From Streptomyces spirodelae (GTDB lineage: Bacteria > Actinomycetota > Actinomycetes > Streptomycetales > Streptomycetaceae), in assembly GCF_017676385.1 (NCBI RefSeq), contig NZ_JAFFZN010000003.1, positions 1 through 64,000 on the forward strand: a DNA stretch of 64,000 nt. Direction: 5' to 3'. Below the pieces are notes generated by a model, which worked only from the letters and a program-made list of their open reading frames with translations, ran no database searches and was not told the DNA's origin. The position numbers and the translations under genes are program-made. Shown here piece by piece: positions 1 to 64,000 of the stretch. Within the stretch, counting starts at the first letter, position 1, and each line of letters opens with the position of its first letter.

Positions 1-657
1 GGATTGGCGGGCTGTGGCGCGCCAGTCGATGGAACGGGTGTCGTCGCCCGGCACATAGTCGCGGACGCTGTCGAACTCGGTTCCTTCCCCGCGGGTCAGG
101 ATGCTGGTGCGGCCATCGAGTTCTCGAAGACGTACCAGCTTTGCGGGCAGGTGCTTGCGGCTGGGAAAGGCGGGGAGGACGCGGACCGTCCAGGGAACGT
201 GGTGGTGGCCTTGGCGGGCGGCGAGTCCGAGCGGCCCGAACGAGCGGACGGTGACGCGTTGGGCCTTGTGGTCGCCGCGCCGGGTGGGCTGGAGCGTGGT
301 GGTGACACGGCGCCGCTCGCCGGGAGGGATGTGGAGCTCGTGCCGACCGGGGTGGGGTGCGGCATCGGACGGCCAGCTGCTCGGAGGCCAGGAATCTCTG
401 AGATAGGCGCGCAAGGGGCGACGGGTGGGATTGCTGATCACAAGAGAGGCGAGCATACGTTCGCCAAGTCGAACTGAGGTATCACCGCTTCGAGTGAACA
501 GAAGCCGATTCACTGGCGCCGCCAGCAGCAGGTCCACGACGATGGCAAGCAGCAACGGAAGTTCGACAGCGAGGAGACCGGTCCAACTGGGCAGCACGAG
601 GCCCACGATGAGCGTTCCCAGTGCCGCTATGAGCGGTGTTCTGCCGGTGAAAGCCAT
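1..657 (-). CDS. DUF58 domain protein (C-terminal end cut off by window)
   Basis: Reading leftward from the ATG at 657 gives 219 codons without a stop, so the C-terminus lies outside the window. The N-terminus has two hydrophobic stretches (about residues 8-25 and 30-47). Near the window edge is the DUF58 hallmark FDSVRDYVPGDDTRSIDW, which makes this family clear. DUF58 proteins are VWA-like and almost always sit next to a MoxR AAA+ ATPase, as here (18 nt after the MoxR stop at 676). The pair is thought to act in chaperone-like or envelope assembly work, but the precise role is unknown. Last visible gene of the minus-strand operon 5021-1. Confidence 0.9.
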   Translation of the reverse strand, partial: MAFTGRTPLIAALGTLIVGLVLPSWTGLLAVELPLLLAIVVDLLLAAPVNRLLFTRSGDTSVRLGERMLASLVISNPTRRPLRAYLRDSWPPSSWPSDAAPHPGRHELHIPPGERRRVTTTLQPTRRGDHKAQRVTVRSFGPLGLAARQGHHHVPWTVRVLPAFPSRKHLPAKLVRLRELDGRTSILTRGEGTEFDSVRDYVPGDDTRSIDWRATARQS

Positions 658-675
658 GGAAGGGGTCCGGATCTC

Positions 676-1641
676 TCAGCGGGGAACCTGGGTGTGGGCC
701 AGGATCGAGTTGAGGACGCTGTCGGCGGTGACGCCTTCCATCTCGGCTTCGGGCCGCAGTTGGATCCGGTGTCGCAGCGTGGGCAGGGCGAAGGCTTTGA
801 CGTCGTCGGGAATGACGTAGTCGCGGCCGGTGAGCCAGGCCCAGGCACGGGCTGTGGAAAGCAGAGCGGTAGCGCCTCGGGGGGAGACACCGAGGGAGAG
901 TGAGGGGGATTCGCGAGTGGCACGGCAGATATCCACTATGTAGCCGGTGACCTCGGAAGACACCGACGTCTGCGTGACGGCTGCGCGCGCGGCTGCGATC
1001 TCGGCGGGGCCCGCGACAGGACGCACGCCCATCCCCGGAAGGTCTCGGGGGTCGAAACCTTCGGCATGGCGGGTGAGGACGTCGATCTCGGTCTCGCGTG
1101 AGGGCAGTGAGATGTTCAGCTTCAGCAGGAAGCGGTCGAGTTGTGCTTCTGGAAGCGGATAGGTGCCCTCGTACTCGACCGGGTTCTGGGTGGCGGCAAC
1201 GAGAAAGGGCTCCGGAAGTGAGCGTGGCGCGCCGTCGACGGAGACCTGGTGTTCCTCCATGGCCTCCAGGAGCGCGGCCTGTGTCTTGGGTGGAGTGCGG
1301 TTGATCTCGTCGGCGAGAAGGAGGTTGGTGAATACCGGGCCGGGCTGGAAGGAGAACTCGGCGGTTCGGGAGTCGTAGACCAGCGATCCGGTGACGTCGC
1401 TGGGCATCAGGTCCGGGGTGAACTGCACACGTTTTGTGTCGAGTTCCAGAGCTGTGGCCAGTGTCCGCACGAGGAGGGTCTTGGCCACGCCGGGTACGCC
1501 CTCGAGCAGGACATGGCCCCGGCACAGCAGCGCGACGACGAGCCCGGTGACCGCTGCGTCCTGTCCTACGACGGCCTTGGAGATTTCCTGGCGCAGGGCT
1601 TCGAGGGCGCTGCGGGCGCTGTCAGAGGAGGGGGCGCTCAC
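676..1641 (-). CDS. MoxR-family AAA+ ATPase
   Basis: 321 residues from a GTG start at 1641. Walker A GVPGVAKT lies at residues 48-55 and Walker B LLADEINR at about 108-115, followed by PPKTQAALLEAMEE, typical of MoxR ATPases, and a C-terminal lid domain. The start overlaps the stop of the upstream DUF4350 gene in GTGA (1638-1641), so translation is probably coupled. MoxR proteins work with DUF58/VWA partners as ATP-driven chaperones for assembly or metal insertion. The MoxR-DUF58-DUF4129-DUF4350 grouping is common in actinomycetes and points to a membrane-associated complex. The substrate is not known. Confidence 0.95.
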   Translation of the reverse strand: MSAPSSDSARSALEALRQEISKAVVGQDAAVTGLVVALLCRGHVLLEGVPGVAKTLLVRTLATALELDTKRVQFTPDLMPSDVTGSLVYDSRTAEFSFQPGPVFTNLLLADEINRTPPKTQAALLEAMEEHQVSVDGAPRSLPEPFLVAATQNPVEYEGTYPLPEAQLDRFLLKLNISLPSRETEIDVLTRHAEGFDPRDLPGMGVRPVAGPAEIAAARAAVTQTSVSSEVTGYIVDICRATRESPSLSLGVSPRGATALLSTARAWAWLTGRDYVIPDDVKAFALPTLRHRIQLRPEAEMEGVTADSVLNSILAHTQVPR

Positions 1642-2924
1642 GAGGAGATGTCCTTGTCTCTCGGTGGTCGTGGCAAGTCTGAGGGGGAGGTGAAGTGCTG
1701 TTCGAGCTGGTCGAGGCGATTCGCGAGCTCCAGTAGCGTGGCGTCGTCCTGAGGAGGTGGCCCGAAGAGAAGCTCTCGCAGGATGGGCTCGTCGAGTGGA
1801 GGCCCGTCACCGAGGGGGGAGCGGCCTGATGCCTGGCCGACCAGGGCGGGGATCAGTACCTCGATGAGGTGGGCCTTGGTAAGGGGCACTCCGAGCAACG
1901 GCGCGAGGTGGGCGCGGGTGGCGGCGCGCAGGGCGTCGGCTGCGTGGCCGCGGTCGTTGGCCTTGCGGTAGAGGCGGGACCGGCCTTCGGTGGCCTCGGC
2001 TGCCGGAATGGTGACCGGCAGAGGTTCGGTGACGAGGGGGCCGAGGCGTCGGGCCCTCCATACGGCGGCGAGGACGGCCGCGAGGGCGAGCTGAATGGCG
2101 GCCCACGACCAGCCGCGGGGCAGGAGATCGAAGAAGCCGCGTTCCTGGCCGTCGGCGGGAGCGGCGTCGGTGGGCAGGTACCAGAGGAGGTGTGGGCGGG
2201 AGCCCAGGAGTTGGAGGCTGAGAGAAGCATTGCCGTGGTCGGCGAGGTGTTTGTTGCGGAGAGGGTCGGCGGCGCCCAGGAGAACGGTGTCGCGGCCGGC
2301 TGACGAGGGGAGGCGCAGCAGGTTGGCGCGGCCGTCGCTCAGATAACAGCTCTCGGCCCGGCCGGCGTTGGTGGTGTAGCCGTATCCGCCGAGGTCGGTG
2401 TCGCCCGCACGGCGGGCGGCGGGGAAGTCGCAGTCCGGCGGTGTCGGCCGGACGGGGGCCCGGCCGGTGGTGCGTATGCCGTGGGTGAGGGCGGCGGTTG
2501 CTGCGGGGCCGGGGGCGAGGAGGACGGTGCGGCCGGAGCGCCTGGTGGCTGCACGGATGTCGCTGAGCTGGCGCTCGGAGAGGGAGTTGGGGAAGGGAAC
2601 GAGGAGAGTGGTGTCGGGTCCGGTCTGTCGGCGGGCGGCTGCGGAGGTGTTGAGGACTGTGGTGTGTACGCCACGGTCGGTGAGGAGCCTTGAGAGGGCC
2701 TTGCTGCCGTAGGGGGTGGCCGAGCGGGGGTCGAGTGAGCCGGTGTGTTCACTGGAGCGGAGGGCGGCGAGGGTTACTCCGGCCAGCGCGAGGACGGTTG
2801 CGGCCAGGAGCAGGCCGCGGGCCCGGCGCCACAGGTGGCGTGCTGTCGGTGACGTCCATGTAGGGGCGGTTGCCGAAGGGGAGTCAGGGGCTCGCGGGGT
2901 CGTGGTGGTGGGAGCCGTGGTCAT
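1638..2924 (-). CDS. DUF4350 domain membrane protein
   Basis: 428 residues starting at the ATG 2924 (MTTAPTTTT). A longer open frame extends upstream but overlaps the DUF4129 gene and is not coding. One N-terminal membrane segment (RGLLLAATVLALAGVTLAAL, about residues 37-56) is followed by an extracytoplasmic domain starting SATPYGSKALSRLLTDRGV, the DUF4350 signature. A second membrane segment (SWAAIQLALAAVLAAVW) precedes a cytoplasmic tail. The stop/start junction with the upstream gene is TGATG, and with MoxR is GTGA, so the operon is tightly coupled. DUF4350 resembles GATase1-like folds but has no assigned function. Confidence 0.9.
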   Translation of the reverse strand: MTTAPTTTTPRAPDSPSATAPTWTSPTARHLWRRARGLLLAATVLALAGVTLAALRSSEHTGSLDPRSATPYGSKALSRLLTDRGVHTTVLNTSAAARRQTGPDTTLLVPFPNSLSERQLSDIRAATRRSGRTVLLAPGPAATAALTHGIRTTGRAPVRPTPPDCDFPAARRAGDTDLGGYGYTTNAGRAESCYLSDGRANLLRLPSSAGRDTVLLGAADPLRNKHLADHGNASLSLQLLGSRPHLLWYLPTDAAPADGQERGFFDLLPRGWSWAAIQLALAAVLAAVWRARRLGPLVTEPLPVTIPAAEATEGRSRLYRKANDRGHAADALRAATRAHLAPLLGVPLTKAHLIEVLIPALVGQASGRSPLGDGPPLDEPILRELLFGPPPQDDATLLELANRLDQLEQHFTSPSDLPRPPRDKDISS

Positions 2925-3658
2925 CAAGCAGGCCCTCCGCGGTCGGCGGGGCCTGGGGAGGCGAGGGCCGTGGGCTGAGCGGGGATGGTGTGAAGGAGGG
3001 TGTGGTCGAGGTCGCGGAGGAGGGTGTAGGCGGTCTGGTCGGCGGCTCGGCCGGCGTAGGTGACCTCGTCGAAGGAGCGTGCTGCGGCGCGGGGTTGGTC
3101 GGTGTAGCCGGTGAGGACGGTGCCTGCCTCGGCGGCGGCTTCGTCGGCGGTGCGGCCCGGCCGTGGGTCGAGCAGCGCGCGTTCTTCCAGGGAGCGGACG
3201 AGGGCCCGCATCCGTTCCTGGACGGCCGCGCTCCAGTGGCCGGCGGCTGCGTGCGCCTCGGCAGCGGCCCGGTGGCCGGCTGCGTTGGCGGGGCGGTTGG
3301 TGAAGAGGGGAGTGGTGCCTGTGGTGGGTGCGGGGCGGAGCTTGCCCAGGCGTACGCGGAGGGCGATGAGAAGGAGGACGAGGAGGAGTGCGAGGGCGGT
3401 GAGTCCCACCCAGCCGCCCGGGGCGACTCCCGTCGCGGTGCTGAGCAGGTCGGTGAGGCGGTCCCACAGCCAGTCGAGGGCGCGCTGGAGGAAGCTGGGG
3501 TCGTGCTCGTGGTATTCGGGCCGGGACAGCTCACGTTCGGCGTCGTGGAGCGCCGGAAGCCGGGGGGTGGTGACGGGGGCGCCGTTCCCTTCACCGGTCG
3601 CCGCCCGGTGTAGGGCTGCGGTGTGGCGGGCGAGGGCGCCGACATGTCCCCCCGGCAT
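2924..3658 (-). CDS. DUF4129 domain membrane protein
   Basis: 244 residues if the ATG at 3658 is used. A GTG at codon 29 (VTTPRLP) is an alternative start just before the conserved region. The motif RELSRPEYHEHDPSFLQRALDW is typical for actinobacterial DUF4129 proteins. One membrane segment spans about residues 83-102. The cytoplasmic C-terminal half carries the DUF4129 core (VQERMRALVRSLEERALLDPRPGRTADE). DUF4129 domains also occur fused to transglutaminases and accompany MoxR/DUF58 pairs. It lies 4 nt after the membrane protein gene at 3663 and overlaps the DUF4350 start by one base. Confidence 0.9.
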   Translation of the reverse strand: MPGGHVGALARHTAALHRAATGEGNGAPVTTPRLPALHDAERELSRPEYHEHDPSFLQRALDWLWDRLTDLLSTATGVAPGGWVGLTALALLLVLLLIALRVRLGKLRPAPTTGTTPLFTNRPANAAGHRAAAEAHAAAGHWSAAVQERMRALVRSLEERALLDPRPGRTADEAAAEAGTVLTGYTDQPRAAARSFDEVTYAGRAADQTAYTLLRDLDHTLLHTIPAQPTALASPGPADRGGPA

Positions 3659-3662
3659 GCCG

Positions 3663-5021
3663 TCAGCTTCCCGGGGCCGTGGGGCCGGGGTCCTGGTGGT
3701 CGAAGCCGGGGACGCCCGCCGCCCGGGCCAGTTCGAGGTCGAGAGCCTCGCGGCGGATGCGCTGGTCGAGGTAGAGGAGGGCGGTGATGCCCGCGCTCAG
3801 GGGGAGGGAGACGGCCGAGGCGAGGACGGAGCCGATGCCGCTGATGATCAGGGAGGTCCAGCCAGTGGCGGCGGCCGGGTCGGTGAGCGTGTCTCCACCG
3901 CTGACGAGGGCGGAGATGGCGGTGGCCGGCACCGAGACCACAAGGGAGATGGCGATGACGAGAAGGAGGGCGAGGAGCTGAATCCCCAGGATGCGCCACC
4001 AACTGCCGCGTACGAGCTTGACTGAGCGGCGCATGGAGGCGAAGAGGCCCTGCTTCTCCAGCATCAGGGCCGGGGGCGCGAGGCAGAGCCGGACCCAGAC
4101 CCAGGCGGTGAGGGCGATGCCGGCCAGCAGCCCGAAGAAGAGAAGCAGCACCGCAGGACCGACCGGGCCGGCGGCGGCCACGAGGATGCCCGGAAGCAGG
4201 CAGCCCAGGAGGACGAGGCAGACCAGGAGGGGAATGAGAATCAGCAGGCCGAACAGGCGCAGGAGCTGAGGGCGGGCGTCACGCCAGGCTTCACCGAGAG
4301 TGACCTGGCGGCCCAGGACCGCGCGGCTGACGACCACGGTGAGCAGGGCAGTGGCGATCACGCTGCCGAGCATTCCGACGACCCCGGTCACGCCGACGGT
4401 GCCGAGCGTGCCGGAGAGGGCGTTGTTCAGGTCCTCGCTGGTCGGGTTGTCGTTGTTGGCGAGGGCTTCGAGTTCACTGGTGTCGCCGAACCAGAAGCGC
4501 AAGGTGATGACCGAGACCAGTTCGGTGAGGACGGCGACGGCCAGGGAGATGCCCAGGGCGGTGCGCCAGTGGGCGCGCATGGCGCTGACGGAGCCGTCGA
4601 GGATCTCACCGACGCCCAGCGGGCGGAGCGGTATGACGCCGGGTTTCGCGGCGGGCGGGGGCGGGGCCCAGCCGGAGTTCCAGCGGTGGGCAGGGCCGGG
4701 ACCGGGGGGTGGGGCGGCTCCCCAGCCGCCGGTCGGGCCGCTCGCTCGGCCGGGGTGCTGCCTGGGGACCGGGCCGCGGCCCTTTCGCAGGCCCCTGCCT
4801 TCCTCCTGGGCGCCCAGCGGCCAGCCCTGGGGCGCGGCGGGGGGCTGGTCGGCGGCCCAGTTGCGGGGGCGGTCGTCCTCGGTGGGGCGGGGTGTCTCCT
4901 CGGATGTGGTGCGCTCCGTGCCGTCGCCCTGGGTTCCCTCGTCATCCTTTCCGGGCGTGCCGGAGGGTTGGGGGTCGGGCGAGGGGGATCCGGGCGAAGC
5001 CCAGCCCGGGGAGTCGTTCAC
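3663..5021 (-). CDS. Multi-pass membrane protein (GDPD membrane-domain-like)
   Basis: 452 residues. Roughly the first 140 are disordered and rich in Pro, Gly and charged residues. Then LRPLGVGEILDGSVSAMRAHWRTALGISLAV begins a domain with about six hydrophobic segments, including a Leu/Val/Ile-rich run near the middle. This 'ILDGS...' start is seen in proteins annotated as glycerophosphoryl diester phosphodiesterase membrane domain. No catalytic GDPD domain is present, so this is only the membrane part and enzyme activity should not be assumed. First gene of the operon running to DUF58, divergent from mtnA across 131 bp. Confidence 0.8.
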   Translation of the reverse strand: MNDSPGWASPGSPSPDPQPSGTPGKDDEGTQGDGTERTTSEETPRPTEDDRPRNWAADQPPAAPQGWPLGAQEEGRGLRKGRGPVPRQHPGRASGPTGGWGAAPPPGPGPAHRWNSGWAPPPPAAKPGVIPLRPLGVGEILDGSVSAMRAHWRTALGISLAVAVLTELVSVITLRFWFGDTSELEALANNDNPTSEDLNNALSGTLGTVGVTGVVGMLGSVIATALLTVVVSRAVLGRQVTLGEAWRDARPQLLRLFGLLILIPLLVCLVLLGCLLPGILVAAAGPVGPAVLLLFFGLLAGIALTAWVWVRLCLAPPALMLEKQGLFASMRRSVKLVRGSWWRILGIQLLALLLVIAISLVVSVPATAISALVSGGDTLTDPAAATGWTSLIISGIGSVLASAVSLPLSAGITALLYLDQRIRREALDLELARAAGVPGFDHQDPGPTAPGS

Positions 5022-5152
5022 GTGAGGTCACCTCGTATGGGTAGTCCCGTGCCTGGTGGGTTGCCATCGTGCCACGGGGCGGGGCCGGCGAGGCCAGCCG
5101 GGAGCGGGCGACGCTCTTCAAGCGACCTGCGCTGAGCAGGCAGACTGGACGG

Positions 5153-6316
5153 ATGGCTGAAGAGTGTGTGCCCGTCATCCGTTATGAGGAGTTGCCGGAG
5201 GGGCCGGTTGTCGTGCTCCTTGACCAGACGCGGCTGCCCGCGGAAGAGGCCGAGCTGGTGTGCACGGACGTGCCTGCCCTGGTGGACGCGATCTGCTCGT
5301 TGGCGGTGCGGGGCGCACCGGTGCTGGGCATCGCAGGCGGGTACGGCGTCGCGCTGGCGGCGGCGCGCGGCTTCGACGTGGCGGACGCGGCGGAGCAGCT
5401 GGCACACGCTCGGCCGACGGCGGTGAATCTCGCGTACGGGGCACGGCGGGTGGAGGCCGCCTACCGGGAGGCGCTCGGTGCGGGCCGCGGGGAGGCGCAC
5501 GCGGCCGCGCAGGCGCTGGCGGAGGCCAGGGCGCTGCACCGGGAGGACGCGGAGGCGAGCGACCGGATGGCGGAGCACGGGAGTGCGCTGCTGGCAGAGC
5601 TTGTGCCCGGCGGTGGGATGCGGGTGCTGACGCACTGCAACACCGGGCGGCTGGTCTCGGGCGGGAGCGGCACGGCGCTGGCCGTGCTCAAGGCGGTGCA
5701 CCGGGCCGGTGAGCTGCGGCGGCTGTGGGTGGGGGAGACGCGGCCGCTGTTGCAGGGTGCGCGGCTGACGGCGTACGAGGCGGCCGAGGAGGGGATGGCG
5801 TACAGCGTGCTCGCGGACGGCGCGGCAGGGTCGCTGTTCGCGGCCGGTGAGGTGGACGCGGTGGTGGTGGGGGCCGACCGGATCGCGGCGGACGGTTCCG
5901 TGGCGAACAAGGTCGGGACGTATTCGCTGGCGGTGCTCGCAGGGCACCATGGGGTGCCGTTCGTGGTGGTGGCTCCGGTGACGACGATCGACCTGGACAC
6001 GGCGTCGGGCAGCGAGATCGAGGTCGAGCAGCGGGCGGTGTATGAGGTGACCGAGGGGCCCTGGGCGAGACCGCTGGGTCCCGGGGCGGGCCCTGGCGGG
6101 GGGCCGGGGGGAGGTCCGGGCCTGGGCCCGGCGCTGGCTCCGGTGGGGGCGCACGCCTACAATCCTGCGTTCGATGTGACGCCGTCCGCGCTGGTCACTG
6201 CCGTGGTGACGGACGAGGGAGTGGCCTCCCCGGTGACGCCCGAAGGGATCGCGGAACTGTGTTCCACATCACGCATGAGGGCGTCGCGGTCGGCTGATGG
6301 GATGATGAAGTCATGA
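5153..6316 (+). CDS. mtnA: S-methyl-5-thioribose-1-phosphate isomerase
   Basis: 387 residues from the ATG at 5153 (MAEECVPVIRYEE). The frame is open further upstream but that stretch is not conserved-looking. MtnA isomerises methylthioribose-1-phosphate to methylthioribulose-1-phosphate in methionine salvage. Active-site candidates are Cys162 in THCNTGRL and Asp242 in GADRI, and SGGSGTAL and NPAFDVTP are family motifs. An unusual insert of about 28 Gly/Pro-rich residues (303-330) lies just before AYNPAFDVTP, where homologues have a short loop. The stop overlaps the mtrA start in ATGA (6313-6316), so mtrA may be translated from this transcript. Confidence 0.95.
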   Translation: MAEECVPVIRYEELPEGPVVVLLDQTRLPAEEAELVCTDVPALVDAICSLAVRGAPVLGIAGGYGVALAAARGFDVADAAEQLAHARPTAVNLAYGARRVEAAYREALGAGRGEAHAAAQALAEARALHREDAEASDRMAEHGSALLAELVPGGGMRVLTHCNTGRLVSGGSGTALAVLKAVHRAGELRRLWVGETRPLLQGARLTAYEAAEEGMAYSVLADGAAGSLFAAGEVDAVVVGADRIAADGSVANKVGTYSLAVLAGHHGVPFVVVAPVTTIDLDTASGSEIEVEQRAVYEVTEGPWARPLGPGAGPGGGPGGGPGLGPALAPVGAHAYNPAFDVTPSALVTAVVTDEGVASPVTPEGIAELCSTSRMRASRSADGMMKS

Positions 6317-6990
6317 AGGGACGCGTCCTTGTCGTCGATGACGACACCGCACTGGCAGAGATGCTCGGCATTGTGCTGCGCGGAGAAGGCTTTGAACCGT
6401 CGTTCGTCGCGGACGGCGACAAGGCGCTTGCCGCCTTTCGGGAGACCAAGCCGGACCTGGTGCTGCTCGACCTGATGCTGCCGGGGAGGGACGGCATCGA
6501 GGTGTGCCGCCTGATCCGCGCGGAGTCCGGGGTGCCGGTGGTCATGCTCACGGCCAAGAGCGACACGGTTGATGTGGTGGTCGGGCTGGAGTCGGGGGCT
6601 GACGACTACATCGTCAAGCCGTTCAAGCCGAAGGAGCTGGTGGCACGTATCAGGGCTCGGCTGCGCCGGTCCGAGGAGCCGGCGCCCGAGCAGCTGGCCA
6701 TCGGCGATCTGGTGATCGATGTGGCCGGGCACTCGGTCAAGCGGGACGGGCAGTCCATAGCACTGACCCCGCTCGAATTCGATCTTCTGGTGGCGCTGGC
6801 GCGCAAGCCGTGGCAGGTCTTCACCCGTGAGGTCCTGCTCGAGCAGGTGTGGGGCTATCGGCATGCCGCGGACACCCGCCTGGTGAACGTCCATGTGCAG
6901 CGGCTGCGCTCCAAGGTGGAGAAGGACCCGGAGCGGCCGGAGATCGTGGTGACCGTGCGCGGCGTGGGCTACAAGGCCGGGCCCAGCTGA
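6313..6990 (+). CDS. mtrA: Response regulator MtrA
   Basis: 225 residues, OmpR/PhoB type. The receiver domain has acidic residues Asp9-Asp11, phospho-acceptor Asp53 (LVLLDLMLPG), Thr80 and Lys102 (IVKPF). The C-terminal winged helix ends in the usual VVTVRGVGYKAG. MtrA is the conserved actinobacterial regulator of cell-wall and division genes and, in Streptomyces, of development and specialised metabolism. It starts on the last bases of mtnA (ATGA), and mtrB follows after one base, then lpqB, the canonical MtrAB-LpqB module. Confidence 0.97.
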   Translation: MKGRVLVVDDDTALAEMLGIVLRGEGFEPSFVADGDKALAAFRETKPDLVLLDLMLPGRDGIEVCRLIRAESGVPVVMLTAKSDTVDVVVGLESGADDYIVKPFKPKELVARIRARLRRSEEPAPEQLAIGDLVIDVAGHSVKRDGQSIALTPLEFDLLVALARKPWQVFTREVLLEQVWGYRHAADTRLVNVHVQRLRSKVEKDPERPEIVVTVRGVGYKAGPS

Positions 6991-6991
6991 G

Positions 6992-8917
6992 ATGACCCGT
7001 AACACCGCACCGCATCGTGCCGGTGGGGGTCGGAGCACAGGCCGCGAGTCCGATATATCCAAATTCGGGCGTCTGTGGCGAAGTGGTGTTCTTTTCTCCG
7101 ACGGCCTCCTCCCAGAGGGCGCGACCGGTCCTGGTGCGCGCCCCATGGTGCGTTTCTTTGTGCGGTGGGTACGCAGGCCGCTGCTGCCGGTGATGCGGCT
7201 GTGGCGGCGCAACATCCAGCTCCGGGTGGTGGTGGCCACCCTGCTGCTCTCCCTCGCGGTCGTGCTGCTGCTGGGGCTCGTGGTCATCGGGCAGGTCCGC
7301 AACGGCCTGCTGGAGGCCAAGGAGCAGACTGCGCAGAGCCAGGCATCGGGAGGGTTCGCCGCCGCCGAGCGGATGGCCGACAGCGCGGAAAGCGGGCCCA
7401 GCGGCGAGGACAGCATCCGCGGCAGCAGGAGCGCCCAGAACTCGGGCACCTGGCTGAACAACCTGGTCGAGCAGCTCGCCAGCAGCGGCCAGGGCGTCTA
7501 TTCGGTGGTGGCGCTCGGCTCCGAGAACAGCGAGTCGCCGTTCCTGGGCAACAGCAGCCTGACCACGCGCGGGCCGCGGTTCTCCGGTGACATCCGCCCG
7601 GAGGAGAGCGTCCCAGCGGACCTGCGCAAGGCCCTGGACGACGAGCCAGGGCCGCACCGCCGCTACGCGCGGGTCTACCGGCAGGACCACAGCAGTGACC
7701 CGGCGCTGATCGTCGGAAAGCGGCTCAACGACGCGCGCGGCAATCCCTACCAGCTCTACTACGTCTTCCCCTTCACCCAGGAGGAGGAGTCGCTGAACCT
7801 GGTCAAGGGCACGCTGGCGACGGCCGGAGTGTTCGTCGTGGTGCTGCTGGGTGCGATCGCGTGGCTGGTGGTGCGGCAGGTGGTGACGCCCGTACGGATG
7901 GCGGCCGGGATCTCCGAGCGGCTGGCGGCCGGGCGGCTCCAGGAGCGGATGAAGGTCACCGGTGAGGACGACATCGCCCGTTTGGGGGAGTCCTTCAACA
8001 AGATGGCCCAGAACCTCCAGGGCAAGATCCAGCAGCTGGAGGAGCTGTCCCGGATGCAGCGCCGCTTCGTCTCGGACGTCTCGCACGAGCTGCGGACGCC
8101 GCTGACGACGGTGCGCATGGCCGCCGATGTGATCCACGAGGCGCGTGAGGACTTCGATCCGGCGACCGCGCGCTCGGCCGAGCTGCTGCTCGGACAGCTC
8201 GACAGGTTCGAATCGCTGCTGGCCGATCTGCTGGAGATCAGCAGGTTCGACGCGGGCGCCGCCAACCTGGAGGCCGCCCCGGTGGATCTGCGCGATGTGG
8301 TCCACCGCGTGGTCGAGGGCTGTGAGCCGCTCGCCGAGCGCAAGGGCGGCAGGATTCTGGTGCGGGGCGACGAGCAGCCCGTGATCGCGGAGGTGGACGG
8401 CCGCAGGATCGAGCGGGTGCTGCGCAACCTGGTCGACAACGCCGTCGAGCACGGTGAGGGCCGTGACGTCGTCGTGCGGCTGGCGACCGGGGGCGGCGCG
8501 GTGGCGGTGGCGGTACGGGACTACGGTGTCGGCCTCAAGGAGGGCGAGGCGGAGCGCGTCTTCAACCGCTTCTGGCGCGCCGACCCGGCGCGGGCCCGTA
8601 CCACCGGGGGCACGGGGCTCGGGCTGTCGATCGCGCTGGAGGACGCGCGGCTGCACGGCGGCTGGCTGCGGGCCTGGGGCGCGCCGGGGGACGGTTCGCA
8701 GTTCCTGCTCGTCCTGCCCTGCACGGCCGGAGAGCCGCTGCGCGGGTCGCCGCTGCGGCTGGAGCCGGAGGACTCGCGCAGAAAGCGGCAGCAAGCACGC
8801 GAGCGGCAGCGGCCGGCCGCCGCGTCGGTGGGCGCCGCGTCGGTGTCGGCCGGACGGACCGGCGAGGGCGTACGGAACGACGAGCGAGTGAGACGGTCCG
8901 GAGAGGAGCGCGGATGA
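6992..8917 (+). CDS. mtrB: Sensor histidine kinase MtrB
   Basis: 641 residues. The order is a cytoplasmic N-terminal tail, a first membrane segment (VVVATLLLSLAVVLLLGLVV), a Ser/Gly-rich extracytoplasmic sensor region, and a second membrane segment (GVFVVVLLGAIAWLVV, near residue 275). HAMP, HisKA with His365 (SDVSHELRTPLTT) and HATPase_c (NLVDNAVEH; GTGLGLSIALEDARLHGG) follow. It phosphorylates MtrA. The C-terminal 60 or so residues are Arg-rich and disordered. The stop overlaps lpqB in ATGA. Confidence 0.96.
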   Translation: MTRNTAPHRAGGGRSTGRESDISKFGRLWRSGVLFSDGLLPEGATGPGARPMVRFFVRWVRRPLLPVMRLWRRNIQLRVVVATLLLSLAVVLLLGLVVIGQVRNGLLEAKEQTAQSQASGGFAAAERMADSAESGPSGEDSIRGSRSAQNSGTWLNNLVEQLASSGQGVYSVVALGSENSESPFLGNSSLTTRGPRFSGDIRPEESVPADLRKALDDEPGPHRRYARVYRQDHSSDPALIVGKRLNDARGNPYQLYYVFPFTQEEESLNLVKGTLATAGVFVVVLLGAIAWLVVRQVVTPVRMAAGISERLAAGRLQERMKVTGEDDIARLGESFNKMAQNLQGKIQQLEELSRMQRRFVSDVSHELRTPLTTVRMAADVIHEAREDFDPATARSAELLLGQLDRFESLLADLLEISRFDAGAANLEAAPVDLRDVVHRVVEGCEPLAERKGGRILVRGDEQPVIAEVDGRRIERVLRNLVDNAVEHGEGRDVVVRLATGGGAVAVAVRDYGVGLKEGEAERVFNRFWRADPARARTTGGTGLGLSIALEDARLHGGWLRAWGAPGDGSQFLLVLPCTAGEPLRGSPLRLEPEDSRRKRQQARERQRPAAASVGAASVSAGRTGEGVRNDERVRRSGEERG

Positions 8918-10776
8918 CGGCCGCCGACGGGCGCACGAAGCGCGGGGGTGGCGCACGGCGGCGCCGCGCGCTGTTGGTGCTCGCCACGTGCGGAGCGCTG
9001 CTGGCCGGCTGCGCCTCGATGCCGGACGGGGGCAACGTCAAGCACGTCAGCTCCTCGCACGGCAACCAGGGCGACTCACAGGTGCGCGTCAACGGCGTCA
9101 GTCCGCAGAAGGGGCAGGTGCCGACCCAGATCGTGCGGGGCTTTCTGGAGGCGATCACCAGCGACGAGGCCAACTTTCCGACCGCCCGCGAATATCTGAC
9201 GCGTCACCTGGCGCGCCGGTGGGACCCCTTCGCGTCGACGACGGTGCTCTCGGACGGGCCGAGCGCCGCCAAGGCACCGCGGCACAGCAGACGCGCCGAG
9301 GACGGCTACTCCGTCGAGGTCTCCGGCTCCCGGATGGCCGAGGTGGACGACAAGCACGCGTACTCGCCCTCCAAGGGCGACTACAGCGAGGTTTTCCACC
9401 TGGTCAAGGTGGACGGGGAATGGCGTATCGACGAGATGCCGGACGGCCTGGTCCTCGGTGAGTCCGACTTCCAGCGCATCTACCGCCCCATCAATACGTA
9501 CTACTACGCGGAGCTCGGTCCGGACGCGGAATCGATCACGGACGGACAGAACGTGCTCGTAGCCGATCCGGTCTATCTGCGTCGGCGCATCGACCCGGTC
9601 ACCAAAACTGTCTCCGCGCTGCTCCAGGGGCCCTCCGGCTGGCTCGACCCCGTGGTCGCCTCCGCGTTCCCGCGCGGCACCCGGCTGGCGCCCAAACAGC
9701 ACCTGTCGGTGGACGACTCGGGGGTGCTGCGGGTACGGCTGAACGCCCGGGGAGCCAAAGCCGGGGGCAAGCGCTGCGTGCGCATGGCGGCGCAGTTGCT
9801 GTACTCGGTCCAGGACCAGGCATCGGCGAAGGTCAGCAAGGTCGAGCTGGCCGGCCCCGAGAACAACGACATGTGCGCACAGACGCGCGAACAGCTCACC
9901 GCCTTCCAGCCCGGTCGGCTCAACGGCAGCGCCAAGAGGGCGTACTTCATCGACGAGAACCACCGGGTCGCCGCCTTCCAGCGCAAGAACGAGTCACCGC
10001 GCCCGGTCCTGGGACCGCTGGGCAGCGGACAGGTGGAGATGGGCGCCGTCGCCGTCAACCGCATCGAGAGCGAGGGCGCCGCGGTGACGCGCGGCCGGCG
10101 CGGACTGTATGTCGCCTCCCTGGACGGAGGCAGCGCGAACACCGCGCTGGGCGCCCCGATCCTCATCAGCAAGGCCAAACGTGAGAACGACAGGCTGACG
10201 GCGCCCAGCTGGGACGGGCTCGGAGACCTGTGGGTCGCCGACCGCGACCCGGACAACCCACGGTTGCTGCGGCTGCGCACCGGCAAGGAGCACCCCGACG
10301 AGGTACAGGTACCGGACCTGGGCAAGGACGAGCGCATCGAGTCGTTGCGGATCTCCTCAGACGGGGTGCGGATCGCGCTGCGCGTGCGGGAGCGGGACGG
10401 GCACACCTCGCTCCAGCTCGGCCGCGTGGTACGCGGTGGCACGGTGAAGAAGCCCGTGGTGACGGTGGAACGGCTCCGGCCGGTGGCACCCCAGTTGGTG
10501 GATGTCTCGGCGGCATCCTGGGCGGGCGGCAGCCGGCTCGTGGTGGTGGGCCGGGAGTCCGGAAGCGTGCAGCAGCTGCTGTACATGGAGACCGACGGCT
10601 CCGTCTCGGACCAGCCGACGCTGCCCGGCATCACCGATGTGACCGGGGTCGCCGCCTCGGAGGACGAGAGCAAGCCGCTGCTCGCCGACTCCGAGGACGG
10701 GATCGTGCGGCTGCCGCCCGACGCGACCTGGAAGATGCTGACGGACAAGGGCTCGGCCCCCGCCTACCCGGGCTGA
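8914..10776 (+). CDS. lpqB: Lipoprotein LpqB
   Basis: 620 residues. An Arg-rich n-region and hydrophobic stretch end in the lipobox LLAGC with lipidated Cys33. A GerMN-like domain follows (about 190-320: TKTVSALLQGPSGWLDPVVASAFP), then a C-terminal beta-propeller-like LpqB domain. LpqB acts outside the membrane and modulates the MtrB sensor. The start overlaps mtrB (ATGA at 8914), so the three genes form one translational unit. A hairpin just downstream probably ends the transcript. Confidence 0.95.
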   Translation: MTAADGRTKRGGGARRRRALLVLATCGALLAGCASMPDGGNVKHVSSSHGNQGDSQVRVNGVSPQKGQVPTQIVRGFLEAITSDEANFPTAREYLTRHLARRWDPFASTTVLSDGPSAAKAPRHSRRAEDGYSVEVSGSRMAEVDDKHAYSPSKGDYSEVFHLVKVDGEWRIDEMPDGLVLGESDFQRIYRPINTYYYAELGPDAESITDGQNVLVADPVYLRRRIDPVTKTVSALLQGPSGWLDPVVASAFPRGTRLAPKQHLSVDDSGVLRVRLNARGAKAGGKRCVRMAAQLLYSVQDQASAKVSKVELAGPENNDMCAQTREQLTAFQPGRLNGSAKRAYFIDENHRVAAFQRKNESPRPVLGPLGSGQVEMGAVAVNRIESEGAAVTRGRRGLYVASLDGGSANTALGAPILISKAKRENDRLTAPSWDGLGDLWVADRDPDNPRLLRLRTGKEHPDEVQVPDLGKDERIESLRISSDGVRIALRVRERDGHTSLQLGRVVRGGTVKKPVVTVERLRPVAPQLVDVSAASWAGGSRLVVVGRESGSVQQLLYMETDGSVSDQPTLPGITDVTGVAASEDESKPLLADSEDGIVRLPPDATWKMLTDKGSAPAYPG

Positions 10777-10833
10777 TCCGGCAGGCTCTGCGTCGGGGTG
10801 GCTGCCAGACGCCGCTGAGCTGCGGCAATTCCG

Positions 10834-10862
10834 GCCCCGGGCTCGGGGATTCGAGCCGGGGC
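10834..10862 (+). terminator. Hairpin after lpqB
   Basis: GC-rich inverted repeat: left arm 10834-10844 (GCCCCGGGCTC), loop GGGGATTC, right arm 10853-10862 (GAGCCGGGGC), with one unpaired base. It lies 58 nt after the lpqB stop and before comF, without a T-run, as is usual in Streptomyces. Confidence 0.5.
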
Positions 10863-10927
10863 GGCGGCTGCTCGGGAAGTTGTCCACAGGGCTGGTGGCA
10901 GTCCGCGCCGGATGCCAGAGTGGGGTC

Positions 10928-11698
10928 ATGCCGAAGTCCTGGCAGGGACTTCGGCGGGAAATCGCAGGTCTGGTGCTGCCCATGGGGTGCGCCGGTTGCG
11001 GTCGTCCGCTTGAGCGGGACCGCTTGTGCGACGAGTGCAGCAGCGTGCTGAATGGCGCGGTGCCGCGGCGGGTGTGGCCCTCGCGCGTACCGTCCGGACT
11101 GCCTCGGGTGTACGGAGCGCTCACGTACACCGACGAGGCCCGAGCCGCGCTGCTCGCTCACAAGGAGCGCGGTGCCCTCGGGCTGGCCGCGCCGCTGGGA
11201 GCGGTGCTCGCGGGCGCCGTTCTGCTGGCCTCGCACGCGCCGGAGACCCCCGTGCCTGCCTCCGTGCCCACCGCCCCCGCTCGGCGCGGGCCGCCCTCCC
11301 GGGACGGCGGCTCGTCCCCACGGCGCCAGGCGCCGGTCACCCTTGTGCCGGTGCCCTCCATGCGCCGGGCTGTCGCGGGGCGGGGGCACGACCCGGTGCG
11401 GCGCATGGCGCGGGAGGCCGCGCGGGTGCTCAGAGGGGAGGGTATGGCGGTGCGGGTGCTGCCCGTGCTGCGCCAACGACGCAGGGTCGTCGACCAGTCG
11501 GGGCTGACGGCGGCCCAGCGGACCGCGAATCTTGCCGGAGCCCTGGAGATGGTGCCAGGCGGCGCGCGGCTGCTGGACGCGGCCCGGGTCGTGCTGGTGG
11601 ACGATGTGATGACAACAGGTGCGTCGCTCGCTGAGGCGGCGCGGGCGTTGGGAGGAGTGACCTCGGCCGCGGTGCTCGCGGTCCGCTCGGACGGGTGA
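10928..11698 (+). CDS. ComF-family phosphoribosyltransferase-like protein
   Basis: 256 residues from the ATG at 10928. A TTG 48 nt upstream is in frame but less likely. The N-terminus has a four-Cys zinc motif (CAGCGRPLERDRLCDEC). The C-terminal type I PRTase domain has the PRPP-binding loop VVLVDDVMTTGASL, preceded by VDQSGLTAAQRTANLAGAL, typical of ComF/GntX. ComF proteins assist DNA uptake in competent bacteria, but in actinomycetes the role is unknown. A proline- and charge-rich insert (about residues 115-140) separates the zinc part from the PRTase fold. Confidence 0.9.
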   Translation: MPKSWQGLRREIAGLVLPMGCAGCGRPLERDRLCDECSSVLNGAVPRRVWPSRVPSGLPRVYGALTYTDEARAALLAHKERGALGLAAPLGAVLAGAVLLASHAPETPVPASVPTAPARRGPPSRDGGSSPRRQAPVTLVPVPSMRRAVAGRGHDPVRRMAREAARVLRGEGMAVRVLPVLRQRRRVVDQSGLTAAQRTANLAGALEMVPGGARLLDAARVVLVDDVMTTGASLAEAARALGGVTSAAVLAVRSDG

Positions 11699-12000
11699 AC
11701 CCGGTATGCGGAAAGTTGCCCCGGGTGACCGGGCGGAACTATCGGATCGCCGGCATCGTTGCAGGTGGTACCAGGGATGTCTCCTCTGATCGGAGGTACG
11801 TGCCGGTAGGGGGTGCCGCGCCTCCCCCACTGGAGGTACGTTCGGATTGGGTGGCGATCTCTCCTCAGGGGGAGAAGGAGGTGAAACTCGCAAGCCGACC
11901 TCGAGCCGGAGAGCCAACGGCGTGAGGGCCGAGCCTCCGGCGTCAGTGCACCAAGGACGGTCAGCACTGGATGTGGGACCGTCCGGGAACGGAGTTCTGC
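11699..12000 (+). promoter_or_regulatory. hpf leader: three short hairpins and an unused strong SD
   Basis: 302 nt without a convincing gene. Three hairpins with CU-rich left arms and GGAG-type right arms lie in a row: 11783-11796 (loop GATC), 11821-11836 (CCTCC/GGAGG) and 11860-11875 (TCTCC/GGAGA). The sequence GGAGGTACGT is repeated exactly at 11792 and 11832, 40 nt apart. At 11875-11884 AAGGAGGTGA matches the anti-Shine-Dalgarno, but no start codon lies at a usable distance. The only overlapping start, GTG 11881, would give 14 codons with no spacing. A raiA-hairpin RNA class has been reported near raiA in actinobacteria, and membership here is unchecked. Confidence 0.45.
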
Positions 12001-12702
12001 GTGGACATCGTCGTCAAGGGCCGAAAGACAGAGGTGCCCGACCGGTTCCGCAAGCACGTGGCCGAGAAGCTGGAGAAGGTTCATAAACTCGACGGCAAGG
12101 TGATCAACCTCGAGGTCGAGGTGGCCAAGGAGCACAATCCCCGGCAGGCCGACCGTTCCGACAGGGTGGAGATCACCTTGCGTACGCGCGGACCGGTCAT
12201 TCGTGCGGAGGCAGCGGCCTCCGACCCGTATGCGGCGCTCGACCTGGCCACCAGCAAGCTGGAGGCCCGGCTGCGGAAACAGGCCGACAAGCGCCGCGTC
12301 CACCGCGGTGGAGCCCGCACACCGATGAGTGTGGCGGCCGCAACCGCCCACCTCGCGTCGGAACTCAACGGAGAACTCGACGCGGCCGCCGGATCGGTGG
12401 CCGCTCCCCCCGAGGCCGACGGCCAGCCCGTGGTCACCCGGATGGGGCCGCTGGAGGTGCGTGGCGAAGGGCCGCTGGTGGTCCGGGAGAAGACGCACGC
12501 GGCCGCACCCATGACGCTGGACCAGGCGCTTTACGAGATGGAGTTGATCGGCCACGACTTCTATCTGTTCGTCGACTCCGAGACCAAGCAGCCCAGTGTC
12601 GTCTATCGGCGGCACGGCTACGACTACGGCGTGATTCATCTGGAGCCGGACCCGTTCGTCCAGGAGCCGCCACACGGAGCGGGCGGAGCGCTGGGCGGCT
12701 GA
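12001..12702 (+). CDS. hpf: Ribosome hibernation promoting factor, long form
   Basis: 233 residues from the GTG at 12001, chosen because MDIVVKGRKTEVPDRFRKHV is the usual start and a GGAG lies about 7 nt upstream. The N-terminal RaiA/HPF domain (residues 1-105, PRQADRSDRVEITL) binds the 30S decoding region. A linker follows, then a C-terminal dimerisation domain (MTLDQALYEMELIGHDFYLFVD...SVVYRRHGYDYGVIHLEP) that allows 100S ribosome formation. A stress or stationary-phase role is expected. An unusual structured leader precedes it and two hairpins follow it. Confidence 0.96.
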   Translation: MDIVVKGRKTEVPDRFRKHVAEKLEKVHKLDGKVINLEVEVAKEHNPRQADRSDRVEITLRTRGPVIRAEAAASDPYAALDLATSKLEARLRKQADKRRVHRGGARTPMSVAAATAHLASELNGELDAAAGSVAAPPEADGQPVVTRMGPLEVRGEGPLVVREKTHAAAPMTLDQALYEMELIGHDFYLFVDSETKQPSVVYRRHGYDYGVIHLEPDPFVQEPPHGAGGALGG

Positions 12703-12733
12703 CGCGGAACGGGCAGCAGCCCAGCACGGGCCC

Positions 12734-12803
12734 GGCGCACCCCCTGTGCGCCACAGGCTTGATGTTCACGCCCCCGGCCGGTATCGAAACCCGGCCGGGG
12801 GCG
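12734..12803 (+). terminator. Two hairpins after hpf
   Basis: A 7-bp hairpin (12734-12740 with 12746-12752, GGCGCAC/GTGCGCC) is followed by a strong 14-bp stem (12768-12781 with 12790-12803, ACGCCCCCGGCCGG arm) with an 8-nt loop. They lie between the hpf stop and the next gene and very likely terminate hpf. Confidence 0.7.
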
Positions 12804-12888
12804 TCGGCATGAGTAACATCAAGACCCACGCCAATCGCCTTTGGTCGTAGCGGGGTTGGTGGCAGACCAGGGTGCAGGGGGAGGAACG

Positions 12889-13641
12889 ATGGTGGACAGC
12901 TTCGGGCCCGTGATGCCCATGCCCGACGCACACCCGGGCCCGGGCGCTGATCAGGAGCCGCGCGAGCGGGAGCGGCGGCAGGAGCCGATCAGGGTGCTGG
13001 TCGTCGACGACCACGCGCTCTTCCGGCGCGGGCTGGAGATCGTCCTGGCCCAGGAGGAGGACATCCAGGTCGTCGGGGAGGCCGGGGACGGGGCCGAGGC
13101 GGTGGACAAGGCGGCGGACCTGCTGCCGGACATCGTGCTGATGGATGTCCGGATGCCGAAGCGGGGCGGGATCGAGGCGTGCACCTCCATCAAGGAGGTG
13201 GCCCCCAGTGCGAAGATCATCATGCTGACGATCAGCGACGAGGAGGCCGACCTCTACGACGCCATCAAGGCAGGCGCCACCGGATATCTGCTCAAGGAGA
13301 TCTCCACGGACGAGGTCTCCACGGCGATCCGCGCGGTGGCCGACGGGCAGTCGCAGATCAGCCCGTCCATGGCGGCGAAGCTCCTCACCGAGTTCAAGTC
13401 CATGATCCAGCGCACCGACGAGAGCAAGCTGGTGCCCGCACCCAAGCTCACCGACCGGGAGCTGGAAGTGCTCAAGCTGGTGGCCACGGGCATGAACAAC
13501 CGCGACATCGCCAAAGAGCTGTTCATCAGTGAGAACACCGTGAAGAACCATGTGCGCAACATCCTGGAGAAGCTCCAGCTCCACTCCAGGATGGAGGCGG
13601 TGGTCTACGCGATGCGGGAGAAGATCCTCGAAATCCGCTGA
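12889..13641 (+). CDS. NarL/FixJ-family response regulator (orphan)
   Basis: 250 residues from the ATG at 12889, preceded by GGGGAGGAA. After about 33 disordered residues the receiver domain begins (PIRVLVVDDHALFRRGLEIVL), with acceptor Asp86 (VLMDVRMPKRGG) and Lys136 (YLLKEI). The C-terminal LuxR helix-turn-helix reads LTDRELEVLKLVATGMNNRDIAKELFISENTVKNHVRNIL. No histidine kinase lies nearby, so the partner is unknown. The position between hpf and secA matches a conserved orphan regulator of Streptomyces. Its target genes cannot be read from the sequence. Confidence 0.93.
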   Translation: MVDSFGPVMPMPDAHPGPGADQEPRERERRQEPIRVLVVDDHALFRRGLEIVLAQEEDIQVVGEAGDGAEAVDKAADLLPDIVLMDVRMPKRGGIEACTSIKEVAPSAKIIMLTISDEEADLYDAIKAGATGYLLKEISTDEVSTAIRAVADGQSQISPSMAAKLLTEFKSMIQRTDESKLVPAPKLTDRELEVLKLVATGMNNRDIAKELFISENTVKNHVRNILEKLQLHSRMEAVVYAMREKILEIR

Positions 13642-13651
13642 GGCGGACCGG

Positions 13652-14869
13652 TCAGCAGCCCAGGGCGTCCAGAGCGGCCCGCAGCCGGGGGCGCAGCTCC
13701 TCCGGGGCGCAGCGCTCCACCCGCACCGCGTCGCAGCCCACCCACTCCGCGGCCTCGCACAGCGCACGTGCCATCGGCTCCACGGCCTTGGCGCTGTCCA
13801 GTGAGAGCTGTCGGGCCACCAGCGTGGTCCCCTCCCTGGCCGGGTCGACACGGCCGATCAGCTTGCCGCCCGCCAGCAGGGGCATCGCGAAGTAGCCGTG
13901 CACCCGCTTCGGCTTGGGGACGTACGCCTCCAGGCGGTGGGTGAAGCCGAAGAGTCGCTCGGTGCGGGGCCGGTCCCAGATGAGGGAGTCGAAGGGGGAG
14001 AGCAGCGTGGTGCGGTGCCGCCCGCGCGGGGTGCTCTCCAGCGCCGCCGGGTCGGCCCAGGCGGTCCTGGGCCAGCCCCGCACCTCGACCGGGACCAGTC
14101 CGGTGTCCGGCAGCACCGCTTCGACCTGCTCGCCCTTGAGCCGGTGGTAGTCGGCCAGGTCGGCGCGGGTGGCGACGCCCAGCGCCGAACCCGCCTGCGC
14201 CACCAGGCGGCGGAGGCATTCGTGATCGTCCAGGGTGTCGTGCAGCAGCGCCTCGGGGACGGCGCGCTCCGCGAGGTCGTAGACGCGCTTCCAGCCGCGC
14301 CGCTCGGTGACCACCACCTCGCCGATGTCCAGCAGCCACTCCACCGCGATCTTGCTCTCGGACCAGTCCCACCACTCGCCGCCGTTGCGCCCGCCGCCGA
14401 GCTCCGCGGTGGTCAGCGGCCCCTCGGCGGCGAGCCGGTCGCGGACGGCGGCGCAGGAGCCCTCGCGGTCCTTCATCTGGTGCCAGCGGTGGCCCCGGGC
14501 GCGGAAGGCGCGGCGGCGGAAGGCGAAGTGCGGCCACTCCTCGACGGGGAGTACGCACGCGGCGTGCGACCAGTATTCGAAGCTGTGCGCGTCCGTCCAG
14601 TACGCCGACTCCACAGCCTGCCGTCCCACCGCGCCCAGGCGGGCGTAGGGCACCAGTTCGTGCGACCGGGCCAGCACCGAGATGGTGTCCAGCTGTACGG
14701 CGCCCAGCCGACGCAGCATTCCGCGCACTCCGGACCGCCGCTCCGGGGCGCCCAGCAGTCCCTGGGCCCGCAGGGCGATCCGCCGGGCCTCGTCGGCGGA
14801 GAGGGAGATCCGTGGCGTGGGGGAGGGGCCGGCGGTCGGAACGGTGGTGGTCGGCAGGCCAGTCGTCAT
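13652..14869 (-). CDS. YcaQ-like DNA glycosylase (HTH_42 winged-helix protein)
   Basis: 405 residues from the ATG at 14869 (MTTGLPTTTVP). Another in-frame ATG lies 24 nt upstream. The segment GMLRRLGAVQLDTISVLARSHELVPYARLG contains the Q-hydrophobic-D motif that is catalytic in YcaQ/AlkZ interstrand-crosslink glycosylases. Further family stretches are SFEYWSHAACVLPVEEWPHFAFRRR and LLSPFDSLIWDRPRTERLFGF. Inference: repair of crosslinks or bulky alkyl adducts, possibly including self-made DNA-damaging metabolites. It converges with the regulator at 13641 and is followed by a GNAT gene in the same direction. Confidence 0.85.
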   Translation of the reverse strand: MTTGLPTTTVPTAGPSPTPRISLSADEARRIALRAQGLLGAPERRSGVRGMLRRLGAVQLDTISVLARSHELVPYARLGAVGRQAVESAYWTDAHSFEYWSHAACVLPVEEWPHFAFRRRAFRARGHRWHQMKDREGSCAAVRDRLAAEGPLTTAELGGGRNGGEWWDWSESKIAVEWLLDIGEVVVTERRGWKRVYDLAERAVPEALLHDTLDDHECLRRLVAQAGSALGVATRADLADYHRLKGEQVEAVLPDTGLVPVEVRGWPRTAWADPAALESTPRGRHRTTLLSPFDSLIWDRPRTERLFGFTHRLEAYVPKPKRVHGYFAMPLLAGGKLIGRVDPAREGTTLVARQLSLDSAKAVEPMARALCEAAEWVGCDAVRVERCAPEELRPRLRAALDALGC

Positions 14870-14914
14870 GCGGCCCACCATAAGTGCGGCCACTGACAGT
14901 GGACTTCCCCGGCG

Positions 14915-15499
14915 TCAGGCCCTCGACGGCAGATAGGGCGTCTCCAGCCCGTACCCCCGGTCCGAGGGGAGCAGCGCGGCGATACGGGCGTCGCGCCGTG
15001 TCCCCCTGTGCACGATGCGTGCCCGCTGGATGCCCTCGTCCACGAATCCGAGCCGCAGCGCCACGGCGTGCGACCCCGCGTTCTCGACCTGGGCCACCCA
15101 CTCCAGGCGCTCCACCCCCAGCGCGGTGAAGGCCCACTCGACGACCGCGTGCCCGGCCTCGGCCGTGTAGCCCTTGCGGCGGTGGTCGCGGGCTGTCCAG
15201 AAGCCCAGTTCGGCCTGGCGTTCGGCGGTGCGCAGCAGCTCGAGCCGGACCAGGCCCATGGAGCCGACCAGCTCGCCGCCGTGGGTGAAGAGGCCGAAGT
15301 TGTACATGGTGTCGTCCCGCCAGCCTGCCGGGCACGTGGTCCGGACGAACTCCTCGGCGTCCTTGCGCGTGTAGGGCTCGGGCACGGGGACGTAGCGCTG
15401 GATGTCCGGATCGTCACATGCTGCGGCGAGTGCTGCCTCGTCCCGCTCCTCGAAGGGGCGCAGCACGAGCCGCTCGGTGTGGAGTGTGAGGGGTTCCAT
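14915..15499 (-). CDS. GNAT-family N-acetyltransferase
   Basis: 194 residues from the ATG at 15499 (MEPLTLHTERLVLRPFEERDEAAL), a RimJ/RimL-type start. The acetyl-CoA loop region is QAELGFWTARDHRRKGYTAEA, followed by ALGVERLEWVAQVENAGSHAVALRLGFVDEG, the standard RimJ motif. The substrate is unknown, and protein N-termini, ribosomal proteins or small amines are all possible. The gene sits between secA (divergent) and the YcaQ-like gene, as in other Streptomyces. Confidence 0.9.
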   Translation of the reverse strand: MEPLTLHTERLVLRPFEERDEAALAAACDDPDIQRYVPVPEPYTRKDAEEFVRTTCPAGWRDDTMYNFGLFTHGGELVGSMGLVRLELLRTAERQAELGFWTARDHRRKGYTAEAGHAVVEWAFTALGVERLEWVAQVENAGSHAVALRLGFVDEGIQRARIVHRGTRRDARIAALLPSDRGYGLETPYLPSRA

Positions 15500-15727
15500 A
15501 GCCTGATTGTGCCGTCGGGCTTCCCGGCACCTTCGGGCGCTCCGGCACGTTGGGGGTACAGGGGCAGTCGTCCCTCGCATACGATGGCCGGTGCGGTATT
15601 GGCCCTCGGCAAGGAGAGGACCTCGGTGATCACTCGCCGGATCCGGTGATCTTCGCCGAATCCGCAGCCACCATCCGCACTGACCGTGCAGACCGTGCCA
15701 GGCCCGACCGGCAAGGAGCCACCCTAA

Positions 15728-18583
<2,856 letters not shown>

Positions 18584-18613
18584 CACGTAGCGCTGTTGGC
18601 GTTGATTGATGCG

Positions 18614-18641
18614 AGGGGCTGGGCACGTGGTGCCTGGCCCC
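18614..18641 (+). terminator. secA terminator hairpin
   Basis: Imperfect 13-bp inverted repeat AGGGGCTGGGCAC / GTGCCTGGCCCCT with a 2-3 nt loop, 31 nt after the secA stop, followed by TTG. Strong candidate factor-independent terminator. Confidence 0.7.
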
Positions 18642-18739
18642 TTGTCGCGTTTGTGGGTGCCCCTTGCTGCGGAGTGCGGGCTGCGGGGGCTTTGTGGGTG
18701 GGCGCGCCCACGCGGGGGAGCCGCACATGGACACAGCCC

Positions 18740-18759
18740 CGCGCCCCTGACGGGGCGCG
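18740..18759 (-). terminator. Hairpin between secA and the Rv3235-like gene
   Basis: Perfect 8-bp stem (CGCGCCCC/GGGGCGCG) with loop TGAC, 6 nt beyond the stop of the minus-strand gene at 18765. The surrounding 18690-18760, including the palindrome TGGGCGCGCCCA, resembles an intergenic element common in Streptomyces and probably serves both converging genes. Confidence 0.6.
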
Positions 18760-18764
18760 TGTGG

Positions 18765-19238
18765 TCATGGCCTGGTGTCCAGTTCGATGGCTGTGCAGCG
18801 CCAGCGGTTGTCGGGGCACCATTCCAGGCGGAAGGCCATGGCGCGCTGATGGGCGCCGGTGGAGATGCGGGCGAATGCCTCGATGACACCGGCCCTGGGC
18901 TGGGTGCCGCGGGCCTCCAGTACGGCGGGGGCCGTGCGGTCCGCGCCCCGGGGCCGGAGCGGGGCCTGCGGCGCGAGCGCTGTCAGGCGGTCGTAGGCCG
19001 GGCCACGGGCGTAAGCGAGGAGCGTGTGGACGGGGCTCTGGCCGCTGAGCACCAGCAGCAGGCGGTGTGCGAACCAGAACGGGGGCCGGCGCTCCCGGGC
19101 GCGTTGCGCCGCGGCGCGCAGTGCCGCGTCCGCGGGGCGGCGGCTGTCGCGCCGGGTCGGGGGCCGGGACGGCGCGGTGCGCGGGGTGCGCCTGCGCGGC
19201 TGGCGTCCGGATGCCGACTCGGAGACGGGCGTCGTCAT
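18765..19238 (-). CDS. Rv3235-family protein
   Basis: 157 residues from the ATG at 19238 (MTTPVSESASGRQPRR). The first 50 residues are Arg/Pro-rich and disordered. The core (FAHRLLLVLSGQSPVHTLLAYARGPAYDRLTAL) and the ending (AMAFRLEWCPDNRWRCTAIELDTRP) fit the Rv3235 family, whose members lie close to secA1 in mycobacteria as here. No catalytic residues are apparent and the function is unknown. A link to export or the cell envelope is inferred only from location. Confidence 0.8.
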   Translation of the reverse strand: MTTPVSESASGRQPRRRTPRTAPSRPPTRRDSRRPADAALRAAAQRARERRPPFWFAHRLLLVLSGQSPVHTLLAYARGPAYDRLTALAPQAPLRPRGADRTAPAVLEARGTQPRAGVIEAFARISTGAHQRAMAFRLEWCPDNRWRCTAIELDTRP

Positions 19239-19471
19239 GGGTCCCCCGTGGAGGTGTGCCGGGCCCGGGCAGATCGATACCGGGCGGTAACTGGCTGGAC
19301 GGCAACGGTTGTAGCGGTGCGGCGCTGCGTGCCGCAATGTGCGGGGGTGGGCGGGTCGGGGGGCCGGGAAAGTTCCCCTATCTGGGGGAGACGGGCGCTG
19401 TGTGTTGCCTTTGCGCGATCTCTACCTGCGGGTTTGTACGGCCGCTGGGGAGGGCGGCGGGGACGGTGGGC

Positions 19472-19494
19472 CCGTATGCTGACGGGGCATACGG
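19472..19494. promoter_or_regulatory. Perfect 8-bp inverted repeat upstream of the DUF6912 gene
   Basis: CCGTATGC (19472-19479), 7-nt spacer, GCATACGG (19487-19494). It ends 29 nt before the ATG at 19524. TATGCT (19475-19480) inside it could serve as a -10 element, so it could be an operator or a 5'-UTR hairpin. Confidence 0.4.
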
Positions 19495-19523
19495 TCCCCG
19501 GCGATACACGAAAGCGGCAGCCC

Positions 19524-20063
19524 ATGCGTGTCTATGTCCCCCTGACCCTGCCCGCACTGAGCGAGGCACACGGCGCGGGCGAGCTGGGGCCGGCGCCCGT
19601 CGAGGCGTACGCGGTCACCCCCGGGCTGCGCGAGTGGTGGGGTGCGGAGGACGAGGAAGAGCTGGAGTACGCGGCGCTGCGGCAGGCGGCGGCCGCCTCC
19701 CTGCGGCTGCTGGCCGAGCAGTACGAGGCCGCGCGGCGCCGGGTGGTCGTGGTTGCCGAGGCCGCCGACGCGACCGTCTCCGTTGCCGAGGGGGAGACCG
19801 GCGCCGGGGAGGAGACCGGGCCCTGGAGCGGAGACGACGAGAGCGCTGTCGGCCGGGTGCGGCTGAGCGCCGCCGTCCCGCTGACCAAGGCGGCCGCGGT
19901 CCACCTCGACGCAGAGGACGCGGTCGAGGATGTGACGGCGGCCCTCGGCGCGCTGTCCCCGGCCCTGAGCGGGGATGAGAAGGCACAGCGGGTCCTGGAG
20001 CGTGCCGACGACCACGAACTGCTGTGGTTCGCGACTCAGGAGATCCCCGCTCTGGTCGGCTGA
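19524..20063 (+). CDS. DUF6912 family protein
   Basis: 179 residues from the ATG at 19524 (MRVYVPLTLPALSEAHGAGELGPAP). The opening MRVYVPLTLP is characteristic of a widely conserved actinobacterial protein family (DUF6912) of unknown function. The sequence is acidic with a low-complexity Glu/Gly stretch in the middle (VAEGETGAGEETGPWSGDDES). No membrane segment or signal peptide is seen, so it is probably cytoplasmic. An 84-nt gap separates it from the HAD gene, with which it may be co-transcribed. Confidence 0.85.
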   Translation: MRVYVPLTLPALSEAHGAGELGPAPVEAYAVTPGLREWWGAEDEEELEYAALRQAAAASLRLLAEQYEAARRRVVVVAEAADATVSVAEGETGAGEETGPWSGDDESAVGRVRLSAAVPLTKAAAVHLDAEDAVEDVTAALGALSPALSGDEKAQRVLERADDHELLWFATQEIPALVG

Positions 20064-20146
20064 CCAGCGGTTTCGCTCCGTTTCGCGGTCCGGGGCCGGT
20101 AAAAGCGGCTGTCGCGTTGTCAGTGCCTGCCCCTACGGTCTTGTGC

Positions 20147-20884
20147 ATGGTCCTCGGGCGAAAACAGGAGTCCGCACACATCGTGTGGGACTGGAACGGC
20201 ACACTTCTCCACGACATCCACACAGTCCTCGAAGCCACCAACGCGGCGTTCGACGAGCTCGGTCTTCCGGCCATCACGCTGGAGAGATACCGGGAGATGT
20301 ACTGCGTCCCGGTGCCCCGTTTCTACGAGCGGCTGATCGGCCGGGCTCCCACCCGGAACGAGTGGCTGGTCATGGACGAGACCTTCCACCGGCACTACTG
20401 GGCCCGGATCGGCGACGCGGGCCTGGCCGAGGGCGCCGCCGAGCTGCTGGCGGCGCGGCAGGCGGCGGGCCACACCCAGTCGCTGTGCTCGCTGGCGCCG
20501 CATGAGCGGCTGCTGCCGCTGCTGCGTACATATGGCATCGACGGGCACTTCGTACGCGTCGACGGCTCGGTGGGTCCTTCCGGTGGCGGCAAGGCGGCCC
20601 AGATGGTGCGGCACCTTTCGGAGCTCGCCGGTGTCGAGCCCGGCCGGACGGTGGTGATCGGTGACGCCGTGGACGATGCCCTGGCGGCCGCGCACGCGGG
20701 CGCCAGAGCGGTGCTGTTCACCGGCGGCTCCCACAGCAGGACCAGCCTGGAGGAGGCCGGGGTCCCCGTGGTCGACACCCTGCACGAGGCCGTGGAGACG
20801 GCGGAGCGACTGGCGGCACGAGCGGATGAGGAGGCTGCCGGGGCTGAGGCGGCCGGGACCGAGGCGGCCGGCGCCGAGGCGTAG
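20147..20884 (+). CDS. HAD-superfamily hydrolase
   Basis: 245 residues from the ATG at 20147. Motif I is VWDWNGTL with nucleophile Asp15 and Asn at +2 instead of the more common Asp. Motif II is SLCSLAPHE, and the acidic motif IV is VVIGDAVDDALAAAHAG. The cap is helical (YREMYCVPVPRFYERLIGRAPTRNEW), as in phosphoglycolate-phosphatase-like enzymes. The substrate is not predictable. The C-terminus ends in an Ala/Glu repeat (EEAAGAEAAGTEAAGAEA), a low-complexity tail probably from slippage. Confidence 0.88.
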   Translation: MVLGRKQESAHIVWDWNGTLLHDIHTVLEATNAAFDELGLPAITLERYREMYCVPVPRFYERLIGRAPTRNEWLVMDETFHRHYWARIGDAGLAEGAAELLAARQAAGHTQSLCSLAPHERLLPLLRTYGIDGHFVRVDGSVGPSGGGKAAQMVRHLSELAGVEPGRTVVIGDAVDDALAAAHAGARAVLFTGGSHSRTSLEEAGVPVVDTLHEAVETAERLAARADEEAAGAEAAGTEAAGAEA

Positions 20885-21127
20885 CGGACGGTACGGGGGC
20901 GGGTGCCGGGAAACGCAATGGGTCGGGCGCCGGGCTGCTCGGGGGGAGTGTGTCAGAGGTCTCCATGGCCGGCGGCCCCGGGCTGGAACCACAGACGATG
21001 CCGGTACCGTCTGTGTCGACGTGCCCCCTGATCGCCGCTTTGCCGAGAGTTTCCCCGGCCCTTCCCCCACTGGCCGGATCGGCGAAGATGATCTCGGTGC
21101 GCTCGCTTTCTGTACAAATGAGGCCCA

Positions 21128-21157
21128 TGACGCGCCGGTGCCCATGGGCGATAGCCT
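21128..21157 (+). promoter_or_regulatory. Candidate promoter of the NAD-glutamate dehydrogenase gene
   Basis: A -35-like TGACGC (21128-21133) and -10-like TAGCCT (21152-21157) are 18 nt apart, about 200 nt before the start codon. Matches are partial, so this is a weak prediction. Confidence 0.3.
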
Positions 21158-21217
21158 TACCTACGTGATCAGCGCGATATCCACCGGAGGATCCGCCCTC
21201 GGGCGCCCCTCCGTACA

Positions 21218-21246
21218 GCGCCCCCCGCAGGACAGCGGGCGGGGCG
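21218..21246 (+). promoter_or_regulatory. GC hairpin in the glutamate dehydrogenase leader
   Basis: GCGCCCCCCGC, a 6-nt spacer (AGGACA), and GCGGGCGGGGCGC form a stem of about 11 pairs with one bulge. If the upstream promoter is right, this sits in the 5' UTR and could attenuate or stabilise the message. Confidence 0.35.
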
Positions 21247-21363
21247 CCGCTGGTCGTCTCTCCCGGCACAGCGGCGGACCCGAGCGGACACCCCGCGCCA
21301 TTCCGGTGCCGTGCCTTCATTTTCCCGACGTCACGCAACGGCGCGCGACAGGAGCCAGAGGAC

Positions 21364-24300
21364 ATGCAGAGCAAGCTGGATGAAGCAAAAGCCGAGCGGC
21401 TGGCGGAAGCCGCTCGGGTGGCCGATCAAAGCCCGGCCCAGGGACGTCACCCGGTCCAGGGGCCCCGCGACGACGCCCTTGGCGCGTATCTCCAGCGGTA
21501 CTACCTGCACACGGCGCCGGAGGACCTCGCCGACCGCGACCCGGTCGACATCCTCGGAGGCGCACTCGCCCACTACCGTCTCGCCGAGGAGCGGCCGCAG
21601 GGCACGGCCAATGTGCGCGTCTACTCGCCGTCGATCGACGAGAACGGCTGGTCGTGCACGCACTCGGTGGTCGAGATCGTCACCGACGACATGCCGTTCC
21701 TGGTCGACTCGGTCACCAACGAGCTCTCCCGGCAGGGCCGCGGTATCCATGTGGTGATCCACCCGCAGATGGTGGTCCGCCGGGATCTGGCCGGGAAGCT
21801 GCTGGAGGTGCTCTCCGTCGGCCGGGACGACATCGCGCAGATGCCGGACACCCAGCTGCCGGACACCCGGGCCACCGGGACCGAGAAGCCCATGGGCAGG
21901 AAGAAGGGCAAGGTCCGGAAGGCCGCGGAGGGTGAGCTGCCGCACGACGCGGTGGTCGAGTCCTGGATCCATGTGGAGATCGACCGCGAGACCGACCGCG
22001 AGGACCTCAAGCAGATCGCCGCCGACCTGCGCCGCATTCTCTCCGATGTGCGGGAGGCCGTCGAGGACTGGCAGAAGATGCGTGGCGCGGCCCTCCGGAT
22101 CGCCGATGAGCTGCCCGGCGAGCCCACCGACGAGCTCCCCCAGGAGGAGATCGAGGAGGCCAGGGAGCTGCTGCGCTGGCTGGCCGACGACCACTTCACC
22201 TTCCTCGGCTACCGCGAGTACGAGCTGGACGTCGCGGGCGGGCGCGAGGGCGGCGACGGGAGTGAGGGAGGCGAGGAGCTGAGCCTCGCCCCGCTGCCCG
22301 GCACGGGTCTGGGCATCCTGCGCGCCGACCCGCAGCGCACCACGGAGGAGAGCCACCCGGTCTCGCCGTCCTTCAACCGGCTGCCCGCCGACGCGCGGGC
22401 CAAGGCGCGCGAGCACCGGCTGCTGGTGCTCACCAAGGCGAACAGCCGCGCGACTGTGCACCGCTCCTCGTACCTGGACTATGTGGGCGTCAAGAAGTTC
22501 GACGAGGCGGGGAACGTCATCGGGGAGCGCCGCTTCCTGGGCCTGTTCTCGTCGGCCGCCTACACCGAGTCGGTGCGCCGGGTCCCAGTCGTGCGGCGCA
22601 AGGTCGCCGACGTGCTGGAGAGCGCGGGCTTCACACCCGACAGCCACGCCGGGCGTGACCTGCTGCAGATCCTGGAGACCTACCCGCGCGACGAGCTGTT
22701 CCAGACCTCGGTCGAGGAGCTGCGGGCGATCGTCACCTCCGTGCTCTACCTCCAGGAGCGCCGCAAGCTGCGGCTCTTCCTGCGCAAGGAGGAGTACGGG
22801 CGGTACTACTCGGCGCTGGTCTACCTGCCCCGCGACCGCTACACGACCGCGGTGCGGCTGCGGCTGACCGAGATCCTCACCGAGGAGCTGGGCGGCACCA
22901 GCGTCGACTTCACCGCGTGGAACACCGAGTCGGTGCTCTCCCGGCTGCACTTCGTCATCCGGGTGCACCCCGGCGCCGAGCTCGCTGAGCTGACGGACGC
23001 CGAGGTCGAGCGGATCGAGTCCCGGCTGGCCGAGGCGGCCCGCTCGTGGGCGGACGGCTTCAACGAGGCGCTGATCGCCGAGTGCGGCGAGGAGAAGGCC
23101 GCGGAGCTCTCGCAGAAGTACGCGCGCGCCTTCCCCGAGGGCTACAAGGCCGACTTCCCGCCGCGCGCCGCGGTCGCCGACCTCCAGCGCCTGGAACAGC
23201 TCGTGCGCGGTGGCGAGGAGAACGACTTCGCGCTGAGCCTGTACGAGCCGGTCGGCGCGGGCCCCGGCGAGCGCCGGTTCAAGATGTACCGGACCGGCAG
23301 CCCGGTCTCGCTCTCGGCCGTGCTGCCGGGGCTGCAGGCGATGGGCGTCGAGGTGGTGGACGAGCGGCCGTACGAGCTGCGCTGCACCGACCGTTCGCAC
23401 GCCTGGATCTACGACTTCGGGCTGCGGATGCCGGACGGGCAGCGCGGTCTGGAGGAGGAGACGCGGGAGCGCTTCCAGGAGGCGTTCGCCGCGGTGTGGA
23501 CAGGGCGCGCGGAGAACGACGGGCTGAACGCGCTGGTGCTCTCCGCCGGGCTGACCTGGCGGCAGGCGATGGTGCTGCGCGCCTACGCGAAGTACCTGCG
23601 GCAGGCGGGCGCTCCCTTCAGCCAGTCCTACATCGAGGAGACGCTGCGCGGGAACGTGCACACCACGCGGCTGCTGGTCAACCTGTTCGAGGCCCGGCTG
23701 GACCCGGCGCGCAGGTGGGCAGGGCACGAGCTGACGGACGGCATCCTGGAGGAGCTGAACGGGGCGCTGGACCAGGTGGCGAGCCTGGACGAGGACCGCA
23801 TCCTGCGCTCCTTCCTCACCGTCATCAACGCCACCCTGCGCACCAACTACTTCCAGCGTGACCCGGACGGCGAACCGCACACCTATGTCTCGATGAAGCT
23901 GGACCCGCAGGCCATCCCGGACCTGCCGGCGCCGCGCCCCAAGTACGAGATCTGGGTGTACTCGCCGCGGGTGGAGGGCGTCCACCTGCGGTTCGGCAAG
24001 GTGGCGCGCGGCGGTCTGCGCTGGTCCGACCGGCGCGAGGACTTCCGCACCGAGATCCTGGGGCTGGTCAAGGCGCAGGAGGTCAAGAACACCGTCATCG
24101 TCCCGGTGGGCGCCAAGGGCGGGTTCGTCGGCAAGCAGCTGCCCGACCCGGCCGGCAACCGCGACGCCTGGCTGGCCGAGGGCATCGCCTGCTACAAGAC
24201 GTTCATCTCGGGCCTGCTGGACGTCACCGACAACCTCGTCTCCGGCGAGGTCGAGCACCCCAAGGACGTGGTGCGGCACGACGAGGACGACACCTACCTC

Positions 24301-26418
24301 GTCGTCGCAGCCGACAAGGGAACCGCCACCTTCTCCGACATCGCCAACGAGGTCGCCGTCTCCTACGGCTACTGGCTGGGCGACGCCTTCGCCTCCGGCG
24401 GTTCGGCGGGCTACGACCACAAGGGCATGGGCATCACCGCGCGCGGTGCCTGGGAGTCCGTCAAGCGGCACTTCCGGGAGCTGGGCCACGACACCCAGAC
24501 CGAGGACTTCACCGTGGTCGGCGTCGGTGACATGTCCGGTGACGTGTTCGGCAACGGCATGCTGCTGTCCGAGCACATCCGGCTGGTGGCCGCCTTCGAC
24601 CACCGGCACATCTTCCTGGACCCCGACCCGGACGCGGCCACCTCCTACGCGGAGCGCCGCCGGCTGTTCGAGCTGCCCCGCTCCTCCTGGGCGGACTACG
24701 ACGCCAAGCTGATCTCGGCCGGCGGCGGCATCCACCCGCGCAGCGCCAAGTCGGTGCCGATCACCCCGCAGGTGCGCGAGGCGCTGGGTATCGAGTCGGG
24801 CATCACCAAGATGACCCCCGCCGAGCTGATGCGGGCCATCCTGAGCGCCCCGGTCGACCTGCTGTGGAACGGCGGCATCGGCACCTACGTCAAGGCGTCG
24901 ACGGAGAGCGACGCGGACGTCGGCGACAAGGCCAACGACGCGATCCGGGTGGACGGCCAGGACCTGCGGGTCAAGGTCGTCGGCGAGGGCGGCAACCTCG
25001 GCTGCACCCAGCTCGGCCGGATCGAGTTCGCTTCCAACGGCGGACGGATCAACACCGACGCGATCGACAACAGCGCCGGCGTGGACACCTCCGACCACGA
25101 GGTGAACATCAAGATCCTGCTGAACTCCGTGGTGGCCGACGGCGACATGACCGTCAAGCAGCGCAACGCCCTGCTGGCCGAGATGACCGACGAGGTCGGC
25201 GAGCTGGTGCTGCGCAACAACTACGCGCAGAACGCGGCGCTGGCCAACTCGCTCGCCCAGGCCCCCAGCCTGCTGCTGGCCAGCCAGCGGCAGATGCGCA
25301 GGCTGTCCAAGGAGGGCAAGCTCGACCGGGCGCTGGAGTTCCTGCCCTCGGACCGGCAGATCCGGGAACGGCGCGGCAACGGCCAGGGGCTGACCCAGCC
25401 GGAGATCGCCGTGATGCTGGCCTACACGAAGATCAACATCACCGGCGAGCTGATCACCACCTCGCTGCCGGACGACCCGTACCTCGAACGGCTGCTGTAC
25501 GCCTACTTCCCCAAGGCGCTGCGCGACCGGTTCGGGCAGCAGATCGCGGGCCACGCGCTGCGCCGCGAGATCATCACGACGCTGCTGGTCAACGACACGG
25601 TCAACACCTCCGGTTCGACCTTCGTGCACCGGATGAAGGAGGAGTCGGGCGCTTCCACGGAGGAGATCGTGCGGGCCCACACCGCCGCACGCGCCATCTT
25701 CCGGCTCGGCGACATCTGGGACGAGGCCGAGTCGCTGGACAACAAGGTCGCGGAAGGGGTCCTCACCGACATCCGGCTGCGCTCCCGGCAGCTCGTCGAG
25801 CGCGGCACGCGCTGGCTGCTCAACAACCGCCCGCAGCCGCTCGCGCTGGCCGACACCATCGAGCTGTTCTCCGACCGGGTCGAGGAGGTCTGGGCCCAGC
25901 TGCCCAAGCTGCTCAAGGGCGACGACCTCAAGTGGCACCAGCGGGTCTACGACAAGCTGTCGGGCGCCGGTGTCCCGGCGGACCTGGCGCTGCGTATCGC
26001 GGGCTCGGCGGCGGCGTTCTCCGCGCTGGACGTGGTGGCCGTCGCAGGCCGTACCGACAAGGACCTGATGGATGTGGCCGAGGTCTACTTCGATCTGTCC
26101 GACCGGCTGGGCATCACCCAGCTGCAGGGGCGCGTCAGCGAGCTGCCGCGCGCCGACCGGTGGCAGTCCATGGCCCGCTCGTCCATCCGTGAGGACCTGT
26201 ACGCGGCGCACCAGCTGCTGACGGCCGATGTGCTGGCGGCGGCCGACGGCGGGGCAACTGCGGAGCAGCGGTACCAGGCGTGGGAGGAGAAGAACCACGC
26301 GATCCTCGTCCGCGCCCGGGCCACCCTGGACGAGATCCAGGCGTCGGAAACGTTCGACCTGGCGAACCTGTCGGTGGCAATGCGGACGATGCGCACTCTG
26401 CTGCGCAGCAACCGCTGA
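21364..26418 (+). CDS. NAD-specific glutamate dehydrogenase, large (GDH-180) type
   Basis: 1684 residues from the ATG at 21364, close to the roughly 1650 residues of the GDH-180 enzyme first described in Streptomyces clavuligerus. It converts glutamate to 2-oxoglutarate and ammonia with NAD. The long N-terminal half carries regulatory ACT-like regions (VYSPSIDENGWSCTHSVVEIVTDDMPFLVDSV). The catalytic part starts near residue 850 (VHLRFGKVARGGLRWSDRREDFRTEILGL), with PVGAKGGFVGKQ around Lys918 and GVGDMSGDVFGNGML. A variable acidic insert (GREGGDGSEGGEEL) lies near residue 300. It appears to be a single-gene transcript. Confidence 0.97.
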   Translation: MQSKLDEAKAERLAEAARVADQSPAQGRHPVQGPRDDALGAYLQRYYLHTAPEDLADRDPVDILGGALAHYRLAEERPQGTANVRVYSPSIDENGWSCTHSVVEIVTDDMPFLVDSVTNELSRQGRGIHVVIHPQMVVRRDLAGKLLEVLSVGRDDIAQMPDTQLPDTRATGTEKPMGRKKGKVRKAAEGELPHDAVVESWIHVEIDRETDREDLKQIAADLRRILSDVREAVEDWQKMRGAALRIADELPGEPTDELPQEEIEEARELLRWLADDHFTFLGYREYELDVAGGREGGDGSEGGEELSLAPLPGTGLGILRADPQRTTEESHPVSPSFNRLPADARAKAREHRLLVLTKANSRATVHRSSYLDYVGVKKFDEAGNVIGERRFLGLFSSAAYTESVRRVPVVRRKVADVLESAGFTPDSHAGRDLLQILETYPRDELFQTSVEELRAIVTSVLYLQERRKLRLFLRKEEYGRYYSALVYLPRDRYTTAVRLRLTEILTEELGGTSVDFTAWNTESVLSRLHFVIRVHPGAELAELTDAEVERIESRLAEAARSWADGFNEALIAECGEEKAAELSQKYARAFPEGYKADFPPRAAVADLQRLEQLVRGGEENDFALSLYEPVGAGPGERRFKMYRTGSPVSLSAVLPGLQAMGVEVVDERPYELRCTDRSHAWIYDFGLRMPDGQRGLEEETRERFQEAFAAVWTGRAENDGLNALVLSAGLTWRQAMVLRAYAKYLRQAGAPFSQSYIEETLRGNVHTTRLLVNLFEARLDPARRWAGHELTDGILEELNGALDQVASLDEDRILRSFLTVINATLRTNYFQRDPDGEPHTYVSMKLDPQAIPDLPAPRPKYEIWVYSPRVEGVHLRFGKVARGGLRWSDRREDFRTEILGLVKAQEVKNTVIVPVGAKGGFVGKQLPDPAGNRDAWLAEGIACYKTFISGLLDVTDNLVSGEVEHPKDVVRHDEDDTYLVVAADKGTATFSDIANEVAVSYGYWLGDAFASGGSAGYDHKGMGITARGAWESVKRHFRELGHDTQTEDFTVVGVGDMSGDVFGNGMLLSEHIRLVAAFDHRHIFLDPDPDAATSYAERRRLFELPRSSWADYDAKLISAGGGIHPRSAKSVPITPQVREALGIESGITKMTPAELMRAILSAPVDLLWNGGIGTYVKASTESDADVGDKANDAIRVDGQDLRVKVVGEGGNLGCTQLGRIEFASNGGRINTDAIDNSAGVDTSDHEVNIKILLNSVVADGDMTVKQRNALLAEMTDEVGELVLRNNYAQNAALANSLAQAPSLLLASQRQMRRLSKEGKLDRALEFLPSDRQIRERRGNGQGLTQPEIAVMLAYTKINITGELITTSLPDDPYLERLLYAYFPKALRDRFGQQIAGHALRREIITTLLVNDTVNTSGSTFVHRMKEESGASTEEIVRAHTAARAIFRLGDIWDEAESLDNKVAEGVLTDIRLRSRQLVERGTRWLLNNRPQPLALADTIELFSDRVEEVWAQLPKLLKGDDLKWHQRVYDKLSGAGVPADLALRIAGSAAAFSALDVVAVAGRTDKDLMDVAEVYFDLSDRLGITQLQGRVSELPRADRWQSMARSSIREDLYAAHQLLTADVLAAADGGATAEQRYQAWEEKNHAILVRARATLDEIQASETFDLANLSVAMRTMRTLLRSNR

Positions 26419-26443
26419 GGCAAGCTTCGCGGGGCAGCCATTC

Positions 26444-26476
26444 GGGGGCGCGGGGAACTGCGCGACCAGCCACGAC
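26444..26476 (+). repeat. Dispersed intergenic repeat, module A, copy 1
   Basis: Shares GGGGCGCGGGGAACTGCGCG followed by a CCAGCC/TAGCC-type end with copies at 58997-59029 and, inverted, 63152-63185. All copies are intergenic. Confidence 0.8.
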
Positions 26477-26546
26477 GTAGCCGCACTCGGCTGACTGCAC
26501 CGGCCCCAGCGGTGCTGGTCGCACGTTCGGCCGCGTACCCCGCGTG

Positions 26547-26572
26547 GGGGCTGCGCTTGCCCACCCTGCGCC
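26547..26572 (+). repeat. Dispersed intergenic repeat, module B, copy 1
   Basis: 26-nt element containing CTGCGCTTGCCCACCCTGCG. The exact reverse complement is at 63246-63271. Here it lies about 70 nt after module A, in the 291-nt gap before the gene at 26710. Confidence 0.8.
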
Positions 26573-26709
26573 CCTGGCGCAGACTGCCCAAGCTTCGCGA
26601 CAAGCCACAGCGCGCCCGCAGAGGGGCGACGGGATCAGCCCCAGCGGCGGTGACACGTTCGGCCCTCGGCGGCGTGACGTGCCGCCGAGGTGCTGCCTAC
26701 CGTCAAAGG

Positions 26710-29025
26710 GTGGGTGCGCTGGTGGACGACGTGTTGGGGCGTCAACGCCGTGCCGCACTGGTCCGCTCCCGGACCAGTGCGGCTGGTGCGCTGCTGCTGC
26801 TCGCGGTCGGCTACCTGCTCCAGGTGCTGGGCATCGCGGACCGGCACGTGCTCCTGGTCGTCGCAGGCGCAGCGCTGGGTCTGCTGACCGAGACGCTGCT
26901 GGCCTTCCGCGCGGGGCGGATGGCGTGGGAGCTGCGCAGGGCCCAGTTCACCCCGCCCGCACGGCAGCTGCTGCGGGACGGGCTGCTGCTCGGCGGACTG
27001 GCCAGGCTGGAGGTGCTGCCCCCGGGCGGGACGGGAGCGCTGTTGCTGGGCGGCGTGCTGCTGTGCTGGACGGCGCACTTCCTGTGCCAGTCGGTCGTCG
27101 GCGCGGTGTACACCAGGCGGCTGCTGCCGGTCGTCACCCGGAACATCGACGCCTCGGCCCTGCACCTGTCCCCCTCGCCGCCCGCCCTGTTCGCCCAGCG
27201 CGCTGCGCTGCGGCCGATGGCCGTCTCCACGCTGACGACCGCTGCCATGTGCGTCTCGGCCCTCACGGGCGACCTGGGGTGGGCGCCGGCCGTCGCCTGG
27301 TGCTGCGGCGTCGGGGTGCTGGCCGGTACCGGGTGGCTGGCCACCTGGCTGCTGCCCGGCAAGCGGGTCGCGGGGGAGGAGGAGGTGCTTGCCTGGCTGG
27401 ACGGCTGGCTGGCCGAGTACCGGCCGACCGTCGGGATGTATTTCTCGGGTGGCGCGTCCTCCGCGTATCAGGCGAACATGTGGCTGAGCACGCTGGCCCA
27501 GCTGGACGGGCGGCCGGTGATCGTGCTGCGTGAGCGGTTCATGGTGCAGAAGATCGACGCCACCGACATCCCCATCGTCTGCATCCCCAAGGTCGCCCAC
27601 CTGTTGCGGCTGGAGCACTCCACGCTCAAGGTGCTGCTGCACCCGGCCAACTCCGGCAAGACCGCGCAGGTGCTGCGCATCCCGACCCTCAAGCACGCCT
27701 TCATCAACCACGGCGAGTCCGACAAGTTCTCCTCCTGCAACCCCTACGCCAAGGCATACGACCAGGTCTGGGTCGCCGGAGAGGCCGCCCGCGAGCGCTA
27801 CCGGCTCGCCGAGGTCGGGGTGGACGACAAGGACGTGGTCGAGGTCGGCCGCCCCCAGCTCGCCCCCATCGAACCGGCCGGTGCCCGCCCGGTGGGCAAC
27901 CGCGCCGGATATCTGACCGTTCTCTACGCGCCCACCTGGGAAGGCTTCACCGACGACCCGGGGAACACCTCCGTGGTGGTGGCGGGCGAGAACATCGTCA
28001 AGGCGCTGCTCGCCGACCCGAAGGTGCGGCTGCTGTACAAGCCGCACCCGATGACCGGCACCATCGACCCGCGCGCCGGGGCCGCCGACCGGCGTATCCG
28101 TGCGCTGGTCGAGGAGGCCGACGAGCGGCGGGGCGGCGCGGCACCGGACCCGGAGGCCGTTGCGGCGCTGGAGGAGGCGGCCCGCGAGGTTCGGGCGCTC
28201 ACCCGCGCCGACTTCGGGCCGCGCGCCGACGAGGTGGAGCGGATGCTGCGCCAGTCGGCGCCAGAGCCGGGCCGTGCCCGGGCGGCGGACGAGGCGATCC
28301 GGGCGTGGGAGGCGGCATACTGGGCGGCGCAGCACGGCGGGCGCCACCAGATCGTGGTGGGTCCGCGCCCGGGGCTGTTCAGCTGCTTCAACGAGGCGGA
28401 CGTCCTGGTCTCGGACGTCTCGTCCGTCGTCTCCGACTACCTCAGCAGTGAGAAGCCCTACGCCGTCGCCAACACCAGCGGCATGGACGACGACAGCTTC
28501 CGCGCCGCCTGCCCCACCGTCCGCGCCGCCATCATCCTCGGCCCCGACGGCTCGGGGATTCCCCGACTGCTGCGCTCCGTGCGCCATCCGGAGGAGGACA
28601 CGCTGGCCCCGGCGCGCGCCGCACTGAAGGTCCGGCTGCTCGGTCCGGCCGAGCCGCCCTCGATCGTCCGCTTCAATCGCGCGGTGCGTGAGCTGGAGCT
28701 GGCGGCCGAGGCGAGGGAACAGCGCTTGCGGTCGGCCGACTCCCGGGCGGAGCGGCGCGAGCGGGAGCCGGAGCCCGTGGGGGAGCCGGACGCGATGCAG
28801 GGGCCGGACCCGATCCAGGGGCCGGGCCCGATGCCGGAATCGGCTCTGACGCCAGGGCCGGAGGCGAGGCCGGACCCGGGCCCGATGCCGGAGCCGGCTC
28901 TGGCGCCGGGTCCGGGGACGACGCCGGGTCCGGGGACGACGCCGGAGCCGGATCAGGCGGTGACGCCGACGTCGACGCCGGATCAGGCTTCGGCCGAGGC
29001 GCTGGGGGAGGACGAGCGGCGCTGA
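26710..29025 (+). CDS. Membrane protein with CDP-glycerol glycerophosphotransferase-like domain
   Basis: 771 residues from the GTG at 26710 (another GTG is 12 nt later). The N-terminal 230 residues contain several hydrophobic segments. The rest resembles TagB/TagF enzymes: FINHGESDKFSSCNPYAKAYDQVWVAGEAARERY, VLYAPTWEG, LLYKPHPMTG and VLVSDVSSVVSDYLSSEKPYAV. The family transfers glycerol-phosphate or similar units in teichoic acid synthesis, and the exact substrate is not readable. The C-terminal 90 residues are Pro/Gly/Asp-rich with PGPGTTPGPGTT-like repeats. The 3' end overlaps the converging glycosyltransferase gene by 43 nt. Confidence 0.85.
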   Translation: MGALVDDVLGRQRRAALVRSRTSAAGALLLLAVGYLLQVLGIADRHVLLVVAGAALGLLTETLLAFRAGRMAWELRRAQFTPPARQLLRDGLLLGGLARLEVLPPGGTGALLLGGVLLCWTAHFLCQSVVGAVYTRRLLPVVTRNIDASALHLSPSPPALFAQRAALRPMAVSTLTTAAMCVSALTGDLGWAPAVAWCCGVGVLAGTGWLATWLLPGKRVAGEEEVLAWLDGWLAEYRPTVGMYFSGGASSAYQANMWLSTLAQLDGRPVIVLRERFMVQKIDATDIPIVCIPKVAHLLRLEHSTLKVLLHPANSGKTAQVLRIPTLKHAFINHGESDKFSSCNPYAKAYDQVWVAGEAARERYRLAEVGVDDKDVVEVGRPQLAPIEPAGARPVGNRAGYLTVLYAPTWEGFTDDPGNTSVVVAGENIVKALLADPKVRLLYKPHPMTGTIDPRAGAADRRIRALVEEADERRGGAAPDPEAVAALEEAAREVRALTRADFGPRADEVERMLRQSAPEPGRARAADEAIRAWEAAYWAAQHGGRHQIVVGPRPGLFSCFNEADVLVSDVSSVVSDYLSSEKPYAVANTSGMDDDSFRAACPTVRAAIILGPDGSGIPRLLRSVRHPEEDTLAPARAALKVRLLGPAEPPSIVRFNRAVRELELAAEAREQRLRSADSRAERREREPEPVGEPDAMQGPDPIQGPGPMPESALTPGPEARPDPGPMPEPALAPGPGTTPGPGTTPEPDQAVTPTSTPDQASAEALGEDERR

Positions 29026-31547
29026 GGGTGCTGCGCGTCGGCGGCGACGGGGCCTTCAGCGGCCCGCTCCCGCCCGTCCGCCACAAGCTGCGTCGCCGGA
29101 GCCGGAGCCGGAGCCGGAGCTGACGCTGACGCCGACGCCGACGCCGACGCAGTTTCCGGCTCCCGCTGTGGTGCTGCGGGCGGGGCGAGGGTCTTCAGCG
29201 CCAGGACGAGGTTGTTGTTGAGCGAGAAGTACAGCTGGACGGCCAGGTCGGTCCCCTCCAGCCGGACACGCGGGACGACATCCGTCTTCTTGCGGTCCGC
29301 GAGATCGCCCAGCAGCCTGCCCAGCCGTACTCGTTCGGGGCCCAGGCCCGGGCGCAGCCACAGGTCCCACACGCCCTCGGGGGAGCCGTCGGCGAACGCG
29401 GCAGGCAGCTCGAAGGGCAGCTCCAGGCGCACCATGCCGCTCTCGTCCCCGGTGCCCCGGCGGCCGGGGAACTCGAATGCCTGGCCCGGGTTGTCGCGCG
29501 GCACCGCCATCAGCACCGGCCCCCCGGAGAGCTCCACGGTACGCCGCGACAGCGCCGGGCCCTGGGTCTGTCCGTAGAGCCTCGCCGAGAGCATATAGCC
29601 GTGTTCGCCCAGCTCGATCGAGGTGACCTCCGCGTGCCGGGCGCGGCACCAGCTGCGCAGCGCGAGCCAGCCGTCGCCGGTGGCGTACGGAATCCACGGC
29701 TGGAGGGCGCCGTCCTGGGCGAGCGGCGGGGGGAGGGACAGCAGCCGTGCCGTCTCCACCATGAGCGCTTTGACCCGCTTGCTCCGGCCGTCCGAGACCC
29801 GCTCGACGAAGACGTCCCACCGCGCCTCGAACAGGTGCACCTCCTCGCGGGTCAGCCGGAGTGCGACCCAGCCGTCCCCGTCCGCGTGGCTGAGGGGCGG
29901 CAGCGGAACGCGTACCGGTGTTTCGCCGTCGTGGTGCCGGGGCCGCAACAGCAGTACCGCCGCCGACCGGGGGAGGGAGTCGGCGCGCAGCCGTACCAGC
30001 AGCGCCCCGTCCCCCTCGGCCCGTACGTGGGCCACCGGGCGCCGCAGCCCCTTGGCGGCGCTCTTCTGCCGGGTGGCCCCGTTTCCCCGCACGGCCCGCA
30101 CGAGGGGGCGCAGGGCGGGCCGCAGCGCGCTCGGCACCAGACGGCGCGCCGCCCGTTCAAGCCGCGTACGCCGGGCGGTCGGCTTGGGCCGGGAGAGCTG
30201 GACGCTCGGCTCGTCCGGTGTGTTCGACTCGGCGCGCGTGTTTCGCCCGGCGTGCGTGCTCCGTGTGTCCGGGGCGCTCGGCGCGTCTTGTGCGCCGCCC
30301 CCACCCGGCACGCGCCCACCCCCGCGCGGGTCCGGACTCGTTCCCGTGCCGGACGGGGCAGCGGCCGCTCCGGCGCCCGGGCGGCCCGTCAGCAGGCGGG
30401 TCATCAGCTCCTCGTACTCGCCCGCGATGCGCTCCGGGCTGTAGCGGGCCGCCTTGCGCAGCGCTGCCTCGCCCATCCGGGAGCGGAGTGCCGGGTCCTC
30501 GACCAGGTGCAGGAGGGCGTCGGCGTAGGCGCGTACGGTCCTCTCCTCGCTCTCGCCCAGCGGGGCGAGCAGCCCGTCCACGCCGTTGGCGATGATCTCA
30601 CCCGGACCGTACGGGCAGTCCGTGCTGACCACCGGGACCCCGCAGTGCATGGCTTCCACCAGGGTCATACCGAACGACTCCGCGTCCGAGGAGACGGCCG
30701 CGACGGCGCCCTTGGCCCACTCGGTCTCGATGGGCGAGTGGGCGCCCATCAGGAGCGCGCGGTCGTGGAGGCCGAGTTCGTCGAGGACGGTGCGCAGCGC
30801 TTCCTGTTGCGGACCCCGCCCGTACAACCGCAGCGACCAGTCCGGGTGCTTGTCCGCGACGAGCGCGAAGGCACGCAGCAGCCGGTCGTACCGCTTGACC
30901 TTGATGAGCCGGCCCGCGGCGACGACGAGCTTCGACTGCCCGTCGGAGGGTTCCACCTGCGGCACCGGTACCGCGTTGGGCACACAGACGATCTCGGCCC
31001 GCACGCCGGGAAGTGCCGCGCGGTAGTCGGCGGCATCCGCGTACGAGACGGTGACGAACGCGTCCAGGTGTGCGAGAGCGGCGTCCTGGTGGGTGCGGAT
31101 GTGGTCGCTGTGCATCGCGTGGGTGAGATGTTCCTGCCCGATGCGCACATAGCGGTCGGTGCCGTACGCGGCGAGGTAGTCGTTGATCTTCGGCCGGGTG
31201 CCGATGACGACGTCCGCCTCCAGATTCTCCAGCAGCTCCTTGACCCGCAGGTCGCCCAGGCGTGTGGAGATGCCGCGCTCGAAGTGGTCGCCGCCCTCGG
31301 TGAACCGCTCGCTGTGCAGGCGGTAGGCCGGGTCGTCCCCGTCGTAGCGGGGAGAGGAGGGGCGCAGATCGATGAGCGAGGTGAGGGTGACGCGGGGGTC
31401 GAAGGTGAGTGCGGGCTCATGGCGTGACCGGCGGAGGCTTACCACCTCCACCTGGTGCCGCTCGGCAAGCGCTCCTGAGAGGTTCACCGTCGACCTGATC
31501 GTCCCGCCGATTCCATAGGCGTTGTCCAGCAGGAACACGATCTTCAT
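28983..31547 (-). CDS. GT4 glycosyltransferase with long C-terminal extension
   Basis: 854 residues from the ATG at 31547 (MKIVFLLDNAYGIGGTIRSTVNL). Residues 1-390 form a GT-B retaining GT4 enzyme: IGGTIR donor loop region, VVAAGRLIKVKRYDRLLRAF, and SDAESFGMTLVEAMHCGVPVVSTDCPYGP with the E-x7-E pair. A Gly/Pro/Thr-rich linker follows, then about 350 residues of beta-rich sequence repeating LRLxxxxV/WxLxLRPGLGPERVRLGRL-like elements. Such tails accompany teichoic-acid-type transferases and may bind polymer. It ends with an Ser-Ala/Ala-Pro repeat. It converges with the CDP-glycerol-type gene (43-nt overlap) and diverges from the acyltransferases. Confidence 0.88.
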   Translation of the reverse strand: MKIVFLLDNAYGIGGTIRSTVNLSGALAERHQVEVVSLRRSRHEPALTFDPRVTLTSLIDLRPSSPRYDGDDPAYRLHSERFTEGGDHFERGISTRLGDLRVKELLENLEADVVIGTRPKINDYLAAYGTDRYVRIGQEHLTHAMHSDHIRTHQDAALAHLDAFVTVSYADAADYRAALPGVRAEIVCVPNAVPVPQVEPSDGQSKLVVAAGRLIKVKRYDRLLRAFALVADKHPDWSLRLYGRGPQQEALRTVLDELGLHDRALLMGAHSPIETEWAKGAVAAVSSDAESFGMTLVEAMHCGVPVVSTDCPYGPGEIIANGVDGLLAPLGESEERTVRAYADALLHLVEDPALRSRMGEAALRKAARYSPERIAGEYEELMTRLLTGRPGAGAAAAPSGTGTSPDPRGGGRVPGGGGAQDAPSAPDTRSTHAGRNTRAESNTPDEPSVQLSRPKPTARRTRLERAARRLVPSALRPALRPLVRAVRGNGATRQKSAAKGLRRPVAHVRAEGDGALLVRLRADSLPRSAAVLLLRPRHHDGETPVRVPLPPLSHADGDGWVALRLTREEVHLFEARWDVFVERVSDGRSKRVKALMVETARLLSLPPPLAQDGALQPWIPYATGDGWLALRSWCRARHAEVTSIELGEHGYMLSARLYGQTQGPALSRRTVELSGGPVLMAVPRDNPGQAFEFPGRRGTGDESGMVRLELPFELPAAFADGSPEGVWDLWLRPGLGPERVRLGRLLGDLADRKKTDVVPRVRLEGTDLAVQLYFSLNNNLVLALKTLAPPAAPQREPETASASASASASAPAPAPAPATQLVADGRERAAEGPVAADAQHPQRRSSSPSASAEA

Positions 31548-31744
31548 CCGCGGCTTCCCCTTCTCTTTCCTGCTCGCTTCCGCGCTGCGCTGCTGCGCCG
31601 CGTGCGCGGAGTCAGCGTTTCCTCCGACTATTTGAGGGGTGGAAAGGGAGGGGATGCGTTCTTAACACTCGTATGTCCCTCGTTCGGCCCCCGCAGCGGC
31701 ATGCCGCGATCGAATGAGGGCAGGCCGCGCCTACTGTCAGATCA

Positions 31745-32980
31745 ATGGCCCCGAAGATCATCGACCCAGCCGACCCGGATGACACCGGGGCCTGCGGCGC
31801 GCCCGATGGGACCAGGGCTTCCGATGGGGCCAGGGCTCCCGATGGGGCCAGGGCTTCCGATGGGGCCAGGGCTCCCGATGGGGCCAGGGCTTGGGCGTCG
31901 GAGCCTGCGTACGGGGACACGTGCCAGGTCCGGCCTTACCGCAGCGATCGGGACCCGTTTCTCGACAACGCCAAATTCCTGCTGATCGTGCTCGTGGTCG
32001 TCGGCCACATCTGGCCGATGGGCCTCGTCGAGGGTTCCCGTACGGTCAAGGCCGCCTACCTGTGGATCTCCTCCTTCCACATGCCTGCCTTCATCCTGCT
32101 GAGCGGTTACTTCTCGCGCGGTTTCACCGGGCGGCCCGAGCAGATCCGCGGACTGCTCACCAAGGTGCTGGCGCCCTACCTGGTCTTCGAGGTGCTCTAC
32201 ACGGCGGTGGAGGCCGTCGCCTGGGGCAAGCCGTTCCAGCTGACGCTGACCGAACCGACGTTCGTGTGCTGGTTCCTTGCGGCGCTCTTCGTCTGGCGGC
32301 TGACCGCCCCCCTGTGGCGCGTGATCCCCTGGCCGCTGCCGGTCGCCGTGCTCGTCTCGCTGGTGGCGGGCACCTCCACCCTCGGGGACGACCTCGCACT
32401 GCCCCGGGTGCTGATGTTCTGGCCGTGGTTCGTCCTCGGACTGGCCCTGCGGCCCGCGCACTTCGCACGGCTGCGCGAGAGCCGCGTACTGCGGTACTGC
32501 GCCCCGCCGGTGCTGGTGGCGGGCGGCGTGGCGGCGTACGCGCTGGCGCCGGGCACCGATGTGCACTGGCTGTGGATGAGCTACGGGCAGGCGGACCTGG
32601 GCGTGAGCACCGCGGCCTATCTGCTGGTACGGCTCGGGCTGTTCGCGGTGACGGCGCTGATGACCGGCGCTTTCCTCGCCCTGGTGCCCCGGCGCGCCCT
32701 GTGGCTGACCGCGCTCGGGGCCGTGACGCTGTACCCGTATCTGCTGCACGGACTGCTGACCACTGCCGCGCACGCCTACGGCTGGGATGCGCCGCTGCGC
32801 CCGCTGGGCCCCTTCGGCGCGGCCCTGCTGACGGCCTGCGGAGCCGCCGTTGCCGTACTGCTGTCGACCGCGCCCGTACGGCGGCTGGCGCGGCCTCTCA
32901 TCGAGCCACCGGTGCCGGGTCTGACCCGGCCGCGGCGCCGGGGGAACTCGCCCGGAACGAGTGAGCCAAGGACGGCGTGA
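31745..32980 (+). CDS. Acyltransferase-3 family membrane protein (first of two)
   Basis: 411 residues from the ATG at 31745. After a repetitive 50-residue tail comes RDPFLDNAKFLLIVLVVVGHIW, the acyltransferase-3 start with the catalytic His, then SSFHMPAFILLSGYFSRGF and about ten membrane helices. These enzymes O-acetylate or O-succinylate surface sugars. A TACTGT eight nt before the ATG could be a -10 element of a leaderless message. The stop and next start form TGATG, so the second copy is coupled to it. Confidence 0.9.
   Translation: MAPKIIDPADPDDTGACGAPDGTRASDGARAPDGARASDGARAPDGARAWASEPAYGDTCQVRPYRSDRDPFLDNAKFLLIVLVVVGHIWPMGLVEGSRTVKAAYLWISSFHMPAFILLSGYFSRGFTGRPEQIRGLLTKVLAPYLVFEVLYTAVEAVAWGKPFQLTLTEPTFVCWFLAALFVWRLTAPLWRVIPWPLPVAVLVSLVAGTSTLGDDLALPRVLMFWPWFVLGLALRPAHFARLRESRVLRYCAPPVLVAGGVAAYALAPGTDVHWLWMSYGQADLGVSTAAYLLVRLGLFAVTALMTGAFLALVPRRALWLTALGAVTLYPYLLHGLLTTAAHAYGWDAPLRPLGPFGAALLTACGAAVAVLLSTAPVRRLARPLIEPPVPGLTRPRRRGNSPGTSEPRTA
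31805..31894 (+). repeat. 18-bp in-frame tandem repeat, five units
   Basis: Units of GATGGGGCCAGGGCTTCC alternate with a TCCC variant, giving a 36-bp higher order. They encode DGARAS/DGARAP repeats in the N-terminal tail of the first acyltransferase, so copy changes stay in frame. Confidence 0.92.
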
Positions 32981-34941
32981 TGGCCTGGGACCCTTTCACC
33001 GACCCCTATGTGACGGACCCCTTCGCGGCGGCCCCCTCCACGGCCGACTCCGCCGCGCCCGACACCCCCACAGCGGCCACCTTCTCGGCGCCGACCGCCT
33101 CGACCGTGGGGCACCTGGCCCAGCCTGGGCACCGCACCGCGGCGACCGGCGCGGTGCCCAGGGCCGGGACGGACGTGGGCGCACCGGCGGCGGGCAGCGG
33201 CTTCGCTGAAGCGGGCGGTTTTGCCGAGCCGGGCGGTTTTGCCGAGCGGAGCGGCATGGCCGACCGGAGCGGTGTTGCCGAAGCGCCCCCGGGCGCGCTC
33301 CCGCCCCGCGCCGGGCTTCCCGCGCCCGCTGCCGCGCCGCCTTCCTCGGGCACCCGGCATCCGGCAGACCGTCGGGGAGCGCCCGACCTGCCGGAGGCGG
33401 CAGGCTCGCGGAGCAGGCGCAAGGCCGCGCGAACCGGCCCGGAGGCTCCGACGGAGGCGCGCACAGAGGCGCGCACCGAAGCGCGAACAGGGGCGGTCAC
33501 CGGCGCGCGTGCGGGCGTCCGGGCGCGGCTGCGGCGGCCCCAGGGGGCCTCGGCGATGGGCCGGGCGGGCGCGCGCGACCCGTTCCTCGACAACGCGCGG
33601 TTCCTGCTCGTCGTCCTCGTCGTCCTCGGACACAACTGGGCGCCCGTCGCCGACGCGATGCGCGGCGTGGAGGCCGCCTCCCTGCTGCTGTACTCCTTCC
33701 ACCTCCCCGCGCTCGCCCTGCTGTGCGGCCACCTCTCGCGGAGCTTCACCGGGCGGCCCGAACAGCTCCGCAGACTGCTCAGCCACGTGCTGGTGCCCTA
33801 TCTCGTCTTCGAGGCGGCCTACGCGGGGATGGACACCCTCTTGTGGGACCGGCCGTTCACCGTCTCGCCGACCCGGCCGGCGTTCGTGTGCTGGTTCCTT
33901 GTGGCACTGTTCGTCTGGCGGCTGACCGCGCCCCTGTGGCGTGCCGTGCGCTGGCCGGTGTTCTTCGCGGCCGTGGTATCCGTCGGTGCCGGGTTCACGG
34001 ACCTGGGGGAGGAGCTGGCGCTGCCCCGACTGCTGATGTATTGGCCGTGGTTCGTTCTCGGACTGCGGTTGAGCTCCGAGCAGCTGCGCCCGTTGCGGAG
34101 CCGCTCCGCGCGCAGATGGGCGCTGCCCGTGATGGCCGCCGCCGCGGCCGGTGCCTGGTGGGCCGCGCCCCTGGTGAGCCGCGAGTGGCTGCTGATGGAG
34201 GCGGGAGCGCAGGAGCTGGGTTTGCCGCCGATGCTGTATGTGGGCGTACGGCTGGGGCTGTTCGCTGTCGGTGCCGTGCTCGTCGCCGCGTTCCTCGCGC
34301 TCGTCCCCGCACGCCGCACCGGGTACACCGTGCTCGGCGCGTGCGCGCTCTACCCGTTCCTGCTGCACGGGCTCGTCGTCGAGGCCGTCGAGAAGGCAGG
34401 CGGGTACGAGGCGGTGCTCACCGGCGGACTGCTGGCGGTGGTGGGCACCACGGTGCTGGCCGGCGGGCTCGCCGTGCTGCTGGGGCTTCCGCATGTGCGG
34501 CAGGTGCTGTGGCCGCTGGTGGAGCCGCCCTTCCCCGGCTGGCTGCGCGGACGCCGGAGCGCGTCCGACGCGGCGGCGTCCGGCGCGGCGCCGGAGAGGG
34601 CGGAGCCGGACGCGACGGCGCGCGGGCGGCGGGCGCCGCAGGTGGGGGACGAGGGGCCCGCCTCCGACTGGCCGGTCTCCGATTGGCCCACGTCCGAACG
34701 GCCGGCCTCCGACTGGCTGACGGCGGACTGGCCGGTCTCCGACCGCCCCGGCTCCGACCGCTCCCGTGCCGACTGGCCGGCGGCGGACTGGTTCGGCGAG
34801 GACTGGCGCACGGACGACCGGCACCCGGCGGGCCCGCCCCCGGCAGGCCCGCCTCTGGCCGACCGTCCCGGAGCCGGGTGGGCCGCGGTCGGCGGCCGCC
34901 CCGCGGCGGCCCGGGCAGGCGGGGCTCCGAACGGGGGCTGA
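32980..34941 (+). CDS. Acyltransferase-3 family membrane protein (second of two)
   Basis: 653 residues from the ATG at 32980, preceded by AAGGA. A GTG three nt earlier is possible. Residues 1-195 are disordered, with repeats GGFAEPGGFAE and TEARTEARTEAR. The core starts RDPFLDNARFLLVVLVVLGHNW and closely parallels the upstream gene (SFHLPALALLCGHLSRSFTGRPEQLR; FVCWFLVALFVWRLTAPLWR), so the pair arose by duplication. The C-terminal 110 residues are cytoplasmic, with Asp-Trp repeats (SDWPVSDWPTSERPASDW). Predicted to acylate a surface glycan. Confidence 0.9.
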   Translation: MAWDPFTDPYVTDPFAAAPSTADSAAPDTPTAATFSAPTASTVGHLAQPGHRTAATGAVPRAGTDVGAPAAGSGFAEAGGFAEPGGFAERSGMADRSGVAEAPPGALPPRAGLPAPAAAPPSSGTRHPADRRGAPDLPEAAGSRSRRKAARTGPEAPTEARTEARTEARTGAVTGARAGVRARLRRPQGASAMGRAGARDPFLDNARFLLVVLVVLGHNWAPVADAMRGVEAASLLLYSFHLPALALLCGHLSRSFTGRPEQLRRLLSHVLVPYLVFEAAYAGMDTLLWDRPFTVSPTRPAFVCWFLVALFVWRLTAPLWRAVRWPVFFAAVVSVGAGFTDLGEELALPRLLMYWPWFVLGLRLSSEQLRPLRSRSARRWALPVMAAAAAGAWWAAPLVSREWLLMEAGAQELGLPPMLYVGVRLGLFAVGAVLVAAFLALVPARRTGYTVLGACALYPFLLHGLVVEAVEKAGGYEAVLTGGLLAVVGTTVLAGGLAVLLGLPHVRQVLWPLVEPPFPGWLRGRRSASDAAASGAAPERAEPDATARGRRAPQVGDEGPASDWPVSDWPTSERPASDWLTADWPVSDRPGSDRSRADWPAADWFGEDWRTDDRHPAGPPPAGPPLADRPGAGWAAVGGRPAAARAGGAPNGG

Positions 34942-35079
34942 ACGCCGGATGGCTGCCGAACGGCAGGGTGCCGAAGCTCTGCCGATCGGCGCCGCCGGGG
35001 CGTGCGACGGGTCGCCCCGGCGCTTTATACAGGGCCCAGGCCCCCCACGTACGTACCGTCCCAAGGAGATCCCCTCCCC

Positions 35080-35991
35080 ATGACGACCACAGCCACGTCC
35101 GGTCAGGCTCCCCCCACCGAGACCGACGGTCTGCCCCGGCCCGGGACCTTCGACGAGGTGCCCGGCTGGTTCTACCGGACGGACCTCATCCTCTTCGACT
35201 GGTTCCTCAGCCGGCAGCGGGACCTGCGGCACCACGGCGACCTGCTGGAAATGGGCGCTTACATGGGCAAGAGCGCCGTGCTCATGGGGGCGTACCTGCA
35301 GGCGGGGGAGCGCTTCACCGTCTGCGACCTGTTCGACGACCCCGAGGCCGCGCCCGACGAGGCCAATGAGCGCGAGATGCAGCGCTCCTACTCGACCCTC
35401 ACCCGGCGCGCCTTCGAGGCCAACTACCTCTCCTTCCACGACGAGTTGCCGCGGATCGTGCAGGCGCCGACAGCCGTGGTGCCCGGCGAGGTGGCCGACG
35501 GAAGCTGCCGCTTCGTCCATGTGGACGCCTCGCATCTGTACGCGCACGTGCACGGGGACATCGCGGCGGCGCGGGACGTCCTCGACCCCGAGGGAATCGT
35601 CGTCCTCGACGACTACCGCTCCGACCACACCCCCGGCGTCGCCTGCGCCACCTGGCAGGCCGTGCTGGAGGGCGGACTGCGGCCGGTGTGCGTCTCCAGC
35701 CACAAGTTCTACGGCACCTGGGGCGACCCGCGGCCCTGGCAGGACGCGCTCCACGCCGAGCTGAAGGAGCGCGGCAAATGCTGGCTGCAGTGGCAGCAGG
35801 TCGCCGGGCAGCGGCTGCTGCTGGTGGGAGCGCGCAAGGCCGCAGCGCCGAGCCTTCCCGTCTCACGGCACGCCCCCGCCCCGAGCCTCGTGCCCGGGAG
35901 GACCGCACCCCGTGCCGCCGCGGCCCGCCGCCTGGCCGCCGACCTTCTCCCACCACTCATGACCCGCGCCCTACGCCGCGCCCGCCGCTGA
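35080..35991 (+). CDS. Class I SAM-dependent methyltransferase (TylF/CmcI-like)
   Basis: 303 residues from the ATG at 35080, with AAGGAG 12 nt before. A longer frame upstream lacks conservation. SAM-binding motif I is LLEMGAYMGKSAVLMGAYL, then FTVCDLFDDPE, with metal-type acidic motifs FVHVDASHLYAHVHGDI and GIVVLDDYRSDHTPGV, as in TylF/CmcI O-methyltransferases. In this neighbourhood sugar O-methylation of a glycopolymer is a fair inference, but small-molecule substrates are possible. The C-terminal 40 residues are Arg/Ala/Pro-rich. Confidence 0.85.
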   Translation: MTTTATSGQAPPTETDGLPRPGTFDEVPGWFYRTDLILFDWFLSRQRDLRHHGDLLEMGAYMGKSAVLMGAYLQAGERFTVCDLFDDPEAAPDEANEREMQRSYSTLTRRAFEANYLSFHDELPRIVQAPTAVVPGEVADGSCRFVHVDASHLYAHVHGDIAAARDVLDPEGIVVLDDYRSDHTPGVACATWQAVLEGGLRPVCVSSHKFYGTWGDPRPWQDALHAELKERGKCWLQWQQVAGQRLLLVGARKAAAPSLPVSRHAPAPSLVPGRTAPRAAAARRLAADLLPPLMTRALRRARR

Positions 35992-36045
35992 ACCGGACCA
36001 CCACTCCGTCTCCCTCTCTCCCCGGGCCGTCGGCAGCGAGCCGGC

Positions 36046-37893
36046 TCAACAGAGGTGGCGTTCCGCCTCCATCGGGTTCGGGGGGAGGCGCAGGTGGGTG
36101 CGGGACCAGGCGCCGGTGAGGTTGGTCCAGAAGCGGCCGGGGGTGAGCGGGGCGCGGACGGAGGCGAGCAGTTCGGGGACGGGGCCGCAGGTGAGGGCGT
36201 GCCGGGCGGCCGCGACATGGCGGGGGTCGACCCCGTCGGGGACCGGTGTGCCCGGTGCTGTCAGATCGGCGAGGACCCAGGCGCGGTCGAGCGGTTTCTC
36301 GTGCCCGGCCTTGGTGTGGGTGACCGGCTCGGTGTGGGCGCCCAGCGGGTTGCCGAGGCCGAGGAGGTCGACGACGTGACCGTCCAGGGGGAGGGCTGCC
36401 CCGGCCAGGCCGAGCCGTGCCTCCGCCGCCGCCACCGGTGCCTCGACCCGTGGCGCCAGCCGCACCCGTGGGAACCCGGCGTCGCGGGGCAGCCGCAGCA
36501 CCAGTGCGTGCGTGCCCCGCCTCACGGTGCGCCGGGTCACCTGGGTGAAGTCGCGGGGTGCCGCGAGGTGGTCGTGCTGGCTCACGGGGTGCTGTGCGCC
36601 CAGGGCCTGCTGGTAGACGGTGTGGGAGTCGAAGATGATCCGCCCGTCGTCGGGGCTCTCCAGCGGTGGGCGGAGCGCGAGCAGGCAGACCAGGCCCCAG
36701 ATGCCCACCCCTGAGGCCAGGGCCGCCGCGGTGCGTCCATACGGCAGCAGGAAGACCGGCAGCAGCACCAGGAAGAGCGCGGGCAGCACCATCCTGCCGT
36801 GCATGAAGTCGCCGCCGACCTTGACGACGAAGAGGGCCGACAGCAGCCCGGCCACCACGGGAGCCGCCACCAGGGCCGCGTCGGCGGTGCGCACCGGCCG
36901 CACGGGCCGGCCGGCGGTGCGCCGTACCACTTCGCGCAGTCCGAAGGCGGCGAGGAGGCCGAGCGGCACCCACAGCGCGTACGGGACGAGGGTGTTGACC
37001 AGGTAGGTCCAGCCGTATCCCCATTGGGTGCCGGAGGCTTCCTTGGCGATGGCCGGGAGCGGTACGAGCACGCCGTAGTACCCGGCGCGGAAGATCTCGT
37101 AGCCGAGGGGGAGTGCGGCGGCCGCGCCCGCCCAGCCGAGCGTGGTGCGCAGCGGGGGCCGCCACATCAGCCAGAGGGCGGCCAGGAAGACGACGCCGAC
37201 GAGGGCGAGGTCCGGCCTGACGAGCGGGCCGAGGCCGAGGGCGAACGCGGTGGCGGTGAGCGCCGGTCCGGGTGCGGGGGCCGTGAGCGCCTGGGCGGGC
37301 GTGGCGGCGCTGGAAGCGCGCGGCGGCGCGGCGGCCCGGTCGAGAGCCGCGCGGGCGCGGACCAGCAGCCACCAGCAGCCGCCCAGGTAGCCGAGGGAGA
37401 GCCCGGTCTCCAGCCCTGAGGTCGCGTAGTCCCAGGTCGCGCACAGCGGCAGCAGCACCAGCACGCCGACGGGCAGCAGGGCGCCGGCGGGACGGCGGAG
37501 GCGGATCATCCGGCGGGTGCCGTCCAGGGCGAGCAGAAAGCCCGCCACGGTGAACAGCAGTCCGAGGACGACGGCGAGCCGGAGCGGGTCGTCCACTCCG
37601 GGGAGGGTGCTGCCGGCGGCGAGCAGCCACTGCCACAGCGTTCCGGTGGAGGTCTCGGCGCGCTCGCCGACGTTGTAGACGGGGCCGTTCCCGGCCAGGA
37701 TCTGCCGAACGGTGCGGGTGTAGATCAGTGCGTCGTCGTTGGTCCAGCGGTGCCGGTACCCCATGACGAGGACCGTCGCGCCGCAGGCGGCGACAGCGAG
37801 CGCGTTCCAGCGCTGGGCCAGCGTGCCGGGCAGGCCGAAGGCCCGCGGCCCCTCGGCAGGCCGGGGGACGGGGATCTCATCGGAGCTGGACAT
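36046..37893 (-). CDS. GT-C membrane glycosyltransferase, AftB/ZomB-like
   Basis: 615 residues from the ATG at 37893 (MSSSDEIPVPRPAE). The stretch MGYRHRWTNDDALIYTRTVRQILAGNGPVYNVGERAETSTGTLWQWLL fits the AftB/ZomB group, where the Asp pair after the first helix is catalytic in lipid-phosphosugar-dependent GT-C enzymes. About ten membrane helices and a large C-terminal extracytoplasmic domain follow. AftB adds terminal beta-1,2-arabinofuranose from decaprenyl-phosphoarabinose in mycobacteria. The donor genes are also in this window (59-63 kb), which makes an arabinosyl role here reasonable but unproven. It converges with the methyltransferase. Confidence 0.8.
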   Translation of the reverse strand: MSSSDEIPVPRPAEGPRAFGLPGTLAQRWNALAVAACGATVLVMGYRHRWTNDDALIYTRTVRQILAGNGPVYNVGERAETSTGTLWQWLLAAGSTLPGVDDPLRLAVVLGLLFTVAGFLLALDGTRRMIRLRRPAGALLPVGVLVLLPLCATWDYATSGLETGLSLGYLGGCWWLLVRARAALDRAAAPPRASSAATPAQALTAPAPGPALTATAFALGLGPLVRPDLALVGVVFLAALWLMWRPPLRTTLGWAGAAAALPLGYEIFRAGYYGVLVPLPAIAKEASGTQWGYGWTYLVNTLVPYALWVPLGLLAAFGLREVVRRTAGRPVRPVRTADAALVAAPVVAGLLSALFVVKVGGDFMHGRMVLPALFLVLLPVFLLPYGRTAAALASGVGIWGLVCLLALRPPLESPDDGRIIFDSHTVYQQALGAQHPVSQHDHLAAPRDFTQVTRRTVRRGTHALVLRLPRDAGFPRVRLAPRVEAPVAAAEARLGLAGAALPLDGHVVDLLGLGNPLGAHTEPVTHTKAGHEKPLDRAWVLADLTAPGTPVPDGVDPRHVAAARHALTCGPVPELLASVRAPLTPGRFWTNLTGAWSRTHLRLPPNPMEAERHLC

Positions 37894-38010
37894 GGGCCAA
37901 CCATCCCTCCGGCTCCGCCGGGCCCCTCGGGTGCGGCGCGCCGCCGGGTGGCCGCTCACCCGGCTGGAGGAGCGCCGGAGACGGGAGAGGGGCGTGGCGG
38001 GGCACTGATG

Positions 38011-38076
38011 ACCGGAGCAGAACCGGAGCAGAACCGGAGCAGAACCGGAGTGCACCGGACCGGAACCGGAGTAGAA
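38011..38076 (+). repeat. 11-bp tandem repeat in the divergent intergenic region
   Basis: Three exact units of ACCGGAGCAGA (38011-38043) are followed by degenerate ones (ACCGGAGTG, ACCGGACCGGA, ACCGGAGTAGA). It lies between the AftB-like gene and the acetyltransferase gene, directly upstream of the latter. Confidence 0.9.
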
Positions 38077-38087
38077 AGCGAGCCCTT

Positions 38088-38864
38088 ATGCCTGCCCCCG
38101 ATGCCACCCCGCCCCCGTCCCCGACCCCGGCCACCCCCACCCCGCCGACCCCGACTCCGGCCACCCCGACCCCCACCCCGGCTTCCTCCTTCCGTCCCCC
38201 GCATCACACACGTGGCGGCTTCCGGGCGATGCCCGGGTCGCAGGTCTCCGAGGAGGCGGTCGTCGGTGACGGGAGCACCGTGTGGGAGCTGGCGCAGGTG
38301 CGCGAGGGCGCCCGGCTCGGTGCGGAGTGTGTGGTGGGCCGTGGTGCCTACATCGGCGCGGGCGTCCGGATCGGGGCGCGCTGCAAGCTGCAGAACCACG
38401 CCCTCGTCTATGAGCCCGCGGTGCTGGGTGACGGTGTCTTCGTGGGGCCGGCCGTCGTACTGACCAACGACCGGGCGCCGCGCGCGGTGGAGCCGGACGG
38501 TGCGCTCAAGCGGGCGGGGGACTGGGAGCCGGTGGGGGTCACGGTCGCCGACGGGGCGTCGCTCGGCGCGCGGTCGGTGTGTGTGGCGCCGGTGCGGATC
38601 GGCCGGTGGGCGATGGTGGCGGCCGGGGCCGTGGTGACGGCCGATGTGCCCGACTTCGGGCTGGTCGTGGGGGTGCCGGCGCGCCGTGTCGGCTGGGTGG
38701 GGCGGTCGGGGGTGCGGCTGCGTCCGGTGCCGGGGCGTGCCGGCGAGTGGGAGTGCCCGCGGACGGGCGAGCGGTACCGGGAGGAGGGCGCTCCCGAGGC
38801 TGCCGCGTCCCGCGCCGCGTCCTCCGATGCCGTCACGCTCCGCGAGATGACGCCTGTGGAGTGA
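38088..38864 (+). CDS. Left-handed beta-helix N-acetyltransferase, WbpD-like
   Basis: 258 residues from the ATG at 38088. The first 47 residues are Pro/Thr repeats (PATPTPPTPTPATPTP), so the ATG at 38229 (MPGSQVSEEAVVG) is a real alternative start. The core has hexapeptide turns (VGDGSTVWELAQVREGARLG; IGAGVRIGARCKLQN; LGDGVFVGPAVVLTNDRAPRA), matching WbpD/WlbB enzymes that acetylate UDP-3-amino-GlcNAc-uronate. The aminotransferase, oxidoreductase and UDP-sugar dehydrogenase of that route follow downstream, which supports the assignment. Confidence 0.82.
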   Translation: MPAPDATPPPSPTPATPTPPTPTPATPTPTPASSFRPPHHTRGGFRAMPGSQVSEEAVVGDGSTVWELAQVREGARLGAECVVGRGAYIGAGVRIGARCKLQNHALVYEPAVLGDGVFVGPAVVLTNDRAPRAVEPDGALKRAGDWEPVGVTVADGASLGARSVCVAPVRIGRWAMVAAGAVVTADVPDFGLVVGVPARRVGWVGRSGVRLRPVPGRAGEWECPRTGERYREEGAPEAAASRAASSDAVTLREMTPVE

Positions 38865-38900
38865 CGCTGCGTAGAGAATCGTGGGCCTTGCCCCAGGGAG

Positions 38901-38935
38901 TTGATAGGCAATACGGGTGATTTGTACGTAAATCA
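38901..38935 (+). promoter_or_regulatory. Candidate promoter with palindrome for the sugar operon
   Basis: A -35-like TTGATA (38901-38906) and -10-like TACGTA (38925-38930) lie 18 nt apart in an unusually AT-rich patch. The -10 overlaps the inverted repeat TGATTT-GTACGT-AAATCA (38918-38935). About 70 nt upstream of the aminotransferase ATG. It would drive the operon 39006-48383, and the palindrome could be an operator. Confidence 0.45.
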
Positions 38936-39005
38936 TGCAATAAGGTGGCCGAATCCGGGACCACATAGGGGTGAATCTGCCGGGGGAACCGGAGGGCACA
39001 TCCCG

Positions 39006-40124
39006 ATGCAAGCGCTGCGAAAAGACATGATTCCGGCTGCCAAACCCGTGATCGGGGACGACGAGGTGGCCGCCGCCGTGCGGGTACTGCGTGACGGCCG
39101 CGTGGTGCAAGGCCCCGAAGTGGCCGCGTTCGAGGAGGAGTTCGCCGAACTGGTCGAGGGACGACCATGCGTCGCCGTGAACTCGGGCACCTCCGCGCTG
39201 CATCTGGCGCTGCTCGCGCTCGGCATCGGCCCTGGCGACGAGGTGGTGGTCCCCTCCTTCTCGTTCGCCGCGACGGCCAACGCGGTGCGGCTGGCCGGGG
39301 CCGAGCCGGTCTTCGCCGAGATCGACCCGGAGACCTACTGCCTGGATCCGGACGCGGCGGCCGAGGCCGTCGGGCCGCGCACGGCAGCGCTGATGCCGGT
39401 GCACCTGTACGGCCATCCGGCGCCGATGGGCCGGCTGACCCAGCTCGCGCAGCGGCACGGGCTGGCCGTCGTCGAGGACGCCTGTCAGGCGCACTCGGCC
39501 GCGCTGCACTCACACCCGGTGGGCGCCTTCGGGGACGCGGCGTGCTTCAGCTTCTACCCGACCAAGAACATGCACACCCTGGAGGGCGGCATGGTCGTCG
39601 TGCCCGACGGGGCACGCGCCCGCACCCTGCGCCTGCTGCGCAACCAGGGCATGGAGCAGCGGTACGAGAACGAGCTCGTCGGCGCCAACATGCGGATGAC
39701 GGATGTGGCGGCTGCCATCGGCCGGGTGCAGCTCGAACGGCTGCCGGAGTGGACCCAGCAGCGCCGCACCAACGCCAAGGCCCTCGACGCGGGCCTGACC
39801 GGCGGCCTGATCACCCCGCAGGTGGCCGACGGCGCCCGGCACGTCTACCACCAGTACACCGTGCGGGTGCCGGGCGGCGCCGCCGTACGGGACGCGGTGC
39901 AGCGCGAGCTGCAGGCCGCCGGTGTGGGCTGCGCGGTCTACTACCCGACGCCGATCCACCGGCTGAAGCCGTACGCGCACCTGGGCGCCGAGCTACCGGT
40001 CACCGACCAGGCCGCGGCCGAGGTGCTCTCCCTCCCCGTACACCCCTCGCTCACCCCGGGCGACCTGGATCAGATCGTGGCGGCCGCCAACAGCGCGGCG
40101 AGCAAGGTGGGAGTGACCAGATGA
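39006..40124 (+). CDS. DegT/DnrJ/EryC1/StrS aminotransferase, WbpE-like
   Basis: 372 residues from the ATG at 39006 (MQALRKDMIPAAKPVIGDDEV), chosen for the family start and an upstream GGAGGG. PLP residues are Lys187 in SFYPTKNMHTLEGGM and Asp158 in VVEDACQAH. SGTSALHLALLALGIGPGDEVVVPSFSFAATANAV is the cofactor-phosphate region. It would transaminate a 3-keto UDP-sugar, as WbpE does. The stop overlaps the next gene in ATGA, so it is coupled to the Gfo/Idh enzyme that would supply the keto substrate. Confidence 0.92.
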   Translation: MQALRKDMIPAAKPVIGDDEVAAAVRVLRDGRVVQGPEVAAFEEEFAELVEGRPCVAVNSGTSALHLALLALGIGPGDEVVVPSFSFAATANAVRLAGAEPVFAEIDPETYCLDPDAAAEAVGPRTAALMPVHLYGHPAPMGRLTQLAQRHGLAVVEDACQAHSAALHSHPVGAFGDAACFSFYPTKNMHTLEGGMVVVPDGARARTLRLLRNQGMEQRYENELVGANMRMTDVAAAIGRVQLERLPEWTQQRRTNAKALDAGLTGGLITPQVADGARHVYHQYTVRVPGGAAVRDAVQRELQAAGVGCAVYYPTPIHRLKPYAHLGAELPVTDQAAAEVLSLPVHPSLTPGDLDQIVAAANSAASKVGVTR

Positions 40125-41548
40125 CACCGACGCGAGAGACGACCGCGGCCAACGCGGCCACCGCACCGATAGCCCCCACGGCCAACGCGGCCACCGCACC
40201 GATAGCCCCCACGGCCAACGCGCCCAAGACCGCCGACCCCGTGTCGGCGGCGACGGCGTACGGCCCCGAGCCGGGCGCGGCCGCGCCCGCACCGGGCGGA
40301 CAGCCCGCCGAGCACCACGGCCGGCACCGGCGGTTGCGCGCCGGTCTGATCGGCCTCGGCGCGATGGGCCGCAACCACGCACGCATCCTCGCCTCGCTCG
40401 ACGGCGTGGAGTTCGTCGGCGCGGTCGACCCGGCTGGCGACCCGCACGGCTGTGTGCCCGCCGTGCTCGGCGTGCCTGTGCTGTCCGAGGTCGCCGACCT
40501 GCTGGCGCTGGGCGTCGACTACGCGGTCCTGGCCTGTCCGACGGCGCTGCACGAGGAAATCGGACTGCAGCTCGCGGCACACGGGGTGTGCGCGCTGATC
40601 GAGAAGCCGCTGGCGCACACCCCGCAGGCGGCGCGGCGGCTGGTGCGGGCCTTCGAGGAGCGCGGGCTGGTCGCGGGGGTCGGTCATGTGGAGCGGTTCA
40701 ACCCGGCGCTCCAGCAGCTGCGCACCCGGCTGGAGGCCGGCGAACTGGGGGAGGTCTTCCAGGTGGTCACCCGCCGCCAGGGGCCGTTCCCGCACCGCAT
40801 AGCCGACGTCGGCGTGGTCAAGGACCTGGCCACCCACGACATAGACCTCACCAGCTGGATCACCGGGCGGGCCTACGCCTCGCTGTCGGCGCGCACCGTC
40901 TCCAAGAGCGGCCGGGAGCACGAGGACATGGTCGCCGTCGTCGGCTCGCTCACCGACGGCACGATGGTCAGCCACCTGGTCAACTGGCTCAGCCCGCTCA
41001 AGGAGCGCTTCACCGCCGTCACCGGGGAGCGCGGCTGCTTCGTCGCCGACACCCTCACCGCGGATCTGACCTTCCACGCCAACGGCGCGGTGGCCACCGA
41101 GTGGGAGGCCCTGCGCGCCTTCCGTGGCGTGGCCGAGGGCGACACGGTGCGGTACGCCTTCCCCAAGCGCGAGCCGCTGGTCGTCGAGCACGAGCGGTTC
41201 CGCGACGCGGTACGGGAGGGCACGGGTGAGGGCAGCGGCATCGTCACGGCCCGCGAGGGGCTGCGGACGGTGGAGGTCTCGGCCGCGGTGCTGGAGGCGG
41301 CCCGCGTGGCGGCCCCGCCGCGGGTTCCCGCGGAAGCCATGGCGCGCGTGGGACCTCTGGAACCCGCCGAACGCCTGGAACCCGCCGAACGCCTGGAACC
41401 GGCGGAACCCATGGAACCGGCAGCCGTGGAGCCCGTGCCGCCACTGGAGGTCTCCTCCTCCCTGCCCTCCACCCCGGCGTCGGGCGGCGTCACGACGGCA
41501 CCCGGACGCGACTCGTCGGCACCCACCATCGCGGAGCACACGGTATGA
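40121..41548 (+). CDS. Gfo/Idh/MocA oxidoreductase, WbpB-like
   Basis: 475 residues from the ATG at 40121, overlapping the aminotransferase stop. About 65 disordered residues with an 11-residue repeat precede the NAD-binding fold RAGLIGLGAMGRNHARILASLDGVEFVGAVDP. The conserved EKPLAHTPQAARRLV holds the family's EKP lysine, and GVVKDLATHDIDLTSWI the active-site DxxxHDID-like motif. It would oxidise C3 of a UDP-N-acetylhexosaminuronate. The C-terminal 90 residues carry an LEPAER repeat and are disordered. The stop overlaps the next glycosyltransferase in ATGA. Confidence 0.9.
   Translation: MTPTRETTAANAATAPIAPTANAATAPIAPTANAPKTADPVSAATAYGPEPGAAAPAPGGQPAEHHGRHRRLRAGLIGLGAMGRNHARILASLDGVEFVGAVDPAGDPHGCVPAVLGVPVLSEVADLLALGVDYAVLACPTALHEEIGLQLAAHGVCALIEKPLAHTPQAARRLVRAFEERGLVAGVGHVERFNPALQQLRTRLEAGELGEVFQVVTRRQGPFPHRIADVGVVKDLATHDIDLTSWITGRAYASLSARTVSKSGREHEDMVAVVGSLTDGTMVSHLVNWLSPLKERFTAVTGERGCFVADTLTADLTFHANGAVATEWEALRAFRGVAEGDTVRYAFPKREPLVVEHERFRDAVREGTGEGSGIVTAREGLRTVEVSAAVLEAARVAAPPRVPAEAMARVGPLEPAERLEPAERLEPAEPMEPAAVEPVPPLEVSSSLPSTPASGGVTTAPGRDSSAPTIAEHTV
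40148..40223 (+). repeat. 33-bp in-frame tandem repeat
   Basis: Two identical 33-bp units (40148-40180, 40181-40213) and a partial third encode ANAATAPIAPT repeats in the N-terminal tail of the Gfo/Idh enzyme. Confidence 0.92.
41356..41424 (+). repeat. 18-bp in-frame tandem repeat
   Basis: Units of CTGGAACCCGCCGAACGC at 41356 and 41374, then a diverged unit at 41392 and a partial one, encode LEPAER repeats in the C-terminal tail of the Gfo/Idh enzyme. Confidence 0.9.
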
Positions 41549-44358
41549 AGCAGACGCACCGCATCATCCGGCGCGGGACGGCGCGCGGCAGCGTGGCGCG
41601 CGCCGGCAACACCGTCGAGGCCCCCGGCGCGGCCGAGGGACGTATGGGCGTAAGCAGCGCCCGCAAGGGTGACGAGCGCCCCCGGGGAAGGCCGCGGCTG
41701 GCGGTCGTCGTCGGCAACACCATCGCGGGCGACTCCCGGGTGCAGAAGACCGCGATCGCCGCGGCCAGGGCGGGCTGGGACGTGACGCTGGTGGGCCGCA
41801 GCCCCTCCAAGCGGCGCGAGGAGTCGGTGCTCGGCCCGGTCCGCGTCATCAAGGTGCCCGTCGGTGCCGATATGCGGGCCGTCGTCGCCGCCGCGCGCCG
41901 CCGCCCCCAGCTGCGCAGCCGCCTCACCCAGTTCGGGCTGCCCGACGACTCCGCGTGGGTACGGGCGCGTGCCGCGCACGCCGCCTGGGTGCGCGAGCAG
42001 ACGGCGCGTGTGGGCTGGCTCAGCGTCCCCTCGGGAGGGCGGCCCGCACCCTGGGGGCTGCGCACCCCGGAGGTGCTGCCCGCCGCACTGGCCCGGCAGC
42101 TCGCCAGGGAGGCGCTCAAAGGATGGGTCCGGGTGCGCAGGTACGCGCACAAGGGCCGGGGGCGCGCCTACCGGTGGGAGCGGCGCCGGACCGCTGGACA
42201 GCCGCAGCCGACGGGTGACTGGCGCGTCGACTGGCCCGAACTGCTCGACATCGACCTGGCGTTCGGGCCGGTCATCGAGGAGATCGAGCCGGATGTCATC
42301 CACGCCAACGACCATCTGATGATCGCCGTCGGTGCGCGCAGCGCCGCCCGGCTGCGCGCCCGCGGCCGTCCCACCCGCTGGCTCTACGACGCGCACGAGT
42401 ACATCCGCGGGGTCGAGTGGCCGGACGCCGTACGGGCGAGCGCCTTCCCCGGCGTGGAGGAGGAGTTCATCGGCAAGGCCGACGCCGTGGTCACCGTCTC
42501 CCAGGAACTGGCGGGCATCCTGCGCGAGGCGTACGCGCTGCCGGCTGATCCGCTGGTCGTCGCCAACGCGCCGGTGCGCGAGACGGTCAGCGCGGGTACC
42601 GACGAGTGCGTCTCCGTACGCGACGCCTGCGGGCTGAGCCCCGATGTGCCGCTGCTCGTCTACGCCGGGTGGATCGGCCCGGAACGCGGCCTGGACACCG
42701 CTGTCGAGGGCCTGGCCGAGCTGCCGCACGCGCACCTGGCACTGGTCGCCGGGAAGCAGAACGCCACCCTCCAGGGGCTGCTCGCCCGTGCCGAGGAGCT
42801 CGGTGTGCGCCAGCGGGTGCACGTGGTGCCCTACGTACGGCAGGAACAGGTACCCGACTACCTCTCGTCGGCCGACCTGGGCCTGATCTGCTTCCGGCAC
42901 GTGCCCAACTGCGAGATCTCGCTGCCCACCAAGGCGGCCGAGTACCTGCACGCCGGGCTGCCGATGATCACCAGCGGAGTGCGCACACTGCGCAACTTCG
43001 TCGAACGCACCGGGATCGGCGAGGTCTTCGTCACCGAGGACGTCCCCTCCTTCGTCGCCGCCGTGCAGCGCGGCCTCGCGAAGCGCGGCACCCTCGCGGC
43101 ACGGATCACCGAGCCACTGCTGCAGGAGCTGTCCTGGGAGCAGCAGTCGGCCGGACTGCTGAACCTCTACGAGCAGCTCGCGGGACCCGCGGCAGCCGCC
43201 CGGCTCGCACCCCGCAGCGTGCCCTGGTCGGCGTCCGAACAGCCCGGCCTCGGCGCCGCGCGGGCGCACGCCCAGGAGTCGGCGGCGCCCGGCGGGACGC
43301 CGGCCGGCTGGCGGACGCTCGGCAGCACCCCGGTGCGGCTGGGCATGGGCTGCGCCAACTCGGCAGGACAGCTCGCCGGATTCGCCCGGGCCCTGTGCGA
43401 GCGGCGCCAGGACCTGTCGGCCGAGGTCGTGATGCACACCCACGACCAGAGCGTGATCTACCCGGCCGACATCTACGCCATCGGGGAGCGCACCGGCGAC
43501 CTGGGCTTCCAGCTCGACCGCGCCCGCCGCGTACTGGGCTCCTACACCCACTACCTCGCCGACTCCTTCACCCCGGCGCTGGGCAGGCTCAACGGCGGCC
43601 ACATCCAGGACGACCTGCCCTCCCTCTCGGCGGCCGGGATCAAGGTGGCGCTGCTCGCACACGGCAGCGACGTGCGCGACCCGCAGCGGCACATGAGCCG
43701 CTACGAGCACTCCCTCTTCCACGCCGCCGACGAGCAGATCCTCAGGGCGCTGGCCAAGAAGAGCGCCCGCAACCGGCGGATGGCGGCGCAGAGCGGGCTG
43801 CCCCAGTTCGTGACCACCCCCGACCTGCTGGAGGAGTTGCCAGGGGCCCGCTGGGCGCCGCTGGTGGTGGACGTCGAAGGGTGGGCGAGTCAGCGGCCCG
43901 CGATGGAGCGGGCCCGCCCGGTGGTGGTGCACGCGCCCTCCAAGCGCTGGACGAAGGGCACCGAGCGGGTGGTGCCGGTGCTGGAGGAGATGGACCGGCG
44001 CGGACTGATCGAGTTCCGCATGGTGACGGGGGTGCCCTGGACCGAGGTGCGGGAGCTGGTCAAGGAGGCGGACATCGTCGTCGACCAGTTCGCGGTCGGC
44101 ACCTACGGCACCTTCGCCTGCGAGGGGATGGCGGCCGGCCGGCCCGTCATCGCCTTCCTGGACGAGCGGCTGCACCGGTCGGTGGGCATCCGCCCGCCCA
44201 TCGTCAACGCCACTCCGGGCACGCTGCGCGGCGCCCTGGAATCGCTGCTGGAGGACCGGGACTTCGCGATGCGGACGGCGCAGGAGTCCGCGGAATACGT
44301 CCGCACCTACCACGACGGCAGCTACACGGCCGATGTGCTGGACGGGTTCCTCCGCTAG
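41545..44358 (+). CDS. Double-domain glycosyltransferase (GT4 + GT-B-like)
   Basis: 937 residues. Residues 50-560 are a GT4 enzyme: LAVVVGNTIAGDSRVQKTAIAAARAGWDVTLVGRSP, IIHAND-like EPDVIHANDHLMIAVG, YDAHEYIRGVEW, VYAGWIGPERGLDTAVEGL, and SLPTKAAEYLHAGLPMITSG. After a linker, residues 590-937 look like a second GT-B unit (VRLGMGCANSAGQLAGFARALCERR; HAPSKRWTKGTERVVPVLEEM; VVDQFAVGTYGTFACEGMAAGRPVIAF). Two transferase activities in one polypeptide are inferred, perhaps adding consecutive residues. ATGA overlap with the upstream gene; 35 nt gap to the next glycosyltransferase, whose N-terminal domain is a paralogue. Confidence 0.88.
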   Translation: MKQTHRIIRRGTARGSVARAGNTVEAPGAAEGRMGVSSARKGDERPRGRPRLAVVVGNTIAGDSRVQKTAIAAARAGWDVTLVGRSPSKRREESVLGPVRVIKVPVGADMRAVVAAARRRPQLRSRLTQFGLPDDSAWVRARAAHAAWVREQTARVGWLSVPSGGRPAPWGLRTPEVLPAALARQLAREALKGWVRVRRYAHKGRGRAYRWERRRTAGQPQPTGDWRVDWPELLDIDLAFGPVIEEIEPDVIHANDHLMIAVGARSAARLRARGRPTRWLYDAHEYIRGVEWPDAVRASAFPGVEEEFIGKADAVVTVSQELAGILREAYALPADPLVVANAPVRETVSAGTDECVSVRDACGLSPDVPLLVYAGWIGPERGLDTAVEGLAELPHAHLALVAGKQNATLQGLLARAEELGVRQRVHVVPYVRQEQVPDYLSSADLGLICFRHVPNCEISLPTKAAEYLHAGLPMITSGVRTLRNFVERTGIGEVFVTEDVPSFVAAVQRGLAKRGTLAARITEPLLQELSWEQQSAGLLNLYEQLAGPAAAARLAPRSVPWSASEQPGLGAARAHAQESAAPGGTPAGWRTLGSTPVRLGMGCANSAGQLAGFARALCERRQDLSAEVVMHTHDQSVIYPADIYAIGERTGDLGFQLDRARRVLGSYTHYLADSFTPALGRLNGGHIQDDLPSLSAAGIKVALLAHGSDVRDPQRHMSRYEHSLFHAADEQILRALAKKSARNRRMAAQSGLPQFVTTPDLLEELPGARWAPLVVDVEGWASQRPAMERARPVVVHAPSKRWTKGTERVVPVLEEMDRRGLIEFRMVTGVPWTEVRELVKEADIVVDQFAVGTYGTFACEGMAAGRPVIAFLDERLHRSVGIRPPIVNATPGTLRGALESLLEDRDFAMRTAQESAEYVRTYHDGSYTADVLDGFLR

Positions 44359-44393
44359 CGCCTGGGACATCGGTGGCCGGACAACAGAGAGGG

Positions 44394-46145
44394 ATGCCCG
44401 TGGAGTTCGACAGGGACCAGCCGATGCGGGGCCGGCAGACGCGGGGTCGGATCGTGATGCTGGTGTGCAACGGGGTGGTCGGGGACTCCCGGGTGCAGAA
44501 GACGGCCCGGTCGGCCGCCGAGGCCGGGTGGGAGGTGACGCTGCTGGGCCGTTCACCGGACGGGCGGCCCGCCTCCTGGCGGGTCGGTGAGGCCCAGGTG
44601 CGGCTGCTGCCCGTGCCCATGCCGCTCGCCCAGCCGCCGCGCGCCCTCCGCCGTCCGCTGCTGACCAGGCCGCTGGCGTACCGGCCGGGCACCGCCGCCT
44701 ACCGCGTACAGCGCGTCAAGGCGTGGCGGGACGAATTGCGCACCCGCCGTGCCGCGTGCGCCCTCCAGACGGCCACGGCGCCGCGCACCGGCGCCGTACG
44801 GCTCGCCCTGCCGAGGGCCGCGGCGCGGCTCACCCAGCGCTGGGTCGCCTTCCGCAAGCGGCAGCTCGACCGGGGGCAGGCGCTGCGCGGCACCGGCACC
44901 CCGGTCAACCGGGCGGCCGTGGCCTTCTGGCAGCGCGCGCTCAAGGAGCGCTGCTGGCGCAGGCTGTGGCCGAGCCTGTACGACTTCGAGCTGGCCTACG
45001 GCCGCGTGGTGGACGAGCTGCGGCCCGACATCATCCACGCGCACGACTTCCGGATGCTCGGCGTCGGGGCGCGCGCCAAGATCCGCGCGATGGCCCAGGG
45101 GCGGCCGGTGAAGCTGGTGTGGGACGCACACGAGTACCTGCCCGGCGTCCGGCCCTGGCAGAACGATGTCCGCTGGCTGCCGGCGCATCTGGCGCACGAG
45201 CGCGAGTACGTGCCGTACGCGGACGCCGCCGTGACGGTCTCGTCCACGCTGGCGGCGCTGCTGCGCCGCACCCACGGGCTGGCCGAGGAGCCGGCCGTCG
45301 TACTCAACGCGCCGGAGGCCCACACCACGCGCGGCGGCGCCGACAGGAACGTACCGAGCCTGCGTGCCCTGTGCGGTATCGGCACCGGCACCCCACTGGT
45401 CGTCTACAGCGGCGCCGCCGCACCTCAGCGCGGTCTGGCCACGATGGTGGAGGCCCTGCCGGAGCTGCCCGGTGTGCACACCGCGCTTATCGTGCCCAGG
45501 CCCGCAGCGGGCTACCTGGGCGAGCTGCGCGCACGGGCGGCGGAACTGGGGGTCGCCGACCGGCTGCATGTGCTGCCGTATGTGCCCTACGACCAGGTGG
45601 TCCCCTTCCTCGCGGAGGCGGACGCGGGCGCCATCCCGCTGCACCACTGGACGAACCACGAGATCGCGCTGATCACCAAGTTCTTCGAGTACGCGCACGC
45701 GCGGCTGCCACTGGTGGTCAGCGATGTCGAGACGATGGCGGCGACCGTCCTGGAGACCGGTCAGGGCCAGGTCTTCCGGGCCGAGGACACCGCCGACTAC
45801 GTACGCGCCCTACGGGCGGTGCTGGACGACCCTGAGCGCTACCGCGCGGCCTACGAACGCCCCGGCCTGCTGGAGCGCTGGACCTGGGAGACACAGGCGG
45901 CCGCGCTCGACCGGATCTACCGGGAGCTGTCACAGGCGGCGGCGCAGGAGCGAACGGACCATCACGACAAGCCAGGAGCAGCAGCAGAAGGAGACGGGAA
46001 TGCGGATCTGTGTGGTGGCGCTCGGGAAGATCGGCCTGCCGCTGGCCGTCCAGTTCGCGGCCAAGGGACACCTCGTGACGGGCGCGGACACCGACGCGCG
46101 CGTGGTCGCGAGCGTCAACGCCGGGCAGGTGCCGTTCCCCGGTGA
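44394..46145 (+). CDS. GT4 glycosyltransferase
   Basis: 583 residues from the ATG at 44394, after a GAGAGGG Shine-Dalgarno. The start domain (IVMLVCNGVVGDSRVQKTARSAAEAGWEVTLLGRSP) is a clear paralogue of the preceding gene. Further motifs are DIIHAHDFRMLGVGARAK, VWDAHEYLPGVRPWQND, VYSGAAAPQRGLATMVEAL and ITKFFEYAHARLPLVVSDV. The frame stays open for 146 nt into the next gene. The last 50 or so residues (from about DHHDKPG onward) are therefore an out-of-frame reading of the UDP-sugar dehydrogenase start, an unusually long overlap. Confidence 0.88.
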   Translation: MPVEFDRDQPMRGRQTRGRIVMLVCNGVVGDSRVQKTARSAAEAGWEVTLLGRSPDGRPASWRVGEAQVRLLPVPMPLAQPPRALRRPLLTRPLAYRPGTAAYRVQRVKAWRDELRTRRAACALQTATAPRTGAVRLALPRAAARLTQRWVAFRKRQLDRGQALRGTGTPVNRAAVAFWQRALKERCWRRLWPSLYDFELAYGRVVDELRPDIIHAHDFRMLGVGARAKIRAMAQGRPVKLVWDAHEYLPGVRPWQNDVRWLPAHLAHEREYVPYADAAVTVSSTLAALLRRTHGLAEEPAVVLNAPEAHTTRGGADRNVPSLRALCGIGTGTPLVVYSGAAAPQRGLATMVEALPELPGVHTALIVPRPAAGYLGELRARAAELGVADRLHVLPYVPYDQVVPFLAEADAGAIPLHHWTNHEIALITKFFEYAHARLPLVVSDVETMAATVLETGQGQVFRAEDTADYVRALRAVLDDPERYRAAYERPGLLERWTWETQAAALDRIYRELSQAAAQERTDHHDKPGAAAEGDGNADLCGGAREDRPAAGRPVRGQGTPRDGRGHRRARGRERQRRAGAVPR

Positions 46146-47310
46146 GGCGGGGCTGGAGGAACGGCTGGCCGAGTCGGTGGAGGCCGGGCGGCTGTCGGCG
46201 ACGACGGACACCACCGAGGCCGTCTCCGGCGCGGAGGCCGTCGTGGTGGTCGTACCGCTGTTCGTCGACGAGCGCGGCACCCCGGACTTCCGTGCGATGG
46301 ACGCCGCGACCCGCGCCGTGGCCGCCGGGCTGCGCGGTGGCGCCCTCGTCAGCTACGAGACGACCCTGCCGGTCGGCACCACCCGCGACCGCTTCGCACC
46401 GATGCTGGCCGAGGGCTCGGGGCTGCTGCCCGAACGCGACTTCTCCCTGGTCTTCTCGCCCGAGCGGGTCTTCACCGGGCGGGTCTTCACCGATCTGCGC
46501 CGCTACCCCAAGCTGGTCGGCGGCATCGGCCCGCACTCGGCCAAGGACGGGGTGCGCTTCTACGAGTCCGTACTCGACTTCGACGTACGCGAGGAGCTGC
46601 CGAAGCCCAACGGGGTGTGGGACCTCGGCTCGGCTGAGGCCGCCGAGCTGGCGAAGCTGGCCGAGACCACCTACCGGGACGTCAACATCGCGCTCGCCAA
46701 CCAGTTCGCCCGGTTCGCCGACCGGTCGGGCGTCGACATCGAGGCCGTCATCGACGCCTGCAACACCCAGCCCTACAGCCATATCCACCGCCCCGGCATC
46801 GCGGTGGGCGGCCACTGCATCCCGGTCTACCCGCGGATGTACCTGTGGAACGACCCGGAAGCCGATGTCGTACGCGCAGCGCGGCAGACCAACGAGGCCA
46901 TGCCCGAGCACGCCGTCGACCTCCTCGCCGACGCCTACGGCGACCTGAAGGGCGCCGAAGTCCTGGTGCTGGGCGCCGCCTACCGGGGCGGGGTGAAGGA
47001 GACCGCGTTCTCCGGTGTCTTCCCCACGGTCCGGGCGCTGCGCGAGCGCGGGGCGCGGCCGTACGTCTCCGACCCGCTGTTCGAGCCGCACGAGCTGGCC
47101 GACATGGGGCTGCGCCCGCACACGGGCCAGCCGGTCACCGCCGCCGTCGTGCACACCGACCACGCCGCCTACCGCGAGCTGTCCGCCGACCAGCTGCCCG
47201 GCGTACGGGTACTGGTCGACGGCCGCCGCATCACCGACCCGGCACTGTGGGCCGGGGTACGGCGGGTGGTCATCGGGGACGGCGCGGGACGAGGAGTGGT
47301 GCGCGCATGA
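46000..47310 (+). CDS. UDP-N-acetylhexosamine 6-dehydrogenase, WbpA/WecC-like
   Basis: 436 residues from the ATG at 46000, preceded by AGAAGGAGA. The NAD fold begins MRICVVALGKIGLPLAVQFAAKGH. The first glycine of the usual GxGxxG is Ala8, leaving A-L-G-K-I-G. The catalytic Cys273 lies in GGHCIPVYP, and SAEAAELAKLAETTYRDVNIALANQF is the central-domain signature of the UDP-HexNAc branch. It oxidises C6 to a uronic acid in two steps. The start lies inside the upstream glycosyltransferase frame and the end overlaps the GT2 gene in ATGA. Confidence 0.92.
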   Translation: MRICVVALGKIGLPLAVQFAAKGHLVTGADTDARVVASVNAGQVPFPGEAGLEERLAESVEAGRLSATTDTTEAVSGAEAVVVVVPLFVDERGTPDFRAMDAATRAVAAGLRGGALVSYETTLPVGTTRDRFAPMLAEGSGLLPERDFSLVFSPERVFTGRVFTDLRRYPKLVGGIGPHSAKDGVRFYESVLDFDVREELPKPNGVWDLGSAEAAELAKLAETTYRDVNIALANQFARFADRSGVDIEAVIDACNTQPYSHIHRPGIAVGGHCIPVYPRMYLWNDPEADVVRAARQTNEAMPEHAVDLLADAYGDLKGAEVLVLGAAYRGGVKETAFSGVFPTVRALRERGARPYVSDPLFEPHELADMGLRPHTGQPVTAAVVHTDHAAYRELSADQLPGVRVLVDGRRITDPALWAGVRRVVIGDGAGRGVVRA

Positions 47311-48383
47311 GCACCGCGCCGGGTGCCCCTTCCGGGCGCCCTCCCACTCCTGACGTCAGCGTCGTCGTCGCCGTCCACAACACCATGCCCTACCTCACCC
47401 GCTGTCTGTCCTCCCTGGTCGAGCAGACCATCGGGCAGCGGCGGATGGAGGTGATCGTCGTCGATGACGGCTCCACGGACGGCAGCGCCGAGGAGATCGA
47501 ACGCTTCGCCGCGCTCCACCCCGGCCTGTTCACCACCCTGCAGCAGGCCAACTCGGGCGGGCCCGCGGCCCCCAGCAACCGGGGTCTGGAGCGGGCCCGC
47601 GGACGCTATGTCTTCTTCCTCGGCGCCGACGACCATCTGTCCCCCGAGGCACTGGAGCGCATGGTGACCATGGCCGACAACTGCCGCTCCGACGTGCTGC
47701 TGTGCAAAATGGTGCCGATCGGCGAGCGTACGGTCCCTACCGGAGTGTTCAGCCGCACCGCGCCCGTCATCCGGCTGGTCGGCGACGGGCTGCCGTGGGC
47801 GCTGTCCAACACCAAGCTGTTCCGCCGCTCCCTGATCGAGGAGCACGGCATCCGCTACGACGAGTCGATGCCCGCCTTCAGCGACCAGCCGTTCGTCCTG
47901 GAGGCGTGCGTACGCGCTTCGCGGATCTCCGTACTGGCCGACAAACCGCACTACTTCGCCGTCCGCCGCGCCGACTCCGGCAACATCACCTTCCGGACCG
48001 ACCCCCGGGTACGGCTCCGCTGCGCTGAGCGCCTCTTCGAGGCGACCTGCCGCCACTTCGCGCCGGGCCCGCTGCGGGACGCCTTCCACAAGCGGCACTT
48101 CCACGTCGAGCTGTTCCAGCTCTTCGGCGCGGACTTCCCCGCCCTCCCCGAGGCCGCCCGGGAGTCCGTCTGCACCGGCGCAGCGCGGCTGATCGGCGCC
48201 CACGGCGACGGCGTCCTCGAACGCCTCGACCCCCGCCGCCGCCGCACCCTGGAACTCGCCTGGCGCGGCGATGTCCCCGCCCTGCTCGCGGACATCGCCC
48301 ACGATCCGCTGCGCACCCCGCCACCCCCGCGGGTCGGCCGCTTCCCCGCGGTACGCCGCCTGATGACGACCGTGCTGGGCTGA
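47307..48383 (+). CDS. GT2 glycosyltransferase
   Basis: 358 residues from the ATG at 47307 (ATGA overlap). The GT-A fold is shown by VSVVVAVHNTMPYLTRCLSSLVEQ, VIVVDDGSTDGS and GRYVFFLGADDHLSPEALERM, where GADD takes the place of the DxD. The C-terminal 150 residues are helical and specific to actinomycete surface-sugar transferases. Last gene of the 39006-48383 operon. It converges with the ECF sigma gene across 49 nt. Confidence 0.9.
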   Translation: MSTAPGAPSGRPPTPDVSVVVAVHNTMPYLTRCLSSLVEQTIGQRRMEVIVVDDGSTDGSAEEIERFAALHPGLFTTLQQANSGGPAAPSNRGLERARGRYVFFLGADDHLSPEALERMVTMADNCRSDVLLCKMVPIGERTVPTGVFSRTAPVIRLVGDGLPWALSNTKLFRRSLIEEHGIRYDESMPAFSDQPFVLEACVRASRISVLADKPHYFAVRRADSGNITFRTDPRVRLRCAERLFEATCRHFAPGPLRDAFHKRHFHVELFQLFGADFPALPEAARESVCTGAARLIGAHGDGVLERLDPRRRRTLELAWRGDVPALLADIAHDPLRTPPPPRVGRFPAVRRLMTTVLG

Positions 48384-48432
48384 GGCCGGGCCCCCGGGGC
48401 GACATCCGCGGTGACGACGGCAGCGGCGAGGT

Positions 48433-49350
48433 TCACCGTGTTCCGAGGTCGTAGGCCGTGCGGTCGGCGACGGCTCGGAGCTTGTCCGGGTTGGCCACAT
48501 TGTGGACGGCGGTGATACGGCCGTCGGCGTCGAAGTCGAAGGTGACGGTGGCGATCACGCGTCCCGGCGTGCTGAACAGGATGCCAGGGCCACCGTTGAT
48601 CTCCACCAGCTCGGCCTTCATATCGGCAGGCTCGACGCCCTGGTAGGTGACGGTCCCGATGGCCGCGAACCAGGCAGCCACCGTCTCCGCGCCCACCACC
48701 GGGCGCAGGGCCTGGCGGACCTTGCCGCCGCCGTCGGTCCACAGGGTGACGTCCGGGGAGAGCAGTTCCATCAGCGCGTTGACGTCCCCGCCGGTCGCGG
48801 CGGAGAAGAACCGCTCGGTGGCCTCGCGCTGCCTCGACCGGTCGGTGGCGAAGCGCGGCCGTCGGGCCCGCACGTGCTCGCGGGCCCGGTGCGCGGCCTG
48901 CCGCACGGCGGCCTCGGAACGCTCCACCGCCTCGGCGATCTCGGCGTGGCTGAAGTCGAAGACCTCCTTCAGCACGAAGACGGCGCGCTCCAGCGGGCTG
49001 AGCGTCTCCAGCACCACCAGCATGGCCATCGACACCGACTCGGCGTCCATGACGACCTCGGAGGCGTCCCCGCCGGTGAGGACGGGCTCCGGCAGCCACG
49101 GCCCCACATAGGTCTCCCGCTTGTGACGGGTGGAGCGCAGACGTTCGAGCGCCAGGTTCGAGACGATCCGCGTCAGGTACGCCTTGGGGTCGGCCACCTG
49201 CGAACGGTCCGCGGCGGACCACTTGAGCCACGCGTCCTGCACCGCGTCCTCGGCATCGGCCGCACTGCCGAGGAGCCGGTAGGCCACGGAGAACAGCAGC
49301 CGCCGGTGCTCGTGGAAGACCTGCTGGTCGGGGGCGGACAGGCCGGTCAC
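48433..49350 (-). CDS. ECF41-type RNA polymerase sigma factor (SigJ-like)
   Basis: 305 residues from a GTG at 49350. Sigma2 (FSVAYRLLGSAADAEDAVQDAWLKW) and sigma4 (AMLVVLETLSPLERAVFVLKEVFDFSHAEIAEAV) are followed by a SnoaL-like domain (residues 185-290). All ECF41 marks are visible: WLPEP in the linker, DGGGK, and NPDKL near the end. In this group the C-terminal domain replaces an anti-sigma factor and tunes activity. The GTGA overlap with the upstream oxidoreductase gene fits the usual ECF41 pairing, in which the partner gene is the main target. Confidence 0.93.
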   Translation of the reverse strand: MTGLSAPDQQVFHEHRRLLFSVAYRLLGSAADAEDAVQDAWLKWSAADRSQVADPKAYLTRIVSNLALERLRSTRHKRETYVGPWLPEPVLTGGDASEVVMDAESVSMAMLVVLETLSPLERAVFVLKEVFDFSHAEIAEAVERSEAAVRQAAHRAREHVRARRPRFATDRSRQREATERFFSAATGGDVNALMELLSPDVTLWTDGGGKVRQALRPVVGAETVAAWFAAIGTVTYQGVEPADMKAELVEINGGPGILFSTPGRVIATVTFDFDADGRITAVHNVANPDKLRAVADRTAYDLGTR

Positions 49351-50567
49351 TTGGCCCTCCGGACGCGGGTGAAGCGGCCCCCGCGGGGCCAGAACGCGCC
49401 CGAGGCGGGCATCTTCTTCATACGGCCGTACGTCGGCCAGGGCGAGGCGGTCACCGTCTCCTTGTACCGCACGGCCGTACGACCGGTGAGGCAGAACCGG
49501 CGCGGACTGTCGTCGGGCCGCGTGAACTGCACCACGGCATCACCGCGGCCCAGGCTCACCGGCGTGTGGTAGTAACCGAAGCGGAACGGCTTGGGCCGCC
49601 TGCCCTTGAGTACGCGGTCGATCGAGAGCGCGGCATGCACCCCGGTCGGCATGCCGCCCTGGCAGGTACCGTGCATGACGCCGTAGCCCTGGCGAATCGC
49701 GGCCGCATCGCCGATCGCGTACACCTCTGGGTGGGACACCGAGCGCAGCGCGGCGTCGGTGACGATGCGTCCGCGCTCGTCGACGGTGAGCCCGGCGCGG
49801 GCCGCCAGTGGCGAGATCTGCGTGCCGCTGGTCCACAGGACCGCGTCGGCGGCGATGCTCTGACCGCCCGCCAGTTCCACCCCGTCGGGCAGCACCTTCA
49901 CCACGTCGGCGCCGACGCGCACCCGGACGCCCAACCGGTCCAGCGCGGCGCGCACATGGGCCTTGGCCTTCGGGCTCATGGCCGCACCGGGCTCCTGCCG
50001 GCCCAGCAGTACGACGTTCAGCTCCGGGTGCCGCTCGGCAATCTCCGCGGCCGACTCGACGCCGGTCAGCCCGCTGCCGGCGACCACCACCGTGGGTTTG
50101 CTGCCGTTGCCGTTGCTGAGGCGTGCCAGCCGGTCGGCGAGCAGCTCGGCGTCCTGGGCGCTGCTCAAGGTGTACGCGTGGTCCTCGACCCCCGGCACCG
50201 CCGAGGTGCCGGCGACACCGCCCAGCCCGTACACCAGCGTGTCGTAGTGCAGCACCCGTTCGTCGTCGATCCGCACGGTTCTCGCGTCCGGGTCCACGGC
50301 CGTCACCCAGCCGCGCACGAACCGCGCGCCGGTGCCCTCCAGCAGCTCCGGGACGCTCAGCTCCGCGAGCTGTTGGCCGGTCGCCGTCATGTGCAGCCGC
50401 ATGCGCTCGGTGAACCGCTCCTGCGCGTTCACCACGGTCACCCGCACCCCTTCGCGCCGCTTCACCCGGCCGGCGAGCTGGACGGCTGCCGCCATGCCTG
50501 CGTATCCCGCTCCCAGGATCACCACGCGGTGCGCGGCCTCTGTGCTGGTCTTGTGCCGTGCGTTCAT
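49347..50567 (-). CDS. FAD-dependent NAD(P)H oxidoreductase (NDH-2-like), ECF41 partner
   Basis: 406 residues from the ATG at 50567, with AGGAGG 8 nt upstream. Two Rossmann motifs are present: VVILGAGYAGMAAAVQLAG for FAD and VVVAGSGLTGVESAAEIAE for NAD(P). The ending EVYAIGDAAA is the second FAD contact. No C-terminal amphipathic helix is obvious, so membrane quinone reduction is uncertain. It shares an operon with the ECF41 sigma factor, suggesting autoregulated response to redox or solvent stress. Confidence 0.9.
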   Translation of the reverse strand: MNARHKTSTEAAHRVVILGAGYAGMAAAVQLAGRVKRREGVRVTVVNAQERFTERMRLHMTATGQQLAELSVPELLEGTGARFVRGWVTAVDPDARTVRIDDERVLHYDTLVYGLGGVAGTSAVPGVEDHAYTLSSAQDAELLADRLARLSNGNGSKPTVVVAGSGLTGVESAAEIAERHPELNVVLLGRQEPGAAMSPKAKAHVRAALDRLGVRVRVGADVVKVLPDGVELAGGQSIAADAVLWTSGTQISPLAARAGLTVDERGRIVTDAALRSVSHPEVYAIGDAAAIRQGYGVMHGTCQGGMPTGVHAALSIDRVLKGRRPKPFRFGYYHTPVSLGRGDAVVQFTRPDDSPRRFCLTGRTAVRYKETVTASPWPTYGRMKKMPASGAFWPRGGRFTRVRRAK

Positions 50568-51032
50568 CGTTACGTCCTCCTCGGCTCGCCTGCTGATGCC
50601 CACCAGATGGGAGCAGGCGGCCGGGACGTGACACGGGGCGTATGTGATGCAGGACACAGCCTGAATCGGCAGGCATCTGTGCTGCCCCCTGCTCCTTCGG
50701 CTGAGGCCCTTCAGGGCATGAGGAGCCGCTGGTAGGCGCCATGGATGTGGCCCGGCCCGCGTAGGCGACGCTCCCTGTACGGCTTGGAGATCAGGAGCAG
50801 CGAGTCGACCTCGACGGCGGCTTCACGGAGCACCTCGGGAACAGACCGGCGCGGTACAGGTCGGCTGAGGCGGCCGATGCCCCAGCTGGTGGTAGTCCCA
50901 CAGCAGCCTGGTCACATACGCCGCGACCAGGTGTCCGCGAGGTGAGAGGGCGTCCCCTTTGTCGGAGCGGGACAAGCGTGATGCCCCGCTGCTCCTTCGT
51001 GGGGCTATGGGGCACCGCGTTGGTGTTCTGGG
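50568..51032. other. Intergenic stretch with one possible small gene
   Basis: 465 nt between the oxidoreductase start and the last DUF397 stop. The right half holds the small open frame 50823-50975. The left half must hold the oxidoreductase promoter, but I could not identify it securely. No repeats or strong hairpins were seen. Confidence 0.5.
50823..50975 (-). CDS. Possible small protein or gene remnant
   Basis: 50 codons from a TTG at 50975, ending at 50823. The translation contains SDKGDALSPRGHLVAAYVTRLLWDYHQLGHRPPQP, which looks like real protein (balanced, amphipathic, Trp/Tyr/His) rather than a GC-rich shadow. No ATG or GTG is available: an in-frame stop lies just beyond the DUF397 gene, and the AAGGAG upstream is about 16 nt from the TTG. 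It is either a TTG-started member of the DUF397 operon or the remnant of a longer gene. Confidence 0.35.
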   Translation of the reverse strand: MSRSDKGDALSPRGHLVAAYVTRLLWDYHQLGHRPPQPTCTAPVCSRGAP

Positions 51033-51254
51033 TCACGCGCGGCCGAGTGCGTCTCGCTGGACGGCCGTGACAAATGACGACCATGCGGAGGCCGTGAAGG
51101 TGAGCGCCGGGCCGTGGGGAGCCTTGCTGTCGCGGACGGGGACGGTGCCGGAGCTGATGTAAGCCGGCGCCCACTCGACGCAGTTGTAGCCCCCGTCACC
51201 GCTGTAGCTCGACTTCACCCACTCCGTGTGGGAGGGGTCAGGAGTTGTGTTCAT
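51033..51254 (-). CDS. DUF397 protein, copy 3 of the array
   Basis: 73 residues from the ATG at 51254. The DUF397 core is WVKSSYSGDGGYNCVEWAP, VPVRDSKAPHGPALTFT and WSSFVTAV. The C-terminus (QRDALGRA) has diverged from the other copies and ends 9 nt earlier than the repeat period predicts. DUF397 proteins are small partners of XRE/DUF5753 regulators (BldB/WhiJ-type systems) and are often antitoxin-like. It overlaps the preceding copy by 17 nt. Confidence 0.9.
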   Translation of the reverse strand: MNTTPDPSHTEWVKSSYSGDGGYNCVEWAPAYISSGTVPVRDSKAPHGPALTFTASAWSSFVTAVQRDALGRA

Positions 51255-51468
51255 GGTGCAGCTCCCCGCGCTTGACCGCAGATACGAAGTCGGCCCAGCC
51301 GTCGGCCGTGAAGGTGAGGGCAGGGCCGTGGGGTTCCTTGCTGTCCCGGACGGGGACTGTCCCGGAATTGATGTAAGCCGGTGCCCACTCGACGCAGCCT
51401 CCACCGTTGCCGTTGCTGTAGCTCGACTTGACCCACTCCGTTTCGGAGGGGTCAGGAGTTCTGCTCAC
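51238..51468 (-). CDS. DUF397 protein, copy 2 of the array
   Basis: 76 residues from a GTG at 51468. WVKSSYSNGNGGGCVEWAP, VPVRDSKEPHGPALTFT and WADFVSAVKRGELHHEHNS identify DUF397. It overlaps copy 1 and copy 3 by 17 nt each. The start codon differs (GTG) from the other two copies (ATG), which could lower its expression. Confidence 0.92.
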   Translation of the reverse strand: MSRTPDPSETEWVKSSYSNGNGGGCVEWAPAYINSGTVPVRDSKEPHGPALTFTADGWADFVSAVKRGELHHEHNS

Positions 51469-51682
51469 GGTGCAGCTCCCCGTGCTTGACCGCAGTCACG
51501 AACTCGGCCCAGCCGTCGGGCGTGAAGGCGAGTGCCGGGCCGTGGGGGCTTTTGCTGTCGCGGACGGGGACGGTGCCGGAGCTGATGTAAGTCGGTGCCC
51601 ACTCAACGCAGTTGGCGCCTCCGTTGCCGCTGTAGCTCGACTTGACCCACTCCGCGCTGGAGAGGTCAGGAGTGGTGCTCAT
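51452..51682 (-). CDS. DUF397 protein, copy 1 of the array
   Basis: 76 residues from the ATG at 51682, which overlaps the regulator stop in ATGA. Core WVKSSYSGNGGANCVEWAP, VPVRDSKSPHGPALAFT and WAEFVTAVKHGELHREQNS. As the copy coupled directly to the XRE regulator it is the likeliest ancestral partner. Confidence 0.93.
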   Translation of the reverse strand: MSTTPDLSSAEWVKSSYSGNGGANCVEWAPTYISSGTVPVRDSKSPHGPALAFTPDGWAEFVTAVKHGELHREQNS

Positions 51683-52509
51683 GTCGGTAGTGCCTCCATC
51701 ACGGACCGGACGAACGCCGCCGAATCCTCCGGCGACAAGGCGCGTGCCCTTACCCGATTGTAGGCGCGCTGGCGTTCGATGACGCTGTCCAAGTTCTCCA
51801 TGAGCGTGCCCGTCGAGATGCCCTCCTCGTAAGCCACGCGTTCGCCGTTGTCCAAGGTCATCAGCGCCAGCGTGCCACCTACCAGGGCATGTCCCCCCTG
51901 TTCGAATGGGAGAACCTGCACCACGGTTGTCCGCGTAAGTGTCAGCTCTGCAACGCGCGCCAACTGCGCACGCATGATGGCCGGGTCGCCGAAGCTGCGT
52001 CGGATCGCCGCCTCATCGATCACGGCTGAGTAATCCAGCAGCGTGTCGGAACGCAGCAGCCTTTGACGGCTCAGCCGAGCAGCGACGAGCTCCTCGATCC
52101 TGTCCTGCGACTGCCAGGGATTGGCCTCCTTGAACTGGGCGCGTGCATAGTCCGCTGTCTGGATGAGCCCCGGCACAATCTGACCGCTGTATTCGTCCAG
52201 CACCTGCGCACGTGCTTCAAGCTCCATCCGACGCTGGAACTGATCCGGATGGATCTCCTTGCTCGCGAGCAGGAACAGCTCCTCGAAGATCCCGTCCGTG
52301 CCGAAGGCGGCGTCCAGCATCGGTGGCAGTGAAGGCGGTGGCATCACCTCGGCTGTCTCGATGCGGGACAGGTGGCTGCGGCTGATGTTCACCACGTCCG
52401 ACAGGCCCTCAAGGCTCATGCCGGCCCGCTCGCGATGGGTGCGCATCTTGGCGCCGAAGAGGTGCCGGGCGCCTCGGTCGGGGGTCAGTTCTCGTGGTCG
52501 GGCTGGCAT
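51679..52509 (-). CDS. XRE/DUF5753 transcriptional regulator (Scr1/WhiJ-like)
   Basis: 276 residues from the ATG at 52509, with GGAGG 6 nt upstream. The helix-turn-helix (about 18-55: FGAKMRTHRERAGMSLEGLSDVVNISRSHLSRIE) is followed by the DUF5753 domain (YSGQIVPGLIQTADYARAQF; RLLRSDTLLDYSAVIDEAAIRRSFGD; VVQVLPFEQGGHALVGGTLALMTLDNGERVAYEE). Such regulators act with DUF397 partners and often control neighbouring small-peptide or developmental genes. A palindrome lies in the 116-bp divergent region shared with the methyltransferase operon. Confidence 0.94.
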   Translation of the reverse strand: MPARPRELTPDRGARHLFGAKMRTHRERAGMSLEGLSDVVNISRSHLSRIETAEVMPPPSLPPMLDAAFGTDGIFEELFLLASKEIHPDQFQRRMELEARAQVLDEYSGQIVPGLIQTADYARAQFKEANPWQSQDRIEELVAARLSRQRLLRSDTLLDYSAVIDEAAIRRSFGDPAIMRAQLARVAELTLTRTTVVQVLPFEQGGHALVGGTLALMTLDNGERVAYEEGISTGTLMENLDSVIERQRAYNRVRARALSPEDSAAFVRSVMEALPT

Positions 52510-52588
52510 CGGGCGGCCTCCGTTCTCCCCGGGTGGGGCTGGGGAGATGAATTCCTCGCTCTCACCTGCAACCCAGGGCAACATTTGG

Positions 52589-52603
52589 ATTACGCAAGGT
52601 AAT
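52589..52603. promoter_or_regulatory. Candidate operator of the XRE regulator
   Basis: Perfect inverted repeat ATTAC-GCAAG-GTAAT in an AT-rich patch, 80 nt before the regulator start on one side and 23 nt before the first operon gene (52626) on the other. The position suits a site from which the regulator controls both directions. Confidence 0.5.
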
Positions 52604-52625
52604 TGATCCAGGTAAGGGAGCGCAG

Positions 52626-52856
52626 GTGAACGACTGGAGTGGTGTGGCCGAGGCGACGCCCGAGGAGGCGTGCGACGAGTTGAAGGACGCTCTTACGGCG
52701 GCGGGGGTGAAGTTGCCGTCGCTGTCGGTCGAGGTCGCTTCATATGCCGGGTGGTCCAAGCCCGCGCTGATCGAGTTGGGGCGCTGCAACGTGGCGACGG
52801 CCCGTGCGCTCGCCGCCGCGCTGCGGTCCGGGGCGGCGGGGGAGGGAGAGGGGTGA
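52626..52856 (+). CDS. Small protein, first gene of the PIMT operon
   Basis: 76 residues from a GTG at 52626, with GGGAG 5 nt upstream. I do not recognise the family. The sequence (TPEEACDELKDALTAAGVKLPSLSVEVASYAGWSKPALIELGRCNVATARALAAALRSG) is helical and soluble-looking, and the second half could be a small helix bundle or a leader-binding element. The stop overlaps the next small gene in GTGA. Divergent from the XRE regulator. Confidence 0.75.
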   Translation: MNDWSGVAEATPEEACDELKDALTAAGVKLPSLSVEVASYAGWSKPALIELGRCNVATARALAAALRSGAAGEGEG

Positions 52857-53014
52857 GCGGGGAGCTGGAGCGGCAGGAACGACGTCGCACCACGGCCGAG
52901 TTGAGCGAGCAGGCGGAGCGACTGGGCCGCCAGATCGATGAGCACCTGGAGGGTCTGGGCCGCCGCCCCCCTCCCCCGACCACCCCCGCAAAACGTCACC
53001 AGTCTGGCCGGTGA
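52853..53014 (+). CDS. Small charged helical protein, second gene of the PIMT operon
   Basis: 53 residues from a GTG at 52853 overlapping the previous stop (GTGA). The sequence is strongly charged with a predicted helix (ELERQERRRTTAELSEQAERLGRQIDEHLEGL) of coiled-coil character, then a Pro-rich basic tail. No family is recognised. The tight coupling and codon bias support expression. Confidence 0.6.
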   Translation: MSGELERQERRRTTAELSEQAERLGRQIDEHLEGLGRRPPPPTTPAKRHQSGR

Positions 53015-53062
53015 CGAAACCAAACACCCCCCCGCAGCACCACAGTCGAGAGGAACACAGCC

Positions 53063-53179
53063 ATGGGCAGGCACAGTGACGGCAAGGGCGGCCAGGAAGG
53101 GGATCAGCAGCAGTCCCCTCGTGAGTCGGACGGGCAGTGGGAACGGCCCGTTCCCCCGGCCGATGACGACGAGAAGTGA
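53063..53179 (+). CDS. 38-residue Asp-Gly peptide, candidate RiPP precursor
   Basis: ATG at 53063 with GAGAGGA 8 nt upstream, stop at 53177-53179, 7 nt before the methyltransferase start. The peptide has no Cys or Thr, only three Ser, and many Gly, Gln and acidic residues. It contains two Ser-Asp-Gly motifs (Asp6 and Asp23), one Gly-Asp-Gln, and an acidic ending PADDDEK. Asp-Gly is the most aspartimide-prone dipeptide, which fits a substrate for the adjacent PIMT-like enzyme. The alternative is a non-precursor small protein, and conservation in relatives would decide. Confidence 0.55.
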   Translation: MGRHSDGKGGQEGDQQQSPRESDGQWERPVPPADDDEK

Positions 53180-53186
53180 CCCGGCC

Positions 53187-54329
53187 GTGAACGACTCGGA
53201 GTACGAGGAACTCGTCGCGTCCCTGGGTGAGTCCGGTGCTCTCGGAGCGGGCTGGCGGGGTGCCTTTCTGCGCACCCCGCGCAGTCTCTTCGTCCCGGAG
53301 CGGATCTGGCTCGCGGCAGGCCCCAGCGGGTACCGGCAGATCACCGAGCGGGACGACCCCGAAGCGTGGCGGGCGACCGTGAACGCGGACGCACCAGTGG
53401 TGACGCAGCTCGATGACGGGGAAGAGTCCGGTCCGGGCGTCGCGACAAGTTCGGTCAGCATGCCTTCGCTGGTCGGCCGGATGCTCGCGCACCTCGATGT
53501 GCGCGACGGGACCCGGTTGTCCGTGCTGGAGATCGGCTCGGGCTGGACGACAGGGCTCCTGTGCTCGCGCGTGGGCGCGCGACGCGTCGTGTCCGTGGAG
53601 ATCGACCCGCAGGTGGCGGGACGTGCCCGTAAGGCGCTGGCGCTGGCCGGACACGCGCCCGTGCTCGTCGTCGGCGACGGAACGCGGGGGTTTCCCGAGC
53701 AGGCGCCGTACGACCGTGTGAGTTCCACAGCGGCGGTTCACCGCGTGCCCCCTGCCTGGGTGGCGCAGACGAAACCAGGCGGAGTGATCGTCACACCTTG
53801 GGGGACGCCCTTCTGCAACGCCGGTCTGTTGAAGCTGCACGTGCGTGAAGGGGAGGAAGCCGAGGGGCGGTTCGTGGACAGCGTGAGTTTCATGTGGGTA
53901 CGGGGGCAGCGGCCAGGCGCCCCGGCGGATGCGCCGCCCAGCGGCGAGGCCCGTTACGGCCCCTCCGCGATCAATCCGGAATCAGTGCTCGAATCCGTGC
54001 ACTCCGCGTTCGCCGTCGGGCTCCACCTCCCCACGGTGCGGTATCGCGTGGTGTGGGACGAGAGCGATCCGCGAACGACACGTCGGCTGGTGCTGTGGGA
54101 CGGCGACGGCTCACGGGCCACCGTGTTCCTCCACGACTGGAAGGCCACCGACACGGTGCGGCAGACCGGCCCCCGGAATGTGTGGGACGAGGCCACCGCC
54201 GCTCGCGGTTGGTGGGAGAGCGAGGGAGAGCCGGAGCTGACGCGCTTCGGGGTCACGGCCACGGCTGACACCCAGCACGTATGGCTGGATCGGCCCAGCC
54301 GGGTCGTCAGCACGTGGCGGGTCAGCTGA
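53187..54329 (+). CDS. PIMT-like O-methyltransferase with C-terminal extension
   Basis: 380 residues from a GTG at 53187. The N-terminal 210 residues match protein-L-isoaspartate methyltransferase: VATSSVSMPSLVGRML (substrate side), SAM motif I VLEIGSGWTTG (113-123), VVSVEID (134-140), VVGDGTRGFPEQAPYDRV, and KPGGVIVTPWGT. Housekeeping PIMTs are about 210 residues. The extra 170 here resemble the extension seen in RiPP-modifying PIMT homologues (graspetide, lanthipeptide, imiditide, pamtide types). No ATP-grasp or lanthionine gene is in the window. The end overlaps the converging gene by 8 nt. Confidence 0.9.
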   Translation: MNDSEYEELVASLGESGALGAGWRGAFLRTPRSLFVPERIWLAAGPSGYRQITERDDPEAWRATVNADAPVVTQLDDGEESGPGVATSSVSMPSLVGRMLAHLDVRDGTRLSVLEIGSGWTTGLLCSRVGARRVVSVEIDPQVAGRARKALALAGHAPVLVVGDGTRGFPEQAPYDRVSSTAAVHRVPPAWVAQTKPGGVIVTPWGTPFCNAGLLKLHVREGEEAEGRFVDSVSFMWVRGQRPGAPADAPPSGEARYGPSAINPESVLESVHSAFAVGLHLPTVRYRVVWDESDPRTTRRLVLWDGDGSRATVFLHDWKATDTVRQTGPRNVWDEATAARGWWESEGEPELTRFGVTATADTQHVWLDRPSRVVSTWRVS

Positions 54330-56607
54330 GGGGTTCCGGGGCGGGGCCCGGCTCGACGGGGGCGGGCGGGGCTTCCCCTGCGGCTTCGGCTTCCTCCGGG
54401 GTGGGGACCCGGCGGCGTTCGGCCAGGGGGACGACGGGAGGGAGCGCGTCCAGGGGCTCCCCCAACAGCGCGTGGCGGACGACGCGTTCGGCGGCGCGGC
54501 CGTCGTCCCAGGGGCAGAAGCGGGCGCGGAAGGCGCTCCGCAGGGCGCGGGCTTCGGGTCCGCGCCAGGTACCGCTGCGGAAGACGGCCGTCAGCTCGTC
54601 CTCGGTGCGGGTGACGGGTCCAGGGGTCTCGCCGGGGCGGCCGGAGAGCAGGTCGAAGTAGACGCCCCGGGTGTCGCGGTAGCTCTCCCAGTCGGGTGCG
54701 TGGACGACCAGGGGCCGGTCGAGGTTGGCGTAGTCGAACATCAGGGACGAGTAGTCCGTGATCAGCGCGTCGGCGGCCAGGCACAGGTCTTCCACCGAGG
54801 GGTGGCGGGAGACGTCCCGCACCAGTCCACGTGCGTGAAGGTCGCGCAGTGCGCTGTCGCGTCCGTAGTAGTAGTGCGTACGCACCAGCAGCACGTACTC
54901 CTCGCCGAGCCCGGCGCTGAGCCGTTCCAGGTCGAGGCGGGGGACGAAGCCCTTGCGGTAGTCGCGGGCCGTGGGCGCGTACAGCAGGGCGGTCCGGCCG
55001 CGCGGGATGCCCAGCCGGGCGCGCACGGCGGCGATCTCCTCGGCGGTGGCGGTCGCGAACCGGTCGTTGCGCGGGTAGCCGGCCGGCAGGTCCGTGTAGC
55101 CGCAGGGGAAGACGCGGTCCCACACCTCGGCCGAGTGCGGGTTGGCGGTGACACTCACATCCCACCGGGCCACCCGGCGCAGCAGCTTGCCGAAGTCCAT
55201 CTGGGCTGCGGCCGGGTAGGGCTGCTGGTCCAGGCCCATCGTCTTGAGCGGGGTGCCGTGGTGGGTCATCACATGCACCTGGCCCGGCCGATTGACCAGG
55301 TGGTCGGGGAAGTTGACGTTGTTGACGAAGTACCGGGCGCGGGCGAGCATCCGCCAGTAGCGCCGGGAGCCGGGCACAACGTGGTCGGTGCCCGGCGGCA
55401 GCGCGGGGACGGCGTCCTTGCGTACCACCCATACGCTGCGCACGTGCGGCGCCAGCTCGCGCGCCTTGGCCTCGATCGCCTGCGGATTGCAGGCCACCCC
55501 CCGGTGCCAGTACGCGGAGTAGAGGGCCACGTCCGGGTGGAGCGGCAGCAGCCGCTGGAGTGCGTAGTAGAGACCGTGGAAGGCGCGGGCCACATGGGGG
55601 CGGGCGGCGCGGGCGGAGCGCCGGGCGAGTCCGGCGGCGCGGCGTACCGTCTCCCGCGCGGCGAACAGCGTGTAGCTGTTGTGGGCGAGCAGCCGGCAGT
55701 CGCGGGCCCGGCGGCGCGGCGGGGTGAAGCCGGGGGGTATGTGGTCGCGGTAGAGGCGGGCCGCCTGCCGGAAGAAGGCGCGCCGGTCGGCGGGGCGCAC
55801 CCGGTCCCGGCGCCGTATGCAGAAGATCAGGTGTGTCACCGCGCGTTCGAACAGCAGCGGGCGGTGTGCCGCCAGTTCGGGGCGGCGCTCCAGGAAGGCG
55901 AACAGGGAGGCGTACTGCGGGAAGATGTCGAAGTGCCGGCGCCCGGGGGAGCGGGTTATGGCGCCCTGGTGCCGCTGTCGGTAGTCGACGCAGACGCGCG
56001 GCAGGCAGCCGATGGACTCCGCGCACACCAGTGCCTCGTTCGACAGCGGTGCGTCCTCGTAGAGCCCGGGCTCGAAGCGCAGCCCCTCGCGCAGGTAGAA
56101 CTCGCGGCGGTACGCCTTGTTCCAGGCGACGTGGAAGAGGGTGAGCAGTTCGGGGTTCTCCGCCACGGTGAAGGTCTGGGTGCCTACGGCGGCCAGTTGT
56201 CCGCCGTAGGAGCTGACCTCGGTGTGCCCGTCCCAGTAGGAGCGCTGGTGGTCGAAGATCAGTACGTCCGGGTGGCCGCAGGCGGTCAGTTGCCGGTCGA
56301 TCGCGTCCAGCGCGCCGGGCAGATAACTGTCGTCGCTGTCGAGGAAGAGCAGGTAGTCGCCGTGCGCGTGCTCGACGCCGGTGTTGCGGGCCCGGCCCAG
56401 TCCCACGTTCTCGGGCAGATGCAGCACCCGTACGCGCGGGTCACGCGCCCCGTATTCGTCGAGTATCGCGCCGCTGTGGTCGGGTGAGCGGTCGTCGACG
56501 GCTATGAGCTCGAAGTCGGTGAAGGACTGGCCGAGCACCGAGTCGAGGCACTCGCGCAGGTAGCCCTGGACCTTGAACACCGGTACGACGACGCTGAAGC
56601 GGGGCAT
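54322..56607 (-). CDS. GT2 + CDP-glycerol phosphotransferase fusion (downstream copy)
   Basis: 761 residues from the ATG at 56607. Residues 1-230 are GT2: MPRFSVVVPVFKVQGYLRECLDSV, LIAVDDRSPD, YLLFLDSDDSYLPGAL. Residues 360-735 are TagF-like: LYSAYWHRGVACNPQAIEAKAREL, MTHHGTPLKTMGLD, LLYAPTARDYRKGF and LITDYSSLMFDYANLDRP. Bifunctional enzymes of this build make teichoic-acid-type chains at the inner membrane. It starts inside the 3' end of its paralogue (106-nt overlap) and ends 8 nt inside the methyltransferase gene. Confidence 0.92.
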   Translation of the reverse strand: MPRFSVVVPVFKVQGYLRECLDSVLGQSFTDFELIAVDDRSPDHSGAILDEYGARDPRVRVLHLPENVGLGRARNTGVEHAHGDYLLFLDSDDSYLPGALDAIDRQLTACGHPDVLIFDHQRSYWDGHTEVSSYGGQLAAVGTQTFTVAENPELLTLFHVAWNKAYRREFYLREGLRFEPGLYEDAPLSNEALVCAESIGCLPRVCVDYRQRHQGAITRSPGRRHFDIFPQYASLFAFLERRPELAAHRPLLFERAVTHLIFCIRRRDRVRPADRRAFFRQAARLYRDHIPPGFTPPRRRARDCRLLAHNSYTLFAARETVRRAAGLARRSARAARPHVARAFHGLYYALQRLLPLHPDVALYSAYWHRGVACNPQAIEAKARELAPHVRSVWVVRKDAVPALPPGTDHVVPGSRRYWRMLARARYFVNNVNFPDHLVNRPGQVHVMTHHGTPLKTMGLDQQPYPAAAQMDFGKLLRRVARWDVSVTANPHSAEVWDRVFPCGYTDLPAGYPRNDRFATATAEEIAAVRARLGIPRGRTALLYAPTARDYRKGFVPRLDLERLSAGLGEEYVLLVRTHYYYGRDSALRDLHARGLVRDVSRHPSVEDLCLAADALITDYSSLMFDYANLDRPLVVHAPDWESYRDTRGVYFDLLSGRPGETPGPVTRTEDELTAVFRSGTWRGPEARALRSAFRARFCPWDDGRAAERVVRHALLGEPLDALPPVVPLAERRRVPTPEEAEAAGEAPPAPVEPGPAPEPLS

Positions 56608-58913
56608 GACCACCAGTCCTTCACTGCGAGGGGGGCGGGAGTCGGGAGGGGCTCGGGGGTGCCGGACGGGCGGCCGGGCGCGGGCGCGGGCCGCCGCTCG
56701 GCGAGCGGGACGACAGGAGGGGACGCGGCCGCGACGACGGGACCGCCGCCGGTGGCAGGCGCCTCGCCGAGGAAGACGTGCCGCACCACGCGCTCGGCCG
56801 CGTGGCCGTCGTCCCAGGGGCAGAACCGCTGCCGGAAAGCGGCTCGCAGGGCGCGGGCGTGCTCGGTGGCGTAGGCGCCGGTTGCGAGGATGTCGATCAG
56901 TTCGTCGTCGCCGCGTGCCACGGGCCCCGGCGCCATGGTCGTCACATCGAAGTAGGTGCCGCGCGCCTCGCGGTAGGTCTCCCAGTCGGGTGCGTGGACG
57001 ACCAGCGGACGGTCGAGGTTGGCGTAGTCGAACATCAGGGACGAGTAGTCGGTGACCAGCACGTCCGAGGCCAGGCACAGTTCCTCGACCGAGGGATGGG
57101 CGGTCACATCGATCAGCCCGCCGGGCGGCTCGCACGGCAACCCCTCGCCGGCGAGGAAGTAGTGCGAGCGGACGAGGACGACGAAGGACGGTCCCAGCGC
57201 CGCCACCAGCCGTGCCAGGTCGAGGCGGGGCTGCCTGCCGGGCTGGTGATCGCGGTGGGTGGGCGCGTACAGCACGGCCGTCACCCGGTCGGGGATGGCG
57301 AGTTCCGCGCGGACACGGGCGACGTCGGCGGCGGTGGCGGTGTGGAAGACGTCGTTGCGCGGGTGACCGAACTCCAGTGTGGTGTACGGGGAGGGGTAGG
57401 CGCGCTCCCACACCAGGGTGGAGTGCGGGTTGCCGGAGAGGCTGTAGTCCCAGCGGTCGGTGTGCTCCAGCAGCCGTGCGAAGTCCATGCCGTCCGCGGC
57501 GGCCGGGTAGGCCAGCAGATCGAGCCCCATGTGCTTGAGCGGGGTGCCGTGGTGGGTCTGCAGGAGCGTCTGGCCGTGCCGTTTGCGGTAGCGGTGCGGG
57601 AGGTTGACGTTGCTGACCAGGAACCGGGCGCGGGCCAGCGCGGTCCAGTACGCCGCCGAGTCCGGCCGCAGGTGCCGTACGCCGGGCGGCAGGGTGGGCG
57701 CGTACGCGGGGTCGCATATCCACGCCGTGCGGATGCCGGGGACCAACTCGCGCGCCTTCGCCTCGACGGCCGCCGGGTTGCAGGAGTAGCCGCGGCCCCA
57801 GTACGCGGAGAAGACGGCGAGGTCCGGGTCGAGGGGGCGGCACCGCTGAAGGCGGTAGTACGCGTGCAGCGCCGCCTTGCGCAGCAGGGAGCGCACCGGG
57901 CGCAGCCGGGCGCTCATCGCGCGGTGCGCCCGCCCGGCGTGCGAGAGCAGCCGGAAGACGCGGTGCGTGCCGCACCGCACCAGCAGCCGGCGCAGCCGCC
58001 GGGCGGACGTGTCGGGCGGCCCGGCCACGCCGGGTGCGGGCCGGTGGCGGCGGCAGGAGTCCCGTGCGCGGCGCATGAACTCCGCGCGGGCCGAGCGGGG
58101 CAGCCGTGCGGGGCTGCTGTGGATGGTCGCGAAGTGGTCGGTCATCCGCTGGTGCAGATGGGGGCGCCAGCGCTCCAGCTCGGGCCGGGCTGCCAGGAAG
58201 GCGAACAGCCTGTCGTACTGTTCGAAGACCTCGAAGTGGCCGTGCCCCGTCGTCGTCAGGATGCTGCCGCCGCGCCGCTGCCGGTAGTGCACGCACACCC
58301 GCGGCAGCGTGGCGAGGGTGCGCGCGGTGAGCAGCACGGGGAAGGACCAGGGGGTGTCCTCGTATCTGCCGGGCGGGAACGTCAGGTTCTCGCGGAGCAG
58401 GAAGTCGCGGCGGTAAGCCTTGGCCCACGCGAAGGCGGGCAGCCGCAGCAGCTCGGGGCGGTCGGCGATGGTGCCGACGGCGGGCCCGGTGCCGTCGGCC
58501 AGCAGGTCGGGGTGGGCCGCCGGGCCGAGGGAGCCGTCCCAGTAGGCGGGCGCGAAGTCGAACACCAGTACATCCGGATCGCTGGTCGCCGACAGTCGCT
58601 CGGCCAGCGCGCGCAGGGTGCCCGGGGCCATGGTGTCGTCGCTGTCGAGGTAGAGGACGTAGTCGCCGCGGGCGCGTGCGGTGCCGGTGTTGCGGGCCGG
58701 ACCCAGTCCGCCGTTCTGCGCCAGATGGATGACGGTCACCCGTGGGTCGGCGGCGGCGTATGCGTCCAGGATCTCTCCGCAGGAGTCGGGGGAGTGGTCG
58801 TCGACGCCGATCAGCTCGAAGTCCCCGAAGCACTGGCCCAGTACGGAGTCGAGGCACTCGTGCAGGTACGCCTGCACCCGGTGGACGGGCACGATCACGC
58901 TGAAACGGGGCAT
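56502..58913 (-). CDS. GT2 + CDP-glycerol phosphotransferase fusion (upstream copy)
   Basis: 803 residues from the ATG at 58913. Same architecture as its neighbour: GT2 (MPRFSVIVPVHRVQAYLHECLDSVLGQ; YVLYLDSDDTMAPGTL), then TagF-like (VFSAYWGRGYSCNPAAVEAKAREL; LQTHHGTPLKHMGLDLL; VTDYSSLMFDYANLDRP). The last 35 or so residues, Ser/Ala-rich, are an out-of-frame reading of the downstream gene's start. This overlap probably couples translation of the pair. Together with the gene at 26710, this region has three CDP-glycerol-transferase-type enzymes. Confidence 0.92.
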   Translation of the reverse strand: MPRFSVIVPVHRVQAYLHECLDSVLGQCFGDFELIGVDDHSPDSCGEILDAYAAADPRVTVIHLAQNGGLGPARNTGTARARGDYVLYLDSDDTMAPGTLRALAERLSATSDPDVLVFDFAPAYWDGSLGPAAHPDLLADGTGPAVGTIADRPELLRLPAFAWAKAYRRDFLLRENLTFPPGRYEDTPWSFPVLLTARTLATLPRVCVHYRQRRGGSILTTTGHGHFEVFEQYDRLFAFLAARPELERWRPHLHQRMTDHFATIHSSPARLPRSARAEFMRRARDSCRRHRPAPGVAGPPDTSARRLRRLLVRCGTHRVFRLLSHAGRAHRAMSARLRPVRSLLRKAALHAYYRLQRCRPLDPDLAVFSAYWGRGYSCNPAAVEAKARELVPGIRTAWICDPAYAPTLPPGVRHLRPDSAAYWTALARARFLVSNVNLPHRYRKRHGQTLLQTHHGTPLKHMGLDLLAYPAAADGMDFARLLEHTDRWDYSLSGNPHSTLVWERAYPSPYTTLEFGHPRNDVFHTATAADVARVRAELAIPDRVTAVLYAPTHRDHQPGRQPRLDLARLVAALGPSFVVLVRSHYFLAGEGLPCEPPGGLIDVTAHPSVEELCLASDVLVTDYSSLMFDYANLDRPLVVHAPDWETYREARGTYFDVTTMAPGPVARGDDELIDILATGAYATEHARALRAAFRQRFCPWDDGHAAERVVRHVFLGEAPATGGGPVVAAASPPVVPLAERRPAPAPGRPSGTPEPLPTPAPLAVKDWWSCPASASSYRCSRSRATCASASTRCSASPSPTSSS

Positions 58914-58996
58914 TTGCGAGTCCCGGGTTCGACGGTTGGCTCCGCCTCGATTTATCCCATATGGGGCGCATCGCCACATCTTGGCGCCGCGTCCTC

Positions 58997-59029
58997 AGGG
59001 GCGCGGGGAACTGCGCGCGTAGCCACGCC
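58997..59029 (+). repeat. Dispersed intergenic repeat, module A, copy 2
   Basis: Carries GGGGCGCGGGGAACTGCGCG and a TAGCCACGCC end, as at 26444-26476. Lies in the 182-nt gap between the converging-side start of the TagF-like gene (58913) and the dprE2 stop (59096), so it may act as the dprE2 terminator. Confidence 0.8.
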
Positions 59030-59095
59030 GAACCCGCAGCCTGCGACGGAGAGAAAGGGGCAGCCCCTACCCAGCACGAACCGCCGGGCGAGCCC

Positions 59096-59869
59096 TCAAC
59101 CCGGCAGGCGGCGGAAGAGGGCGCGCGGGAGATGGCGCAGCACGCTCATCACGGGCCCCAACGCCGCCGGCACCCACACCACCGGCGCCCGACGCCGCAC
59201 CCCGTGCTCGATCGCCTCCGCGACAGCGCTCGGCGTCGTGGCCAGCGGGGCCGGCGCGCGCCCCGCCGTCATCCGGGTGTGCACGAAACCGGGCCGCACC
59301 ACCAGCACCTGCACCCCGGTACCGCGCAGGGCCTCCCCCAGGCCCTGCGCAAAGGCGTCCAGCCCCGCCTTGCTGGAACCGTAGATGAAGTTCGCCCGCC
59401 GGGCCCGCTCGCCCGCGACCGACGAGAGCACCACCAGCGAGCCGTGCCCCTGGGCGCGCAGCCCCTTGGCGCACACCAGCCCGGAGGAGACGGCGCCGGT
59501 GTAGTTCGTCCGGGTGACGCGCACGGCGGCCATCGGGTCCTGTTCGTCGGCGTGCTGATCGCCCAGGACGCCGAAGGCGAGCAGGACGAGATCGATGTCG
59601 CCCTCGGCGAAGACCTTCTCCAGCACCTCCTCGTGCGTCTCGGGCGCGAGCGCGTCGAACGGGACCGTACGGACGGCGACCTCCGCGCCGTGTGCCGCCG
59701 CCTCGTCGCGCAGCCCGGCCGCGGCCGAGTCCAGCCGGGAGCCGGGACGCCCCGCGAGCCAGACGGTGCGGGCGCGACGGGCCATGAAACGGCGCACGGT
59801 CGCCAGCGCGATCTCGGAGGTGCCGCCCAGCACGAGCAGCGACTGCGGGGAACCGAAGGCGTCCTTCAT
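59096..59869 (-). CDS. dprE2: Decaprenylphosphoryl-2-keto-ribose reductase DprE2
   Basis: 257 residues from the ATG at 59869 (MKDAFGSPQSLLVLGGTSEIALATVRRF). Short-chain dehydrogenase: GGTSEIA cofactor loop, VVLSSVAGERARRANFIYGSSKAGLDAFAQGL with the YxxxK pair. With DprE1 it epimerises decaprenylphosphoryl-ribose to decaprenylphosphoryl-arabinose. It follows dprE1 by 22 nt with the same order as in mycobacteria. Confidence 0.93.
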   Translation of the reverse strand: MKDAFGSPQSLLVLGGTSEIALATVRRFMARRARTVWLAGRPGSRLDSAAAGLRDEAAAHGAEVAVRTVPFDALAPETHEEVLEKVFAEGDIDLVLLAFGVLGDQHADEQDPMAAVRVTRTNYTGAVSSGLVCAKGLRAQGHGSLVVLSSVAGERARRANFIYGSSKAGLDAFAQGLGEALRGTGVQVLVVRPGFVHTRMTAGRAPAPLATTPSAVAEAIEHGVRRRAPVVWVPAALGPVMSVLRHLPRALFRRLPG

Positions 59870-59891
59870 GGGTGCTCCTGAAAGAGAAGGG

Positions 59892-61319
59892 TCACAGCGC
59901 CAGCCGCCGTGCCAGGTCCGAGGTGAAGACACCGCGCGGGTCCAGCCGCGCGCGCAGCGCCCGGAAGTCGTCCAGTCGCGGGTACATCGCGGGCACCAGT
60001 TCCGGCCGCATCCGCGCGTCCTTGGCCAGATACAGCCGCCCGCCCGCGACGGCGACCTCCTCGTCCAGCAGGTCGAGGAAGTCCCCGAGCCCCGGCAGCC
60101 CTGCCGGGATGTCCAGCGCCAGCGTCCAGCCCTCCGCGGGGAAGGAGAGCCAGCCCGGGTCCCCGGGGCCGAAGCGCTTGAGCACGGCGAGGAAGGAGGG
60201 GCAGGAGCGACGCGAGATCAGCCGCACGATGCGGCGCAGCGCGTCGTCGTGCTCGTGTCCCACCACGCACTGCCACTGCACGAAGCCCGCGCTGCCGTAG
60301 ACCCGGTTCCAGTGCGGCACCCCGTCCAGCGGGTGGAAGAACGAGGCGAGCCGCTGGAGTTCGCCCCTGCGGCGGCGCGGGGCCTTGTGGTACCAGAGCT
60401 TGTTGAACGCCGTGACGGTACTGCCGCGCAGCAGCCCGCCCGGGACGGTACGGGGCGGGGGCGGCAGCCGTCCCGGACGGAAGGCCAGCGGGTCCCGCCG
60501 GGCCGCGCGCACCAGCCTGCCCCGGGCCGCCCGCCCCTCCAGTGCTTCCAGGGGCGCGTGGTCGCCGCGCGTGAGCACCGCGCGCCCGGCTGCCATACCG
60601 CGCGCCAGCAGGTCGATCCAGGCGACCGAGTAGCGGTAGCGGTCGTCGGTGGCGGCCAGCGTGGCCAGCAGCGAGTCCAGATCGGGCAGCCGCTCGGTGT
60701 CCACCGTCATCAGCGACGTCTCCACCGGCAGCAGCCGGATCGTGGCGCTCAGCACCAGTCCGGTCAGCCCCATACCGCCGGCCGTGGCGTCGAACAGTTC
60801 GCTGCCGGGCACCACCTCGCGCACCTGCCCGTCCGCCGTCAGCAGCTCCAGGGAGCGCACATGGCGGGTGAAGGAGCCGGAGACGTGGTGGTTCTTGCCG
60901 TGGATGTCGGCGCCGATCGCGCCGCCGACCGTCACATAGCGGGTCCCCGGCGTGACGGGGACGAACCAGCCCAGCGGCAGCAGCCCCGTCATCAGCCGGT
61001 GCAGGCTGACCCCGGCCTCACAGGTGACCGTCCCCTCCACCGCGTCGATCGACAGCACCCGGTCAAGACCGGTGGTCTCCACGACGGTGCCGCCCGCGTT
61101 CTGCGCCGCGTCCCCGTAGGCCCGTCCCAGCCCGCGCGCGATGCTGCCGCGCGCCCCGCACGCCAGTACGGCCTCGACCGCCTGCTGCCGGGTGCGCGGC
61201 CGCAGCACCCGGGCGCCGGTCGGTGCCGTCCTGCCCCAGCCGGTCAGCAGCCGGGCGGTCCGGTCGGGGGGCGCGGCCTGCGGTGCGGGCGCGTCGCGCC
61301 GGGTGTGCTGAGCGGGCAT
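59892..61319 (-). CDS. dprE1: Decaprenylphosphoryl-ribose oxidase DprE1
   Basis: 475 residues from the ATG at 61319. FAD-binding type 4 fold (SIARGLGRAYGDAAQNAGGTVVETTGLDRVLSID; TVGGAIGADIHGKNHHVSGSFTRHV), and a substrate part ending GRLYLAKDARMRPELVPAMYPRLDDF. It oxidises C2' of decaprenylphosphoryl-ribose. At the place of mycobacterial Cys387 (PGWNIC) the sequence is EGWTLA with Ala401 (codon 60117-60119), so the covalent benzothiazinone target is absent. Divergent from the PAP2 gene. Confidence 0.95.
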   Translation of the reverse strand: MPAQHTRRDAPAPQAAPPDRTARLLTGWGRTAPTGARVLRPRTRQQAVEAVLACGARGSIARGLGRAYGDAAQNAGGTVVETTGLDRVLSIDAVEGTVTCEAGVSLHRLMTGLLPLGWFVPVTPGTRYVTVGGAIGADIHGKNHHVSGSFTRHVRSLELLTADGQVREVVPGSELFDATAGGMGLTGLVLSATIRLLPVETSLMTVDTERLPDLDSLLATLAATDDRYRYSVAWIDLLARGMAAGRAVLTRGDHAPLEALEGRAARGRLVRAARRDPLAFRPGRLPPPPRTVPGGLLRGSTVTAFNKLWYHKAPRRRRGELQRLASFFHPLDGVPHWNRVYGSAGFVQWQCVVGHEHDDALRRIVRLISRRSCPSFLAVLKRFGPGDPGWLSFPAEGWTLALDIPAGLPGLGDFLDLLDEEVAVAGGRLYLAKDARMRPELVPAMYPRLDDFRALRARLDPRGVFTSDLARRLAL

Positions 61320-61421
61320 GAACGTGACGGTAAGGGCCGTGAGATGCAACGGAGGGGAAGCCGTGCCCGCGTGGTTCGTCCGTGTCGCTGAAAGGGTGAA
61401 AGGGCGGGTGTCGGATCGTAT

Positions 61422-62072
61422 GTGGACCGGTGGCGGCAGGGGGCGCGGCAGAGTCGGACCGTGGCAGCGAGAACGGCCCGACGATGGGGGCAGTGGGAAC
61501 GGCGGCTGTTGTGCGCCTTGGGCGACTGCGCGGCGGACGCCCGGGTGGCCGGTGCGGCACGCGCCCTGTCGTGGAGCGGAGAGCACGCCGCCGTCTGGCT
61601 CCTGGTCGGGCTCGCCGGCGCCGCCACCGACCGTACGCAGCGGGAGCGCTGGCTCAAGGGCACCGCGCTCGTAGGCGCCGCGCACCTGGCCAGCATGGGG
61701 CTCAAGCGGGTCGTGCGCCGCCCGCGCCCCAGCCTGGCCGGCCGCGCCCCGCTGGTACGGACGGCGGGTGCGCACTCCTTCCCCAGCTCGCACGCCGCCT
61801 CGGCGAGCGCGGCGGCACTGGTACTGGGCGGCCTGCGGCCGGGCTCGTCGGCCGGGCTGCGGCCGGGTTCTCCGGGTGGGCTGCGGCCGGGTTCTCCCGG
61901 CGGGCTGCCGCTGGGGACGCCGCTGGCCGCGCTGGCCGGGCTGATGTGCGTCTCCCGGCTGGTCGTCGGTGTCCACTACCCCTCGGACGTGCTCGCGGGT
62001 GCGGCGCTGGGCGCGCTGACCGCCCGGCTGGGCACCCGCGAGACGGGGAAGAGGGGGCGGCCGGATGGCTGA
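61422..62072 (+). CDS. PAP2-family phosphatase (DPPR phosphatase candidate)
   Basis: 216 residues from a GTG at 61422. PAP2 motifs: KRVVRRPRP, PSSHAASA and SRLVVGVHYPSDVLAG. The Mtb counterpart next to ubiA (Rv3807c) is thought to remove the 5'-phosphate from decaprenylphosphoryl-5-phosphoribose, which fits the neighbours here. An insert of GLRPGSPG repeats (about residues 137-160) separates motifs 2 and 3. It overlaps the next gene by 8 nt. Confidence 0.9.
   Translation: MDRWRQGARQSRTVAARTARRWGQWERRLLCALGDCAADARVAGAARALSWSGEHAAVWLLVGLAGAATDRTQRERWLKGTALVGAAHLASMGLKRVVRRPRPSLAGRAPLVRTAGAHSFPSSHAASASAAALVLGGLRPGSSAGLRPGSPGGLRPGSPGGLPLGTPLAALAGLMCVSRLVVGVHYPSDVLAGAALGALTARLGTRETGKRGRPDG
61830..61901 (+). 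repeat. 24-bp in-frame tandem repeat, three units
   Basis: Units at 61830, 61854 and 61878 (GGGCTGCGGCCGGGTTCTCC core) encode GLRPGSPG repeats inside the PAP2 enzyme, between two catalytic motifs. Confidence 0.9.
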
Positions 62073-63069
62073 CCGCTCCACGCTGACCGGCTCGCCCGGG
62101 CGGGAGTCGGCCGGGACGGCGGAGGGCGCCGCCGAGCAGCACCTTCTCGACCCCGCACCCTCTCAGGCCCCGGCACGCCCGGCCGGGTTCGCCGGGACCC
62201 TCGCCGGCGGGCTGCTGCTGACCGTACGGCCCCGGCAGTGGGTCAAGAACCTGCTCGTCGTCGCGGCCCCCGCGGCGGCCGGACAGCTCGCCACCGTGCA
62301 CACAGTGCTCGAACTCGCACTCGTCTTCGTCCTGTTCACCGCCGCGGCGTCGGCCGTCTACCTGCTGAACGACGCACGCGACGCGGAGGCCGACCGGGCG
62401 CACCCCGACAAGTGCCGGCGCCCGGTCGCAGCCGGGACCGTCCCCGTGCCACTCGCCTACGCCCTCGGCGCGCTGCTCGCCCCGGCCTCCGCGGTGGCGG
62501 CCGCACTGCTGTGCAACGCCGCGACCGCGGCCCTGCTGACGGGGTATGTGGTGATGCAGATCGCCTACTGTCTGCGGCTCAAGCGCGTGCTGGTGGTCGA
62601 CCTGGCCGTGGTGACCGCCGGGTTCGTGATGCGGGCGATGTCCGGAGGGCTGGCACTGGACATCCCGCTCTCCCGCTGGTTCCTGATCACGGCCGGGTTC
62701 GGCGCGCTGTTCATGGTGGCGGGCAAGCGCTATTCGGAGGCGCTGCTGATGGGCGAGGGCGAGGGCGGCACCCGGGCGCTGCTGCGCGAGTACACCGTCG
62801 GCTACCTGCGCTTCGTCTGGCAGCTCGCGGCGGGGGTGGCAGTGCTCGCGTACTGCCTTTGGGCGCTGGGGACCGACGCCGGCGCGGGGGTCTCACTCTG
62901 CCGGCAGCTGTCGATGGTCCCGCTGATCTGCGCGGTGCTGCGGTACGGGGTATTTGTCGACCGTGGCAGTGCTGGGTCCCCCGAAGATGTTCTGCTGCGG
63001 GACCGCCCTTTGGCCGTCACAGCTGTGTGCTGGGGCCTGCTGTACGGCCTGTCCGTCGCGGGGCTGTAG
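62065..63069 (+). CDS. Decaprenyl-phosphate phosphoribosyltransferase (UbiA family)
   Basis: 334 residues from the ATG at 62065. After about 40 disordered residues comes LLLTVRPRQWVKNLLVV, then the metal-binding motif NDARDAEADRAHPDKCRRP (102-120) and about eight membrane helices. This motif (NDxxDxxxDxxHPxKxxRP) is that of DPPR synthase (Rv3806c), which joins PRPP to decaprenyl phosphate. First step toward the DprE1/DprE2 substrate. It overlaps the PAP2 gene by 8 nt. Confidence 0.93.
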   Translation: MADRSTLTGSPGRESAGTAEGAAEQHLLDPAPSQAPARPAGFAGTLAGGLLLTVRPRQWVKNLLVVAAPAAAGQLATVHTVLELALVFVLFTAAASAVYLLNDARDAEADRAHPDKCRRPVAAGTVPVPLAYALGALLAPASAVAAALLCNAATAALLTGYVVMQIAYCLRLKRVLVVDLAVVTAGFVMRAMSGGLALDIPLSRWFLITAGFGALFMVAGKRYSEALLMGEGEGGTRALLREYTVGYLRFVWQLAAGVAVLAYCLWALGTDAGAGVSLCRQLSMVPLICAVLRYGVFVDRGSAGSPEDVLLRDRPLAVTAVCWGLLYGLSVAGL

Positions 63070-63151
63070 GGCATGTCCGATGAGGGGCTGCCCCTGCCTG
63101 CCCGCTGCGGTCTGCGGGCGCTCCCCCAGCCTTCGGCCGGGAGGTGCCCCC

Positions 63152-63185
63152 AGTGGCTGGTCGCGCAGTTCCCCGCGCCCCTGAA
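63152..63185 (-). repeat. Dispersed intergenic repeat, module A, copy 3 (inverted)
   Basis: Reverse complement of the element at 26444-26476, including the CCAGCC end, in the 217-nt gap between the UbiA-type gene and gtrA. A CCCCCAGCCTTCGGCCGGGAGG hairpin lies directly before it. Confidence 0.82.
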
Positions 63186-63245
63186 TGCTCACCCTCTTGC
63201 GCTTGGGAGTCTGCTCCCCCGGACTCCGTCCGGGGGTACCCCCAG

Positions 63246-63271
63246 GGCGCAGGGTGGGCAAGCGCAGCCCC
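63246..63271 (-). repeat. Dispersed intergenic repeat, module B, copy 2 (inverted)
   Basis: Exact reverse complement of 26547-26572, and again about 60-70 nt from module A, so the two modules travel as one composite element. It ends 15 nt before the gtrA start. Confidence 0.85.
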
Positions 63272-63286
63272 AATGCGGGGTGCGCA

Positions 63287-63772
63287 ATGAGTAAGCCGCG
63301 CGCATTGGGCGCCGAATTCGCCGGGTTCGCCGCCGTCGGCGTCTTCGCTTTCCTCGCGGATGTCGGCAGCTTTCTGTGGCTGCGCGGTCCGATGGGGATG
63401 GACCCGATGTACGCCAAAGCCCTCTCGTTCATCGCGGGGGTGGCCGTCGCGTACACCGGCAACGCTCTGGGCCCCTACCGCGTGCGGGCCCGCAGAGTGA
63501 CCACCGGATGGCGCCGCTTCGGCGTCTTCGCGCTGGTCAACGCCGCGGGCGGCGCCGTACAACTGGGCTGCCTGGGCGTGTCCCGTCACGTACTGGGGCT
63601 GACCTCCACCCTCGCCGACGTCATCTCCGGCGCCGGTATCGGCCTCGTCCTGGGCACCGCTGTCCGCTTCTGGGGTACGCGCACACTGGTGTTCGCCCAA
63701 GAGACCGCCCCCGCCCCAGTGGGACGGGGGCAGCCGCAGGCCCAGGCTCAGGCGGACGGCGAGGTCACTTGA
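63287..63772 (+). CDS. GtrA-family membrane protein
   Basis: 161 residues from the ATG at 63287 (MSKPRALGAEFAGFAAVGVFAF). Four hydrophobic segments of the GtrA/DPMS type. In Mtb the GtrA protein Rv3789 next to dprE1 is linked to arabinose metabolism or to flipping of the lipid-linked sugar, or to anchoring AftA. The same context is present here. The C-terminal 25 residues are Pro/Gln/Ala-rich. The end overlaps the converging permease gene by 8 nt. Confidence 0.9.
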   Translation: MSKPRALGAEFAGFAAVGVFAFLADVGSFLWLRGPMGMDPMYAKALSFIAGVAVAYTGNALGPYRVRARRVTTGWRRFGVFALVNAAGGAVQLGCLGVSRHVLGLTSTLADVISGAGIGLVLGTAVRFWGTRTLVFAQETAPAPVGRGQPQAQAQADGEVT

Positions 63773-64000
63773 CCGAGCCCGCCATCACTCCGGAGACGAA
63801 CTGCTTCTGGAAGGCGAAGAAGACCGCCAGCGGCACCAGCATCGAGATGAAGGCGCCGGGCGCCAGCACGTCGATGTTGTTGCCGAACTGCCGCATCTGC
63901 TGCTGGAGCGCCACCGTGATCGGCGGGTTCGTGGAGTCGGCGAAGATCAGCGCGACCAGCATGTCGTTCCACACCCACAGGAACTGGAAGATGCCCAGCG
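63765..64000 (-). CDS. Carbohydrate ABC transporter permease (MalG type), N-terminus outside window
   Basis: C-terminal 78 residues of a permease running off the right edge. FQFLWVWNDMLVALIFADSTNPPITVAL is the typical MalG/LacG segment, and VLAPGAFISMLVPLAVFFAFQKQFVSGVMAGSVK the usual ending (last helix and the QKYFVxGxxxGAVK motif). It would import a sugar with another permease, a binding protein and an ATPase, expected beyond 64000. Confidence 0.93.
   Translation of the reverse strand, partial: LGIFQFLWVWNDMLVALIFADSTNPPITVALQQQMRQFGNNIDVLAPGAFISMLVPLAVFFAFQKQFVSGVMAGSVK

What the first reader, a model, noticed from the sequence alone, without database searches (positions are those of the whole stretch)
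52626..54329. Minimal RiPP-like operon: Asp-Gly peptide plus extended PIMT-type methyltransferase
Seen: a 38-codon ORF (53063-53179) with a good ribosome site, two Ser-Asp-Gly motifs and no Cys or Thr, 7 nt before a 380-residue PIMT homologue carrying about 170 extra C-terminal residues; two small coupled ORFs precede it and an XRE/DUF5753-DUF397 module is divergent. Known: PIMT homologues with C-terminal extensions modify Asp in RiPPs (graspetides, some lanthipeptides, imiditides, pamtides) to aspartimide or isoaspartate. Inference: this is a methyltransferase-only aspartimide/isoaspartate peptide system. The peptide class and the two small helper proteins match nothing I recognise.
Basis: partly seen in the sequence, partly recalled or inferred. 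Interest (0 to 1): 0.85.

Follow-up and report, generated by a model that had tools for sequence, protein, structure and literature searches.

The report
Two-gene aspartate-modifying peptide cassette (pamtide/imiditide)
A Streptomyces-like genome carries a small peptide gene next to a methyltransferase that most likely reshapes one aspartate in it; this belongs to the known pamtide/imiditide class, and the peptide is kept nearly unchanged even where the enzyme beside it is of another lineage.

Summary
The 38-codon ORF (53063-53179) and the PIMT-type methyltransferase (53187-54329) form a two-gene cassette. Searches found 40 peptide homologues in the same family of bacteria. All 41 copies lie directly ahead of a methyltransferase homologue, and Asp6, Asp14, Asp23, Gly24 and Trp26 are invariant. 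Of 101 related methyltransferase loci, 86 have a small Gly/Pro/Asp-rich ORF upstream. This is the published type I pamtide/imiditide class, so the claim is right in kind but the class is not new. The likely chemistry (Asp23 to aspartimide to isoaspartate) is inferred, not measured. The 76-aa ORF goes with XRE/DUF5753-DUF397 regulators (20 of 24 homologue loci) and the 53-aa ORF has no convincing homologue; neither looks like a helper. DUF5753 regulators do recur upstream of such cassettes (20 of 100 loci, about 0.7 expected), so the divergent regulator may control this one. Unexpected: one precursor family is paired with two well-supported methyltransferase lineages and probably a third; in one case peptides 97% identical over 32 residues sit beside enzymes 38% identical. 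Its conserved residues therefore probably serve the product, not only enzyme docking.

The parts
53063..53179 (+). Precursor peptide gene, 38 aa (MGRHSDGKGGQEGDQQQSPRESDGQWERPVPPADDDEK); most likely target Asp23 in ESDGQW
   Evidence: 40 homologues found by similarity, all ahead of a methyltransferase homologue; D6, G10, G13, D14, D23, G24, W26 invariant 41 of 41
53187..54329 (+). PIMT-type peptide aspartyl O-methyltransferase (PAMT), 380 aa, with C-terminal domain carrying WxxxGxP (WESEGEP)
   Evidence: TIGR04188 276 bits full length (cut-off 380), Pfam PCMT 83.8 bits; groups with graspetide/pamtide-type enzymes; TSSxSMP and WxxxGxP
51679..52584 (-). XRE/DUF5753 regulator, divergent; possible regulator of the cassette, not a constant part
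   Evidence: DUF5753 160 bits. DUF5753-type regulators lie within 1.7 kb upstream, either strand, at 20 of 100 other methyltransferase loci against a density of 269 in 67 Mb, i.e. about 0.7 expected; codirectional just upstream at 6 of 14 type A/C loci and 1 of 10 type B loci
52626..52856 (+). 76-aa ORF: companion of XRE/DUF5753-DUF397 regulators, not a peptide-modification helper
   Evidence: homologues in 44 of 61 genomes incl. own; of 24 homologue loci 20 have XRE/DUF5753, 19 DUF397, 0 a methyltransferase. Against: one of the methyltransferase loci, L087, does have a homologue about 0.8 kb upstream
52853..53014 (+). 53-aa ORF, no support as part of the system; possibly not a gene
   Evidence: no convincing homologue in 60 other genomes, best E 0.0026

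Best explanation
The cassette is a type I pamtide/imiditide biosynthetic unit. The peptide gene is translated just ahead of the methyltransferase. The methyltransferase binds the linear peptide, probably with its C-terminal domain, and methylates one Asp side chain with SAM. The ester is attacked by the backbone amide of the following Gly, giving an aspartimide (-18 Da), which opens to isoaspartate. Asp23 in ESDGQW is the most likely target; Asp6 and Asp14 cannot be excluded. Shown here: the two genes, their linkage, their conservation, the enzyme's family placement, and that no TIGR04187 ATP-grasp partner was found in this genome. Inferred from characterised relatives: the chemistry, the target and the mode of recognition. 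Unknown: leader removal, export, and what the product does. Because one peptide family is paired with at least two methyltransferase lineages, its conserved residues probably reflect the function of the product as well as enzyme recognition.
For: Peptide directly ahead of a methyltransferase homologue at 41 of 41 loci. Flanking genes otherwise differ at 11 loci compared, apart from one related pair. Invariant Asp/Gly/Trp residues. Full-length match to the ATP-grasp-system methyltransferase model, below its cut-off, with no TIGR04187 match in this genome. 86 of 101 related methyltransferases, window included, have a similar small ORF upstream, and 3 of 101 have an ATP-grasp in the fetched DNA. 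The published definition fits: two genes, ~45-aa Gly/Pro/Asp-rich precursor, conserved Asp near Pro/Gly; the reaction was seen for SpaA/SpaM. WxxxGxP present. The short SAM motif EIGSGW is shared by the nearest relative, in another genus (L217), so it is kept rather than decaying.
Against: No biochemistry. Three Asp residues are invariant, so conservation does not fix the target; and the 40 homologues were found by similarity to this peptide, which itself favours conservation. The review describes charge-based recognition and strongly positive peptides; this one is net -5 with an acidic tail, and the other 85 candidate precursors have a median of -2. The closest genus enzyme (G044, 53%) has no precursor beside it and none at E 0.5 in its genome. 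The window's SAM motif I lacks two residues of the usual GTGTG. 5 of 41 neighbouring methyltransferases look frame-broken.
Confidence: 0.87

Rival explanations
1. A mismatched or decaying pair: the ESDGQW peptide sits beside a methyltransferase of another lineage with a shortened SAM motif, and no longer works.
For: The first 10 genus homologues of the peptide are beside a different methyltransferase clade, 33-40% identical to the window's; SAM motif I is short.
Against: In wider searches 16 of 41 loci (window included) have a window-type enzyme, up to 68% identical; L217, in another genus, has the same motif I, the same peptide core and an acidic tail. TSSxSMP and WxxxGxP are intact.
Confidence: 0.07
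2. The 38-aa ORF is a translated leader that regulates the methyltransferase, and the enzyme's real substrate is elsewhere in the cell.
For: Position right before the enzyme gene; an orphan relative in G044 without the peptide.
Against: Amino-acid-level conservation of Asp-Gly-Trp residues across 41 loci and at least two enzyme lineages; characterised relatives modify such a peptide.
Confidence: 0.05
3. The enzyme is a housekeeping PIMT that repairs isoaspartyl proteins.
For: PIMT fold family.
Against: Groups with graspetide/pamtide-type methyltransferases, apart from four sampled PIMTs (from distant organisms), and has a C-terminal domain that short PIMTs lack.
Confidence: 0.01

Closest known systems
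Type I pamtides / imiditides (SpaA-SpaM, NmaA-NmaM; PMC10787088, PMC13001092)
   Same: Two-gene layout, PAMT with C-terminal domain and WxxxGxP, short Gly/Pro/Asp-rich Cys-free precursor with a conserved Asp-Gly, no other primary enzyme seen, actinobacterial host
   Different: Own precursor subfamily (MGKHGDGKGGxEGDxxQSPxESDGQWxxP); net acidic here; precursor family shared by two well-supported enzyme lineages and probably a third. SpaA and NmaA sequences were not in the held text, so no direct alignment was made
Graspetide-associated methyltransferases (TIGR04188; AmdM, SsfM type)
   Same: Full-length similarity at 276 bits; same C-terminal motif
   Different: Below the model's cut-off of 380; no TIGR04187 ATP-grasp ligase found in the genome; unmodified linear substrate expected
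Type II pamtides / cysimiditides
   Same: Two-gene precursor plus PAMT
   Different: Their precursors carry two CxxCxGxG motifs; this peptide has no Cys
FxLD lanthipeptide methyltransferases (TIGR04364)
   Same: PIMT core plus C-terminal region
   Different: 106 bits against a cut-off of 320; separate in the trees; no lanthipeptide gene among the few window neighbours scanned

Membership tests
Type I pamtide / imiditide | Two-gene cluster of precursor and PAMT without another primary RiPP enzyme | tested here: met
   Peptide and methyltransferase are the only genes that recur at all 11 loci compared, 11-14 kb each except L209 with 5.9 kb. Window neighbours scanned: an oxidoreductase, two CDP-glycerol glycerophosphotransferases, XRE/DUF5753 and DUF397 genes. 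No TIGR04187 match in the genome
Type I pamtide / imiditide | Precursor of about 45 aa, rich in Gly, Pro, Asp, without the tetracysteine motif | tested here: met
   38 aa with 6 Gly, 6 Asp, 4 Pro, no Cys
Type I pamtide / imiditide | Highly conserved Asp near Gly or Pro | tested here: met
   Asp23-Gly24 invariant in 41 of 41 copies found by similarity
Type I pamtide / imiditide | PIMT homologue with C-terminal extension over 100 aa and WxxxGxP | tested here: met
   Core to residue 236 of 380; WESEGEP; the motif is in 89 of 119 non-PIMT rows
Type I pamtide / imiditide | Conserved charged precursor ends and charge-based recognition | tested here: inconclusive
   Window peptide net -5, last ten residues -3; 8 of 11 first-set peptides have a basic tail, 3 of 11 do not
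Type I pamtide / imiditide | Enzyme converts Asp in the linear peptide to aspartimide/isoaspartate | not testable with these tools
   Needs expression and mass spectrometry
Graspetide | ATP-grasp ligase in the cluster | tested here: not met
   No TIGR04187 match in G000
Type II pamtide / cysimiditide | CxxCxGxG motifs in precursor | tested here: not met
   No Cys in the peptide
FxLD lanthipeptide system | TIGR04364 methyltransferase over its cut-off | tested here: not met
   106 bits against 320
Housekeeping PIMT | Enzyme groups with repair PIMTs | tested here: not met
   Four PIMT rows and four FxLD rows fall outside the 113 rows that hold the window (99*, quick tree, midpoint root)

The most novel reading that the evidence does not exclude
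One precursor family keeps its sequence while its methyltransferase is exchanged between lineages across Streptomycetaceae-like genera. The isoaspartate/aspartimide peptide would then have a conserved job in these bacteria, for example as a signal tied to the DUF5753 regulators that recur beside such cassettes, rather than being a diversifying antibiotic; and PAMTs would be exchangeable modules that meet the same [SGQ]DG[QRK]W site.
Probability: 0.35. Interest if true: 0.6.

Novelty: new member of a known kind. Interest (0 to 1): 0.42.

Why it matters
The review I read in passages (PMC13001092) says future work should connect the aspartimide to bioactivity; for imiditides it calls the aspartimide's role unclear. 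A precursor kept nearly unchanged across several genera and enzyme lineages is a good handle on that. Natural pairs such as L231 and L234, with almost identical peptides and enzymes only 38% identical, would let enzyme recognition be separated from product function by swap experiments in laboratory strains. The frequent neighbouring DUF5753 regulators suggest where to look for a role.

Tried and rejected
Helper-protein idea: not supported for the 76-aa ORF (one exception, L087) nor for the 53-aa ORF.

Graspetide remnant: no TIGR04187 match in the genome. My first ATP-grasp neighbour test used wrong reading frames and the second had three of four queries on the wrong strand; with all four right the count is still 3 of 101 (L068, L130, and a partial one at L038). 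My first reading of L141-L150 had the wrong strand for minus-strand loci and was redone.

I first judged the XRE/DUF5753 regulator unrelated, from type B loci.

Enzyme decay from the short SAM motif: weakened, since L217 shares it. The motif [DN]G and the Gly/Pro/Asp threshold are part of the filter, so those counts do not by themselves show a conserved Asp. Wholly separate origin of enzyme clades A and B: A+B as one clade is rejected (p 0.0045), but A plus L047, L121, L040 plus B is not (p 0.13), so a shared older origin remains possible. Peptides mostly follow enzyme type (30 of 38; shuffled mean 18.2, max 29), so exchange is occasional.

Structure prediction from the single sequence gave pLDDT 32.6 and was not used. 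The search for related loci in genome contigs returned four distant PIMTs only, used as comparison rows. Plasmid searches gave partial DNA matches and protein relatives all under 60% identity. The ESDGQW text search returned one governance paper, not opened, probably a chance letter string.

Full report
The window lies in a 7.3-Mb genome (G000, contig C23). The described features are present at the stated coordinates. The methyltransferase matches NCBIfam TIGR04188 over its whole length at 276 bits against a cut-off of 380, TIGR04364 at 106 against 320, and Pfam PCMT at residues 88-236. The peptide matches no NCBIfam or Pfam family, and the two small ORFs match none above its cut-off. The genome has no TIGR04187 match. 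It has one further methyltransferase homologue, 41% identical, which has its own small peptide ORF (L036) and a DUF5753-type regulator just upstream.

The wider enzyme family is common: 271 of 295 genus genomes have a match at E 1e-30 or better. I fetched DNA around 100 of the listed matches. With the window that makes 101 loci. Of these, 86 have a ribosome-site-led ORF of 26-80 codons upstream with a [DN]G motif and at least 30% Gly+Pro+Asp. A looser look found further peptides at some of the 15 misses (e.g. L091, L101, L107, L128) and none at L037. On 600-nt segments the rule is met at 79 of 101 loci against 1 of 98 upstream controls, 3 of 101 reverse strands and a mean of 2.8 of 101 in shuffles. 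The motif is part of the filter, so this shows the ORFs, not Asp conservation. Three of 101 loci hold an ATP-grasp gene or fragment in the fetched DNA.

The window's own peptide was then the query. In 291 genus genomes 10 homologues score E 3.6e-13 to 9.4e-9 and the next match 0.0039. At E 1e-4 there are matches in 23 of 297 family genomes, 8 of 17 genera, and in 18 of 392 genus genomes; both counts include the window's genome and the draws overlap. Together these give 41 distinct loci with the window. Each has a methyltransferase homologue at the peptide's stop codon: the start extrapolated from the alignment lies between about -52 and +12 nt. In 5 of 41 (L202, L207, L229, L239, L256) the methyltransferase frame looks broken, by assembly error or decay. 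The consensus is MGKHGDGKGGxEGDxxQSPxESDGQWxxPV with a variable tail. D6, G10, G13, D14, D23, G24 and W26 are invariant in 41 of 41, with the caveat that the set was found by similarity. Codon position 3 differs at least twice as often as positions 1 or 2. At the 11 loci compared (11-14 kb; L209 5.9 kb) the peptide and the methyltransferase are the only genes common to all; L204 and L208 share further neighbours. Among type A loci too, DNA similarity is mostly confined to these two genes; some pairs share upstream or other flanking DNA, and L244/L250 share DNA that takes in the regulator.

The surrounding genes. The 76-aa protein has homologues in 44 of 61 genomes, own included. Of 24 homologue loci, 20 hold XRE/DUF5753, 19 DUF397 and none a methyltransferase. 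One methyltransferase locus, L087, has a homologue about 0.8 kb upstream. It is best read as a companion of the regulators. The 53-aa ORF has nothing better than E 0.0026. The regulator itself is another matter. In 8 genomes there are 269 DUF5753 matches in about 67 Mb, so about 0.7 of 100 stretches of 1.7 kb should hold one; DUF5753-type regulators lie upstream of the methyltransferase within that distance at 20 of 100 loci, 10 codirectional and 10 opposite (at least 1.5 kb was available at 97 of 100; the loci are related, so not independent). A regulator is codirectional just upstream of the peptide at 6 of 14 type A/C loci (L243-L246, L248, L250), with a further partial match at L247; three tested carry HTH_31 and DUF5753. 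Of 10 type B loci L206 alone has one there. In the window it is divergent. I read it as an occasional regulator of such cassettes, not a constant part.

Enzyme phylogeny gave the unexpected result. In one search the window's enzyme groups with L217 (68%) and L218 (58-59%) at 100/98, in a type A group of 13 rows (91/80) within a 16-row clade (100/98) that also holds L047, L121 and L040. The enzymes beside the genus homologues first found form clade B (100/100, 100/99, each with L139). Holding the window with B is rejected (log-likelihood 127 lower, p-AU 1e-62; with L139 added p 0.0014). All 32 tree rows of the peptide family as one clade are rejected (p 0.00018) and A+B is rejected (p 0.0045), but A plus L047, L121, L040 plus B is not (p 0.13). 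L224 stands apart in the tree and L260 is closest to it (52%): a probable third type, C. By tree or best match the 41 loci divide into 16 A, 1 probable A, 22 B and 2 C (fragments assigned by best match only). Peptides mostly follow enzyme type, but 7 of 38 have their nearest peptide in the other type and 1 more is tied. The clearest case is L231 (B) and L234 (A): peptides 97% identical over 32 residues, enzymes 38%. L121 and L040/L044 also carry peptides like those of other enzyme clades. Some exchange between precursors and enzymes is therefore the simplest reading under any of these trees.

How it works. From PMC10787088 (abstract, outline and sections 2.2, 2.3, 2.5 read) and PMC13001092 (passages read): PAMTs methylate an Asp, the ester closes to an aspartimide and opens to isoaspartate. 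Type I pamtides/imiditides are two-gene systems with ~45-aa Gly/Pro/Asp-rich linear precursors; SpaA/SpaM and NmaA/NmaM were expressed. The window's pair meets the structural criteria I could test except the charge pattern, which is inconclusive. Asp23 is favoured because an xDG in the C-terminal half is the feature shared with precursors of the wider family, but Asp6 and Asp14 are just as invariant. The window peptide is net -5 with an acidic tail; L217 has an acidic tail too, while most relatives end in Lys. The SAM motif reads EIGSGW instead of EIGTGTGW; L217 shares this, and GRASP_L056 has a motif of the same short length.

Novelty. The class is published. I found no mention of exchange between precursors and enzymes in those two papers by word search, and the motif ESDGQW only in one unrelated, unopened paper of the held library. 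The 2023 imiditide paper is not held and supplements could not be read, so this precursor subfamily may already be listed there. I file it as a new member of a known kind with an unusual evolutionary pattern. The most novel reading is that the peptide is kept by the product's function rather than by its enzyme.

Noticed in passing
L038 (G187:C134:33000-42000), peptide just upstream of its methyltransferase: Candidate precursor with PSPNG where relatives have xDG: an Asn in place of the expected target Asp. The locus also holds a second methyltransferase stretch and a partial ATP-grasp.
   Followed up: no
L003/L037 (G044:C1:3741875-3742996): Type A methyltransferase with no precursor found beside it, directly downstream of an acyltransferase gene (bkdC-like, my reading); a short stretch of L239's methyltransferase, which does have a precursor, is 83% identical to it.
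   Followed up: partly
L036 (G000:C12:380000-389000): A second type I pamtide-like cassette in the window's own genome: an SPDG peptide ending in HRK ahead of a 41% identical methyltransferase, with a DUF5753-type regulator codirectional just upstream.
   Followed up: partly
100 methyltransferase loci and type A loci L243-L250: DUF5753-type regulators are upstream of pamtide-like cassettes far more often than their genome density predicts (20 of 100 against about 0.7).
   Followed up: partly
window 51036-51682, minus strand: Three tandem DUF397 genes behind one XRE/DUF5753 regulator.
   Followed up: no
window 54322-58979, minus strand: Two large CDP-glycerol glycerophosphotransferase/glycosyltransferase genes in tandem; the first converges on and slightly overlaps the end of the methyltransferase gene.
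   Followed up: no
L121, L040, L044: Precursors resembling those of other methyltransferase clades, beside enzymes of the clade next to the window's: further precursor-enzyme mismatches.
   Followed up: partly
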